Source: Eremomyces bilateralis CBS 781.70 (lineage: Eukaryota > Ascomycota > Dothideomycetes > Eremomycetales > Eremomycetaceae). Taken from it: a stretch of 64,000 nt of DNA. Below the pieces are notes generated by a model. That model did no database searches, had not been told where the DNA came from, and saw only the letters and a list, made by a program, of their open reading frames with translations. The stretch is taken from NCBI RefSeq assembly GCF_010015585.1, contig NW_022985080.1:1-64000 (forward strand), given 5' to 3'. Position 1 is the first letter of the stretch, and the number at the start of each line of letters is the position of its first letter. The translations under genes and the position numbers were made by a program. Positions 1 to 64,000 of the stretch are shown here, in pieces.

Positions 1-1234
1 TCCGCATCCTGGATCGGGTTCTGCCGGCTGACACGGACACGCATTACGGGATACAAGCGCAAGGCCCTCGGCGATCCTTCCGCCAAGCTGTCGGGGGATG
101 CTCCACGGGCGCACTTCACCAACATCTTCTTCAGTGAGATCATCTCGCCACTGCTTCTGATTGTCGTCTGCCTGATCCCGTACTTGTTTATCAACGCACA
201 GACGGGCGTGAACGAAAACAATAACCCCGACAAAGAGCTCGAAGCCACGAACTCGCTCATCCGCGTTGGCATTGTGGCTTTTGCACCCGTCGCCGTCAAC
301 GCTGGCGTTCTTGGAGGGATGTTTGCCCTGGCTTGTTGCGCGGGTCCTTTGCTGTCCATGTGTTGCAAAAAATTCGGCGCTGTCCTTGCCGCCATCGCCC
401 ACGCCATCGCAGTCATCATGCTGCTTGCCTTCTTTGAGGTCATGTTCTTCCTTGAAGGCTGGTCATTCAGCAAAGCCGTGCTCGGAATGATCACGGTCGT
501 TGCTATCCAGCGATTCGTTTACAAGCTGATCATCGCTCTGGCTCTGACGCGTGAATTCAAAGCGGACGCTTCGAACATCGCATGGTGGACGGGCAAATGG
601 TACGCCATGGGTTGGCACACTATCTCTCAGCCGGGCCGTGAATTCCTCTGCAAGATCACTGAGCTTGGCTACTTTGCAGCGGACTTCATCCTAGGACATA
701 TCCTGCTATTCATAATGTTGCCCCCGCTGCTTGTCCCGTATATCGACAAAGTCCATTCGGTTATGCTCTTTTGGCTGCGTCCAAGGTATGTTATGCAACA
801 TTATGTACTTGAAGGCTATCAACTAACGTCCATACAGCCGACAAATTCGACCTCCCATCTATTCCCTCAAGCAGACCAAACTCCGTAAACGACGCGTCAT
901 CCGCTACAGCATCCTGTACTTCACCATGCTGATCGTGTTCATCGCGTTGATTGCCGGACCTCTCGTTGCTGGCGGCGCTCTGAAACTTGAGGAGATGAAA
1001 ATCGAAATGCAGCTCCTGCAGCCTAGCAAGATGGAGAACAATGACACGCGGGGCTACACTAAGACCGGCCGTACACTAGAAGACCCCGAAGCCACTGCCG
1101 GCGGCGGAGGTATCGATAGCACGGAATCCAGTGGCGGCGGTGGCGGTAGCGCCACAGAATCGGCCGGCGCTGATACCACCGACAGTCCATTTGCATCCGA
1201 CAACCCATTCCCCGCACGTTATGTGATGTACTAG
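1..1234 (+). CDS. 1,3-beta-glucan synthase, second copy, 3' part only (5' end outside window)
   Basis: This is the C-terminal multi-membrane-span part of an Fks-type 1,3-beta-glucan synthase (GT48), which makes the main cell-wall glucan at the plasma membrane. Exons are <1..785 and 838..1234, with a 52-nt GT-AG intron (786-837) at the same place as in the complete fks1 at 7368-13412. Position 1 corresponds to 12180. The reading frame is intact to TAG at 1232-1234, and the last exon is 397 nt in both copies. The first 95 nt are identical to the other copy. Beyond that, most differences are silent or conservative, except in the Gly/Ser-rich tail, which has diverged. That pattern suggests the copy was translated for some time after duplication. 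Whether it is a whole gene or a fragment cannot be seen, because the 5' part lies left of the window. Confidence 0.85.
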
Positions 1235-1290
1235 GGGAGCAGTGGACGGGTGCGACGCAGTGAGAGAAAACGAAGAATAAAATGGATTAT

Positions 1291-1436
1291 GCGCGGAAGC
1301 TCTCTCAAGATGGCCAGTACGTGTTTCAACCGGAAGATGATTATTGGGAGCACAGAATACTGATCTATGCAGAATCAAAGAACTCCTCCCAGCATAGCCA
1401 GTCCAAGAAGAATCACCGTAATGGATACGTCGCGAT
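1291..1436 (+). pseudogene. Truncated rpl29 fragment (exon 1, intron 1, exon 2)
   Basis: This stretch matches the start of the intact rpl29 gene (16673-16821), including its first intron. It carries ATG plus four bases (1310-1316), a 56-nt intron ending at 1372, and the 52-nt second exon (1373-1424). The donor of intron 2 reads AT instead of GT (1425-1426). Similarity stops near 1436, so exons 3 and 4 are absent. Exon 2 still reads as ribosomal protein L29 with one Asn-to-Ser change. It begins directly after the 3' untranslated region of the partial fks copy, whereas in the intact locus about 3.2 kb including lcb1 lies between. It is a relic without a complete product. Confidence 0.85.
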
Positions 1437-1510
1437 TAGGGTGGGTGAAGAATTCAATGAAATCTATTGTTGTTTTAATTGGCTGGTGAGATTTGTCCCC
1501 AACATTTTGA

Positions 1511-1850
1511 GATGTCGTATATCTGCAGGGCCGGAGCTGGGCAGGGGACCAGGCTTCGAGATAGAACACACAACTTACACAATACAACTCTGCTGCTTGA
1601 TGATCAAGTTACCCTGAAATCCATATATATTAGCATGTCTCAATGCGACACCACATGTCGCAGACCAAGGCATAATCTATAGGAGCCTAAGGCTACAAAC
1701 TGCATTAATAACCTTGCCATGAGTCTCGTATATCTGCAGGGCCAGGGAACCGGGCATTCACATAGAACACACAACTTACACAATACAACAACTTTGCTGC
1801 TGTCACCAAATCACCTGACCCCAACCATTTTAGCACTGCCCGTGCGACAG
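1511..1850 (+). repeat. Dispersed repeat, about one and three-quarter tandem units
   Basis: A unit of about 195 bp (1656-1850) is preceded by a truncated, diverged unit (1511-1655). They share the blocks TATATCTGCAGGGCC and ACACACAACTTACACAATAC, and both end near GCGACA. The full unit recurs in inverted orientation at 6265-6468 with roughly 90% identity by eye. No coding sequence or transposase remnant was recognised. Confidence 0.75.
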
Positions 1851-2310
1851 AATCTTATCGAGACTGCACAGCCAGAGCCCAGAGAGGTATTAGCCCTCTT
1901 TGGAGCTGATTGGACCGCCACTGGTTGGCAGGGGGGAGCAATCTCGCCGTATTAGACATTGGTGTATCAGGCATGAGTGTTGTCCTCCTTGGACCGTCCG
2001 ATCATCCCTAATTGAAGAAGAGGAGTACAATACAATACATCAGATCTCCAGGGACCAGTACGGACACTCAGTGGAAAGGGAGTAGCATGGAGAAGGACCA
2101 AAGATCGAAAGTCACCCTCCATGGGCAAAATCTCAAGAGTCAAGAGTCAAGACCAATGGTCTTTATTAACTGTACACGCTAATCGCAAGCTAGATCCGAT
2201 GCGAATTGCCCACGATTCTGTGGTATTATTAATGGGATTCTGGAAGGTGTGGAGACGCGGCCGAGATTCTATCCGATCCTCAATTTCCCAGTTCCAACAT
2301 GAAAGAAAAT

Positions 2311-2564
2311 CCATGGCCCCTCCGGGGGGGACGAAATTGAGTTACGTCTCTTGGCATTCCCCCAACCATCACCACCATCACAGGCAGGCCCAATTCGCTC
2401 AAAAACAACATAATACCAAAAAGTATACTCTTTTCCTAACTAAGCAACTACTAGAGGTCTGTTTTGGTGAATTCTCCGCCGCGTTCTGGTTAAGATCGTG
2501 GGAACTGTGCATAGGGGAATGCCAAGAAAGGTAACTCAATTTCGTCTCCCCCGGAGGGCACATG
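2311..2564. mobile_element. MITE-like element with about 50-bp terminal inverted repeats
   Basis: Positions 2313-2363 and the reverse complement of 2512-2564 match over about 50 bp with a handful of mismatches. The shared core is GACGAAATTGAGTTAC, flanked by CTCCGGGGG and TTGGCATTCCCC. The element is about 253 bp and has no coding capacity. CATG is present at both ends. Because CATG is its own reverse complement, it could be either a 4-bp target duplication or part of the repeat. The superfamily was not determined. Confidence 0.75.
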
Positions 2565-5500
2565 CGGTGTCGAACTGTCAGTCTGTCAAACGTGAAATCT
2601 GAAAACTGAAAAGGAGCTGCAACAGTTCCTGGCTCCTTCGCCTTTCGGGTCGTCCGCCGGTTTTCGACCCCAAATTCCCCCCCTTGGTCGCCTCCCCCCC
2701 TTGGCCCTCGAGCCTCGACCATCAGTCCATCACTTGCTTTGTTCGGATTTCTTACCTCCTCGACCTTTCCTTATTTGGGCTTCCCCTGGAGCCCCTGGTT
2801 CATTTGGGCCGCGCCCCTAACTTACAAAAGGTCAGTGCGCAGAATCCGCCTCGGATCGAGTGGTTGTCATTGGCTGGATTGTCGGATCGAGTGGAGTGAC
2901 CGAGAGTAGGAGTGGTTCGCTGTTGCCCGCTGGGTGCTGGGCTGCTGGCGTTCCAGCACAATGTCGTCAGTCTCCCAACCGAACGTCTGAAATGCGCGAA
3001 CAACGCAGCACTCCAAGTTCTTCAAATCCAACCTGAATGAAGTCCCACCGGTCGGTCAACGTTCAGAATATCCCACGATCAGGTACTACTATCAGTCCGG
3101 ACAGTCCAACCGAACTGGTGTGACGTGTAAAGCGTCCTTTGTAGTCCTGAATCCGTACAAACGATAGAGGCCCACGATGCAATTATCGCGTGGATTGTGG
3201 CTTGTGACTTGTGAGCTACCGCTCAACGGTGGCAAAATGCCGATCTTACTTATAGGAGTCAAGAACCCACAATCATGAATCCAGAGTTCTATCGGATATC
3301 CAGTGTCTCATCGTGCGGTTTCTAAAAGTAGTCTGTAAAATTCATAGCTTCCCCTAGAAAATGGGCATCGATATGGGTCCAAAGGAAGATTTTCACACCA
3401 GTTCCACACACGCGATCAGGGATTCAAAGTAGATCCTAAAAGGACCTACCTTGCTAACTTAACGGTCTCGAATGTACCGTGAATCGAATATCGATCGTGA
3501 AGGGATTTGATGCTGAAGGTTCCGCATGCTGCTGTCCCGACCGCTCCAGAGTCCAAACTCCAGACGTATCAGAATTTATTCAAATCGCTCAACGCCACTG
3601 ACATCGGCTGCAAGAGGTCTGGCGTGCCGGCGGTTTGTCTCTGCAAGATCCGCCCGTGAAGCGCCAGAACGGCTAGGCCCACCTCTGTGGGCTTGTGGCG
3701 CTCTGCTCAACGACAGGAGTTCACGTTTGTATCCCAGCCACGCAGAGTCCCGGGGTTCCAGGAACGATATGAAGTCCGAAGTTCAACGGTCTCTGCTGTA
3801 AGCCTGTGACACAAGAAAAGGGGATGCGTCATTAATAATGCCGGAGAAGCGTGCAACCGAGCAGCAGTCCAGCTCGGGAGCTGTGGTGTGGAATGGACTG
3901 GAGTACTGCATCGTCCTCATGCTATGACGACACATCCTCCTCTACCAACATGTATTTACAAGTATCAAGTATTCAACGGAGTTGGTCGCCCATTATTTTG
4001 CTCTTCCAGTTGTACGATTTCTTTCCAAAGCTCACTCGCTTTCTACAATAAAGAATTCTTGGTATATAATAGCCAAGGAGCCCATATGGCCTTCGATGCG
4101 CCTGCGGTTGACTTTGGGACCGGCGACATGGGTGTTTGGGTGGGTAACAATTAAACACTGTGTGCCCTGCAATTTACCGGATTTCCACAATACAGCAAGT
4201 GGATGGTTGGGCGACGTCACTCTGCGCAGTAAAGAATTAACCGCGCCCTGGATCTCGCCCCACACCTGCCGGTGGCAAACATGAACACCGGATGGTGTGG
4301 GGCGGACATGGGGCACGGTTACCGTCTTCCGTAATATTGGCTACTTTAAGACGAAATTTCTGGACGCTCATCGGGAGACGGGGCCTGCATTTCTAAGCGG
4401 GTCTGAGTTAACCAGGTCCAAGGTGTGGCAAGTGGCAGCTTCATATTCACTGTTCAGTTCTGAGTTCACAGCGAGACAGCCCGACAGGGGTGCGCATTTG
4501 AGGACCAGCCTTGCCAGCGAGTACATATACGTCATCCTTCAATTACTTGGCGGGTATGATATTGGTATTGACTTAACGCTTCCAGAAGACGCATAGATAC
4601 ACATACCGTATCATATCCATCAGAATATCGCTTAGAGGAGACCTGCTGATATCATTCATAAGATTCGTTTGACTAGTTCTCAACGATAGGACCGGCTACC
4701 TCAATCGCTCCATTGACCCAGCAGCCACAGTAGCTAGTGACCCTTCATCTCTCAAGAATGCATCTGGACCGAGGACAATGGTAGTCTCGCGTTCTTACTA
4801 TCAAAATTGGCAGTCGACACAGGTTCCAGTGCCATTCCCATCGGATACCGCCCACCCTGCTAGAACCAGTTCGCTTTGTGGTGGGGACATATCTTTCAAT
4901 GAAAAACTATGGTGTCGAAGGGCTTAGATGCGAGGCGGAGACGCTATCGGTCATGCGTCGGGAGAAATTCCCAGAACTTCAAAAGGAGTTCAGCAGGGAC
5001 TGGGCCTCAGTTGGCAAGTAGGATTTTTGTGCTCAATATAAAATGCGGATTGTAGGTGTTGGATTCCGGTGACTTTCGCATTCTTCTGGTACTATCAAAT
5101 GGAATACCTATTTGCTTTGGTACGGTCCAAGTACTCCCGAGACATGGATGGAAGTTTTTGAATCATGAAGTTCAGTGAGAAGCAGGAGAACTTCTATAGC
5201 CTCCAGAATGGTCCAGCTAGTGGTTGGAAGCCTTATGAACTTGATTGCGGAAACGGCTCATTGAATCTTAGTCAACGGTCAACCGCATATTGAGCCATAA
5301 CCAAGAAGCGGCCTAAGGAGTCGATGAAAAGTGTCCGTTACCCTAACCGCTATACCGGTCGGTAGCTTGACTTAAGAAAGACTGAGATGTAAAGGAGCGA
5401 ACTGATCCTTCCGAACAAGTGAATGGTAGTAGTGTGTTTGGAAAATGGAACATATATTAAGGTCTGCTCAGAAAGAGAAACTCATCTAGTCTTCCTGGGG

Positions 5501-6264
5501 AATTGAGGCACGTTAAGACAGGATTATAGACGTTGAAATGAAATAGGACAGACTTTGGACTTGATTGCCAGGACTTGATTTAACCTCAAAGGCAATGGAT
5601 ATAGTAGACATAGTAATAAGAAATAGAGATAAAGTAAATAAATAGTATGTTGGACGTTGGGAAATGGAAATGTCGCGTTTCAATACTGGTCTAATGATAG
5701 AATCAACATCATCCCTTAACATTATACATAACAATCTTGTGCCCTTGTACTGCGAAAGCAAAATGTTGTGATTTGTAGTCGGTTCTTCCAATTATTTGCC
5801 CGAGCTATACCAGTCTTTTTCAAATAATATTTTTTGTCTCTTTTAAACAAAACGACGGCAAATTGACCTCCATTTTGGGCGGTTTGTGACGCCGTTTTGG
5901 AGGTAAATCTGCCACACTCTGACGCCAATCAGAACTCCCCTTACTCTCCGACATGGATCTCTTCAACATGGATATTCTGTGATAGGTCCCAGGCCTGTGG
6001 CCTGAGCCCCTAAGTGTGGCTGATGGGTTGCGGGCAGATTATCAGAAAAGGAGTCATGTATGAGCAAGTGTGTTAAAATAGCGGAGGAGAGAGCCAATAT
6101 CTCACACACAAAGGTGCGAGGGGATTTCCTCTTTTCTTCTCCCTCTTCAGTTTAGGTCAATGGACCTTGGTAATCGCAGACCTTGCGCATCCAAACCGTG
6201 TGTCACTGCCAAGCTTTACGCATGGGTTAGTCATCCGTACTGGTAATTTACCACCCAGGGAAAT
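2565..6264. other. Gene-free DNA between the two fks copies
   Basis: About 3.7 kb between the MITE-like element and the inverted repeat copy. Only short, unpersuasive ORFs occur (longest about 100 codons). None shows recognisable domains, conserved introns or a promoter-like lead. No RNA genes were seen. It may be decayed sequence that filled in after the block duplication. Confidence 0.5.
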
Positions 6265-6468
6265 GTGGTGTCGCACGGGTAGTGCTAAAATGGTTGGGGG
6301 TCAGGTGATTTGGTGACAGCAACAAAGTTGTTGTATTATTATTGTGTCAGTTGTGTGTATGTGAATGCCCGGTTCCCTGGCCCTGCAGATATACAAGACT
6401 CATGGCAAGGTTATTAATGCAGCTTGTAGCCTTAGGCTCCTATAGATTATACCTTGGTCTACGACAGA
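6265..6468 (-). repeat. Inverted copy of the dispersed repeat at 1656-1850
   Basis: Read on the minus strand, this copy runs from GTCGTAGACC to CCCGTGCGACACC and is nearly collinear with 1656-1850. It has a few substitutions and a small insertion near ACACAATAATAATAC. The two copies bracket about 4.4 kb. The flanks differ (AATCTG before, ACCACATTTCCC after). Confidence 0.75.
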
Positions 6469-7367
6469 TTCTCTCAATAATAATAAGATTCCATTTCTCC
6501 ACTCTCAACCCTTGCTTGATCCCCTGTCCTCAACCTGGAGTGTAATAGCAATACACAAAGTATTAAAAAACAAGGCCTATTCCCTGTAAATAACGTGACT
6601 CCTTGTGAGGTGTGCCAGAGGGAGCCCAGAGGTTGTGAGTGCGATTCAGCGGCTGTGCATTTTCACCCTTCGGCCGTCGCAGTTCTGAATTCAGGCTTTC
6701 ACCCTTCACCAGGACCCTTCACGCGCCCCTCGCCCATTTGCCCATCCGCCCACCCACTTCCCCTATCTTTCAACAGAACCTGCCAACAAACCCGCTTCTT
6801 CCTGTTCTCCACTTCCTCCTTCGTCACCCTCTTCTCTTTCTCCCTTCTCTCGTTTCTCTCCTCATCCTCGACTTCCTCTAATCTCCTCCTCCCGGCTTCG
6901 ATTGATTCTGTCCGGGAGACCGCTCTTAACCAACGTTGCGCACCATCCAACCCAGGAGATCTCTCACTCGTTGACTTCTCCTGTCATCTGTCGCTCGCTG
7001 CAAATCATCTCCACAACAACATCATCACGATCTCCCATTTCACATTCCTCAGTGCTGCCTTTCGTTCATTGCGAATTTCCACTGCTGAGTTGATCTCTAC
7101 TCGACGACAATTCTTTCTTGCCGATTAATTCGAGGATCCTGTGCAACTAACTGGTCATGATCCAAGTTTGAAGTGAGTGGATCCTTCACCCCAACCTTCC
7201 AAACCGGTTCGCCTGTCAACGCGTTTCAGGAGCAATCCTGAGGCGTGTCCTGCCGCAACCCGCGCCATCAACTTTTACTCACCTGATGTCGTTGAATACT
7301 ATTTGCTGACTTTCGCATCTTGATCCTTCGCAGGTTGTCAACTCGTTTTTCTATTCTTTGAGCAGCC
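6469..7367 (+). promoter_or_regulatory. fks1 upstream region and 5' UTR
   Basis: About 0.9 kb upstream of the fks1 ATG. A strongly pyrimidine-rich tract (about 6755-6895) of the kind found at transcription starts of highly expressed fungal genes lies about 500 bp upstream of the start codon. A probable 5' UTR intron lies between it and the ATG. No TATA box or specific operator could be assigned. Confidence 0.55.
7173..7333 (+). other. Probable 5' UTR intron of fks1 (161 nt)
   Basis: The donor GTGAGT (7173-7178) and acceptor TTCGCAG (ending 7333) flank a segment with a GCTGAC branch-like sequence about 30 nt before the acceptor. Splicing would leave a 34-nt leader before the ATG at 7368. This is inferred from splice signals only. 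Confidence 0.5.
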
Positions 7368-10300
7368 ATGTCGGGACAACCGCAGCAGGGCTATCACGAC
7401 GACCGTAGCCATGTCCAGGGCCAAGGTCAGGCCACAGGTCAGGCTCACGGTCAGGTCCCGGGCCAGGGCCACGGGGAAGAGGCCTACTACGACGACCACA
7501 ATCAAGCCTATTATGGCCAGCAAGGTTACGATCAGCAACAACAGCCCGGTGATGCATACTATGATGAATCGTACGCCATCCCTCATCGCTCGACTGCCGC
7601 ATGATTTATCCGCTGATTTGACTGCAGAGGCTATTACGACCAGAATGGACAGACACCCCACCCGAATGACACCTACTATGACAATCAAGGCTATCAAGAT
7701 GGCTACTACGACGACCGCTATTACGATCAAGGTCATCCGGACCAGGGAGGACATGGCTATCACGAGTTCGTGTTTTTTGACCCCGCGAACTCAAACCTCA
7801 ACTAACGGCATTGCAGCGGTCAGCCGAGGGGCCACGGGTACGAGGAAGAATCCGAGACTTTCAGCGACTTCACGATGCGCTCCGACATGGCTCGTGGTGC
7901 CGACATGGACTATTACGGACGTGGCGACGAGCAATACAACAGCTACCATGACGGCCACGGACGTGGATACCGCCCGCCATCGTCCCAGATCTCCTACGGC
8001 GCCAATCGCTCGTCGGGTGCGTCCACCCCCATCTATGGCATGGAATATCAAAACGCACTTCCTGCTGGACAGCGCTCAAGGGAGCCGTACCCTGCCTGGA
8101 CTTCGGAGGCCCAGATTCCTCTCTCCAAGGAAGAGATCGAAGACATCTTCCTGGAACTCACCGCAAAGTTTGGCTTCCAGCGAGATAGCATGCGAAACAT
8201 GTACGATCACTTCATGACTCTGCTTGATTCGAGAACGTCTCGTATGCCGCCGAACCAGGCCCTTCTCTCGCTCCATGCCGACTACATTGGCGGCGACAAC
8301 GCCAACTACCGCCGCTGGTACTTTGCGGCGCAGTTAGATCTCGACGATGCTGTTGGATTTTCCAACATGAAACTAGGCAAAACGAACCGTCGAACCCGCA
8401 AGGCCCGCGCCAAAGCGAAGAAGAACGCCCCACAGAATGAAACCGAGACTCTGGAAGCGTTCGAAGGTGACAACAGCTTGGAGGCGGCCGAATACCGTTG
8501 GAAGACGAAGATGAACCGGATGTCTCAGCACGACCGGGTTCGTCAGATCGCTCTCTACCTCCTCTGCTGGGGAGAGGCCAATCAGGTTCGCTTCACACCC
8601 GAGTGTCTCTGTTTCATCTTCAAGTGTGCGGACGACTATCTCAACTCGCCTGCGTGCCAGCAGCGTGTGGAACCGGTGGAGGAGTTCAGCTACCTCAACA
8701 ACGTCATCACTCCGCTCTACCAGTTTATCCGTGATCAAGGATACGAGATCCAGGATGGCAAGTACATTCGTCGCGAACGCGATCATTCCAGCATTATCGG
8801 TTATGACGACATCAACCAACTGTTCTGGTATCCGGAGGGCATCGAGCGAATCGTCCTGGAAGACAAAACCCGTCTCGTCGATCTGAAGCCGGAGGAACGC
8901 TACGTGAAATTGCACGAGGTCCAATGGAAGAAGGTATTCTTCAAGACATATCGAGAGACTCGGTCCTGGTTCCACCTAATGGTCAACTTCAACCGAATCT
9001 GGGTCATCCACATTACCTCATTCTGGTTCTACACCGCCTTCAACTCGCCACAGCTGTACTTGACGGAACCATACGAGCAGCAGATCGACAACCAACCTCC
9101 AAACCCGTACCGTTGGTCTGCCGTCGGTCTCGGTGGTGCCGTTGCCTCGCTCATTATGATCATTGCCACCCTCTGCGAATGGATGTACGTTCCCCGAAAA
9201 TGGGCTGGAGCTCAGCACCTAACCAAGCGACTCTTGTTCCTGATCGTCGTCTTCATTATCAACCTTGCTCCCAGCGTCTACATCTTCTTCATTGCGAAGA
9301 ACAAGACCAGTAAAGTCTCCCACATCCTCGGTATCGTCCAGTTCCTCATTGCCCTGGCCTCGTTCTTCTATTTCTCCATCATGCCGCTTGGTGGGCTTTT
9401 CGGAAGCTACCTCAAGACAAATACGCGCCGCTACGTCGCGAGCCAGACCTTCACCGCAAGCTATCCACGTCTGAAGGGCAACGATATGTGGATGTCGTAT
9501 GGTCTGTGGGTCATGGTATTTGCCGCAAAATTGGCGGAATCGTACATCTACCTCACGCGGTCCTTCCGTGACCCGATTCGAATCTTGTCTACGATGAAGC
9601 TCTCCTCATGCCTTGGCGATGAAATTATCGGCACCATTCTTTGCTACTGGCAACCGAAGGTCCTACTCATCGTCATGTTCTTGACGGATCTGACCCTCTT
9701 CTTCCTCGATACCTACCTGTGGTACATCATATGCAACACCGTCTTCTCCGTCGCTCGTTCTTTCTACCTCGGCGTCTCCATCTGGACCCCATGGCGAAAC
9801 ATCTTCTCTCGTTTGCCGAAGCGTATCTATTCCAAGGTCTTGGCTACGACTGACATGGAAATCAAGTACAAACCGAAAGTCCTCATCTCCCAGATTTGGA
9901 ACGCTGTCGTCATCTCGATGTACCGCGAGCATCTCTTAGCCATCGATCACGTGCAGAAGCTCCTCTATCATCAGGTTCCATCCGAGCAGGAGGGCAAGCG
10001 AACCCTTCGCGCCCCAACCTTCTTCGTCTCGCAGGAAGACCATTCCTTTAAGACCGAGTTCTTTCCGTCTCAGAGCGAGGCGGAACGACGTATCTCCTTC
10101 TTTGCCCAGTCTTTGTCTACTCCAATTCCCGAGCCTCTGCCGGTCGATAACATGCCCACGTTCACGGTTATGATTCCCCACTACGGCGAGAAGATCCTCT
10201 TGTCGCTTCGTGAGATCATCCGAGAGGACGAGCCATATTCCAGAGTCACTCTGTTGGAATACCTCAAGCAGCTCCATCCTCACGAGTGGGATTGCTTCGT

Positions 10301-13300
10301 CAAAGACACTAAGATTCTCGCGGACGAGACCTCCCAGTTCAACGGCGACAATGAGAAGAGTGAAAAGGACACCCAGAAGAGCAAGATCGACGATCTTCCC
10401 TTCTACTGCATCGGTTTCAAGTCTGCTGCTCCCGAGTACACGCTGCGGACTCGTATCTGGGCTTCGCTTCGATCCCAGACTCTGTATCGTACCATCTCTG
10501 GTTTCATGAATTACAGCCGTGCGATCAAGCTGCTGTACCGCGTTGAGAACCCTGAAGTGGTGCAGATGTTTGGCGGCAACTCCGACAAGCTTGAACGCGA
10601 ACTGGAGCGCATGGCTCGCCGAAAGTACAAGATCGTCGTGTCCATGCAGCGATATGCCAAGTTCTCCAAGGAAGAACGTGAAAACACCGAGTTCTTGCTC
10701 CGCGCGTATCCCGATCTTCAGATTGCCTATCTCGATGAAGAACCGCCGGCGAACGAAGGCGATGATCCTCGTATCTTCTCGGCTTTAATCGACGGTCATT
10801 CGGAGATCATGGAGAACGGCCTAAGGCGTCCCAAGTTCCGCGTTCAACTCTCCGGCAATCCCATCTTAGGTGACGGCAAATCCGACAACCAGAACCATGC
10901 CATCATCTTCTACCGTGGCGAATACATCCAGCTCATCGACGCGAATCAAGACAACTACCTCGAAGAGTGCTTGAAGATCCGATCCGTTTTGGCCGAGTTC
11001 GAAGAAATGACCACCGAAAACGTTTCGCCGTACACCCCTGGCGTCGAACGCGACAAGATCGAGCCCGTGGCTATTCTTGGTGCTCGCGAGTACATCTTTT
11101 CGGAGAACGTCGGAATTCTCGGTGACGTTGCCGCCGGGAAGGAACAAACGTTCGGTACCCTGTTCTCTCGTACTTTGGCTCAGATTGGCGGTAAACTTCA
11201 TTACGGCCATCCGGATTTCCTGAACGGCATCTACATGACGACTCGTGGCGGTGTCTCCAAAGCTCAGAAGGGTTTGCATCTCAACGAGGATATTTACGCT
11301 GGTATGAATGCGCTCATCCGTGGTGGTCGCATCAAGCACTGTGAATATTACCAATGTGGTAAGGGTCGTGACTTGGGCTTCGGCTCGATTCTCAACTTCA
11401 CGACGAAGATCGGCACTGGTATGGGAGAGCAGATGCTTTCTCGCGAATACTACTATCTCGGAACACAGCTCCCTCTCGATCGGTTCCTGTCCTTCTACTA
11501 CGCTCACGCCGGTTTCCACGTCAACAACTTGTTCATCATCTTGTCGGTGCAACTTTTCATGTTCGCCGCCATCAATCTTGGTGCCCTCCGACACGAGACC
11601 ATCACTTGCAAGTACAACTCGCGTGTCCCGATTACCGATCGTCTTTACCCAACGGGGTGCGCCAACACGGCACCGATCTTGGACTGGATGGAACGTTGCG
11701 TCGTTTCGATCTTCATCGTCTTCTTCATCTCGTTCGTCCCTCTTGTCGTCCAGGAACTGACCGAACGTGGCTTCTGGCGTGCTGCGACCCGTCTTGCGAA
11801 GCACTTTTCGTCGTTGTCTCCCCTCTTCGAGGTGTTCGTCTGCCAAATCTATGCCAATTCCCTGCATTCGAATCTGTCGTTCGGTGGTGCTCGATACATC
11901 GGAACGGGTCGGGGCTTCGCTACTGCTCGCATCCCCTTCGGTATCCTCTACTCGCGGTTCGCCGGCCCTTCCATCTACATGGGAGCGCGTCTGCTTATGA
12001 TGTTGGTATTCGCCACGCTGACCACCTGGTCCGTCTTCCTGCTGTACTTCTGGATTTCGCTCCTAGCTTTGTGCATCTCGCCGTTCCTTTTCAACCCCCA
12101 TCAGTTCGCGTGGAACGACTTCTTCATCGACTACCGTGAGTACCTCCGCTGGCTCTCCCGTGGAAATACCAAGTCGCACTCCGCATCCTGGATCGGGTTC
12201 TGCCGGCTGACACGGACACGCATTACGGGATACAAGCGCAAGGCCCTCGGCGATCCTTCCGCCAAGCTGTCGGGCGATGTCCCACGAGCGCACTTCACCA
12301 ACATCTTTTTCAGTGAGATCATCTCGCCTCTGCTTCTGATCATCGTCTGCCTGGTCCCGTACTTGTATATCAACGCACAGACGGGCGTGAACGAGAACAA
12401 CAACCCCGACAAAGAGCTCAAAGCCACGAACTCGCTCATCCGCGTTGGCATTGTGGCTTTCGCACCTGTCGCCATCAACGCCGGCGTTCTGGGAGGCATG
12501 TTCGCTATGGCTTGCTGCGCGGGTCCTTTGCTGTCCATGTGCTGCAAGAAATTTGGCGCCGTCCTCGCCGCAATCTCCCACGCCATCGCGGTCGTCATGC
12601 TGCTTGCCTTCTTTGAGGTCATGTTCTTCCTTGAAGGCTGGTCATTCAGCAAAGCCATGCTCGGAATGATCACGGTCGTTGCAATCCAACGATTCGTCTA
12701 CAAGCTGATCATTTCGCTGGCTCTAACGCGTGAATTCAAAGCGGACGCTTCCAATATCGCATGGTGGACGGGCAAATGGTACGCCATGGGTTGGCACACC
12801 ATCTCTCAGCCGGGCCGTGAATTCCTCTGCAAGATCACTGAGCTTGGCTACTTCGCAGCGGACTTCATCCTCGGACATGTTCTGCTGTTCGTAATGCTGC
12901 CGCCGCTACTTGTTCCGTACATCGACAAGGTCCATTCGGTTATGCTGTTTTGGCTGCGCCCAAGGTATGCTATGCAACAATGCGCTTGAAAGCTTTCCAA
13001 CTAACATCTATGCAGCCGACAAATCCGACCGCCCATCTATTCCCTCAAGCAGACCAAACTCCGCAAACGACGCGTCATCCGCTATAGTATCCTGTACTTC
13101 GTGATGCTGGTCGTGTTCATCGCGCTGATTGTCGGGCCTCTCGTTGCTGGCGGCGCCCTGAAGAACCTTCCGGAAATTCCGTTGAATCTCCTACAGCCTA
13201 CCAAGATGGAGAACAACGACACGCGGAATTATTCCAAGACCGGCCGTACGCTGCAAGAGCCCGATGAAACTGCCGGGGGCGGAGGTACTGGTAGTACGGG

Positions 13301-13412
13301 ATCCGTTGGCAGCGCCAGCAGTGGCGGTGGCGCCTCTGAAACGGCCGGCGGTGGTACCCTCAGTCCATTTGCATCTGACAACCCATTCCCTGAACGGTAC
13401 GTGATGTACTAG
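7368..13412 (+). CDS. fks1: 1,3-beta-glucan synthase catalytic subunit
   Basis: Plasma-membrane GT48 enzyme polymerising UDP-glucose into cell-wall 1,3-beta-glucan; its Rho1 regulation is known for the family. Model: 7368-7570, 7628-7769, 7824-12964, 13016-13412, about 1960 residues against about 1900 in Aspergillus. Intron 2 could instead be 7772-7816; both keep frame. The N-terminus is Gly/Gln/Tyr/Asp-rich. A soluble FKS1_dom1 region runs to about residue 500, followed by a membrane cluster. The large cytosolic catalytic domain (about 740-1340) includes [12 protein letters not shown] and a following [13 protein letters not shown] block. Many C-terminal spans follow, then a Gly/Ser tail. Hot-spot 1 reads YLTRSFRDP (9549-9575, residue about 691) and hot-spot 2 reads [11 protein letters not shown] (11682-11714). 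Both differ from the usual FLTLSFKDP-like and DW(I/V)RRYTLSIF-like sequences. A second partial copy lies at 1-1234. Confidence 0.97.
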
Positions 13413-14460
13413 GGGGGAGCAGTTGACGGGTGCGAGGTGGGTGAGAGAAAACGAAGAATAGAATGGATTATGACCAAATTCAAAGATAAGAGCGCCGAAA
13501 ACGATTCGGCTATGCATCATTGTATGATACACACAGCGGTTGCACGGGGTGGGGTTTCGTTTCTCGGCGGTGCATGTTTGTTTCGTCGGTTCCTGCTTAT
13601 CATTACTTCGCATCGAACCATGGGAGGGAAGGGGAGGAGCAGTCTAATGAGTGGTATTCAACAAACTGCGCGTTTATTCTCATCTTGTTGTCCCGACTCC
13701 GGGGAGAGTTAACTGTGTATTGGCGAAAATGGGGAACATGGGTTTGGTCGTTCCAGTTTCTAATGCCGTGCCCTTCGGTATGAGATGCAGTCAAATAGAA
13801 TATCAGATTACTCCAAGACCCAGCTCGACATATGTAGACTGTGATTTATAGGACTTGAGGCATGCTATTGCGGTTCGACGTCAGGAGAGGCTCTCCATTA
13901 GTTCTACCTTATGTCGCTACATCAATCGCATTGCATCCCGGATTATTCGCAGCGAGGTTCACATTAGGGAGTTCTGTCTGTATTCTCCTCGCTAGTTGAT
14001 ACTTAGGTATCTGCTCCCCGAAAAAACCTGAAGCTATATCTGTACTCATTGCCACTGCACCGACTACGACCAGGACGCATAGCTTCTGGGAGCATTTCAT
14101 AGGGAAATTACAGTCACGTGACTTTTGGGCCGTCAGCGGAAAAGGAGTTGATCATGACATGGGCATTTAGGTTGGAAAACCATCAGACAGATAGATCGTC
14201 CTTTGGTATTTTATAGGGCTGCTTCACGCACTTAACCATTGAACTCCGTGACATGGTGATGAATCTATGGCAATAGGAGCGCCTCCACCATAACCCTCAT
14301 TACCTTCTGCAGCGATTTCGCGCCCTGAACCCTCTCCTCGAATCCGCATTTACATCAGTATCCTTCCGCGCATCGCTGCTCCTGTCGCTTCCGACTCCCT
14401 CTCCTATAGACCGCCAGCTCTTCCCGAGACACCGGCATAGAAGCAGCGCAGCCGTACATC
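13413..14460. other. fks1 3' region and lcb1 promoter
   Basis: No gene recognised. The first about 58 bp match the 3' flank of the partial fks copy (1235-1290), marking shared 3' UTR. A perfect palindrome GTCACGTGAC (14113-14122) containing a CACGTG E-box lies 339 bp upstream of the lcb1 ATG. The last 150 bp before the ATG are pyrimidine-rich, as expected for a transcription start. Confidence 0.5.
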
Positions 14461-16213
14461 ATGAACGCCTTTCTCCAACCCCTCGGAAACGCCACCACCT
14501 CCGACCTCTTCTCCAGCGTGAGCACCTCCTTCTCCCGCGTCCCCGGCTCCGCCATCATCGCGCGATACATCCGATCGTCGTATCAGGACGACCCCGTCCG
14601 GTCGGCGGTCGAACTCTTCCTATTCCTCTTCGCGTTGCGGTATATTATCTCGCCACGGTATGGCGTGCGCGGCGGCAAGAAAGGCGGCGGGAAGGTGGAG
14701 TTGAGGGACGATGAGATTGAGGATCTGGTGGAGGAGTGGACGCCTGAACCTCTGGTTGGGGAGCTTACAGAGGCAGAGCTCTCGGAGGAGAAGAGCAGGG
14801 TGGTGATTGTAGGGTGTGTATCCGTCTAGGTTATTCCGATGCTGCAGGATGCTGACAGCGGCGTGAAGACAAACCGGCCCGAAAGTCAAACTCAGCACCG
14901 GCAAAACCGTAACCAATCTCGCCTCCCTCAACTTCTACAACTTCGTCGGCTCCGAAATCCTCAAGGAGCGCGCCATCCATACCCTCCGCACTTATGGCGT
15001 CGGTCCCTGCGGCCCTCCCGGTTTCTACGGCCACCAGGACGTGCATATAAAGACGGAGCATGATGTTGCGACGCACCTAGGTACGGCGGCGTGCATCATC
15101 TACGCGCAGGCATTCAGCACGATTTCGTCGGTCATCCCGGCCTTCTCGAAGCGGGGCGACATCATCGTTGCGGACAAGGCGGTCAATTATTCGATCCGGA
15201 GGGGACTGCAGATCTCGCGAAGTCAGATCAAGTGGTTCGAGCACAACGACATGAAAGATCTGGAGCGGGTGCTGAAGGAGGTGGTGAAGAATACACCGAA
15301 GAAGGCTCCGTTGACGAGGAGATTTATCGTCACGGAGGCCCTCTTCGAGAGCACCGGCGATGTGATCGATTTACCGAAGATTGTGAGTGTGTCCCGCATC
15401 GCTGTGGTCCCCTCAACACCGAGTGCATACGGGCTAATAACGGGTTTAGGTCGATCTGAAATTCCAATACAAGTTCCGCCTCATCCTTGATGAGTCCCTC
15501 AGCTATGGCACCCTTGGTCTCACCGGCCGCGGCATCACCGAAGCTCAAAACGTCGACTCCAAGAACATCGACATGATTGTTGGGTCGCTGTCCGGTCCGC
15601 TCTGTGGCGGGGGTGGCTTCTGCGCCGGCTCCAACGAAGTTGTCGTGCATCAGCGGATCAACGCTGCCTCCTACTGTTTCTCGGCTGCGTTACCGGCTCT
15701 TCTGGCCACCACAGCAAGCGAAACGATTGCTCTGTTGCAGACGGAGGAAGGCGCCGCGCTGATGGACCAGGCTCGGGAGCTCAGCCGTCTAATGCGTGCC
15801 CAGCTAGATCCGAGGAGCGAGTGGCTCAAAGTCATGAGCAAAGAGGACAGTCCCTATATCATTGCGGTTCTGAAGAACGAAGCGATCGAGGCGAAGAAAT
15901 GGAGTCATGCAGATCAGGAGGCGATCATGCAGGACATTGTCGACGACGTAAGCTTCCCAATCGTCTTTACTTCCTCTTGATTCTCAAGCTAACCGTTCCG
16001 TGTCTACAGTGCCTCAACAAGGGCGTCCTCATCACCAAAATCAAACGGATGCCTTCCGCTCAAGGTGCCAGCGTGAAGGATTTGGCGAAAGAATGGCAGC
16101 CACAGCCAGCACTGAAGATTTGTGTCGTCGTTGGCTTGACAAAGAAAGAGCTCGAGAGTGCGGGACGGGAGATCAGACATGCAGCAAAGCGTGTGATCAA
16201 TGCCAGGAAGTAA
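14461..16213 (+). CDS. lcb1: Serine palmitoyltransferase subunit 1
   Basis: Non-catalytic partner in the ER enzyme that condenses serine with palmitoyl-CoA, the first step of sphingolipid synthesis. Exons 14461-14813, 14869-15382, 15450-15947 and 16010-16213 give 522 residues, normal for the family. An N-terminal membrane segment (about residues 44-64) precedes the aminotransferase class I/II fold. The block GVGPCGPPGFYG contains the Cys equivalent to human SPTLC1 Cys133. The region around GLTGRGITEAQ lacks the PLP-binding lysine motif of the Lcb2 partner, as expected for Lcb1. Introns are 55, 67 and 62 nt with standard GT-AG ends. It lies between fks1 and rpl29, all on the plus strand. In the left, duplicated block the lcb1 part is missing. 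Confidence 0.95.
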
Positions 16214-16691
16214 CAGCCTGGTCTATTGTATAGTTGCACTGTTAGGCGTTAATTGGTTGGGGGACGGAACGATATTTGGATGTAGCGCGCAGCGCATAGG
16301 GGGGCTTGTATCATCAATTGAAGTAATCCTAATCACTGATTCCCTTCTTGTGGGCAGGGACGGGCAGTTTGCACGAGAAATTCTGAAATATGAGGATTTC
16401 TTCCGCTAGAGTCTCTATCATGGCTTCATAGTCAATCAAACCACCGTCTTAAACCCCCCGTACTGGCGTCTTGAGCGCAAAATCGTTGTTCAACTCGTTG
16501 AAGACATTCGCGAACTGACATCAGTCAACTTATGGTCACGTGAAGTATTATCACGTGAAGTAGTTTGGCTGGGCAACCGAAAGCGGCCTAGCTCCCACGG
16601 AATTCGCACATTCAATTCCACAGCCGAAATCAACCTCACCAAACCACCAGCGAGAAACCACCAGTCAAGTACGCGCGGAAACTTTCTCAAG
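16214..16691 (+). promoter_or_regulatory. rpl29 promoter with two E-boxes
   Basis: The 12-mer TCACGTGAAGTA occurs twice (16536-16547 and 16551-16562), 15 bp apart and about 130-155 bp upstream of the rpl29 ATG. CACGTG is the core bound by Cbf1-type bHLH factors in fungi; binding here is inferred. A pyrimidine-rich leader with CAACC and CCACC runs follows to the ATG. The first part of the interval is the lcb1 3' region. Confidence 0.55.
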
Positions 16692-17122
16692 ATGGCCAGT
16701 ACGTGTTCCAAGAGGAAGAAGAAGATTATCGGGAGCATAGAATACTGATCCATGCAGAATCAAAGAACTCCTCGCAGCATAACCAGTCCAAGAAGAATCA
16801 CCGTAATGGGTACGTCGCGATCGCACCAACGCGGACTTTCGACCTTCCATCGCTCGATCGCTGCACAAAGAAGGCTTCAATGACTGACTATTATCTTCTA
16901 TAGTATCAAGAAGCCGAGGACCCACAGGTATCCCAGCTTGAAGGGAACCGACCCTAAGTTCCGACGGAACCACAGACATGTTCTGCACGGAACCATGAAG
17001 GCTTTGGTACGTTGCGACGTCGCCCACTGCTGATCCATCTCCCGCATTTGTCGACGAGGACTCGCTAACTTGCGTGCGTTCTACAGAAGGAGCTCAAGGA
17101 GGGCAAGCGTGACACGATTTGA
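16692..17122 (+). CDS. rpl29: 60S ribosomal protein L29 (eL29)
   Basis: Small, very basic protein of the large ribosomal subunit, located near the subunit interface in yeast ribosomes. Exons 16692-16698 (7 nt, ATG plus four bases), 16758-16809, 16904-17006 and 17087-17122 give 65 residues, the normal size. The protein opens with MAKSKNSSQHNQSKKNHRNG and continues with the conserved IKKPRTQRYPSLKG block. Introns are 59, 94 and 80 nt. A seven-base first exon followed at once by an intron is common in fungal ribosomal protein genes. A truncated copy of exons 1-2 lies at 1291-1436. No snoRNA C/D boxes were seen in the introns. Confidence 0.97.
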
Positions 17123-18354
17123 GGCATATCGACGATGCACAGCGCACCATCGACATACATCGGGCAGCGGCGTCCACGGGTTTATCTGCGTTTACGATCA
17201 TGTGTATTGTCCGTCCATGGAGGGATCAATAAGTCTCTAGGAATAGGGTTCAAGTCATAACTAGAGCAGCAAAAGCACGGATTCGACCACTTGGTTCCTG
17301 TGACGCTGGGCCATTTGGCCTCGACCGTCAATCGATATTATCCTGTTCCCTTCCTTTTCCATGCGATCTGGAAACATTAGCGGGATTCTAGTTACATGTG
17401 GATGTCCCGGATGCCATGCCCGCCCTACTCGACCCTACTTCCCGCAACTCGTTCCTGCCTCCTTTCCCCCAAACGTTTTCATCCCAGGTTTTGCTCATTT
17501 GATTCATTCCCCCTTCTCCAAAACGGCATATGTGTGTACAGCGCTATACTACTTTGTGTAAAGCAGCTGAAGGATTTTTCTACGTGCCAAGATTCAATTC
17601 AAGTCCCTCCAATTACCAAACATCGCCTGCCGTTGTGGCTGTCGGTGCATGGACGGAGGGATACATTACAATTCGTGACAGCTTCACTTCCCGAATCACT
17701 TATATTCGTGGGAGTAGAGTTCCTGGGGTATTTCTTAGTACATTCTTCGGGTTTCGCTTCCCTTCGAATGCAGCTTCATTCCCAGCCTATGATTTTGTTT
17801 CATGCCCATGATGTTGGTCGCTGACTCCCCTCTGCTACAATGACCCTCGAGATTCTCGCTACTTCGTTGTGGTTTGCCCACTCCTGGCCTTGCCATGCTG
17901 ACGACCTTTCCTCCATTTGACTGGCAATTGCATCAGGGCGTTGGCGCGACGAGTCTAATTATAGATCGCGACGAAGCAACCAGGAGCGAATCGGTAACTT
18001 TCCCAGGAGCTTCGTAAGTCTTTGGCGATAGAAGCATTGCTTTTTCTCCCGGCGTTTTTATACCTTACCTAGTACTGTCAAATGAAGCAAGCCTTAATTC
18101 AACAATGCTACTAAGCAATATTTCCTAAAGTGCATTCACGTCAAATCAATGTGGTCGCAGGTCGTGGGCTGACCCAAAATCCTCCACTGTGATGTCATCA
18201 TACCACTCGCAGCTTCATTTGTATCTCGACTTGGGCTCTATTCTCTACCACTGGAAGTTGTGTTCTTAGAATATAGGACATTATTCTTTGTGGACGAAGT
18301 TGAGCGCATCTTCAGTACCAAGTTTACCAATGTCCAACCCTCCATCTCTCTATC
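17123..18354. other. Intergenic region after rpl29
   Basis: Contains the rpl29 3' UTR and then about 1 kb with no recognisable gene, RNA or repeat. Short ORFs at 17361-17824 are AT-mixed and lack domains. The last about 50 bp (ending CCCTCCATCTCTCTATC) are pyrimidine-rich and lead into the hypothetical ORF at 18355. Confidence 0.45.
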
Positions 18355-18834
18355 ATGAATCCGGACGACAAGTACGATCAGATGAACGACCTACTCTTTG
18401 GCAGTGTCCCCGTTCGTGAGGCCCAAGGCAACACCTACCAGCCGAGAACTAGGTTCTATTCAATTCCAGTCAAGGATGACGATGCGCTTGTCGAAGACCC
18501 CGTTGATCCCGACAATGCTGATAGTGACGAGCAAATAGGTAAGTATTCTTTGGCTAAACGATCGCTACTATACTTAGATACTTACGCATGGCTTGTTTGG
18601 CCTATGATGAGCGTGAGGAGATCCAACACGTCCAACATCACTGGCACCCTCAGCCGAGGTGCAACTAAATGGTCGGGATCGTACGTCGAGCTTGCAGATG
18701 AAGGGACCATCATCAGCGGCACAGAAATGTGCTTCGAGACATCCTCGACGACGATGGAACCTTCCGCATCGCTAGAGGTCGGATGTGAGCACGGATGGAG
18801 CCTGGGATTGTCCTATATAGGACCAATGACTTAG
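18355..18834 (+). CDS. Hypothetical protein, uncertain exon structure
   Basis: Open frame of 159 codons directly after a pyrimidine-rich leader. The first 61 residues look like real coding sequence: acidic, with many Asp, rich in sequences such as DPVDPDNADSDEQ. A strong donor GTAAGT at 18539 interrupts the frame. The nearest acceptor (TTAG, ending 18577) would give a 39-nt intron that keeps frame, shorter than usual here. Downstream coding is unpersuasive in every frame, so the 3' half may be wrongly joined or decayed. No domain was recognised. It is transcribed towards the BTB gene on the other strand, 264 bp away. Confidence 0.35.
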   Translation: MNPDDKYDQMNDLLFGSVPVREAQGNTYQPRTRFYSIPVKDDDALVEDPVDPDNADSDEQIGKYSLAKRSLLYLDTYAWLVWPMMSVRRSNTSNITGTLSRGATKWSGSYVELADEGTIISGTEMCFETSSTTMEPSASLEVGCEHGWSLGLSYIGPMT

Positions 18835-19098
18835 AATTCAATGCCTAGCGAGACAGCTTGAACATCTTTTGGATACAATGTCGCCTCGCAACTATAAAAT
18901 CTGTCTTAATTCCCGGATAACTAGACATAAATAATTCTGCAGCTCGCCTACTAGAATCTCGCGCCTTGACTTGGATTGGTAATTCCCATGGTATTCCTGG
19001 ATCGAAATGTATGGACTAGCACTGACACTTCGATGATAATCAAATGTATTGTTCCCTCAAATAGATCAAATGCAATGCCCCAAAAAAGCCAAGCATCA

Positions 19099-20121
19099 TC
19101 ACCTCAGAATCGTCATCCCTCTTCTTCCTCTTGCCCTCTCATCTGGCCGACAAACATCCGTCTCATGGTGATCATGATACCGACACATATCCCGCTTCCA
19201 CGGCTTACACAGGCTGTCACCCGGCCAATCCCCTGTGACAACCGCCCTCCCCCTCGCCATGCACGCGCTGCAAAACGTCTTATGACAATCCCGACACTGG
19301 CCAGCGGGCACCTGCGGCCGCAGCACGTTCTTGCATACCTCGCACGCGCGAGTCTGATCCCACCCCTTGACGCGGAACGCCTCGAAGTCGTGCCGGTCCA
19401 GCGCAGTCGACTGCGTGCGCTTCAACCGCACGCACAGGTCCCGCAGGAACATCGGGTGCCACGGGTCGGCGTGGGAGGCGAGCAGGTTGTCGGTTTTCTT
19501 GAACGCGAAGAGGTCGAGGACGAGGTCCCGCACCAGCGCGTTGTCGCGGATTGTGTCGTAGAGAATGTAGGTGTCGCTCGGCGTCGGGACGGAGTTGGTG
19601 TCTTCTGCTAGTTTGGCGATCTCGTCTACGACGCAGTTTCGAAGTGCCTCGACGGAGAGACGGTCGGCAAGCCCGTAGAGGTCGAGGAGGAGGAAATATG
19701 TCGGCTTCCCATCCTTCCAGAATGCATTGGCGTCGAGTGTCTGGGTGTACACCCAGTGGATGAAATGCTCGAAAATATCCAGGCGTTCTTCCGGGAGTTC
19801 GACATGCTGCGATAAGCCCTCGGCGAATGTGCCGTTCAGCGCAGCGGAGAAGAAGGGACTGTGGTTCGTGAGAAGTTCGCGGTGGATGAGGAAGTGGACG
19901 GGTTTGGTTTTGCCGATGGAGATTTCGGCGATTGCATTTAGGTTTTTGAAGTTCGTTCTATGTTTGCTGTCGTCAGCAGTCTGGGATGCTCCTAATGTTG
20001 TGGAATGCGTGGCTTTCATGGTCGCCAGGGGAGCTGTCGACTGTCCCTTGCACCACAGCACATACCTCAATGGCTCTAAAGAAACAGACGGAGATGCCCT
20101 TTCGACCGTAGTAAAAGGCAT
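19099..20121 (-). CDS. BTB/POZ domain protein with C-terminal Cys/His cluster
   Basis: 340 residues, single exon as read. The BTB fold (about residues 65-165) shows the typical FLIHRELLTNHSPFF segment and a following acidic helix pair (LDIFEHFIHWVYTQ). Fungal BTB proteins of this type often act as protein-interaction modules, some with cullin-3; the partner here is unknown. The last 80 residues contain CEVC, CRDC, CSAC and further Cys/His residues, suggesting a treble-clef-like zinc site. The start is uncertain. An internal Met at about residue 35 fits better with the domain, and the first 34 residues may be non-coding or a separate exon. The gene stands alone between two intergenic regions. 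Confidence 0.75.
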   Translation of the reverse strand: MPFTTVERASPSVSLEPLRYVLWCKGQSTAPLATMKATHSTTLGASQTADDSKHRTNFKNLNAIAEISIGKTKPVHFLIHRELLTNHSPFFSAALNGTFAEGLSQHVELPEERLDIFEHFIHWVYTQTLDANAFWKDGKPTYFLLLDLYGLADRLSVEALRNCVVDEIAKLAEDTNSVPTPSDTYILYDTIRDNALVRDLVLDLFAFKKTDNLLASHADPWHPMFLRDLCVRLKRTQSTALDRHDFEAFRVKGWDQTRACEVCKNVLRPQVPAGQCRDCHKTFCSACMARGRAVVTGDWPGDSLCKPWKRDMCRYHDHHETDVCRPDERARGRRGMTILR

Positions 20122-21016
20122 GGTGGCCTCTATCTTGTGTCTATTCGATAGTACCGAGAGTAGGAATATCTTTTAACCAACGACTCAAAGTCGATGCCGC
20201 TCCCACTGACTTCGTGAGTACTCAACTGAGTCCTGTACGTACGCGAAGCTCAACGTAATACTCGACGCTGATCGAGGAGCAATTACTTGCACCAGCGCTT
20301 AGAATTAGTTGCACGATTTGTGGACGCTTGCTGTGTTAGTTGTACTTCGTGGCAATTGAAGGAGGATGGGAGGACGAATGGACAATCAACAGGGAGCTTT
20401 TGACCACGGAAACAAGGCGTGACGATTCCATTATTCTTATGAACAACAGAACCAGAGGGTACGTGAAGGACTTTTGCAGTGGTCCAGGGACCCGTGACGG
20501 ATTTTGTTTGACGGCCGGATGCGTCACTCACCTATCGTGACGAACTCCTTTGTTGCTTTCGGCAGGCCGAAAACGGAAATACATCACTGACCGGGGTGGG
20601 TGAAATGCACTACAAAATCGGGAGACAAGAACCGAATATGTAGATGCTTCAAATTAGAACTTGTTGAACTGAAATTCGCTGAATTCATTGAAGAACCTGG
20701 ATAGAAAGATGCGGGTCTTGCCTGCATTGTTTGCAAATTCCGTGTTTGCAGTGCTCGCGATCCAAACGGGAACGGCCCCTTGGAACCGTCGCACATGCTT
20801 CAGGTTCCCGCAGGCCCGTTCCGCAAAGATCGATTTTTAACCAGTGATGCGCCTTAATTGATGCAATCCCTTGCGCTACTGGCAATGTTTCGTCATAAGA
20901 TACCTCTCCCTCTAACTTACAATCCCATCGATGTTTTGTCCTTGCTCCCGGTGGAACGAGATCGATCGCTTCTCACTGGAGCATCTGCCGCTCTCTTCAC
21001 CATCATGTTAGCATCA
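20122..21016. other. Intergenic region between BTB and KH genes
   Basis: About 0.9 kb: promoter side of the BTB gene and 3' side of the KH gene, both on the minus strand. No gene, RNA or repeat seen. ORFs of up to 80 codons lack any domain. Confidence 0.45.
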
Positions 21017-22571
21017 TTACATCCGATGCTTCTCGCTTTCTGTGAGGGATATTGGTCAGAGGGGCTGATTCGTGTAGTTGGCGATAGGCTAGTCCTTCTG
21101 ATACTCACCAAGCCTGGAATAGAGCATGTAGAGCGCCATTTGGTTGCATTCGGGTGTCCCGGTAATGGTCACCAGCCGTTCGTTGCTGTTGTCCTGCGGC
21201 TCGTTGATCTTGATCACGCTACCACTGAGAGTACGGATTTCGTTGATCTTCGCACCGCCTTTTCCGATAATAGCGCCGACCATATCGTTGGGGATATAGA
21301 TTTGTTGAGTGACAGGCTGTCCCGGCATTCCCTGCATAGCCGGTTGAGCGGCAGTGGCATGAGCTGCTTGAGGCTGAGCCTGCGCGCCGTATTGTTGCGG
21401 CTGCTGAGGTCCTGCACCAGCGTAAGCCGCGCGAGGAGAGTTGGATGCGTAGTGCATCGCCGACTGAGGTTGCTGCTGAGGTGCTTGTCCGTGGAGGTAC
21501 GGAACACCATATGGGTTCGAGGGAGTTCGTTGACTTTGGTTGTTGTGACGCCTGAAATTATCGGGAGGGCCCCATTGTCCACTAGCAGGTTGTGGAACAT
21601 AAGGGACAACCTGCAATCCACCAGGCACCGCACTTGCCGGAGCACCACTTCGTGTGGCATACGCCGAAGCTGCGGGACCACCAAATCGCTCTGTCAGTTG
21701 CTCAACCAAGGTGCTCCCAACATAGTATGTCGCAATATGAACTGCATCAGCAACGCCAAGAACAACCAACGATCTCTCAGTTGAAAGGGGCAGGCAGGCA
21801 TCCGAGGCGTTCAGTCGGGCTCCAGACGCTTCCTGAATCTCGCGGATGCGGACCCCACCTTTGCCAATGATCGAGCCAATGAGGATGTGGGGGATGAGCA
21901 AGCGGAGAGGGTAGGTCTTGGATTGGGGGGTGGAAGGTGCCTCGAGATCTTCATTGTTCAACGTACGAATGATCAACCCGAAAGCCTACAACTTTGTTAG
22001 CCTCGTTGACGGGAAAGTGAGAATCCTCTGGACAGACCTTGGCCACTGCATCGACAACCCCACTCACGGTGAGAATCCGCTCCGTAGCTCCCCGTGTATA
22101 GTCGGACACCGTGCACTTGGCACCCGACATTTTTCGGATTAGAGTGACATTTTCGCCACCCTTACCAATGACCGTCGCCGCTTCAGGGCTGGAGATGATC
22201 GCTCGAATATGGAGCCAGCCTGTTTCGTCCTGATGAGCGGGGCCTTGAGACGACGCTCGTCCGTTCGCGGTGGTCGTTGACTGAATGGGCTGAGTCCCAG
22301 GGACAGCTGCGGCATTTGCTGGTGCATCGGGCACCACAGTGTCGCCTTGCTCGTCTTTGATGCCGTTGGAAACTGACGCTGCCTCTGCTTCTGCGGTCGC
22401 ATCCTGGGCAGGAGCAGTGCTCCCATTTTCACTCTTCTCCTCCTCTTTAACTACTTTATCCAATGCAGGTCGTTTTGCATCAGGCTGGTCGGCTGCACCG
22501 TTCGGAGAGGAAGGTTCCTCAAGAGGTCGCTTCTGCGATTGAGCCGTGGTGGCACTCGGAGACGCGGACAT
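21017..22571 (-). CDS. Triple KH-domain RNA-binding protein (Rnc1/Pbp2/poly(rC)-binding type)
   Basis: Minus-strand exons 22038-22571, 21109-21985 and 21017-21039 give 477 residues. The acidic, Ser/Ala-rich N-terminus (about 1-115) is followed by KH1 (about 119-178, GXXG as GKGG), KH2 (about 203-270, GKGG) and, after a Gln/Pro/Ala-rich linker, KH3 (about 403-470, GKGG). This layout matches S. pombe Rnc1, yeast Pbp2/Hek2 and human PCBPs, which bind mRNA and control its stability or localisation. The 52-nt first intron falls inside the KH1-KH2 linker. The second intron (69 nt, donor GTGAGT) leads to a 23-nt last exon ending in SEKHRM. If it is not spliced, the frame instead stops after EYQKD. 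Function is inferred from the family. Confidence 0.88.
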
Positions 22572-23613
22572 GGTGGCGGTTGCAATCCGGGAAAGTCTGC
22601 CTTCTTAGTTGCGCGAAGAGATTTGCGTGTCACAATACTCGTGATGAACGAAGGTGGTTCGAATGAAATTGCTTCGATTGCTTCTTATGTACAGCTGGGG
22701 GCTGTGTCGCAAAGGAAACGTGCTGGGTGCAGGCGGTCGGAGTGACAGCTGGAAGGAAGCAGACGGCTGTGAAGGGAGGGAGCGGTGAGGGGTGGATTGA
22801 GGGAGCGCTTCGTCGAAAGGGGTGGTGCAGTGGTGCGGGTGAGGAGGGTGAAATCGAGTCCTATGGACTGTTGGAGTGTCGAAATGCGCGGAAGCGAACT
22901 CAAAAGGTGCTGGTGCTCGAGGACGCAGAGGAGGAGGACTGGAGTGATGGAAGTGAAGGGATGATCGATGAGTGAGTTGGTGGTTGATATATCTCGCCTT
23001 TGAGGGAGATGAGGGAGACGAGGGAGCTGAAGGAGCTTGTGATCAAACCTCAAGCAGTGACGCCTCGCGTGACTGAGTCCTTCACTCCTTCTGAATTCGA
23101 GAAACTGGATCGAGGGCTCGCAGAAGGCAAGTCCTGGAAAAAGAAGAAAAAGAAGAGGAATTACCTGAAGCAACTAAAACTCTGTGAGTTGATGAAGGTC
23201 GAACAAAGATGATGGATGATGTGAAGAAAAGGGAGCGAAGACTGAGGACTGACAAGAGGCGGAGAGTGATCCGCAGAGAGAAATTCACAGTATCGATCAT
23301 CACGTGATGCTTTCCGATCATCAATCCTGAGGATTCATCACGTGGTTGATCGTGGATTCGTGGCATATGATATGGAAAGTGTCAATAACTGGGGGAAGTC
23401 TCACTGAACTACGCAGACGCAATATCAAATGAACATTGTGGGTAGAAGTCAAAAACCACCAGTGTTGTAGACTTGGTCTCACTTGGTCTCACTTGGACAA
23501 CCGTCGTGGACCCGATATCCAAGCAGAGAGGGCAAGCTTTGTTTTATCAAGTTTGGATTCATCAGATAATAATACTCGGTCCTGTAGAAGACGCTAAAAG
23601 GCAATCAGCAAGA
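22572..23613. promoter_or_regulatory. Divergent promoter between KH gene and coiled-coil gene
   Basis: 1.04 kb separates two divergently transcribed genes. Purine-rich sequence near 22750-23220 is pyrimidine-rich on the minus strand and fits the KH gene leader. A palindromic E-box ATCACGTGAT (23299-23308) and a second CACGTG (23339-23344) lie 40 bp apart, about 300 bp upstream of the coiled-coil gene. A 12-bp motif, TTGGTCTCACTT, repeats about twice near 23472-23496. Confidence 0.5.
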
Positions 23614-24719
23614 ATGGATCCGATCATTGCCAACATCCGCCAATTTGCTGAGAAGAGTCGGTCTCTGCGCGATGACCCGATGGCAGTGGAAGAGCGTGGA
23701 GACAAAGATTTGGAGGGGAGCCTTGATGCCACACTCCAAGAGCTTCAGGCCCAGATCGCAACCGCTTCACAGGCACTAGAGAAGGTCAGTTTAACGGAAA
23801 ACCTGCATTTTATTTCTCGGATTTCATGGCTAACGGCAATAAGCTACGTGCTGAAAATGTGACCCTATCATCTACGGAGGATCTTGAGAACCCCAGACTT
23901 CGTCTACGCGAACTACAAGCTGTGAAACTTGGGATGGCATCGCTCGCTGCCAAACCGCCCATGCTTCCCTCAAGTGCCAGCGCTGCCCTTCCTTCTGTCC
24001 TAGCATACCAAACCATCAAACACTCCATTGCCGAGTCGAAGAAGGAGATTCCGAGCCTCGAATCCCAGATTTCCTTTCATGAGCACCAACTGCGGACGTC
24101 CAGGTCCCTCCAGACCGACCACTCCGATATCAACTTAGCATTACGAGCAAGGATCGATCTCCTACGGACCTCGTCGGGAAAAGAGTCGAGGAAAGACGTG
24201 CGGCAGATTGCGCAAGACCGCGTCAATGCCGGTAGAGCTTTACAGAAGCATCTTCGCTCTCGGGCAGCCTCGCTGAGGGCCGCGCTCCTGGAGTTTGCGG
24301 AGGAGCATCTTGCTGTTCAATTAGCCGCCGAGGAGCTCGGTGGGCCCGTCGTTGGCGATTCAATGGAAGTTGACGAAGATTCACTTGCGGCGGGTGTGTT
24401 CGGAAAGCGGAAATCTCAACCATCTGGAAAGAACGCGGAACAGAAACGGCAGCGGAGGTTGGAAGATATACGGGGCGCTGGGCCACAGACGGCCGAGAAT
24501 GAAGTCTCGGAGAAATCCTTGGCTGGGGAAGAGTTCGTCGCCTTGGTTGATGCATTGGTAGAGGCACTCGATGGGAGGAGTCAAGACGGTGTCTACGTGA
24601 GGTTGGAGCGAGAGAGTGCTGCGGTCCGGTTCCTGGTCAGAGCAAGAGTTGCACAATTTCACCCAAAAGATGCGAGAAGGATTAGGCTGGTGGACTTTGG
24701 AAGAGAGTTGGACGACTAG
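23614..24719 (+). CDS. Coiled-coil protein, possible CENP-K/Sim4-like kinetochore subunit
   Basis: Exons 23614-23784 and 23844-24719 (59-nt intron with a CTAAC branch site 14 nt before the AAG acceptor) give 348 residues. The first 60 residues and the segment about 110-210 are rich in heptad-like Leu/Glu/Gln patterns (ESKKEIPSLESQISFHEHQL), consistent with long coiled coils. A basic patch (KRKSQPSGKNAEQKRQRR) near residue 225 could be a nuclear signal. The C-terminal 70 residues look globular. The layout and the central helical block resemble CENP-K/Sim4-type inner kinetochore proteins, but this is from memory of the family and not secure. The gene shares a divergent promoter with the KH gene. 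Confidence 0.7.
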
Positions 24720-27700
24720 ACTTTGTGTTTAAACGGTCCATGGACCTTCCACCGTGTCTATGGGCTTTTCAACAAACATGCTCGTGGATTCCGGGGTTTC
24801 TCTGGATCGATCACCCATTTCTCGGGTGCCGGGAATCTGTGTTCTACACTCTACAGTGCCCTGACCTGAATCCATTCAACCGATGTTCCTAGCCAGATCA
24901 ACCGGTTGTTGCTGCCGCATTCTCCAACCCGACCTCACAGACGGTCTCTCTGAATGACCGACCAAGACGCCGCACCGAAGTTTAGATGAGTTGTGAAGGC
25001 TGAAGAACACGAACCCCTGACAGTTCATATGCTAAATCTTGGGGAGTACATAGAACCGGTGCAACGACTCCAAGGAGACATGTGTTACGACCGGAGTTAG
25101 TGATGGAAACCAGCTACCGTCGCGTAGGGCAGTACTCGTGTTTCACTTGTCCGGAATTGCGCACAAAGGGACAGAGCACATCTAAATCGGGAAATGACAC
25201 GAAATTCAACATCGAAGATTGGACTCCGTTTGATCTTCAATAGGAGAAATCACCCTCTCCGGAGATGTGGGCCATGAATCCCATGAGGCACTCGCACAAT
25301 CCCGAGTGTTCCGCCGAGTATGGTAGTAAACTACATAGTAAGTCGCCTTTGTCCTGGCAATGTCGCTCCGAAAGTCGAACTGAGAAGCACTGCATCGGAT
25401 ATTTCTGCGTGGGATTTGTTCTCGCGCTGGTCATGCGACGATTACCATATCATTTCAGTCGTCTTCTCCTGTCTAAAATATCCACTTAGTCGTTTTTTGG
25501 GGTACTATCAGGTACTGGGAATTGGAAGCCAGTCTCCTGGCTCATTGCCATCGGCGAGGTCCGCCTATAATCAGCATTCTAGTCGCACTGACAGATTTTC
25601 AAGGGCATGCCAACAACACCAACCTCCATTCGGACGACTTGGGCTCGAAGAGTTTTGCATATGGGACGCGTAAGCCACCTCCAACAGCCGATCAGCCACA
25701 TGCCCACATCCTAAGCGCGAGTCACAAATCGAACGCTCCAGCCGGAACGGTTGATGGGAGTGAGTACTGCCGATCGGAGTCGCTTAGCTCATAAATGGGA
25801 CTTCCATTCGCCACCTTTCTGCTGTGATTCTGTGAAGTGCGAACTTTTCTCTCCGTGCACAACTGGGACCACCCCTAGGGGCACCCCGTGGCTTCAGGGG
25901 TTGGTGTATTAAGAAACACTACTTCCCGGTCAGGACCGATGCTTTGTCTGGACAATGGTAATAATGGTGCCTCATTGTGTCGAGAGGCGATCCCGAATAG
26001 ATCGGGCTCGCTTGGCTGGTGGCGAGTATGGACGACGTGGCTTGGTTCTCCTGAAGTTCGCGATACCTTAGGGCCCTATGCCTCGGACCGTCGATCGCTT
26101 ATTCCTCTACGTACAATGAAGATCAGTCCCCTCAGAACAAGGCCTCCAATGTCGGTTCACACACTGCTCGAATTTTCCAGAATAGAACGAAGGATACGAT
26201 CTCCAATTCATCGATTTTGATTGGTGTCCCATCGGAGACCATCCCAACCCCTCAGGAGACAGGATATGCCCTCCACACCACTTTGAGCAATTCGATTCGA
26301 ACGGCTGTCTATCCTCTCCCAACGAAGCAGTAGCAGTTTCTGTCTTTAGAAACCATGTTGGATGGCAAATCAACACAATGATATCAGGGGACAGCAGCAT
26401 AGCATACCAACGATATCGCCTGTGATGTCGTTGAGCGGAGCTGTCCAATTTGCAATGACGTCATCCACGTCTCCTCCCGCGCCCAATCGCATGAATGGAG
26501 TTACGCACATTAGCTTGAGCACTCATGCGGTGGACAAAAATCCTCGCATTGCCGAAGTGCACCCACCACCAATACTCTACAGGGGTCTTCCTCACCAAAT
26601 CACCATCTATACAGTCACTTATTATGAGTTAAAACCATGCTTGCGTTGTTGGATCTCCACGAAATTGACGGCACCACAGATACGTGATCTTTCCGTAGAA
26701 CCCCTATGGGGCCGCCTTCGGGATGGATTATGAGGGTTTTCACGAAATGGGATCATATTAAAATGATGTGTATTAATTACTTGTAGAATGCATTAAATCC
26801 TACAGGTCTTGTGTGGGCGCAGGTGCACTTCGGTAATGCGAGGATTTCTGTCCACCGCGTGGCACTATCGAGTGTCGAGGATCGGCTAGGTATTGACTAT
26901 CGAGCATCGAAAGGATCGTTCTCCGCAATTATTCGTATCATTATTGGACTAGAGTACTTGCGAACTGTGGTACATGGGCTTTCAGAGGGCTACATGTACC
27001 CGCGTTATTGATCCTCAAGGCGTCAAGCTGGTCATCCCAAGTGGCTTGTTCTCATTCATGGTCCCTGGTTCGGCATACAATAACTAACACAGGATGGGCA
27101 GCACTGCAGTACCGATGAAGCCTGAAGGCTATGATTTATGAACCTGAATTGAGAATTTATCCTGAAATTACACGGAGTGATACTGTAGACGATGCTAGGG
27201 GAGATTGACAGCCACGAGGCACGGCACAGGCTGTGGGGTTTCCTACCGTCTAACGGTTTAGTCTCAGATTGGAGCCAATTAGCCAAACTCTCAATTTCCT
27301 GCCCCCATTTTAGCAGTTTTGGCAACCGTTGAAGTTTGAACATCTTTCCGGGGCAGGTTTTCGGAGTCGGAAATCGGAGATCGGAATAGAGGTCGATCAT
27401 GCTGTCCAATGATAAGAATCGAAAAATGGGGAGGAGAGTAGTGGCGCGAGAATTGGGGGGAACTGACGTTCCAGTTTCTTCCACCGTCCCTCCAATCTCC
27501 ATTGGTCCTAATTGGAGTTAGGACTCACGATGGCAGGGGATGAGCCGGCCGAAGAGGTCCGATCGAGGCATCGATGCCGTCATCCAATTTTAACTTTGAT
27601 CATGGATGGCAGGCACTGCAGGATGGATCATGGAGCACACTACACAACGCAAGTCGACATGCGGCATGAGATAATTCGTAAACCATTACAGTATTCCGCA

Positions 27701-30491
27701 ATATCGCAATTGCTATCATTGCACGGTTCGCTAGGATGTCCAGCTCAAATTCGCCCCAATTTTGGAGGCCTACGTTGTCTCAATGTCCCGGTAAGACCGA
27801 AATTGATCACTGATGTGATGACGTCCGTGGCAATTCAGAAACCGAGGCATGGATCCCGTCGTCCAAAAGTCTACGGTCCGTGTCAATGGTCAATCATCAA
27901 TGGGCAATAAGGTGAATGCAGCTCAGTTCAACAGGAAGCATTGACATCAGACAAAACGAGGAGCGGGATGTGTCGCCGATTCCTGACCATTCAGAATATG
28001 ACAATTGACAACCAACTCAATTGTCCTCGAGATGAGAAAGCCGTGGGATGCAAGGGGAAATGGGAGGTAGCAGACTGGCAGGACAGAGGGTCAAATCGGG
28101 TAACCAGGAGCGTGTGGCAAGATTTCCGATATTATGTTTGATGTCCTATATCCTATGGGAAGAATATGAAACAATTGACAAAGATCAAGAGTGTAGGCAT
28201 CGGACTTACCCGTCGCCATACTGTACCGTATCCAGAGTCTCAGTGTCGAATGGAGTTCGGAAGACTTCAGATATGAATGCGCCGGATTATTACCGTGATG
28301 GAGAATCCAATTTCACGGAGATGAGGGGAGGCAATGTTAAGTTGCCCAGCGATATTCCATAATAATAAACAGCCCCGGAAATGTGGTTTCATTTCACGTT
28401 GACAGCGGTACCATGCGAATCGGTCTCTGGCAGCCAACTGCACTGGATGACTATCATCAGAGCGCGACGATATGACGATGAAGCTCGCGAAAAGGTCCCC
28501 GTGAACTTCCTGGGCTGCGAATACCAGGTGCTAGTTGCCACGGAGCACAGCTCCGTCGTGTACGCGTATGCCAGCGCCGACCGCTAAAGAGTCATTAGAT
28601 CATGTCTGGGACCACAGGGGACGGATCAGGGCGTGGGAGATTGTCCGAGTAGCTTGACGAGGGTTTGTTCTGAAAAATAAGTGCGAGATAAAGTGGAGCG
28701 AGATGGGTCCCGGAATTCGGAAAGGATGAAAGCGTGCGAACTGCGAAGTCCTGGAGAACGTCAGGCCGCATCAACAAAAGCCACTCACGACCTATCGAAG
28801 CTTAGGGAGCTGCTGTCGGAAGACTGGGCGACGTCGTTTTCTCGACACCTCTGTTCTTCAACCATCAATCTTAGTATTCTTCACCTCGTTAGCCAGTAGG
28901 AGTCGGCGCCGGTTGGGCATGGCCTGCCACACAACAGCCTCATAAAGTGCCGCCGCCCCGGTTAATTGTCAGTGTGCGGCAGAGCCCATGTCAGATTTGT
29001 AGATCCTACAGACAGTAGGTGAGTGGAAGCCCTTTGTCATTTGTGGCTGTGGCACGGAAATACGGAGTGGTCTAAGAATTATGAAGGGACTTAAAGATTT
29101 AGGGCGGATTGACCTCAGGGGCTACGGCTCATTTGCTCAGTCGCCCTTCAGAGTTCAGACTTCAAGTCGTACATCCGGCATCCTCGACTCTCGAGGCTCG
29201 AATGGCCGTCATTATGGAAACATTCATACATCCTTCATAGGTATTCTGTAATTCATCCGAGAGAGGTGGGTGACATCGGTGCTATCTAGATCGGGCTTAG
29301 CTTGTAGAGCTTCATTCATGCTTAAACTACGTAATAAGTAAACATGAATCTGAATGGAGAATTAACTTCCGCATCACGTTTCCTTGTCGCCCATGCATTA
29401 TTATACGAGTTACGGTATCACTTATTGATTACCTATTCGGCTTATCCATACAAGTCACAAACCACTCTACGCCGCCACCGCCCATGCGGTTCAACGTCCA
29501 CCGGTATACAGTACCAGCCCACTGCCCACTAGTTAAGGCAGGTAATGAACTAGGCAGGACGCTCTACACTCTACACTCTACAGGTGTCCACTGTAGCACT
29601 GTCCACCACTTGTGGCGGTGTCCGCCTCTCTTCGGTTCCGCATGCCCTGATGAATTAAATTCGGTTTGATGAGCTGTGCTCCCAGTCCCCCACAGTCCCA
29701 CTTGCCACCACCAGTCGCTATCTTGCCGCTTTTCTCGCTACAGGGTACTTGGAAGTCGAAAACAATGCTAGAGCCTATTAGAGCGATGCTACCGCAGTAG
29801 TTAGCAATGCTTTTGGCACACCGTGTCCTGTGTCCTTGTCTAGCCATCGAACAACCCTATTTTCGATTCCACCATCGCGAAATGGCATTCTGACCGATTC
29901 CCCCATATCTCCCAGGACTTCGATGCGGGCTTTTCTGTGGATTGGCTTGTTGGCTAATTTATTACCACTGCTATTCCCTACTCCGTACTGCTACGTACTA
30001 CCGTCAACCGTGTCTTCCCTCGCTCGACTTGTCGGTCCTCGCCAAACTCTCCCTTTCAGCCGCGCTATTGCTCCCTTTCTATCCGCTCTCCGTATAGACT
30101 TCTACCTGCATGGCCACCATCTGAAGTTCCTTTCTCGCCCTCTCCGATCTTCACTTCACTGCCCTGCTCCACCTTTCGGACGCGCAATTCTTTGATAGCG
30201 ACGTTCTCGACCCGGCCGCTCGAGGAGACCTATTCCGAATCCACACTTGTCCTCCGTCGCACTGTTGCGCTGTACGACCGAACAGCCACTTCCCATCTCC
30301 CACGCTCGTTTATGAATTCCTTGGCCCTCCTCCGCGATTCTTAGCTGTGGCTTGACTCCTCCCGCGCCAGTTTTCCAGTGTCCCCTATGCTCTCACGTTC
30401 ACCCTTTGAACGCGTTCTCTTATAGCAGTTCTCCCCGATTTAGCAGATGCTATAGCGTGTCACTTGGGCGTACTGCTCTTCCCACACCGCT
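24720..30491. other. Gene-poor region upstream of the CP2 transcription factor gene
   Basis: 5.8 kb with no gene I can support, apart from one MITE-like element (26527-26858). ORFs such as 27056-27502 (minus) and 28381-28587 (plus) have no recognisable domain or splice pattern. An 8-bp CTCTACAC-type repeat occurs at about 29560-29582. The stretch from about 29830 is pyrimidine-rich and probably forms the promoter and leader of the gene at 30492. Confidence 0.45.
26527..26858. mobile_element. MITE-like element with about 38-bp terminal inverted repeats
   Basis: Positions 26527-26564 match the reverse complement of 26821-26858 with about three mismatches. The outer end is GCGGTGGACA and the inner part CGCATT(G/A)CCGAAGTGCACC. 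The total length is about 332 bp, the interior is AT-rich, and there is no coding capacity. No convincing target-site duplication is visible. The repeat sequence differs from that of the element at 2311-2564, so it is a different family. Confidence 0.75.
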
Positions 30492-33400
30492 ATGTTTCGA
30501 AACCGGTAAGTTTATGGAGTTTGATTTTGTGCATGCTACTGTCTTCATCAAACGAGACAGCCAGCCTCTGGCTGGTGATGACCGAAATACACCAAACAAG
30601 GCGCGGCTCGAAGTCCGCAACTCGGCTGACCCGACTTGTTCGCAGGACTGGCTCCCAGAAACCCAACGAGGAGTTGATAGCAAGTTTCAAGTCAAGCTAT
30701 CCACAACTCGCGACAACCTCTGGCTCCTCTGTCGCTCCTATCCAAGGCCATACGTCGCTAACCGATGCTCTGGATGTCGCTGTACAGTCCCGGTAAGTGA
30801 ATTGCGTGGATGCACCTTTACATGGCCCATCATTTCCCTTTTCGACATCACCCTTCAATCTACTCCGCCCTGCCAGTCCCTTTCAAATGCCAGTCAATCA
30901 CAGAAATAGAACCGTTTGCCCCTTCGCTTTTTAAACCCTCATTACTATCGTTTCGTATCAATAATCAAACCCGATATATACATGTCACTGTCTTTTGGAG
31001 TTATACTAACATGGCGCTCGTTTACCATAATAGTCCCTTCCCAGAGGACCATGATATCAAAGATGAGGATCCTACCCCGAGAGGAAATCCTGAGCAATGG
31101 CGGTTTACACCCTCGATAATGGATCCCAATTCTTTCACCTTTACTTCTTTCGCCAATCAGCCGCCTGGCTACTATACCCCGACGCCTGGTGGCACGAACA
31201 CCTTCTATCACAGTCAAGCTGGAGATCTTCATACTCCCGGCTTCACTATGGGGCTGGGGACTCCGCTCTCTTTACCACATGTAACCTCAGAAGGTGGACC
31301 GGCCACTACAGCCCCGTTGCACGGGTTTCAGCCATCCATCGCGCCGCTCCATTTTCAGAACCCGAACCCTTTCGCAATCCCTCATCACCCGGAATCATTT
31401 GCTCCACATCAGTTCCAGCAGCCAGAGTCTTCCTTCCATCCGTTGGAGACCAGCCACGAGGACCCTTCAATAGGCGACATGCATGTCGATGTTGAGATGC
31501 ACGAAGACCCCCAGGCGCTATCTTTTCCTGCGACCTTTGAGCAGACGAGTTTGATGCCCCATGCTCCTCAACAAGCTCTTGAGAAGTAAGCGTACCATTT
31601 GAAATTTGTTCATGATTTTGATTCTTACATGGCCCAGTTTCCGATATCACGTTACTTTGAATGCTCCGACAGCAATGATCAAACACGCAGACGAGATACC
31701 AGTCACTTATCTGAACAAAGGACAAGCATACTCTATCTCGGTCGTCGATACCAGACCAGAACACATGTCTGGGGTTATACCCCGATACCGAACGTTCGTC
31801 AGAATATCATTCGAAGACGAACAGCAGCGACAACGACCGACCGCATGCTGGCAACTTTGGAAAGAAGGCCGAGGATCAAATGAGGCTCATCACCGTGGTG
31901 GTCGACTGCAGGCCGTCGAATTCGTTGATCCATCTCAAATCGGTGGCGGCGAGCTGCTCGGACGACCACAGGTCGAAGTGGACTGCGCCTCTTTCGATGG
32001 GTTCGCGGTATTCTGGTCCCCCCCGCCAGGCGGATCAAGCGAATGCTCCATCGCTGTTAGATTCAACTTTCTCTCCACCGATTTCAGCCACTCGAAAGGC
32101 GTCAAGGGCATCCCAGTGCGACTCTGCACCAAGACCGAGTTGGTGACCTTCGAGGGTCCCCAAGGCTCTCCGGAGCAGATTCCACCGAACCAGACTATTA
32201 CCACAACACCCGAAACATGTTATTGCAAAGTCAAGCTATTCCGTGACCATGGTGCGGAACGCAAGCTCTCGAATGACGTCGCCCACGTCAGGAAATCGAT
32301 CGAGAAATTGAAAACCCAGATTTCCAACCTCGAATCTGGCTTGAAAGACTTCGGCAAACGCAAACGTGCAAGCCTGGAATCGAAGACGATTGCTGGGAGC
32401 TCACGGCCGGGCAAGGTTCCGAAGCACAAGCGCACCTGGAGCATGTCGAGTGCAAGCACTGGCGAGCGAGAGGGCAGTGGAAGAGGAGGCGCTGAGGAGG
32501 ACCTTCATCTCAAGCTGGCTACTCTTCAAGACATGTTTACCAGTACTCGACCAGCCAGTGTCCTTTATTTGAAAGGAGAGGAACCAGATGATCCGGACCT
32601 CCATCCTGTTCACCTGACCGGTACTGAGGCGTTCGATTTGGTAACAAAATTGGATGCTTCTACTGGTCCCCTGGACGCTGGCGTCTGGGAGCGCCAAAGT
32701 GGTCACTCGAGCAGCATTGTAAGCCCTACACCAAGTACGCGCAGTATCCACAGCGGCGGTCGAAGAAGCTCGCAGATTGCGCCATTTAATCCCTCGGGCA
32801 GAATTGAGAGCAATGAATGGCGCAGCATAACCGGTCAGACTGCTACTGGCGACCTTCCTGGACAATCGGTGACCGCGAACATGGCCGGGCAGTTGTCAAG
32901 CGTCCCTGAGGGTCCTGTGAAGGTCCCGAAACAAAGTACTGGCGGTGACGACGGCCACAGCTTATCAGGATGGATAGAGGCGATCGGCGTGGACTATAGT
33001 TACCAACCGCCATCCGAACAGGCGATGAAGCCAAGTGAGTCCCCCCCATTTTTTTATTTTAAAAAAAACCAAAAAACATCTTGTTTGCATTGTCTAACGT
33101 GAAGAGCAATAGTTGCAAGTTTCTATATTCTTCCACGCTTGCGCGGCCAACCCTCTGACGACCCCTATTACCGCGCCATCTACCTCATGACTCGAACCGC
33201 GAAAGACTTGACCGATACCATTTCTGCGAAATGCGGTATCGATCCAACCTTGGTGCAACGTGCTCTGCGCGTCAACGCGAAAGGACTCAGCATCCTCATC
33301 GACGACGACGTGGTCCGTGAAATGCCGGAAGGCATGGATATGGTCGCCGAGTTCGTTGATCTGAAGCCAGAGCGTGGTATCGACAGTCTGCCCGCGCCTC

Positions 33401-33516
33401 CTGCACGAACGAAGGGCGAGTGGGATCCCGATCATACCGATATTCAACTCGACAGTGACATCGGGATTGTTGAAGATAATCGAGTGGACGTGTGGGAACT
33501 ACGCCTCATTTTCTAA
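30492..33516 (+). CDS. CP2/Grainyhead-family transcription factor
   Basis: Model: exons 30492-30505, 30646-30792, 31034-31585, 31638-33034 and 33113-33516, giving 837 residues. The 14-nt first exon (MFRN plus two bases) splices in frame to a 147-nt exon and then to the main body; all three junctions agree in phase. A Pro-rich region is followed by the CP2 DNA-binding domain (about 238-470), starting FRYHVTLNAP and containing the block KGIPVRLC. A coiled coil (about 450-480), a basic Ser-rich linker and a C-terminal dimerisation-type domain (last 135 residues) complete the protein. Family members bind DNA as dimers; fungal members are linked to cell-wall and conidial separation genes in Neurospora. 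An alternative start at 31011 would lie inside intron 2, next to a perfect TACTAAC branch site. Confidence 0.88.
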
Positions 33517-36504
33517 TCCTTCTCCATGGAGCTGCCGGCCCAATAATCGCATTCCTTACGACGCATCTTTCTTTGACCAAGACTGGTTCCCAAGCGAACA
33601 AATACCTCCCTAGCTAAGGGTTCCTTAACTCTAATATTTCTTACGGACTTGCATCGGCGAAATAGGTGTTGCTTCAATGCACTCCTTTGACCATTTCGCC
33701 AACGATCACGCTAAATTTGGATCAACTATTTACTTCAATGATACCCCGAAATCTTTTTGTCCTTATTCCTTTCAACGACCAAGCAATGATAACGGGCAAT
33801 GATTCCTCCTTCATAAATTCCCTGCAAAAATTTTATTGCCGAGGGCACGGAATTTCCACTCACTCTCCTTTGTTTCTTGGAGTTAGCTTTGGATTTATCT
33901 ATCGGGATTAATTCTCTGCCACCCTACAGCCGGTCACCATTAGATCTCGCGAACTGTCTTTGCCCATGAAATTCATTTCTAATATATGAGATACCCCGAT
34001 CCTTCATGATCAACACAATAATGTGCTTTCCTACGTCCGCTTTGCCTCCCAAGCGCCATGTAGGAAAGGAGGTGGGCTGTGCGGCACACTTTGGACCACG
34101 TACTGTACCCTGGACAGGGAATTTTCTCCTTTATTCGCAGTTTCGGAATTCCTTTAACTTGTTGGCGCGGATTGGCTCGTGGCTGGCCACAGCTAGCGCG
34201 GTCATCCCCCCTTTGACTTCAGTCTGTATGTCTCCGAGCAAATATATGGCGAATTATTGGCCCAAGGGACGAGTATTGTTCTCTCATATGTAAAGGTAAT
34301 CAAAACCTGCCTAAGATAATTTACAGCGCGTTTGAAGAGGATGGGGTCTCCTTGGGCGCAATTCACCCCCACCCTTTTGTTTCAGCGGCCGACAGTTCGA
34401 TCCATTCAGTACCTACGATATAAGTTGGACGCCTTGCGATCACCTCACTCGACGTGCCAACTTTCTACAAACCATTGGCCATTCCGGTGGACTGGAAAGC
34501 TGGTTCCCTGCAGCCTTGGGCCAGTGAGGATTCTTACCGGGTTCTCGTCGAAATGGCACCCTGAGGTGTGCATTAGGGCTGTCTCTGTCAAGTTCGATTC
34601 TGCGAGTTAAATCGCTGATACGGACTTGATATCTAGGAGTCTGACGGGATACGCTGGGGAACGCTGCCTGGGAGGTGATGGCTCGGCCCTTAGGGTGTTA
34701 ATACGGGACCATTGGCTACGGCCCCAGGAGAAAGCGAGGGGGGGCTCGAAGATGCAGGAAGACGTAGCTGAGCATATCGAGTTGACGAAGGTTTATTGAT
34801 AGTGACAACGGTGATGCATCCAACGGCACATGGATCAGACCACGCGCAGGTTATTCGACAGATTCAGGGCCCTGTGGCAGAAGCCGATGCAGGAGAGTCT
34901 GCCAGGACCTAGGGGAAACCATGTGCATGGAGGAGTGGGATGTTCAGGAGAACGCGTGTCCAACGGACGGTGAGAGGTTGGAGATGTTAGGATCTTCGTG
35001 CCTTGTACCACCTTTCTCTACGAGCGCTGCAAAACCACCATAAAAAGAATGAAACCATGGGATTTGGTCGAGATCGTCCTTACTTTCAGTGTAGGAAGTG
35101 ATATGCGGACAACCCTCCTTGCGTGTACATTGCACTGCTCGCTTCCATGCGGAGGCCATTACACGACAACAGAAGGATTTACTGGGACCCTCTTCTATAT
35201 TTTAATTTTATTGAATATACCGACAGTCTGGTACGAGCACCAACAGCATCCAGGTCCATAGTGTAGTGTTGAGGCATACAGTACCCGGCGCATGTAAGGT
35301 ACATACATAGTATGTATCGATCACGATCGTGATCTATCCTGCCACCATACATGTACATCAACGTGGCAGCATGGTATAGGTACATGTCTGGCGACCATGT
35401 CAGAGATCACCTTGTTTGACGCATGGGGAGTCATTGCTGGTGGTATTTCTCTTTCACGTTACTGTTTTTGGATGTTAGGGCGTACGACGCTCGCCACCAC
35501 CGACGTTTCTTCGCGATCTGCAACTTGAAACGCTCGGAACTAGGGTTGCGCAAGAACATCCCGCTGACCACTGTGCTATTCCCAGGAGCTCCTGCTATCT
35601 ACGGGTACGATGATTGGATAACCCCCTTTTCGATTAAATTGTTTCCAGATGGGCGTGTATGACTGCGTCATTGAACGGGCGGTGCTCAGCTCGCCTTTGT
35701 CGAATATTTATCGAACCAGGACATTGAAAAGGTCTGGAAGGAGGTTGGATCCTAGGTATGCCATGTAGACACAAACTGCGGAAACGAGGGGATGCTGGAA
35801 GCCTATCTGCAAGAACCTGTAGCTGTAGGGCATCCACTGGGGGAGAAGGTTCCGGAACAATCCACTAGTACTAAATACTGCTCCATGCAAGATGCACCGA
35901 CTGACGAGTGGTGCAGGTAAAAATGGTAAGTTCGCATCATGATATCATCTGCCTGACTATGGATTCTATCACGCTGAAGCTAGGGCACACTGCCACGTCG
36001 ACAACAAGGATCGCCAACGCCACGACATTTACTACCTCGTCATCGGACCTATGCCGAGGACTACTACCTTAACAATCAGTGGCGCCGGCAACATTCAAAG
36101 GAGGCAATCTTGTATCATGGTCATTCATTAGACATGGAGTCATTTCACCAATATCAATACATAACTAGCATTTGCGTAGAGCCCTATGACCGAAACCGAG
36201 GCTCGCGAGTATTACATCATCCTCTTTAAGTAGGTCAGAACTTGTATAATACCATTCTTAGATATATGTAATATAACCTTGGCAACTGTGCAACCGCTCA
36301 ACTCCAGACAAATTGAATTGATACATCCAAATACATTCCTATACTTCTGAAGCTCTTGCGACTAGAGTGACCTATGTACAGTACATCGACGAAGTGTATG
36401 AAAGCCATGTCCCTTGGAACTCAGTATTGGCGGAAGCGAAGCTTGAACACGTCAGTAAGACACAGTAGCAACGGCTGGTGTAGTATCCACAAACCTCAAT
36501 GAGA
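33517..36504. other. Gene-poor region between CP2 gene and peptide precursor gene
   Basis: About 3 kb with no gene I can support. Palindromes occur at 35303-35334. Short frames such as 35423-35662 and 36340-36467 look weakly protein-like but lack domains or consistent splice sites. The 3' end of the small precursor gene lies at its right border. Confidence 0.4.
35303..35334. repeat. Two adjacent perfect palindromes
   Basis: ATACATA-G-TATGTAT (35303-35317) is followed after one base by the perfect 16-bp palindrome GATCACGATCGTGATC (35319-35334). They lie in otherwise featureless DNA. They could be binding sites for dimeric factors or chance; there is no gene within 1 kb to assign them to. Confidence 0.6.
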
Positions 36505-36800
36505 TCAGCTATTGAATGGGACAACACCGCCCTCTGGCGTCGACTGGACCGGCGCAGTGTCACTTGGGGCGCGGACGACTATATCTTCGACAGCGCGTTT
36601 ACTGTTGAAGGGAACAACGCCACCGTCAACAGTGGACTTCACGGGCTGGGTATCACTCCGTGCCGATACAGCTACCGATATTGTGTTAGCTAATACCAGT
36701 TCTGGTGCTTAAGTACATGCGTCCTCATACCATCGCTGACCGGAGCCGCATAGCCGAAGGCGAGGAGAGTAAAGATGGACATGAGAATGCTAGACCGCAT
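36505..36800 (-). CDS. Small secreted precursor with two copies of a GGVVPFNS peptide
   Basis: Minus-strand exons 36731-36800 and 36505-36671 give 78 residues. The intron (36672-36730, 59 nt) has donor GTATGAGG, a GCTAAC branch site and acceptor TAG. Residues 1-19 form a clear signal peptide (hydrophobic FTLLAF core, then GYAAP), so the product should enter the secretory pathway. The rest is two related segments, SDTQPVKSTVDGGVVPFNS then Lys-Arg (48-49), and SDTAPVQSTPEGGVVPFNS ending at the stop codon. Six of the eight codons for GGVVPFNS differ between the copies, all silently, so the peptide itself appears selected. Lys-Arg is the Kex2 cleavage signal; Arg28 and Arg57 are further possible sites. 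The upstream DNA is pyrimidine-rich with ACTTAACAAG before the ATG. No known family was recognised; it resembles pheromone or Kex2-processed RiPP precursors in design. Confidence 0.65.
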
Positions 36801-39244
<2,444 letters not shown>

Positions 39245-39804
39245 TAACCTCCATCTTTGGATCATACCCAAAGTTAGAAGCATTCAAGGACACTGAAGTG
39301 GGCTACCTTTCTTTTCCTGCTGAAGGTAATTCCTGAATTACAACCCAAATGATTAGATGACAGATGAACAAAGCTACTCCCCAACCTTGATGACTCTCCT
39401 TTCTCAAATGGCTGAGTCGAAGAGTGATATTTCTTGTTTGGTGTGATGAGAGAGAGAGATTCATACGCCCGTCAGGCCTCTCAGTGAGGCCCATGTGGGT
39501 GTTTGGTGTGGTGAGAGAGAGATTCATACGCCCGTCAGGCCTCTCAGCGAGGCCCATGTGGGGTGTTTGGTGTGGTTTAATTGATATTTTTATTTTGGAG
39601 CCTTGTAATGGAATTTGGTGTGGTGCTAGGAAGAAGAATATTTTACGTGAGGTAAACAAGGCAACCATCATGTGATATGAATCACATGTGCACAGCATGA
39701 TGATGATCGCGAATCTCAACCGCTCAAACTGCGAGAGAGCAAAGTCATAGAACCAAATGGCCAATTTCTAAAATACTACTCCTCTAGAAGAGGATCTGAA
39801 ACTG
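39245..39804. other. Intergenic region with tandem repeat, RING gene promoter
   Basis: 560 bp between the AMMECR1 and RING genes. It contains the 64/65-bp tandem repeat at 39437-39577. The rest is AT-rich with no gene; the end is the RING gene leader. Confidence 0.5.
39437..39577. repeat. Tandem repeat of 64-65 bp with internal hairpin
   Basis: Unit 1 (39437-39501) and unit 2 (39502-39565) differ at only a few positions. A third unit begins (TTTGGTGTGGT, 39566-39576) and TTTGGTGTGGT recurs near 39614. Each unit contains GAGAGAGA followed by GCCTCTCAG(T/C)GAGGC, which can form a stem-loop. Confidence 0.85.
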
Positions 39805-40737
39805 ATGAGCCCAAATCTCGATGTGACAACATCCACCTCTACGGCAGACGCATGCGTCATTTGCCTCGATAACGTATCTGAAAGGGCAGAATCGGTACCG
39901 TGTGGGCACTGCTCATTTGACTTCATATGTCTTGTGAGTTGGTTACAGGAACAGGCTCTATGTCCTCTTTGTATGCTATGCTTGAATTTGTAATGCCAAC
40001 CATATACTGACATTACTGAAGGCAAAGCGCCTACTCGCGCAGTCCGATATGACCATTCCCCCACCGACCCTTCAACTTATAAGACGTTCGTGGTACGACC
40101 TCCCAATGCTCGCCCCCCAAATATCCAAGGACAGTCTGCCTCTTCGAGCCGGCACCGGAACTTCCGCATCATAACTCGCCCGTCGAGACGACCAAATCGC
40201 GCCGTCCGTCCATGGGGGTCAAGGGCAACACCTCCCCCACCTGATACTGCCCTTTTGCGTCGAAGAGAGGTCTACAGGCATGGCCTTTACTCGCTTCATG
40301 TCGGGAGTAACCGCCTTTCTCGGTACCGGACCATCACGCCGGCCATATTCTCACACGATGCAGATCTGCAGCGACGAGCGAGGGCGTGGATTCGACGTGA
40401 GTTGCGAGTCTGGTCCTGGCTGGACCCGGACGCGAGCGGCGACTCTACCCATTCCGGGCCACAGAGTAGCGCAGCTCCGCCAACTCGGAGGGCAGCCAAT
40501 GCAGAATTCCTTTTGGAATACATCATTTCCATACTGAGAACGGTGGATATCAAAGGCGCATCGGGAACTGCTGAGGAGCTATTGTCAGAGTTCTTAGGCA
40601 CAGACGATTCACGCCTGTTCTTGCACGAACTTAGCAGCTGGCTGCGAAGCCCGTTTACGAAGGTTGAAGACTGGGACCGCGCTGCTCGATATCCCGAGGT
40701 TGGTTGGGGCGTTCAGCAGGAAATAACGGATGACTGA
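39805..40737 (+). CDS. RING-finger protein, Topors-like E3 ubiquitin ligase
   Basis: Exons 39805-39970 and 40022-40737 (51-nt intron splitting the last RING cysteine codon) give 293 residues. The RING (about 17-57) has CVICL, CGHC, FICLVSW and CPLCK motifs in C3HC4 order. The order and the downstream [10 protein letters not shown] segment resemble the RING of Topors/ICP0-type proteins. An Arg/Pro-rich linker follows (about 80-130), then a helical C-terminal region (about 195-285) with a SWLRSPF block seen in fungal Topors-like proteins. The likely role is E2-dependent ubiquitin transfer in the nucleus, inferred from family. It converges with the amidoligase gene, 234 bp away. Confidence 0.85.
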
Positions 40738-40971
40738 AATTGCAACTTTTGCACCCTAGGGACTGAGAAGTTCGGAAAAGCCTATGCGGTTGTTAGGAAA
40801 AAGAGTGTCATGTTTCATGGGATACAGTGGTGGATGCACGGCGGCTATTAACGTTGAAAATGAAAGTTGTTGACTTGAGAAGAAAAGATTTTATTCGAAA
40901 TGAACTACTTGAAAAGAACCAATCTAGAAGGAATCGATCTGAACGGAAAGGGATTAGAAAGGAAATGGAAC

Positions 40972-42417
40972 TTACTTGAAGAGCCTGTTGAAAGTCTGGT
41001 AGATTCCGTCGAGCTCCAATTCTGTGGCATCCCAACTATCTTCTGTCGGGCCCCAAGCGGGCGTGCTGCGGTAGGAGTTCAGGTTGAGACCGTGCCAATT
41101 AGTTTTCGCAAAACCTTTCAGGAAGCTCTCGTGAAAGTCTCCACCGGCATTGGCGCGGCCGCTGTGACGCGTCTGGGGATAGGCACCGTGGAGCTTCTTC
41201 CAGATGACCACCGCCACTGCAGTTGGGTGTACATCTACCGCATTCCTTCTAGCCACGTACTCAGCCAGAGAGTAGAATAGCGATGACTTACCGATTGTCG
41301 GGGTAGACTGTTGCCACCTACGGTTCATTTTTGAGATGTAGGTGTTGATGACCACTGGCGGGCAGGAAAGATCCAAGACCAGCTCTGCGAACGAGTATTT
41401 GGGGTTACGCGATTGTTTGAGGAGACGCTTTACCTGGTCGAGAGGCGTCCTCAAGGCATATTTGCCGATTGCGCCAACGAACGCAACCCAAGAGATGATC
41501 TCGGCCGCATCGAAGGTGCTTCGATGCTGTCGGAATTCCACCGTATCCTTCGCGTAGCGGCTCTCGCTAAGCTTACGAAGATTCCTGTAGTTGACCGCAT
41601 AATTCCGAACTTCGCAGTCGAGAGCACGTTTGAGGCCGTCCCAGGTTTCCACTGATTCGATTTTCGCCGTCCACCAGGCGAGGGGGTCGCTGAGAATTCC
41701 CGGCTTGGTGGCATTGTTGTTGTATCGAAGTGTATTTGGCTTGCTCCAATGGTGGAGGGGGGAAATCCGAGAGGCGGTATGGATCTGATCGATGAACCGC
41801 TCGAAGACGGTGGTAATTCCCTCGATGGTTTTCACTGAACCCTTCGAGAAGCCCCCTTTCTTGGTGCCAATGTGGACGTGGAAGCCCGTATTACCATTGG
41901 TCAGGATGTGGAAATACGACCCGGGCTTGTTGAAGTGTACCTGAACAGCCCTGAGCACTGTTTTGATTTCTGATGACCATTTCTGCTGGTCTGAAAGCTT
42001 GTAGATCGGCGAGTTGAGTTCAATGCCGAAAGGTGTGTATGAACCGGAGTGCCCGAGGTGGGCAAGAGACCTCTCCAATCGACTGTCCTCGTCGTCCGTC
42101 AAGTGAACTGAATTGTCTTCACACACGAGCCACTTCTTGTACATCTCTTTGCTAGTAATCTCGCGACTGTCAACGAGGACGTCGGTTAATGCAGTGTTGC
42201 TGTGAATGGCATGACGAACCTCCATTAATCCCTCGAAGGGTGCCGCGTAGACGACTGAAACTCCGTTGGAGAAAATGTTCGGACGCTTGTATTTCGAGTT
42301 GTTCAGGACCAAGAGAACCAACTCAATCTCCACGCCAATCGTCAACTCTTCAGGTGAGTCATCAAGATTATGAGGGGCGGCGGCCTTGCAAAGACTAGAG
42401 ATCGTATTCTTGAGCAT
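40972..42417 (-). CDS. Putative amidoligase (glutamate-cysteine-ligase-like fold)
   Basis: 481 residues, no intron. The pattern GVEIEL (about residues 28-33), the block GFHVHIGT (about 190) and VEFRQHRSTFD (about 290) match the Pfam amidoligase family, related to glutamine synthetase/glutamate-cysteine ligase enzymes that join an amine to a carboxylate with ATP. Glu in the first motif and His/Glu in the later ones are the expected metal and ATP ligands. The substrate is unknown. Family members have been proposed to modify peptides or make peptide-like metabolites. The gene is minus-strand, convergent with the RING gene and 593 bp upstream (genomically) of the gup1 3' end. A small secreted peptide precursor lies about 4.2 kb to the left. 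Confidence 0.8.
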   Translation of the reverse strand: MLKNTISSLCKAAAPHNLDDSPEELTIGVEIELVLLVLNNSKYKRPNIFSNGVSVVYAAPFEGLMEVRHAIHSNTALTDVLVDSREITSKEMYKKWLVCEDNSVHLTDDEDSRLERSLAHLGHSGSYTPFGIELNSPIYKLSDQQKWSSEIKTVLRAVQVHFNKPGSYFHILTNGNTGFHVHIGTKKGGFSKGSVKTIEGITTVFERFIDQIHTASRISPLHHWSKPNTLRYNNNATKPGILSDPLAWWTAKIESVETWDGLKRALDCEVRNYAVNYRNLRKLSESRYAKDTVEFRQHRSTFDAAEIISWVAFVGAIGKYALRTPLDQVKRLLKQSRNPKYSFAELVLDLSCPPVVINTYISKMNRRWQQSTPTIGKSSLFYSLAEYVARRNAVDVHPTAVAVVIWKKLHGAYPQTRHSGRANAGGDFHESFLKGFAKTNWHGLNLNSYRSTPAWGPTEDSWDATELELDGIYQTFNRLFK

Positions 42418-43010
42418 ATTGTGGGAGATTTACTTGTTGCAATAGACCGACAAGCTTGAAATCTCTTAGTAGGGCTGCCCAATCAAGCGACGATGGTTGG
42501 TTTCCAGTTCTTCCTCAAACCAGATGTTGGCCTTGACTTATATATAATTTGCATGTTGTCACTGTTGAGGAATAGAAAAGCATTGTTCGACAATTGTGCC
42601 TTAGACAGACTCAGCACAATGGCATAGAGCTTCAAGGACAAAGCATTTGAAATAATGATCTTGTTGCAACGTGTGTTGAAGTGGAAGTTATTGAACAATG
42701 AAGGAACAAAGACTCAACAGAAACAAACTCATGATGCGTGTTCTTTCATGTCCTACTTCCCGAATATTGTAAGCTGACTGTGCCAATGGCACCGAGATTA
42801 GAGTAATACATATCTAAGTGCGATAGTAAGTCTAGGAGAGGAGATCGAACTCTAGACGGTCATCGAAGGGACATTCTAGGAGAGATTGTCTTACTGTATG
42901 CGCAGCCATGATAAGCAGCCAAACAGGAATACATGACCGGAATTGCATAGATAGCCATTTTTCGCCCGCAACATTCAGATATTGTCTTCATAAACTGAAT
43001 GAACCTTACA
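42418..43010. other. Intergenic region, amidoligase promoter side and gup1 3' side
   Basis: 593 bp, AT-rich. No gene, RNA or repeat seen. It contains the amidoligase upstream region (minus strand). Confidence 0.45.
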
Positions 43011-45095
43011 TCAGCATTTCATCTTGATTCTATGTCTTAGCTCCTCTTCCCTGAGCTCGAACATGATCTGAGCCCCAACAAAGAGTGTCCCTGATGCTGC
43101 TGCAACGTAGAGAAGGCCCGACCAACTGCCAACGATGCCGTGTACAAGACTTTTGATTCCATCCAAGCCAATGGCAAAACCGACGAGGTTCGCCACCATC
43201 ATCATTATAATGTTCCCGACGGCCCCGATGCCGCAGATTATTCGGTAGGCATTTGGCCTCGACTGCCATTGATGTTTTGGAAACAGTTTACTGGCAAGAA
43301 CCTCTGGCATCACGAAGAAGGAGACGAGCCAACCCCATTGCAGCAACCGGAGTTGGATATCGTGCCAGATGGCAACGAACATGAAGACCATCAAGAAGTT
43401 GGCTGCTGCATGGAGTTTTCCCCACACTCCTGTTGTGAGACTGCCGCCGAGGGGAATGTAGATGTATCTAACAATCCACCGATTGTAGCTGCGATGCCAC
43501 CCTCTCCAAAAGGCAAGGGCAGAGTAGTTGTTGCTCATGCAACGGACCATATTCTCGGGTGCATCGATTCCATCCAGCAGGCCCCACAGGCGGAAAAACC
43601 GCCAAGGTAGTAACAACTTCAGCCAGATGTGGTGAAGGTTGAAGAAGCCAAGCATGCTTAACTGGAATGGACTATATACGCTCCAGTCTGGTTTGGCCTT
43701 GAATATGGCGACGGCGTATATGAAATGTATGAAGAGTTCCATGGCCAGAAGTGCAGCAAAGAATCTTATTGCGTAGAGCACGGTTCGTTCTCGCGTTACA
43801 CTAGCTGCTCGGTAGCGCAGCTGGGATACATAATCATTGAATGTGAGAATGGGACCGGCGAGGTAAAGGGGAGAGTAGAGAGTATATGCCAGGTAGTTGC
43901 GAAAGTTGAAGTCCATGGGCTTGGCTGGAATGCTCACGCGATCTCGTTCAGAGAGACTAGAGGGGTCGAGCTGTTTCTTCTTTGGCGAATTAGTCCAGTG
44001 CTATAGGTCTAGAGACCACGACGTACCTCAATCGGACTGCCACCCCGTTGATTAAGGCTCCAATAATAGTCCATATTGAATGAAATGAGACGAAGAACGG
44101 TGATCTTGAAAAGAACCTCCCATCTAGGTATCAATCCCTGGTATCGGTCGAGCAACACGCCCCAATTTTCCACGGGAACACCTTTATCGACCATTCCTGC
44201 GCCCTTATGGGGAAATATGAAGGCTGCCACGTTGGCGAGAGGATAGCCTCTCCCGAACTCGTTCGCAAACAAAATAACGATGTTAAAAATCCATGTTGCT
44301 GCGGGTATGTACTTCCGGGGGAGATTCTTCCCTAACTCATAATTGATGTACAGAATAATCAAGACCTTGATCGCAGAGACGCCGTGCAATGCAGCTATGA
44401 AGGCAATTGCGAAAGCGAAATCAAATCGAGCGCGGTATGCCAATCGAGTATCAGCAGCCGCCTGTGCGCTCAATCCCTGGGAAAGCTGGGAATGGGAACG
44501 ATTGACGTTGGGCGGTGGTGCAGTATAGGAATCCAACCGCCAAAACAATTCATAGACTTTTCTTAGGAGAGGATGAAGAATCGCAACAAGAAATAAGTAT
44601 GGAAGATTGTCCCTGAAGGAAGAGAACTGTCCATCGGAGTTGTCCTAGATGGCAGTCAGAGCCAGGAGCATATGGCTACGGCGAACTTTCAAGGAAATAG
44701 AGTCACCATACCACTCGACGCCCGGGAATCCAGCCTTTAGAAAGGAGTGGGGCATATCTTGAGAAACTCGGATGCGATTCTAGTAATTATTAGTCAATTC
44801 GTTTTAGATTCGGACAGAGCATGGTCATAGCAGTACCTCTTGATACATCGATCACCGACCAAAACATCAACAGTACCGCCGTGGAGACGATAAAATAGTA
44901 GAAGTAGAATTCAGTACTCTTCCATTTTGACGGCTGTGCCTCATCGTGGAATCGCGACTTGGCTTTCTGCCTCGAACCAGACGGTTGAGGCTGGAGGCGA
45001 GCATCTGTGTTAGGGGGGTTGGTGGACGGAACTACGAACCTCGTGTCCAACGTCTCAAGCGTGTACAGGCGGGCGAAAAATGCGAGCAAGCTCAT
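43011..45095 (-). CDS. gup1: Gup1-type MBOAT O-acyltransferase
   Basis: Minus-strand exons 44837-45095, 44712-44779, 44027-44644 and 43011-43979 give 637 residues; introns are 57, 67 and 47 nt and all phases agree. The protein begins MSLLAFFARLYTLETLDTRF and continues with the FYFYYF membrane start and the GWIPGRRVDNSDGQ loop typical of Gup1. It then shows many membrane spans, including LPRKYIPAATWIFNI, and the MBOAT histidine in VAIWHDI. Yeast Gup1 is an ER enzyme that remodels the lipid of GPI anchors and affects membrane and wall structure; early reports linked it to glycerol uptake. It shares a 479-bp divergent promoter with arp4. Confidence 0.93.
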
Positions 45096-45574
45096 ATCAA
45101 ACGCTTATGTGAGTGCATGGATCTAGAAAACAACCTGAATACTGATGTATCATGTATTATCAACAGGTTGAGCCTGTTGAGGAAACGCAAATGATGAAAG
45201 ACAGCCCAGGGGTTTGACGGACTGTTTGTCTGAGACTGTAGTAATGGGGTGATGTCAGCAGGGAGACACGTGAATGTCGGTTAAACTCCGGCACCATACA
45301 TTCCGAATATTCCGAATATTAACCGAAACCTTCCCTGCCACTGGGCGTCTATCATTCACTCCCGGTCGCAGACCCGTCGCGTTTATTCAGAGGAGAGGTG
45401 AATGTACCGTAATTACAGTCTACAGCTAACCTAACCCTGTATGTGAGCTTCGCGATTCTGAAGCTCTACATCCTGGACCCAATGACCAAAGGTTACTAGA
45501 AAAAGATCCATTGACTTGCAATCCCTCGCACCATTATCCGGGACACCTAGAATTGCCAATCTACCGAAGTCCTG
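45096..45574. promoter_or_regulatory. Divergent promoter gup1/arp4
   Basis: 479 bp between the two ATGs. It contains a CACGTG E-box (45267-45272) and two overlapping ATTCCGAAT copies (about 45300-45318), the second followed by ATTAACCG. No TATA box assigned. Confidence 0.5.
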
Positions 45575-47139
45575 ATGTCGGCTCCGTCTCAGTTCACAGG
45601 GCCCAATGCGGCCGAATATGGCGGAGGTGAGTTCGTCTCTGTGCTGGCTCGAACCGCACTGATGTGGAAATAGATGAGGTATCTGCGATCGTCTTGGATC
45701 CGGGATACTCCTCCGTACGCGCCGGGTTTGCAGGCGAAGATGCCCCCAAATCGATCGTGCCAACATACTATGGCGCCGCGGATGGCGGCCAGCGGCTTCT
45801 CTTCGGCGAAAACGCCGTCCACGGCACCCAATTCCCCCCCGAAATCCGCAATCCCATGTCGACGGACGGGTTGGTGCAAGACTGGGATGCGGCGACGAAG
45901 CTCTGGGAATACTCGGTCACATCGAGTCTCACGGGCAAGCGGCAGACGCACCCCAGCAAGAACGGACTCAACGACGCCGCGGAAGATGAAGAAGGGGATG
46001 TGGACATGGACGGCGTCGAGGATTTAGAGAAGCCGTTGTCGGAGAATCCCCTGATCATGACGGAACCGGGCTGGACGCCACCCAAGCAGCGAGAGAAGAG
46101 CATCGAAATCGCCATGGAAGACTGGGGCGTGCCGGCGTTCTGGCTCGGGCGGACCGGCGTCCTGTCCGCCTTTTCCGCCGGCAAACCCTCCGCCCTAGTC
46201 ATCGACATCGGCGCGTCGACGACGTCCGTCACCCCCGTCCTGGACGGCATGCTCCTAAAGAAGGGGTGCGTCAAGTCCCCCCTCGCCGGAAACTTCGTGT
46301 CGCAGCAGTGCCGACTGCTCTTCGGCCAATCCGAACCGCCCATCAACATCACGCCGCACTTCATGGTAGCGAGCAAGAAGCCCGTCGACGCTGGCGCCAA
46401 AGCGCAGGCGATGCTGCGGACGTTCGAGTCGGAGATCCCGCAGTCCTTCCGGCGGCTGGGGGAGGAGCGGGTCTTGACCGAGTTCAAGGAAATGGTGGTC
46501 CAGGTCTGGGAGGGGCCGGGGAAATTCCCCGGGGTCACGAACCCGGGCAATCTACCGGCCGACCAGATGGATCCTGCGAAGCGGGCTCAGTTGCGGCCGT
46601 TTGAGTTCCCCGACGGATTCAATCAGGTCTTCAGGATGGAGCGATATCAGCCTGTCGAGGGGCTCTTTGACGCGAAGGCCGCGCTGACGGTACGCCGATG
46701 GCCTGATCCAGTTCATTTCAATTGCTAACTCCAAGTAGGACAAGGACAACCCGGCGCCGAAGCCCGAGCAGACGATCCCGGGTCTGATCGAGCAAGCGAT
46801 GAAGACCATCGATGTCGAGGTCCGCCCGACGTTGCTCAATAATGTGGTCATTGCGGGTGGATCGTCGCTGTTGGTGGGCCTCACGAAGCGGATCGATCAT
46901 GAAATCACCAACGTGCTACCCGGACCGAGGACAAGAATCTTCGCCCCGTCTAACACGGTTGAGAGACGGTATGCGAGCTGGGTTGGGGGAAGCATCCTTG
47001 CCAGCTTGGGGTCGTTCCACCAAGTACGTTTACTCTTCTTTTTCACTTTGTGCGTTGGAACTAACATCGTTAGATGTGGATATCGAAGAAGGAATACGAG
47101 GAACACGGCGCCAATATCATTGAGAAGCGGTGCAAATGA
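45575..47139 (+). CDS. arp4: Actin-related protein 4
   Basis: Exons 45575-45626, 45674-46689, 46739-47023 and 47074-47139 give 472 residues; introns are 47, 49 and 50 nt. The start MSAPSQFTGPNAAEYGG and the next block DEVSAIVLDPGYSSVRAGFAGED match Arp4. The actin phosphate loops are visible (DPGYSSVRAGFAG; DIGASTTSVTPV; AGGSSLLVG). Between them lies an acidic insertion (EDEEGDVDMDG) before residue 115. Arp4 is a shared subunit of NuA4, SWR1 and INO80 chromatin complexes in the nucleus. The C-terminus KKEYEEHGANIIEKRCK is typical. It converges with pup1, whose stop is 291 bp away. Confidence 0.95.
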
Positions 47140-47430
47140 AGTGGGTCTGCAATGACAAACCAGTAGGTATCTGGCAACATGGAGTTACCCGGTGGTGGAT
47201 AACGATGGTACGGTCTGTTGTTTTACACAAAGGCTGGCGTATTTGGGAGTAGGTTAAGCATGGTTGGAAGCATTTCCAAACAAAAGCGATGGGATCAAGA
47301 TACTCCAGCCAGCGCCGGTCAATTATAGAAAGTTCGATTGATGCGCCCAATGACCCGATGGAACTCCGTGTATGTCCGGCCTAACCATTAAATGATGTAC
47401 AAGCGTGCATTAAATCTACACGTTGATGGC

Positions 47431-48317
47431 TCATGAATCGACATCCATTTTCTCAGCGGTTCCGGCCGGTTGATCGTCGCCCAGCTCGTGGACCGTCACG
47501 TACTTTGAGATGTCGTCTCGCGTGATCACCTTCTCCTTCAACACCGCGGTCGTGCCCTGAGCAAACTTGTAGTCCCTCTGCTTCTGCGCCCGCTGATTCG
47601 GCGTCCGGAAGTTCCGCATCAACGTCGTCTTCTCCTCTGTGATCACGCACACATCCACATTACTTCCACTCCCCAAATCATTCCAGATTCCCGCCTCGAT
47701 CGCGTCCGCACACAGCTTCACCGCCGCCTCCCGCGTCATCACCTTCTCCCACTTCGTCTCAAACACCGACATGGCCGCCAACGACCCCGACCCCATCGTC
47801 ACGTACGGCAGCTTGTCTGTGGAGCCGTGCGCGTGCACGGTGAAGAGGTGCGGCCCCGTGGGGTCGACGCCGGCGACGACGAGATACGCGCCGATGTGGC
47901 CCTGGTAGCGGAAGAGGTGCTGCTTCAGCAGGGTCATGCAGGTGACGACGCGCGGTTTGCGGCCGGTGAAGAGTCCGTGCAGCTCGAGGTTGGAGGAGAT
48001 GAGCGCGGTGGTGAATTCGGTGTCGGCGGCGGTGCCGGCGCCGGCGCACCAGATCTGCGGGGAGATGTAGTGGAGCTTTTCGCAGTTCTGGAGGAGGGCT
48101 GAGTTAGTGGAGGAGCGAGATGGAGGGAGGGAGGGAAGCTTGCCTTGTCCGCGACGATGGGACCGCTGGTGGCTCGCGTGTCGGCGGCGATGACGACTCC
48201 GCCATCGAAGAGACATCCTACGATGGTGGTACCAGTGGAAGTGGCTTTGGGGAGAGGGACGCCTTGGGCGTGCAACGCGGTATTGCGGTTATGGTTGGAG
48301 AAATCGAAGCCAGGCAT
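47431..48317 (-). CDS. pup1: 20S proteasome subunit beta-2 (trypsin-like activity)
   Basis: Minus-strand exons 48144-48317 and 47431-48087 give 276 residues. The precursor peptide ends before TTIVG, where self-cleavage exposes the catalytic Thr. The Asp in AADTRAT and the Lys in VADKNCEKLH complete the active site. The rest ([46 protein letters not shown]) is near-identical to family consensus, and a C-terminal arm follows. The 56-nt intron uses a GC-AG pair: the donor reads AAG/GCAAGC and no GT alternative keeps the conserved VADKNC sequence. It shares a promoter region with nup159. Confidence 0.95.
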
Positions 48318-49087
48318 GGTGACGGGCGAGATGCGAGATGGGTATGTGTAGGGAGCCGGGGAGGAAGCGACGCGGAAAGTCGAAGGGACGAAAGGTAGCC
48401 GAAGGCAGAGTTTGTAGAGGTATAAGAGTAATGAGTGAGTACGGTAAGAGTTGGTGATGGAGTGTTGGCTATATTGTCTCTTGCTGTTTAGCCAGTTGCT
48501 TCAGTTGCAGGAGATGATGAAGCTCAAGGCCGCCTGGACAAGTTGAGGAAGGAGCTCCAGCTCTGGAGCTCAGGCACTCAGGCAGACACTCAGGCAGACA
48601 CTCAGGCAGAGGAGCCCTGTCGTGTCGCGGCTAACCTGGCGGGAAATTTGCACGTGGCGGCAATTGGACCATTCACCATGGGATAATAGACGCCACCCCG
48701 GCATTTGCCGCCGACGCGCCTTCGTGAACTCAGAAACATGAGAACTTCGACATTCTGATCAGCGTTGTCATGTAGTTGATAGCTGCATCTGCACTACTAC
48801 TACGGTCCTGTGCTCTTCACCAGAGTGCTCGCCGTGTACATTCACTCCGCACGATTTTCCAACGAAACTTGCAATTCTTCCGCCCCAGCCCGAACCGGCT
48901 GCCCTCTCATTCGTTCCATCGCTCCTCTGATAGCTTCCACTCCGACTACCATCGCGACGGTCACGCGTCTCCTACTCCGTCGCATTCCAGTTCGAAAGAC
49001 GAAAATAATTCGGACAGCACCCAGCAGCGGACTACCCCGTCGAAAGAGCTTGGTCCTGGTTATATCAGGGCAAAACTAGCATTCAGC
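48318..49087. promoter_or_regulatory. Divergent promoter pup1/nup159
   Basis: 770 bp. Three perfect copies of the 12-mer CACTCAGGCAGA lie at 48575-48610, and a CACGTG E-box at 48651-48656. A frame open from 48776 into nup159 exon 1 has ATGs, but the first residues matching the family follow the ATG at 49088. Confidence 0.5.
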
Positions 49088-52000
49088 ATGGCGGCAGCAG
49101 CTTTGGGTGGAGGCTTGCCTGCTCCGCAAGCTAATGGAGGACCGGACCTTGATGAAGTGACTACGGATGTACGTTACTCGGTGATGAGTTTGGATTGGAA
49201 TCATCCACTGACCTCATGATACAGAACCTCGGATTCCAGGCCTTAAATGGCGAAACCAAGATCAAACTCCTCCCAACGCCATGGCCCGCCGACAAATTAC
49301 CTCCACCGACCTCCTCTCTACTCAGCATATCCGCCGCGAAAGGGCTCCTCGCCGCAGCAAGCCCCGAAGCGCTAATAATATCGTCGACAGAAACTGTCCG
49401 AAACGCATTCACGGCAGAAGTACAGGGTGTGAAGCAAGTCAAACCGTTCCAGCCACAAGCCACCTTACCTGTCCCGCGTATCTCCCACGTTGCGTTCTCC
49501 GCGAACGGCTCATTCCTGGTCATATGTGCCGAGGACGGCGGAGGATTAGCCATCTATAACGTCGACTCGCTCTCCGGGGGCAACAAGGAGCCCGCTTTCC
49601 AGATCAGCACGAACGGCGTGGCGGTTCGCGCGCTGCTGCCCAACCCTGCACCGGAACTGGAGAAATATTTCGCGGTCGTGCTTACCGGTGCACAGGTTCT
49701 CTTAGCCGATCTCCAGGAAAAGCAGCTGGTGAATGGGACGGCCGGGAATCAAGTTCTTCATCAGAATGTCAGCTGCGTATCGTGGAGCAACAAGGGCAAG
49801 CAATTTGTCGCTGGCCTCGCCGACGGCACCGCTGTTCAATTGGACCCTTCCGGCAATCCAAAAGCGCTGATACCGCGCCCTCCACAGCTTGAAAGTGGCC
49901 ATGCTGGTGAGTCTGCTCATTGATACCCTCGTTGCCTATGACTGACGTGACCTAGTCTCCCAGATATCATGGCTTGCGAATGACAGTTTCTTGATGATTT
50001 ACGCTCCCACACAGTTTGAGGCCGACCGTGCGCCTGACTCAACAGCCTACCTGGTCACACGACAAAAAGGCACGACGAATTTCGCGTTCCAAAAGTTGAA
50101 TGAACCATGTGGACCCTTCGGCCTGAATCGATCCCCCCCACACCACTTCATTTCAAGGCTCCGAGAATGGCCTCCTGCGTTATCAGATTTGATAATCGTT
50201 TCATCGACTGCATCGCAAGACGTGGGGTTGTACACGCAGTCAGCCAAACCCCTAGGGCCGGTCGTGGGCGAGAAGTCGCCAGAGGCTGTGACTAACCAGT
50301 ACACGTTTACTTCGATGGCGAATGACAGTAGACGCGCTCAACTACCGATATCATTCGTAGACGACATGTCGGACACTTCGCCCATTGGCATGTCGCTAGA
50401 CCTATCGAGTCGAGAGAAAGCACATCGGCCGATCCCTGCCGAGGAAGAGATTGAAGAATCTCCTACACCTGTCCCCGCGTTGATGATACTCAATAACGAA
50501 GGGTCGCTATCCGCTTGGTGGATTATCTACAATGATTCTATCCGAGAATCGACGGCTTATCCCGGTCTCGCTTCCGCAGGAACACTCAAGAGTTCGGTGA
50601 GTTCGCAGAAGACAGAGCAACCAACAAGTCCATTTGGACAAGTAAAGCCTCAAGGCTTGGCATTTGGTGCCTCTACCTTTACAAAACCTGCGGCGCCGGC
50701 TTTTGGCTCACCGGGTGGAGGGGCAGCCTTTGGCGGAGCATCTACTCTCGGCCAGAAGCAATCAGCTTGGGGCACTTCTACTCCAGCCGGATCAGCCTTT
50801 GGTGGGCCAGCTGCTTTGGGCCAGAAACCGTCCGTGTGGGGCGGCGCTGCTGCTGGTGCGCCGCAAACCGGTGGTGTCGCCTTCGGTCAATCATCGTTCG
50901 GGTCAACTCCCACCTTCGCAAAGCCTGCCTTTGGTTCTCCGGCTCCGCTCGGGAGTACGAATACTGCCGGTACCTCTTTCGGTTCGGTCGGAGGCATCGG
51001 TGCTCGTTCATCGCCATGGGGAGCTGCTTCCTCTCAGCCTGCGAAACCCGCCGGTGGTGAGAAACCAGCTCCATTTGGCGCCTTTGCAGCATCCGGGAAC
51101 AAGGCCACAGCATCACCATTTGCTACCCTTCCGAAAGATCAAACTCGTGGCTCCGATTTTGGGTCTGGATCGGCCTTGACGGCTACTCCGTCTTCAGCAT
51201 TTGGTACCCCTCCACTGCAAAGTTTTGCCTCAACTGTGTCAATTAACTCGACTACAGGTGGATCCACTATAGGCACCTCATCTTTTGGGAACACTACCAC
51301 CCCTCAAGCGTCGGGAGTCTTCGGTCAAAAGCAACCCGAAGCCCCTGAAACGAAAGACGCGGACATGGATGAGGATACAATGGATGACTCGGCGCCGCAA
51401 CCCGCGAAAGAACCCCTTAAACCCAGCGGGGCATTTGGGGGGACTGGCTTCTCTCTGGGAAGTACATTCAAGCCTAGCACAGACAAAGAGAAGGAAAGCA
51501 CCGGTGATGAAAAGACGGACCAGAAGGCTGGGTCGGCATATAGTTCTTTTGGCAATGCTCTTGGAGATGCTCTTAAGCAACCCAACCTTCCGGTGCCGGA
51601 AACTCCACTGAAGAAAGAGTCTGGATTAGATGGACTCAAACCGACAGATATCTCTACTACATCTGCATCGCCGCCCAAACTGCCTGCCGCGCCCACTTTG
51701 TTCCCAAGCATCAACAAGGAACCAGCAAAACTGCCTGAAGCCGCTCCAGGTCTGACTACAGGTCAACCAAGCACTTCTCCCTTTGGGAAGGCCCAGCAAA
51801 CCGAGGTCGTGGAGGCCGCAGCAAAGCCACTGGATGACAATGATGATGAGGATTTAGAAGAAGAGCCTGAAGTGGCCCCCGAAGACGACGCGCCGCTTCC
51901 ACCAGATCCTACTACCGTTGCCAGACCGAGTTGGTTTTCACAGGCTCCGCCTGGAGCAAAACCCACCTCGTCGCAAGATGGTACAGCGGATAAAGAGGGA

Positions 52001-53596
52001 GACCATCCGAAGTCGAAAATTCCGAACATAATACCCTACGAACAACCGCAGCTCCTGCAGCCCACACCAGCCAAATCATTCCTAATGCCAACAGCCCCGA
52101 GTCCCCCGCCGCCTGGTGACCAGCATATATCCTCCACAACACCCGCCGGCCTTCCGAAAGGACCAACATTTTTGCCGCCATATAAAGCGGGTCAACGCTC
52201 ACCTCGCTCACCGAGCCCTGTCCGCTCGGCCTCAACTCCGGTATCCCGTCCCATTTCAGTGGGCGTTCGCCAGCCATCTCGGCCTTCCTCCCGGACAGCG
52301 CTATCGCAGACGCAGACCGCAGCGCAGGAACCCCAGGAGATCCCCGATCTTGCTGCAACTGCTCTCCAACGTCGACCCGTCACGCCGCCTATTTCCAGCC
52401 TGCAGGATGAAGAAGCAGAAGAAACCCAGCGGATGCTGGCGGCACCGACGAATCAAAAACTCAAGCTGGAGAAATTCACTGCTCGCAAGGACTACGTCGG
52501 AGCGTCGGAAACTCTCGCCTCACGTGACGATATTCCCTCGCAGATCGAGCGTCTGTTCCGGGACATCAATTCCATGATCGACACCCTCGGTCTCAACGCC
52601 CGCACGCTCAACGAATTCATCCGTGGCCACGAGGAGCTCCTCGCTGACGATGGCCGCGAAAAAGAGGACCTGCTCGACCGCGACGTGGACGCCGACTTCG
52701 ACGCCGTCCTCGCGGGCGACATCCCCCAAGACGTCTGGGTTCTCAGCGAGGTGGAGGATCTGAACATGCTCCTCAACTCTATGGAGCAGCAACTGGACGA
52801 AGGCCGCGTGACCGACCCCAGAGAGAAGGTGCGCAAGGCTGTGCAGATGAAACGCGACGTCGTCAAGCTGCGCCACGCCGTCACAGGGCTCCGGTCGGTG
52901 ATCGAGTCGGCGCGCGACCCCGCAGCGAAGGAAGCGCGGAAATCCGCCCCGCTCGAGCTGCACCAGGCGGCCGCGCAGGCGGACCTGCGGGCGAAGTTCG
53001 GCGGGCTCCAGCGGAAGGTCGTGGAGGCGGAAGATGGCATCGCGGTGCTGCGCGCGCGCATCGCGCAGGCGGAGGCGCGGGCAGGCGGGAAGAGCGTGCC
53101 GACGGTGGAAGCGGTGGCGAAGACGGTGGAGAAGATGATGCGGTTGTGGGAGGAGCGGGTGGCTGATTTGGATGTGTTGGAGGTGGAGGTCAAGAAACTG
53201 CGGCTCCGAGATGGGTCACGGCTGGATCGGAGTACTGGCGGGCTGGGTGAGAGGGACGGCTATAGCACGCCTGTGCGAGGGAGGGACGAGCCGAGCGAGA
53301 GAGGCACGCCGTTCATCACGCCAAGAAGTCGGATAGACGACGGGGCAATGACGAGCAGTGTGCGGAGCCTACGGAGCATGGGGAGTGTGAGGAGCAGTGT
53401 GAGGGGACGGACGTTCAAGTTGGACTACGGGAGGAGTTATGGGAACGAGTCGCTGGTTCAGGATGTCACGCGAGAAGACGTCAAGCGAGTTGAGGGTCTG
53501 ATGAGAAAGAGGAGAGTGGTCCAGGATACACTGAAAGGTTTGATTGCGGCCAATGGGCCAAAGATCACGGAAGTTGGGACGAAGACCTATGGATAG
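49088..53596 (+). CDS. nup159: Nucleoporin Nup159 (Nup214 family)
   Basis: Exons 49088-49168, 49225-49906 and 49956-53596 give 1467 residues, typical for the family. The N-terminal about 400 residues form the beta-propeller that in yeast docks the helicase Dbp5 on the cytoplasmic face of the pore. A long FG-repeat region follows (about 430-760) with motifs such as AFG, PFG and SFG, then an acidic patch (DDNDDEDLEEEPEVAPEDD). A Pro/Ser-rich stretch leads to C-terminal coiled coils (about 1040-1350) that anchor Nup159 in the Nup82 complex. Role: mRNA export. The introns are 56 and 49 nt, both in the propeller. An in-frame extension upstream of 49088 is open but not conserved-looking. Confidence 0.93.
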
Positions 53597-56209
53597 TATG
53601 GGTACTTTACATTGTTTATTAAGCACCTATAGCGTACACATATCGTAGTTGGGCGTCAAAACACTGGACCATTTTGATACGTCCGTTGCCTATTTCAACA
53701 TGAAAGAAACCTTCCTTACACCACCCCTGAGATATCGTCAAGCTTGATCACCGCGAGCCAATCGACCACCTCGCACTAACAATCGCTCATGACTATCCAA
53801 TAACACACAATTAACCATTGCTTGATCCAATACCTACGTACGTACACATTATATTCACTTATTCTCTCAGAATTCAATAATAGGGGGCAGTTGGCTGATG
53901 TCCTTCAGCTCCACCTTTCCGAAGTTTATCCATTGCCGCCTGGCATCTCCGCGGTGGTGAACTGGTGATACGTCGAAATTTAAGGACGTTTCACGACCTT
54001 AAGGTTCATGCTGTTCCGAGACACATCACCGACTGACGTCTTCCAAAGGTAATTCCTGTGATGGCTTCTTGAAAACGCATCATTTGGTCTAGCAAAAGTC
54101 GACGTGGCTGGCATGGTTGTCACCACTGGACGCCAAGAAGCTGATCATGGTGAAAACCGGAGAGCGTCAACAAATGCGGTCGCATATCTGAATGTGTTTC
54201 TCCGGAACCGAATTTCTTGCTCCAACTACCTGCCTGGCTTCCCGATCCCACATAATGACCGGGATGGCGAAGTTCATCGTTCGATGATGGAGAGCTCTAT
54301 TCTTGTCTCGCACAGTTTGATGGATGATGCTTGCATTGCATGCCACGATTCCCGCTGGCCGATCCATGGTCTTACCATTGGGGACATGGTCGGGAATGGG
54401 GCCGTCTTGCAGTATCATGAAGCTATCCTTTCCATCTCAGTGCTGTCATCGCTTTAGTCGATCGAGACAACAGTTGTCCATCGTCTAATTAGAAAGACCA
54501 CGGTTGGCTCCAGCTGGTCACGACAGCCACTGACAGGCCCAGGCCGGGTGGGTCCTCACACCTCCCCAAGCTGGGTATTACTTGTCAGAGTCCGATGGAC
54601 TATGTGTCTTGCCGGCGAAATATACCAGATTTCGAACCGGATGAACGCCTGAACCAGCCAAATTGATGGGGCGAGGTTTGCACTTGTAGGTTTGATTTGA
54701 TGAGTTTGGCTCGGCTGACGGCGACTGCAATTTGAGGCTCTCTCAGATATATTGCACCCCTAGTCCGTATGCCCTGTCTCCATATATTGCTCTCGAGTTC
54801 TTTCTTTAGGCCTTGGCCTACCTACTATGTATTAGATGGTACTTTATTTAAAGTTCGAATGTATTTTGTACACGTGCTAACTACATGGTCAGGGAGAAAG
54901 GAGTCGGTTCTGGTAGGTATGGTATGCTTGTGGATGAAACATACGGAGTATCGGAGTATCCAAGAACCCAGACGCGTCCACCAGTGGCAAGACATCAGTA
55001 CGTGTACATGCATGTAGCATTGCAATATCTCAACTAACCTTTAATTAACAGGATTTAAGAAAGCCTCGTTTAGCCATTGGAGTCTGCCCTATTTCCTATC
55101 CGGACAAGAATATGCAATGCAGGGTTTGTCTCGGGTGCGAGTACCGCATCAACCATCATCCCTACCTGTAATCAACCGATATTCAGGGACAGGCACGAAG
55201 ACAAGGCGATGTCTGCTAAGGATCCACGTCTCGCAAACCTGATACATTATTCCGAGCTGCTGCACCAAGGACAGTCGCGCATGGAGGCGCCGCCACTCGA
55301 TCAGCCGGACAGGTCGGGTCCTCCTTGTATGCCGTCCTGCAGTGAGCCTTAACTCCAGTGTTCTGCTCTTACTTGCAAGTTGCGACGTCCTCTTCCTCCG
55401 CATCGTCACCACATTCATTCTCTCGCTTTATCCTGCAGTGAATCTGTCAAGGAGGGCATTTCAGTGGACAATCTTGTGTCTATCAGCCAGTAGCACGCCA
55501 AGTTCTACTCTACTGGCTGTTGATTCCGAGAAACGGTTGAGAGGTATGAATCAGTGAAGTCCTTCTTATTATCTGCATCCATCCTCGTCCACATTCCATC
55601 CTCAATTCTCCAGTCTCCACAACAACCCAATGCTCATTTCTCCGCATCCACGCCTTCACTAATTGACATCTGGCATTGCAGATCCGATCGAATTCGTCGT
55701 TGACGCCACGGTCTTTATCACCAGTATGTTTGTATTCCTTCATTGGCCAGTTTCGGTGCTTCTGGTTCTAGAACCTTTGCTGTTATCCTTTACCTCCTCC
55801 CCTCTATACACCTTAAATCTTTATCATCCAAAGCACTGCTTCAGAGTCTCAATTCAACTGCGAGTCTCCAATATTCTCTATCGCAGAGTATCGAGATTAT
55901 TAGCTGCCAGTGTGGCATGGACATGTAGACTGGGCTTTCACCTTCCTGTCTTATTGTATCCCCCCCTTTTGTCAACCTCGTGATCTTCTGATCGTCTGGT
56001 TGACTTACTACACCGCCGCAGCACATAGCAGCGCCTTTCTCCGCTGTGCGCCCAACTAGCCTTCGGCGCCGTCCAGTCACCGTAACCCACTCTCATTTGT
56101 GGCCAACACTCTGTTGTAGAAGCAAACTAACACTGGGGGGCGATAGTCACGGTGTCTACCATATCAGTCATTTAGCTTTTCCTACCGTCACTCGCTAGCA
56201 GCTTCTAAG
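53597..56209. other. Intergenic region upstream of the GH17 gene
   Basis: 2.6 kb with no supported gene. ORFs (for example 54104-54457 and 55077-55352) have no domain. From about 55560 the sequence is pyrimidine-rich and probably forms the GH17 promoter and leader. No repeats or RNA genes seen. Confidence 0.45.
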
Positions 56210-57486
56210 ATGAAGCCTTCCAACCTCCTCGCTGGGGCATCCACACTCATTACAGTGACTTCGGCTCTGGCTATCGGCCAGAATCATCATGGCGGTAAGT
56301 TGATATGCCCTTTGCGCATATCAACCTTTGCTAATGCCAATTAGTCCATAGGAAGATACACGACAAGCGTGACACTGTCACGATATTGGACGTGGTAACT
56401 TCAACGGCTGCCGAGAAGGTCACTGTTATTCACGATCAATTCGGGAATGTTCTGGCAACCCATTTCCCAGTCGTGCCCGAGATGAACGAGGCCCTCAACC
56501 CCGAACTTGCCGATGCTGCTGTTAATGTTGCACCCGATCCTACGATCACATCAGTGGTCGCAGTCGAGACTGCAGTCAATGTTGCTGTGCCTGTTCCTTC
56601 ACCGAAACCGGCACCTTCTCCGGAACCATCTCCTGCGCCTGCGCCAGCTGCCGCTGCCGTTCCTGCTGGGGACGGGCTAATCTCATCTGGTCGTGGCATC
56701 AGTTGGAACCCTTGGGTTGGGACAGAAGGCGCTGCAACATGCAAGACTCAAGAACAAATCAACGCCGAGGTGGCCGAGCTCCGACATTTCAGCTATATCC
56801 GTCTGTACAGCACCGAGTGCCAGCAAATCGCAAAGATTCTCGAGGCCGGGTGGGATCGCAAGCTCATTCTCGGCGTCTGGAACCTTGACGAGGGATTTAA
56901 CGAGGACCTTAGGAGGATCACCAGCACTGTGACGGGGTCGAAGCAAGGATGGAGCCAAATCATGGCGGTCACCATTGGCAATGAAGACCATGTCCGTGGG
57001 GACCATGCATCCGCTCCTGGTAAAGTCATCGATCGCCTGAGTGCTGCCCGAGGCGTGTTACGCGCAGCCGGGTACACTGGACCGGTTGCACATGTTGAGA
57101 ACGAAGCCGGATTCGCTGTCCCGGGTGGTATTGACACCTGCCTCCAAAGTGACTTTGTTGCCCTTAATGCGCACGCGTTTTTCGATCCGAATTCGTCGGC
57201 GGAGAATGCAGGACAGGCCGTCCAGAACGCCGTGAACCGAATTAAGAAGCACTGTGGCGGCAAGCAGGTCATTGTGATGGAATCGGGTTGGCCCCATAGC
57301 GGCACCGCGAATGGACTGGCTATTCCTTCCCCTGAGGAACAAGGCAAAGCCATCCGGTCTCTGAAGAGTACGTTCCAGACGGACATCGTGTTGTTTTCGT
57401 CCCACGATGATGCTTGGAAGAGGGACTTCTCGGGTTCCTACGGTGCAGAGAAGTTCTGGGGTATCTTGGGCATGGGCGAAGCCTAA
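56210..57486 (+). CDS. Secreted GH17 beta-glucanase (Scw/BtgE type)
   Basis: Exons 56210-56294 and 56345-57486 (50-nt intron) give 408 residues. A signal peptide (1-21, ending ALA) is followed by a Lys-Arg site near residue 36 and a Pro/Ala/Ser-rich linker (about 85-112) with PSPEPSPAPAP. The GH17 barrel fills the rest. GISWNPWVG opens it; the expected acid/base Glu is in TIGNEDHV and the nucleophile Glu in VMESGWP. Such enzymes cut or transfer 1,3-beta-glucan in the fungal wall, the polymer made by the fks product in the same window. There is no GPI-anchor tail: the protein ends directly after the barrel (LGMGEA). It converges with prp16. Confidence 0.92.
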
Positions 57487-57964
57487 ATGTGCGGTCCGTT
57501 ACCCGAGCCCAGATGTTGGGGTTTCGTGTCTGGAATACACATGAACCACAAACACACGATGATCATGACCTTTTCCCCCCTTCTTATCGCCTTCAGCTGC
57601 AATTCATGTACGATATTAAGCGGCTGGACATCCATAGCGTTGAAATCTTGTCTACTGTTCATATTATCACACAGATGGGAGAGGATCACACACAGAATTC
57701 AAAAGCCAAGGTCTTCTGTTCACAGCCTTAATCCATTCCTATCTTGTGTGACGCATTCCACATCACAAAGCACCCCTAGCGGTATCGTGTAAGGTCTAGA
57801 AAGTTCTGTAAGAAACCGTTGGAGAAGAGCAGAGTTGGAGGAGTAAAATATTCCAAATCACACTCCTGTATGAAGCGGCTTGTAGGCAAGATATCCGCAA
57901 TATTAAGCGCAGGAGCGGGTGCATATGGTTGGGTATAAATATCATCTAACCGCTTGACATTGTG
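57487..57964. other. 3' regions of GH17 and prp16
   Basis: 478 bp between convergent genes. Contains only 3' UTR-like AT-rich sequence; no gene or repeat seen. Confidence 0.5.
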
Positions 57965-60943
57965 TTAGAAGCCTCTCCCAAACTTTGACCTCACTGGTTT
58001 CCTCACTACTCCGCCGGCCTGCACACTGACTTTCGTCTCCACAGCCATCGACTTCTTCACGGCCGCTTTGCTTCTATTCATTTCTTCTTGTATCTTCTTC
58101 TCCTCCCGTTCCCGGTCTTCCGCCATCTTTGCCTCCAACTCCGCCTTTCGGTTGAACTCCATCTCCGTCACCCGCTTATCCCGCGCGGAGTACCCTTTCT
58201 CTTTGATGGAGTAAAACACGCCACCGAGGTCGGCTAGCCAATGCGGATCCACCGCCGTGACGCAGGACATGTACTCCTTCGACGTGAGGATCAGCTCGTG
58301 GTAGATGACGTAGTCGGGGAGGTAGCCGAGACCGTACAGGGCGCTAGTCGGGTGCAGTTGGACGGTGATGCTGGTGCGAAGATTGACATACTCGCCGATG
58401 CCTTTGACTTTGGCGGCCTGGTGGTAGTAGCCTGAGCAAATGCACTTGCGGATGATATCCCAGTCCGTCCCGCAGCTGACGAGTTCCATTTTCTGCAGCT
58501 GCATGATGTCTTGGATCTGCTGGCGGATCTCTTTGGCGCGACGCAGCGCTTTGGGATGTAAGAAGTGCTTGATGCACCATCCGTCCGAATAGCCATTCAT
58601 TCGCCATTGGCTATAGACGTGCAAGAGCGTCAGGTGGTCGGATTCCGGGACGAAAAACTTCTCCCGGGCGGCGTCGGATTCTTCCTGGCGCTCTTTCGGG
58701 CGGTAGAAGACGCTTGGGACCGAGAGCATGGAAACGATGGTAAGAACCTCTTCGCTGCAGCCGTACTCCCGAGCAGTGATGATGAGTTTTGCTAGGGACG
58801 GGTCCATAGGAAAGGCGGTCATTTTTCGGCCAAGCTCAGTTAGCTCTCCGAGGTTGTCGATTGCTCCAAGAGCCCAAAGGTCGAAGAGCGATGTCGTGAT
58901 CGTATCCTGAGGCGGTGGATCCATGAAATCGAACTCCAGGAGATCTTTCACTCCGAGAGATTTCAATAACAGCACGGTATTCGCGAGGTTGGTCCGCTGG
59001 ATCTCGGGGATGGTTTGTATATACATCTCGTCTCTGAACGCTCGCTCAGTATAAAGATGGAAGCATTTTCCCGGTCCGGTTCGACCAGCACGACCAGAAC
59101 GCTGCTGTGCATTGGCTTGCGATATAGGCGTGATCTGCAGCGTATCCATACCCATCTTTGGGTTGTACACTTTGAGCTTCGAGTACCCACCGTCCACCAC
59201 GTACATAATGCCGTCCACCGTCAGACTTGTCTCTGCAATATTGGTCGCGACAATGACTTTTCGGACGCCAGGTGCTGCCCGGTCAAAGATCTTCGCCTGC
59301 AAGTCGGCTGGCATCTGGCTGTAAATAGGGAGAATGCTCAACTTTGACGGGTTATTGAGCAACTTGAGGCGCTCTCCGATCAGTTCACAGGTGATCTCGA
59401 TGTCCTCCTGGCCAGTCATGAAGACAAGGATATCGCCTGCGTCCTGGGATACATGGATTGCCAGTACTTGTTTGACAGCGCTGTCCACGTAGTCTTCGCA
59501 TGGGGATCGAGAATACTGCACGTCGACAGGGAACGTTCGTCCGGGGATGAAGAACTCGGGGGCGCCTCCGAAAAATCGAGAAAATCGCTCCGCATTCATA
59601 GTTGCCGACGTCACGATCAATTTCAGGTCTCTTCGCCGAGCTAAGACCTTCTTAATAAGCCCCATTAAGACGTCAGTATTCAGCGCACGCTCATGGGCTT
59701 CGTCCATGATAATGACCGAATACCTATCCAAATCGGCCTCGACTAGCGACTCCCGTAGCAAGACGCCGTCTGTCATGTACTTAATAACTGTGTTCTTGCT
59801 CGTACAGTCCTCGAATCGGATAGCGTAGCCCACTAAACCGCCCAATTTGACATCCATCTCTTCACTCACACGTTTAGCCACGCTCATGGCTGCAACACGC
59901 CGTGGTTGGGTGCATCCAATCATGCCAAACTTGCCGTATCCGTCTTCGTGGAGAAATTGCGTCAATTGCGTCGTTTTGCCTGAGCCGGTCTGGCCGACCA
60001 CGATGATAACCTGATTGTCCCGGACCACTCTCAATAGCTCTTCTCGAACCGCAAAGGCAGGCAGGTACTGCCGCTGTTCTTGGAGCGTCTTACTCCGACT
60101 GAACGTGCTCTGTCCTTCGCTTTGCTTCAAATGCTCGGCAAATTTGCTCCCTCCGTTCTTTTCCGCGTCCTCGCCTGGGACGGCAGCGGCACTGTCGCCT
60201 TCGTCGTCTTTGACGCCCATCAGGTTCCCGAGCGCCGTGCCCTTCACATTGGTCGCCTCTTGGGCCTGCTTCTGCCGTTCTTTTTGTTGCCTCCGCTCTT
60301 TGACCACGCGACTACCCTTCCGACTGAAGACCGCCATGTCACTCTGCGGGTCTCGGATTGCTGGCACGGGGTCCAGCTGCTTCGTGAACACCGTCCGACC
60401 ATCGAGAAACGGTGGGCGCAGATCATGTACTAGGATGTGTACCCGCGTTCCTTCGTCATCTTCCTCAAAGTCGTGATCGAAATGCCTTCGTTGCGCGACT
60501 CCGCTCGTCAACATTCGATTCGCCTCCCACGCATCGTTGTCCTTGTTCCGCTGCACCTGTCTGGCATTTAGCCGGGTGTTCTGCTTGCGTTCCACCAAAG
60601 CAGCCTCGCGCTGCTGCTCCTTCCATGTGCTGTCGGCTGCTCCAAACGGGTTATGCGTCTCGTCGCCAAGAGCATGGCCGTTCTCTTCACCGCCATACCA
60701 GTCGCGGTCGAGCGCGTTGGTTTCTTCTTCCGCAATGTACGGTTCCGGGCCGTCGAATTCGGACTGGCGAGGAGTTGCGCTACCATGGCGGGAAGGTTGG
60801 GGGGTGCGTGAACGGGATGATGGCCTGCTTTCACGCTTGCGAAACCGTGCTGCGAGAGACGGGCGGAGCTCATCGTCGTCTCGATGTGAAGGGGGAGGGG
60901 AATTCAATCTGCGCCGCTTGGGGCTCTGTCCACGGCTACTCAT
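57965..60943 (-). CDS. prp16: Pre-mRNA-splicing DEAH-box helicase Prp16
   Basis: 992 residues in one exon. The start was set at 60943 ([14 protein letters not shown]); the frame is open 71 codons further upstream, but that part lies in the leader. The N-terminus is Arg/Ser-rich. The helicase core has motif [11 protein letters not shown], motif II DEAH, motif III SAT and motif [15 protein letters not shown] winged-helix/ratchet (HA2) and OB-fold region follow, with [13 protein letters not shown] and the [16 protein letters not shown] block. Prp16 remodels the spliceosome after the first catalytic step. Length and the conserved DRDWYGGEE segment near residue 80 fit Prp16/DHX38 rather than Prp2 or Prp22. 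It is divergent from pwp1 with 306 bp between starts. Confidence 0.95.
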
Positions 60944-61249
60944 GGTAGAGGATGCAAAGAATTCTGATCGCACGCTATCGTTGTAATGTATGGGATTGTG
61001 AATGTGAATTTTGCCTTCAACGTACAGAATAGAACCTGGAGGTTGGAGGTTGGAGGTTCGTTGTCGCTGATCAGATCTCGAATCTGGTATAAGGTCAGCC
61101 ACAGCGCCACACCAAATCGTCAGGGTTCGCCGCACATTTCGAACTGGTCTGTGCACTTCGACTCTGATATCTTTTTATCTTAAAATTTCCTGACCGCGAG
61201 AATTTCAGAGAAGAAGTAGAGAGGTAACAGTCTCTGCAAATCCGAGAAA
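60944..61249. promoter_or_regulatory. Divergent promoter prp16/pwp1
   Basis: 306 bp separating the start codons of two RNA-processing genes transcribed away from each other. A short tandem GGTTGGA/GGTTGGAG occurs at about 61038-61055. No E-box or TATA box seen. Co-regulation is possible but inferred from layout alone. Confidence 0.55.
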
Positions 61250-62966
61250 ATGTCTATGATCACTGCGGCGACGTGGGTTCCGCGAGGAAGAGCCGCCCAA
61301 TTCCCGCAGAAGTTCGAAATCTCGGAGGAGGAGTACGACCGCATCGGAGAGCTTGCGGATCTCCGTCTGCAGGATGCGCGGGACGATTTAGAGGAGGCCA
61401 AAGCTGGGGATGCAAATGAAGAAGAGGCGGAAGAAGAGGTGGAAAATCAGGAGCCGACGGGTGATGCAGGCACATCGACAAAAGCAAGGTACATTTGCGG
61501 CCTGAGATCCGACAGTCTGAACAGCCTAACTAATTATCGCACAGTGAAGGGGACGATGACCTCAAGGAGTACAACTTGGAGCATTACGATGACGAACCAG
61601 ACGGAGCAGGCGATACGATGGCTATGTTTGGGAACGTCAAAACACTTGCTTTCCACGAGTCGAACGAGGAGGATCCGTACATCACCATCAAAGACGAGGA
61701 TGACCACGACGATGAGCGGGAGGAGTTACAGATTCTTCCGAGCGACAATCTCCTGCTAGCGGCACGAATAGAGGATGATATGGCTCATCTCGAGGTGTAT
61801 ATCTACGAAGACGAGGCGGACAATCTATACGTCCACCACGACCTCATGCTGCCGGATATCCCCTTGGCGGTCGAATGGATCAACTACAGGCCTGGCGGCC
61901 AAACTGAGAACCCGAATGCTGGACGAAGCTTTGTGGCAGTGAGTACGATGGGACCGGATATCGAGCTGTGGGACCTCGACGTAGTCGATGCGATGCTCCC
62001 GGACGTAGTCCTCGGCAAAGGAAAAGAAGACGAGACAACAAAACCGTCGAAGAAGAAGAAGAAGCGACCCAAGCTGTCGAACGACGAATACCACGTCGAT
62101 GCCGTCCTCTCCCTCGCTTCGAATCGCAGTCATCCGAATCTACTCGCCTCCGCCTCCGCAGATCAGACCATCAAGCTGTGGGATCTGAACACGAACACGT
62201 GCGCCAAGTCGTATTCATACCATACCGACAAAGTCTGCTCAGTGGCATGGCATCCGAAAGAGCCGACCGTGCTGCTTTCCGGGAGCTACGATCGGACAGT
62301 CGTCGCGGCCGACATGCGCGCCCCTGAAGCCAAAGCGCCGCGATGGAAGGTGGAAAGCGACGTCGAGAACGTGCGATGGGACCCGCACTCCGACAGCCAT
62401 TTCTACGTAAGCATCCACTATTGACCACTCCTGTCCCGTATACTAACACCGACTAGGTCACCACTGAAAACGGCCTGGTGCATTACCACGACATCCGCTC
62501 CGCCCCAACCGAAACCACCTCGCTCTCCCCCTCCGTCTGGAGCCTCCAAGCCCACGACTCCTCCGTCTCCTCCTTCGACATCAACCCCATCATCCCCGGA
62601 TTCCTCGCCACCGGCTCCACCGACAAGCAGGTCAAACTCTGGAACGTCACGTCGGCCGGGCCGAGCATGGTCGTCTCGCGGGATCTCGGCGTGGGCCGCG
62701 TGTTCGTCACGAGCTTCGCGCCCGATCAGGAGGTCGGGTTCCGGTTGGCGGTCGCGGGGAGCAAAGGGTCGGTGCAGGTGTGGGATACGTCGACGAATGC
62801 GGCGGTGCGGAGGAATTTTGCGGGCAGAGTGGCTGGTATGGGAGACGGGAGTGAGGAGGTTAAGGAGAGGATGGTGGGGAGGAATGATGTGGATGAGGAG
62901 GACTCCGATGACGAGAGGGATGATCCTAACGGCGGATCGGATGGGTACGAGGATATGTCGGAGTGA
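61250..62966 (+). CDS. pwp1: Periodic tryptophan protein 1, WD40 ribosome biogenesis factor
   Basis: Exons 61250-61488, 61545-62406 and 62457-62966 give 536 residues; introns are 56 and 50 nt. The start MSMITAATWVPRGRAAQFP is typical of Pwp1. An acidic stretch follows, then WD40 repeats with IELWDLDV, IKLWDLNT, VKLWNVTS and VQVWDTST ends. A Lys-rich nuclear signal (KKKKKRPK) lies near residue 235. The C-terminus is acidic (EEDSDDERDD). In yeast Pwp1 works in the nucleolus on 25S/5.8S rRNA maturation. The second intron falls inside a WD repeat. The gene shares its promoter with prp16. Confidence 0.95.
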
Positions 62967-64000
62967 ATATTGTAACAACATTTCGGTCTCGCCGGCACCG
63001 ATGAAGCCATGGACCAGACCAGAGGCCCAAATCCCGGACCCTCTTGGCTACATTATTCAATGTCGAATTGTCGATGTGTGTCGTCAGGTGCACGGAACCC
63101 CCCTCCCCCTCCGGACGTCATAATCTTGGCCCTTGGGTTTGTCAAGGTGAATGGGTCACTTCAGGTTAAAATTAGATCGGCATCAATATATCCGTATTGC
63201 GCAAGTGGGGGTTGAGCCTCAAAGATTGGCAATTTGGCAAGCCGGTTTGTTCGTCACTTGATGATAATAATGGAAGCACTTAAATTACCGTCTCTCGATG
63301 TCCTGGAAATCAGTGTATGTATCACCCTGCCCTTGTGCATGGGAGAGGTGAGCGGAGATTAGGTCATTTCCTGTTTTCAGGTCCTATATGTAAATTGCGA
63401 GTTTAGGAGCCTCTCCTCTCCAAGGGGCGGGATGAGAGTAATTGCTCCTGGGTCCTGGCCTGGTATTGTCGTACGAAAGCAATAGATACTCATTGTCCTG
63501 CATTGAGCAGAAAAAGGAAACACAACATTGAGGCTGTCACCATGTTGTGTCACCAGAACGCGAACATGTGGAACACTGTTGCTGGCGACTGGGCAGAGTA
63601 AGATTGCTATGGACTCGCAAATTTGGAAACGAGGAGATTGGAGGATCTGGTTCATGACAAGGACGATAAGAGGATGCCACGTCATAGATTCATCGCGGAC
63701 ATCACGGGGCTAACTGCAGACTGAAATCACTGAATTGACAATGATGTTTTCAGAAACAAAAAAGGCGAAAAAGAAGTTTCATATGTAGGTCTGGTATATC
63801 TCGGTGCCTACCGTATTTAATGATACACATCGACCGAAATGAGCCCCGGCGGCACAGCATATGACAGCCAGCCTGCTTCGTCTTGCAAGTTGGGGAAGCA
63901 TTGAGGTTTGTGAAGTCATGTACTACTGCTGCCAAATCAGTTCCTGCAGTGTCTACCACATACATACAGCAAACAATGTGGATTGTGGACACGACAGAGT
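62967..64000. other. Right-end intergenic region
   Basis: About 1 kb after pwp1 with no gene, RNA or repeat that I can support. ORFs up to about 100 codons on the minus strand lack domains. Confidence 0.45.

Follow-up and report, generated by a model that had tools for sequence, protein, structure and literature searches.

Does a short minus-strand stretch of fungal DNA, in which the octapeptide GGVVPFNS is written twice, hold the gene of a secreted precursor from which peptides are released by processing, and to which kind of precursor would such a gene belong? The window analysed here is the whole stretch of 64,000 nucleotides, in which a first-pass annotation had proposed a two-exon gene for a processed peptide. 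Its coordinates and splice sites were reproduced, as were the branch site GCTAAC, the intron of 59 nt, the length of 78 residues and the Lys-Arg pair, giving the following features.

36731 to 36800, minus strand: exon 1, by translation an ATG with the signal-peptide-like segment MRSSILMSIFTLLAFGYA, then the cut preferred here, then APVSD.
36672 to 36730, minus strand: predicted intron of 59 nt with consensus sites, GTATGA...GCTAAC...TAG.
36505 to 36671, minus strand: exon 2, by translation the remainder of both peptide units and the stop codon.
36601 to 36624, minus strand: core copy 1, GGVVPFNS, the end of the 29-residue unit 1, followed by Lys-Arg.
36595 to 36600, minus strand: Lys-Arg (AAA CGC), the presumed Kex2 site and the only dibasic pair in the protein.
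36508 to 36594, minus strand: unit 2, 29 residues, AVEDIVVRAPSDTAPVQSTPEGGVVPFNS, up to the stop codon, by gapless alignment to unit 1.
36508 to 36531, minus strand: core copy 2, GGVVPFNS, immediately before TGA.

The spliced minus-strand model yields a 78-amino-acid protein, MRSSILMSIFTLLAFGYAAPVSDAVSARSDTQPVKSTVDGGVVPFNSKRAVEDIVVRAPSDTAPVQSTPEGGVVPFNS, in which exon 1 encodes MRSSILMSIFTLLAFGYAAPVSD from an ATG with an A at -3, while exon 2 closes with TGA and is joined at the intron AG with the frame kept open. Upstream of exon 2, its frame contains no ATG as far as the next stop, so the splice is needed. Where the first-pass annotation placed a signal peptide, our own rule sees a signal-peptide-like start, with small residues and a hydrophobic core that is 8 residues long and averages 2.48 on the Kyte-Doolittle scale. 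A crude script rule printed the first acceptable cleavage site, after residue 14; the cut preferred here, after residue 18 (FGYA|A), is chosen on the -3/-1 rule for signal cleavage. The long AT-rich flanks thought to hide the gene from simple gene finders are hardly AT-rich, with a GC content of 0.48 and 0.49 against 0.52 for the window.

With the cut at FGYA|A, the remaining protein consists of 29 residues, KR, another 29 residues and the stop. The two 29-mers align without gaps and share 18 of 29 residues, the last eight among them, and their identity climbs toward the C-terminus, from 3/9 through 7/12 to 8/8. The length of about 19 residues assigned earlier to the two aligned segments grows to 29 with the FGYA|A signal cut; the equal length of the units is suggestive only, fitting this cut but depending on the choice of it. 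Each unit contains one aromatic residue and no Tyr, Trp or Cys, and the computed [M+H]+ values of the unmodified 29-mers are 2887.443 and 2938.479. Copy 1 runs up to KR and copy 2 up to the stop codon, so that cutting and removal of KR would leave both with a common free C-terminus.

The same architecture could be read as that of a small, internally duplicated secreted protein that stays uncut and works on a host or at the fungal cell wall or surface, as the signal-peptide-like start, the lack of a known domain and the single dibasic site would allow. Such a protein would have no Cys for folding, and its tightest constraint would fall exactly at the two would-be C-termini, one beside KR and the other beside the stop, which makes this reading unlikely.

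How often such a repeat arises by chance was assessed by searching the six frames of the window for open, identical 8-mer pairs at most 100 codons apart, excluding 8-mers made up of four or fewer different residues. GGVVPFNS was the only pair with more than two differing codons; all remaining pairs came from a 63-bp DNA tandem array at 39435-39576 and differ in two codons at most. None of 60 random windows generated by a first-order Markov chain contained any 8-mer pair. Two-exon models with a signal-peptide-like start, by our own rule, begin at 14 ATGs in the window, and an internal repeat of at least five residues was found only for the gene's Met1 and the in-frame Met7; in 12 random windows, each holding between 1 and 6 such ATGs, internal repeats reached a length of 4 at most. 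The repeat in the gene is thus more than chance. The tandem array itself comprises 2.2 copies and holds a GCCTCTC...GAGGCC element, judged by eye to be inverted.

Six of the eight GGVVPFNS codons differ between the copies (36624-36601 against 36531-36508), every change being silent, in agreement with the first-pass annotation. Over the last 20 codons, a stretch picked after the alignment had been seen, there are 21 nucleotide differences, 15 of them in third positions, and 15/20 residues are identical (pS 0.92, pN 0.156); the full 29 codons hold 39 differences, of which 23 fall in third positions (pS 0.92, pN 0.28). In 20,000 neutral simulations, which placed the same number of differences randomly on copy 1 with transitions favoured, the observed protein identity was matched in 0/20,000 draws for the last 20 codons and 0/20,000 for the 29 codons, and the octapeptide alone was equally conserved in 1/20,000. 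Protein-level selection on the duplicated core is supported by this pattern. The earlier argument that silent divergence reflects selection on the peptide holds to the extent that the core is conserved at the protein level, but a frame on the opposite strand shows much the same degree of conservation, so silent divergence alone cannot fix the strand.

That antisense frame, the only one of the six over the last 20 codons to be conserved besides the minus gene frame, covers 36508-36672 (+), with wobble facing wobble. It is open through both repeats and retains 15/19 residues (0/20,000 draws), which could indicate that the conserved frame is that of the plus strand (LLNGTTPPSGVDWTGAVSL...), or that only a remnant, decayed or non-coding, is present at the locus. 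This is improbable: the frame has no ATG between its stops, and the start, the signal, the consensus intron and the stop at the unit end all lie on the minus strand. Moreover, the minus frame has the higher synonymous share of changes (14/21 against 11.8/19) and, over exon 2, the better codon score (0.115 against -0.106 bits per codon).

Codon scores were referred to 95 segments from seven long Pfam-matching window ORFs, whose 5th to 95th percentile runs from -0.05 to 0.45 bits per codon; the complete minus coding sequence scores 0.165. When only synonymous choice is counted, the coding sequence reaches 0.072 against a reference median of 0.109. A 64-aa plus-strand ORF at 36499-36693 scores 0.195, slightly above exon 2, and its repeats are not conserved (4/20). 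Codon use is therefore compatible with a gene and no proof of one.

The explanation preferred here is a Kex2-cut secreted precursor of linear signalling peptides whose common C-terminus is the active part, to which a probability of roughly 0.55 is assigned. Its narrower component, a real secreted precursor that is cut at KR, is likely in our estimate, more so than the whole. In the proposed course of events, the signal peptide would take the prepropeptide, presumably that of a filamentous ascomycete, into the secretory pathway, Kex2 would cleave after the single Lys-Arg, and Kex1-type trimming would strip Lys-Arg from copy 1, leaving two linear peptides of at most 29 residues, both ending in ...GGVVPFNS-COOH. 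The variable N-terminal parts would serve as spacers, and the C-terminal octapeptide would be what is recognised, most likely as an extracellular self-signal, either a non-mating peptide hormone or a pheromone-like signal, perceived via some receptor. Splicing, secretion and cleavage are predicted from the sequence, and signalling is suggested by the design alone. An 829-aa open frame of the host genome matches the P_proprotein domain (E 9.5e-28) and is taken to be Kex2. Weighing against the precursor reading are the conserved antisense frame, the codon score of the 64-aa plus-strand ORF, the single dibasic site, the presence of only two copies and the lack of a Ste13 signature after KR.

Searches of Pfam, NCBIfam and PDB with the 78-aa protein returned no match, and the host genome (26.6 Mb, 62 contigs) yielded no paralogue either to a six-frame protein search or to a degenerate GGVVPFN pattern. 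A search for the ITS4 primer site, as a pointer to the taxon, was also negative. In the viral collection 69 stretches fit the peptide pattern and in the prokaryotic collection 301, with 0 confirmed by tblastn in either, as expected for a fungal gene. The core had been described as unlike any known, and this was upheld by the absence of GGVVPFNS and GVVPFN from the 5.39 million papers searched, together with the lack of a family-database match. The fragments GGVV, VVPF and PFNS occur in none of the main texts of PMC7329392, PMC6339444, PMC12048977 and PMC7099791.

A rival reading takes the gene for that of the alpha-type pheromone with which this fungus mates, its core having departed from the canonical one. 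The two-Cys alpha core takes forms such as WC...GQ.C, and neither this type nor PYGxPxG is present in the protein, whose core is GGVVPFNS. Three exact matches to the pattern WCxxxGQxC were found in the unspliced frames of the host genome, none of them in a pheromone-like frame, leaving room for a diverged pheromone such as this gene, with its two copies, KR and C-terminal core. Alpha pheromones do vary by lineage, those of the Pleosporales using PYGxPxG, and some alpha-factor precursors carry fewer than the usual four copies, according to the available text of PMC6339444. Against this identification, the core contains neither Trp nor Cys, and KR is followed by AVED in place of a Ste13 signature (XA/XP); a start of unit 1 with AP would require the FGYA|A signal cut. 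The MF_alpha profile gave no match, with a model of only 13 positions built on yeast factors. The host genome matches STE3 strongly (PF02076, 3.9e-58) and gave no match to STE2 (PF02116), a weak argument since the STE2 search had no positive control. Membership in the alpha-factor family, raised by the first-pass annotation, is accordingly not supported, and a diverged alpha pheromone appears a rather doubtful identity for the product.

Another class named at the outset, the substrates of UstYa-type modifying enzymes, was approached through a profile search of the host genome, in which UstYa (DUF3328, PF11807) gave 11 matches on six contigs. None falls on the gene's own contig (C14, 638,805 bases), and none was obtained among the 19 window ORFs scanned with Pfam, out of 82 ORFs of at least 100 aa, and the proposal is not supported. 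According to the available text of PMC7329392, the genes of 22% of such precursors are accompanied by UstYa (DUF3328) genes, and given this figure the lack of UstYa on the contig fits an unmodified linear product. Between 33516 and 38220 there is no other ORF of at least 100 aa, and genes of the window, near and farther off, are as follows.

7875 to 12989: beta-glucan synthase gene, tentatively Eurotiomycete-like.
31612 to 33102, plus strand: CP2-family transcription factor gene, on the left side, by Pfam.
33187 to 33516: ORF, probably the next exon of the CP2-family gene.
From 38220, plus strand: AMMECR1 gene, on the right side, by Pfam.
Near 39806: RING-finger-like open frame, read by eye.
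40972 to 42417, minus strand: long ORF of the Amidoligase_2 family (3.4e-15).
43011 to 43916, minus strand: HHAT-like MBOAT gene.

Precursors of this design were sought by scanning for 7-residue repeats with at least three differing codons inside one unspliced frame, over 120 kb around UstYa matches and 144 kb of C14 (the window and 80 kb more). Five frames were returned, namely the GGVVPFNS gene, a precursor on contig C3 with its antisense image, a precursor on C15 and a low-complexity SPSP frame on C21; the stretches scanned on C32, C16 and C35 returned nothing, nor did the 80 kb of C14 outside the window. The C3 frame (1761358-1761837) encodes a 159-aa secreted precursor with five DGDDAVVY(S/A)WK(V/I)PE units and KR between them. 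Two UstYa matches lie near it, the closer one at 1.6 kb, which makes the locus a likely dikaritin-type cluster; this precursor, too, closes with a copy that lacks KR after it. The C15 frame (582760-583503) encodes a 247-aa secreted precursor rich in Tyr, Gly and Pro, which has four units, sites of the KR/RR kind and the tail KREAEA and lies at a distance of 1.9 kb from UstYa matches. The recovery of two UstYa-adjacent precursors indicates that the scan finds precursors of such a design and that the genome appears to make them.

A separate observation concerns the UstYa matches of C16 and C35, where a 2524-base segment (C16:394507-397030 and C35:46411-48934) is 99% identical in opposite orientation and spans the matches within a 351-aa frame, suggesting that the UstYa-matching frame was recently duplicated or travels on a mobile segment.

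The general precursor design shared with the C3 and C15 genes, together with amidoligase-family and HHAT-like MBOAT genes 4 to 7 kb away, could also point to a modified, perhaps cyclic, RiPP of ustiloxin (dikaritin) type, whose enzymes would be encoded elsewhere or be of another kind. With C14 free of UstYa matches, units that offer a single aromatic residue each and no Tyr, Trp or Cys, and an AMMECR1 gene and a RING-finger-like frame intervening between the precursor gene and the amidoligase, there is little probability that the product belongs to this type.

The preferred reading, in which Kex2 would release linear signalling peptides from the precursor, can finally be set beside known systems. 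To our knowledge, little is known of fungal peptide signals apart from mating factors. A more far-reaching proposal, tentative and on balance improbable, is that GGVVPFNS may form the conserved C-terminal end of a fungal peptide hormone not described before, with a non-Ste2 receptor, representing a class of two-copy precursors missed by a three-copy rule, in a fungus whose genome yielded no alpha-factor receptor and no canonical alpha-factor to the searches. The gene is easily missed, being small, in need of a splice and without a match in the families searched. Scanning for silently diverged repeats, which recovered two classical precursors here, could uncover further ones of this kind, the present gene still being a single candidate known from sequence alone.

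Like ascomycete alpha-factor precursors, the gene combines a putative secretory precursor, predicted KR processing and a repeated core, but it lacks the W/C or PYGxPxG core and the Ste13 signature after KR. With UstYa-linked precursors of the dikaritin/ustiloxin type, including those on C3 and C15, it shares a predicted secreted, multi-copy product with KR between copies, and it differs in having two copies against five and four, no UstYa on its contig and no Tyr in its units.

Also close in design are the Kex2-processed repeat proteins (KEPs), secreted precursors in which a Kex2 site delimits repeated units at least 8 residues long. In the available text of Le Marquer 2019 (PMC6339444) and Umemura 2020 (PMC7329392), at least three repeats are required, and in that of Umemura 2020 the repeats span 8 or more and at most 100 residues (PMC7329392). 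The present gene has KR between its repeats and a repeat size within this range (29 residues, 18 identical), but only two copies, so that it would be passed over by both surveys as described there and is not filed as a KEP, though it looks built to work like one. The same available text of PMC7329392 reports about five such precursors per ascomycete strain, with 2560/7878 standing alone, so that one more such sequence comes as no surprise. Judged by its predicted architecture, the gene looks to belong to the broad kind of Kex2-cut multi-copy secreted peptide precursors, at the two-copy limit.
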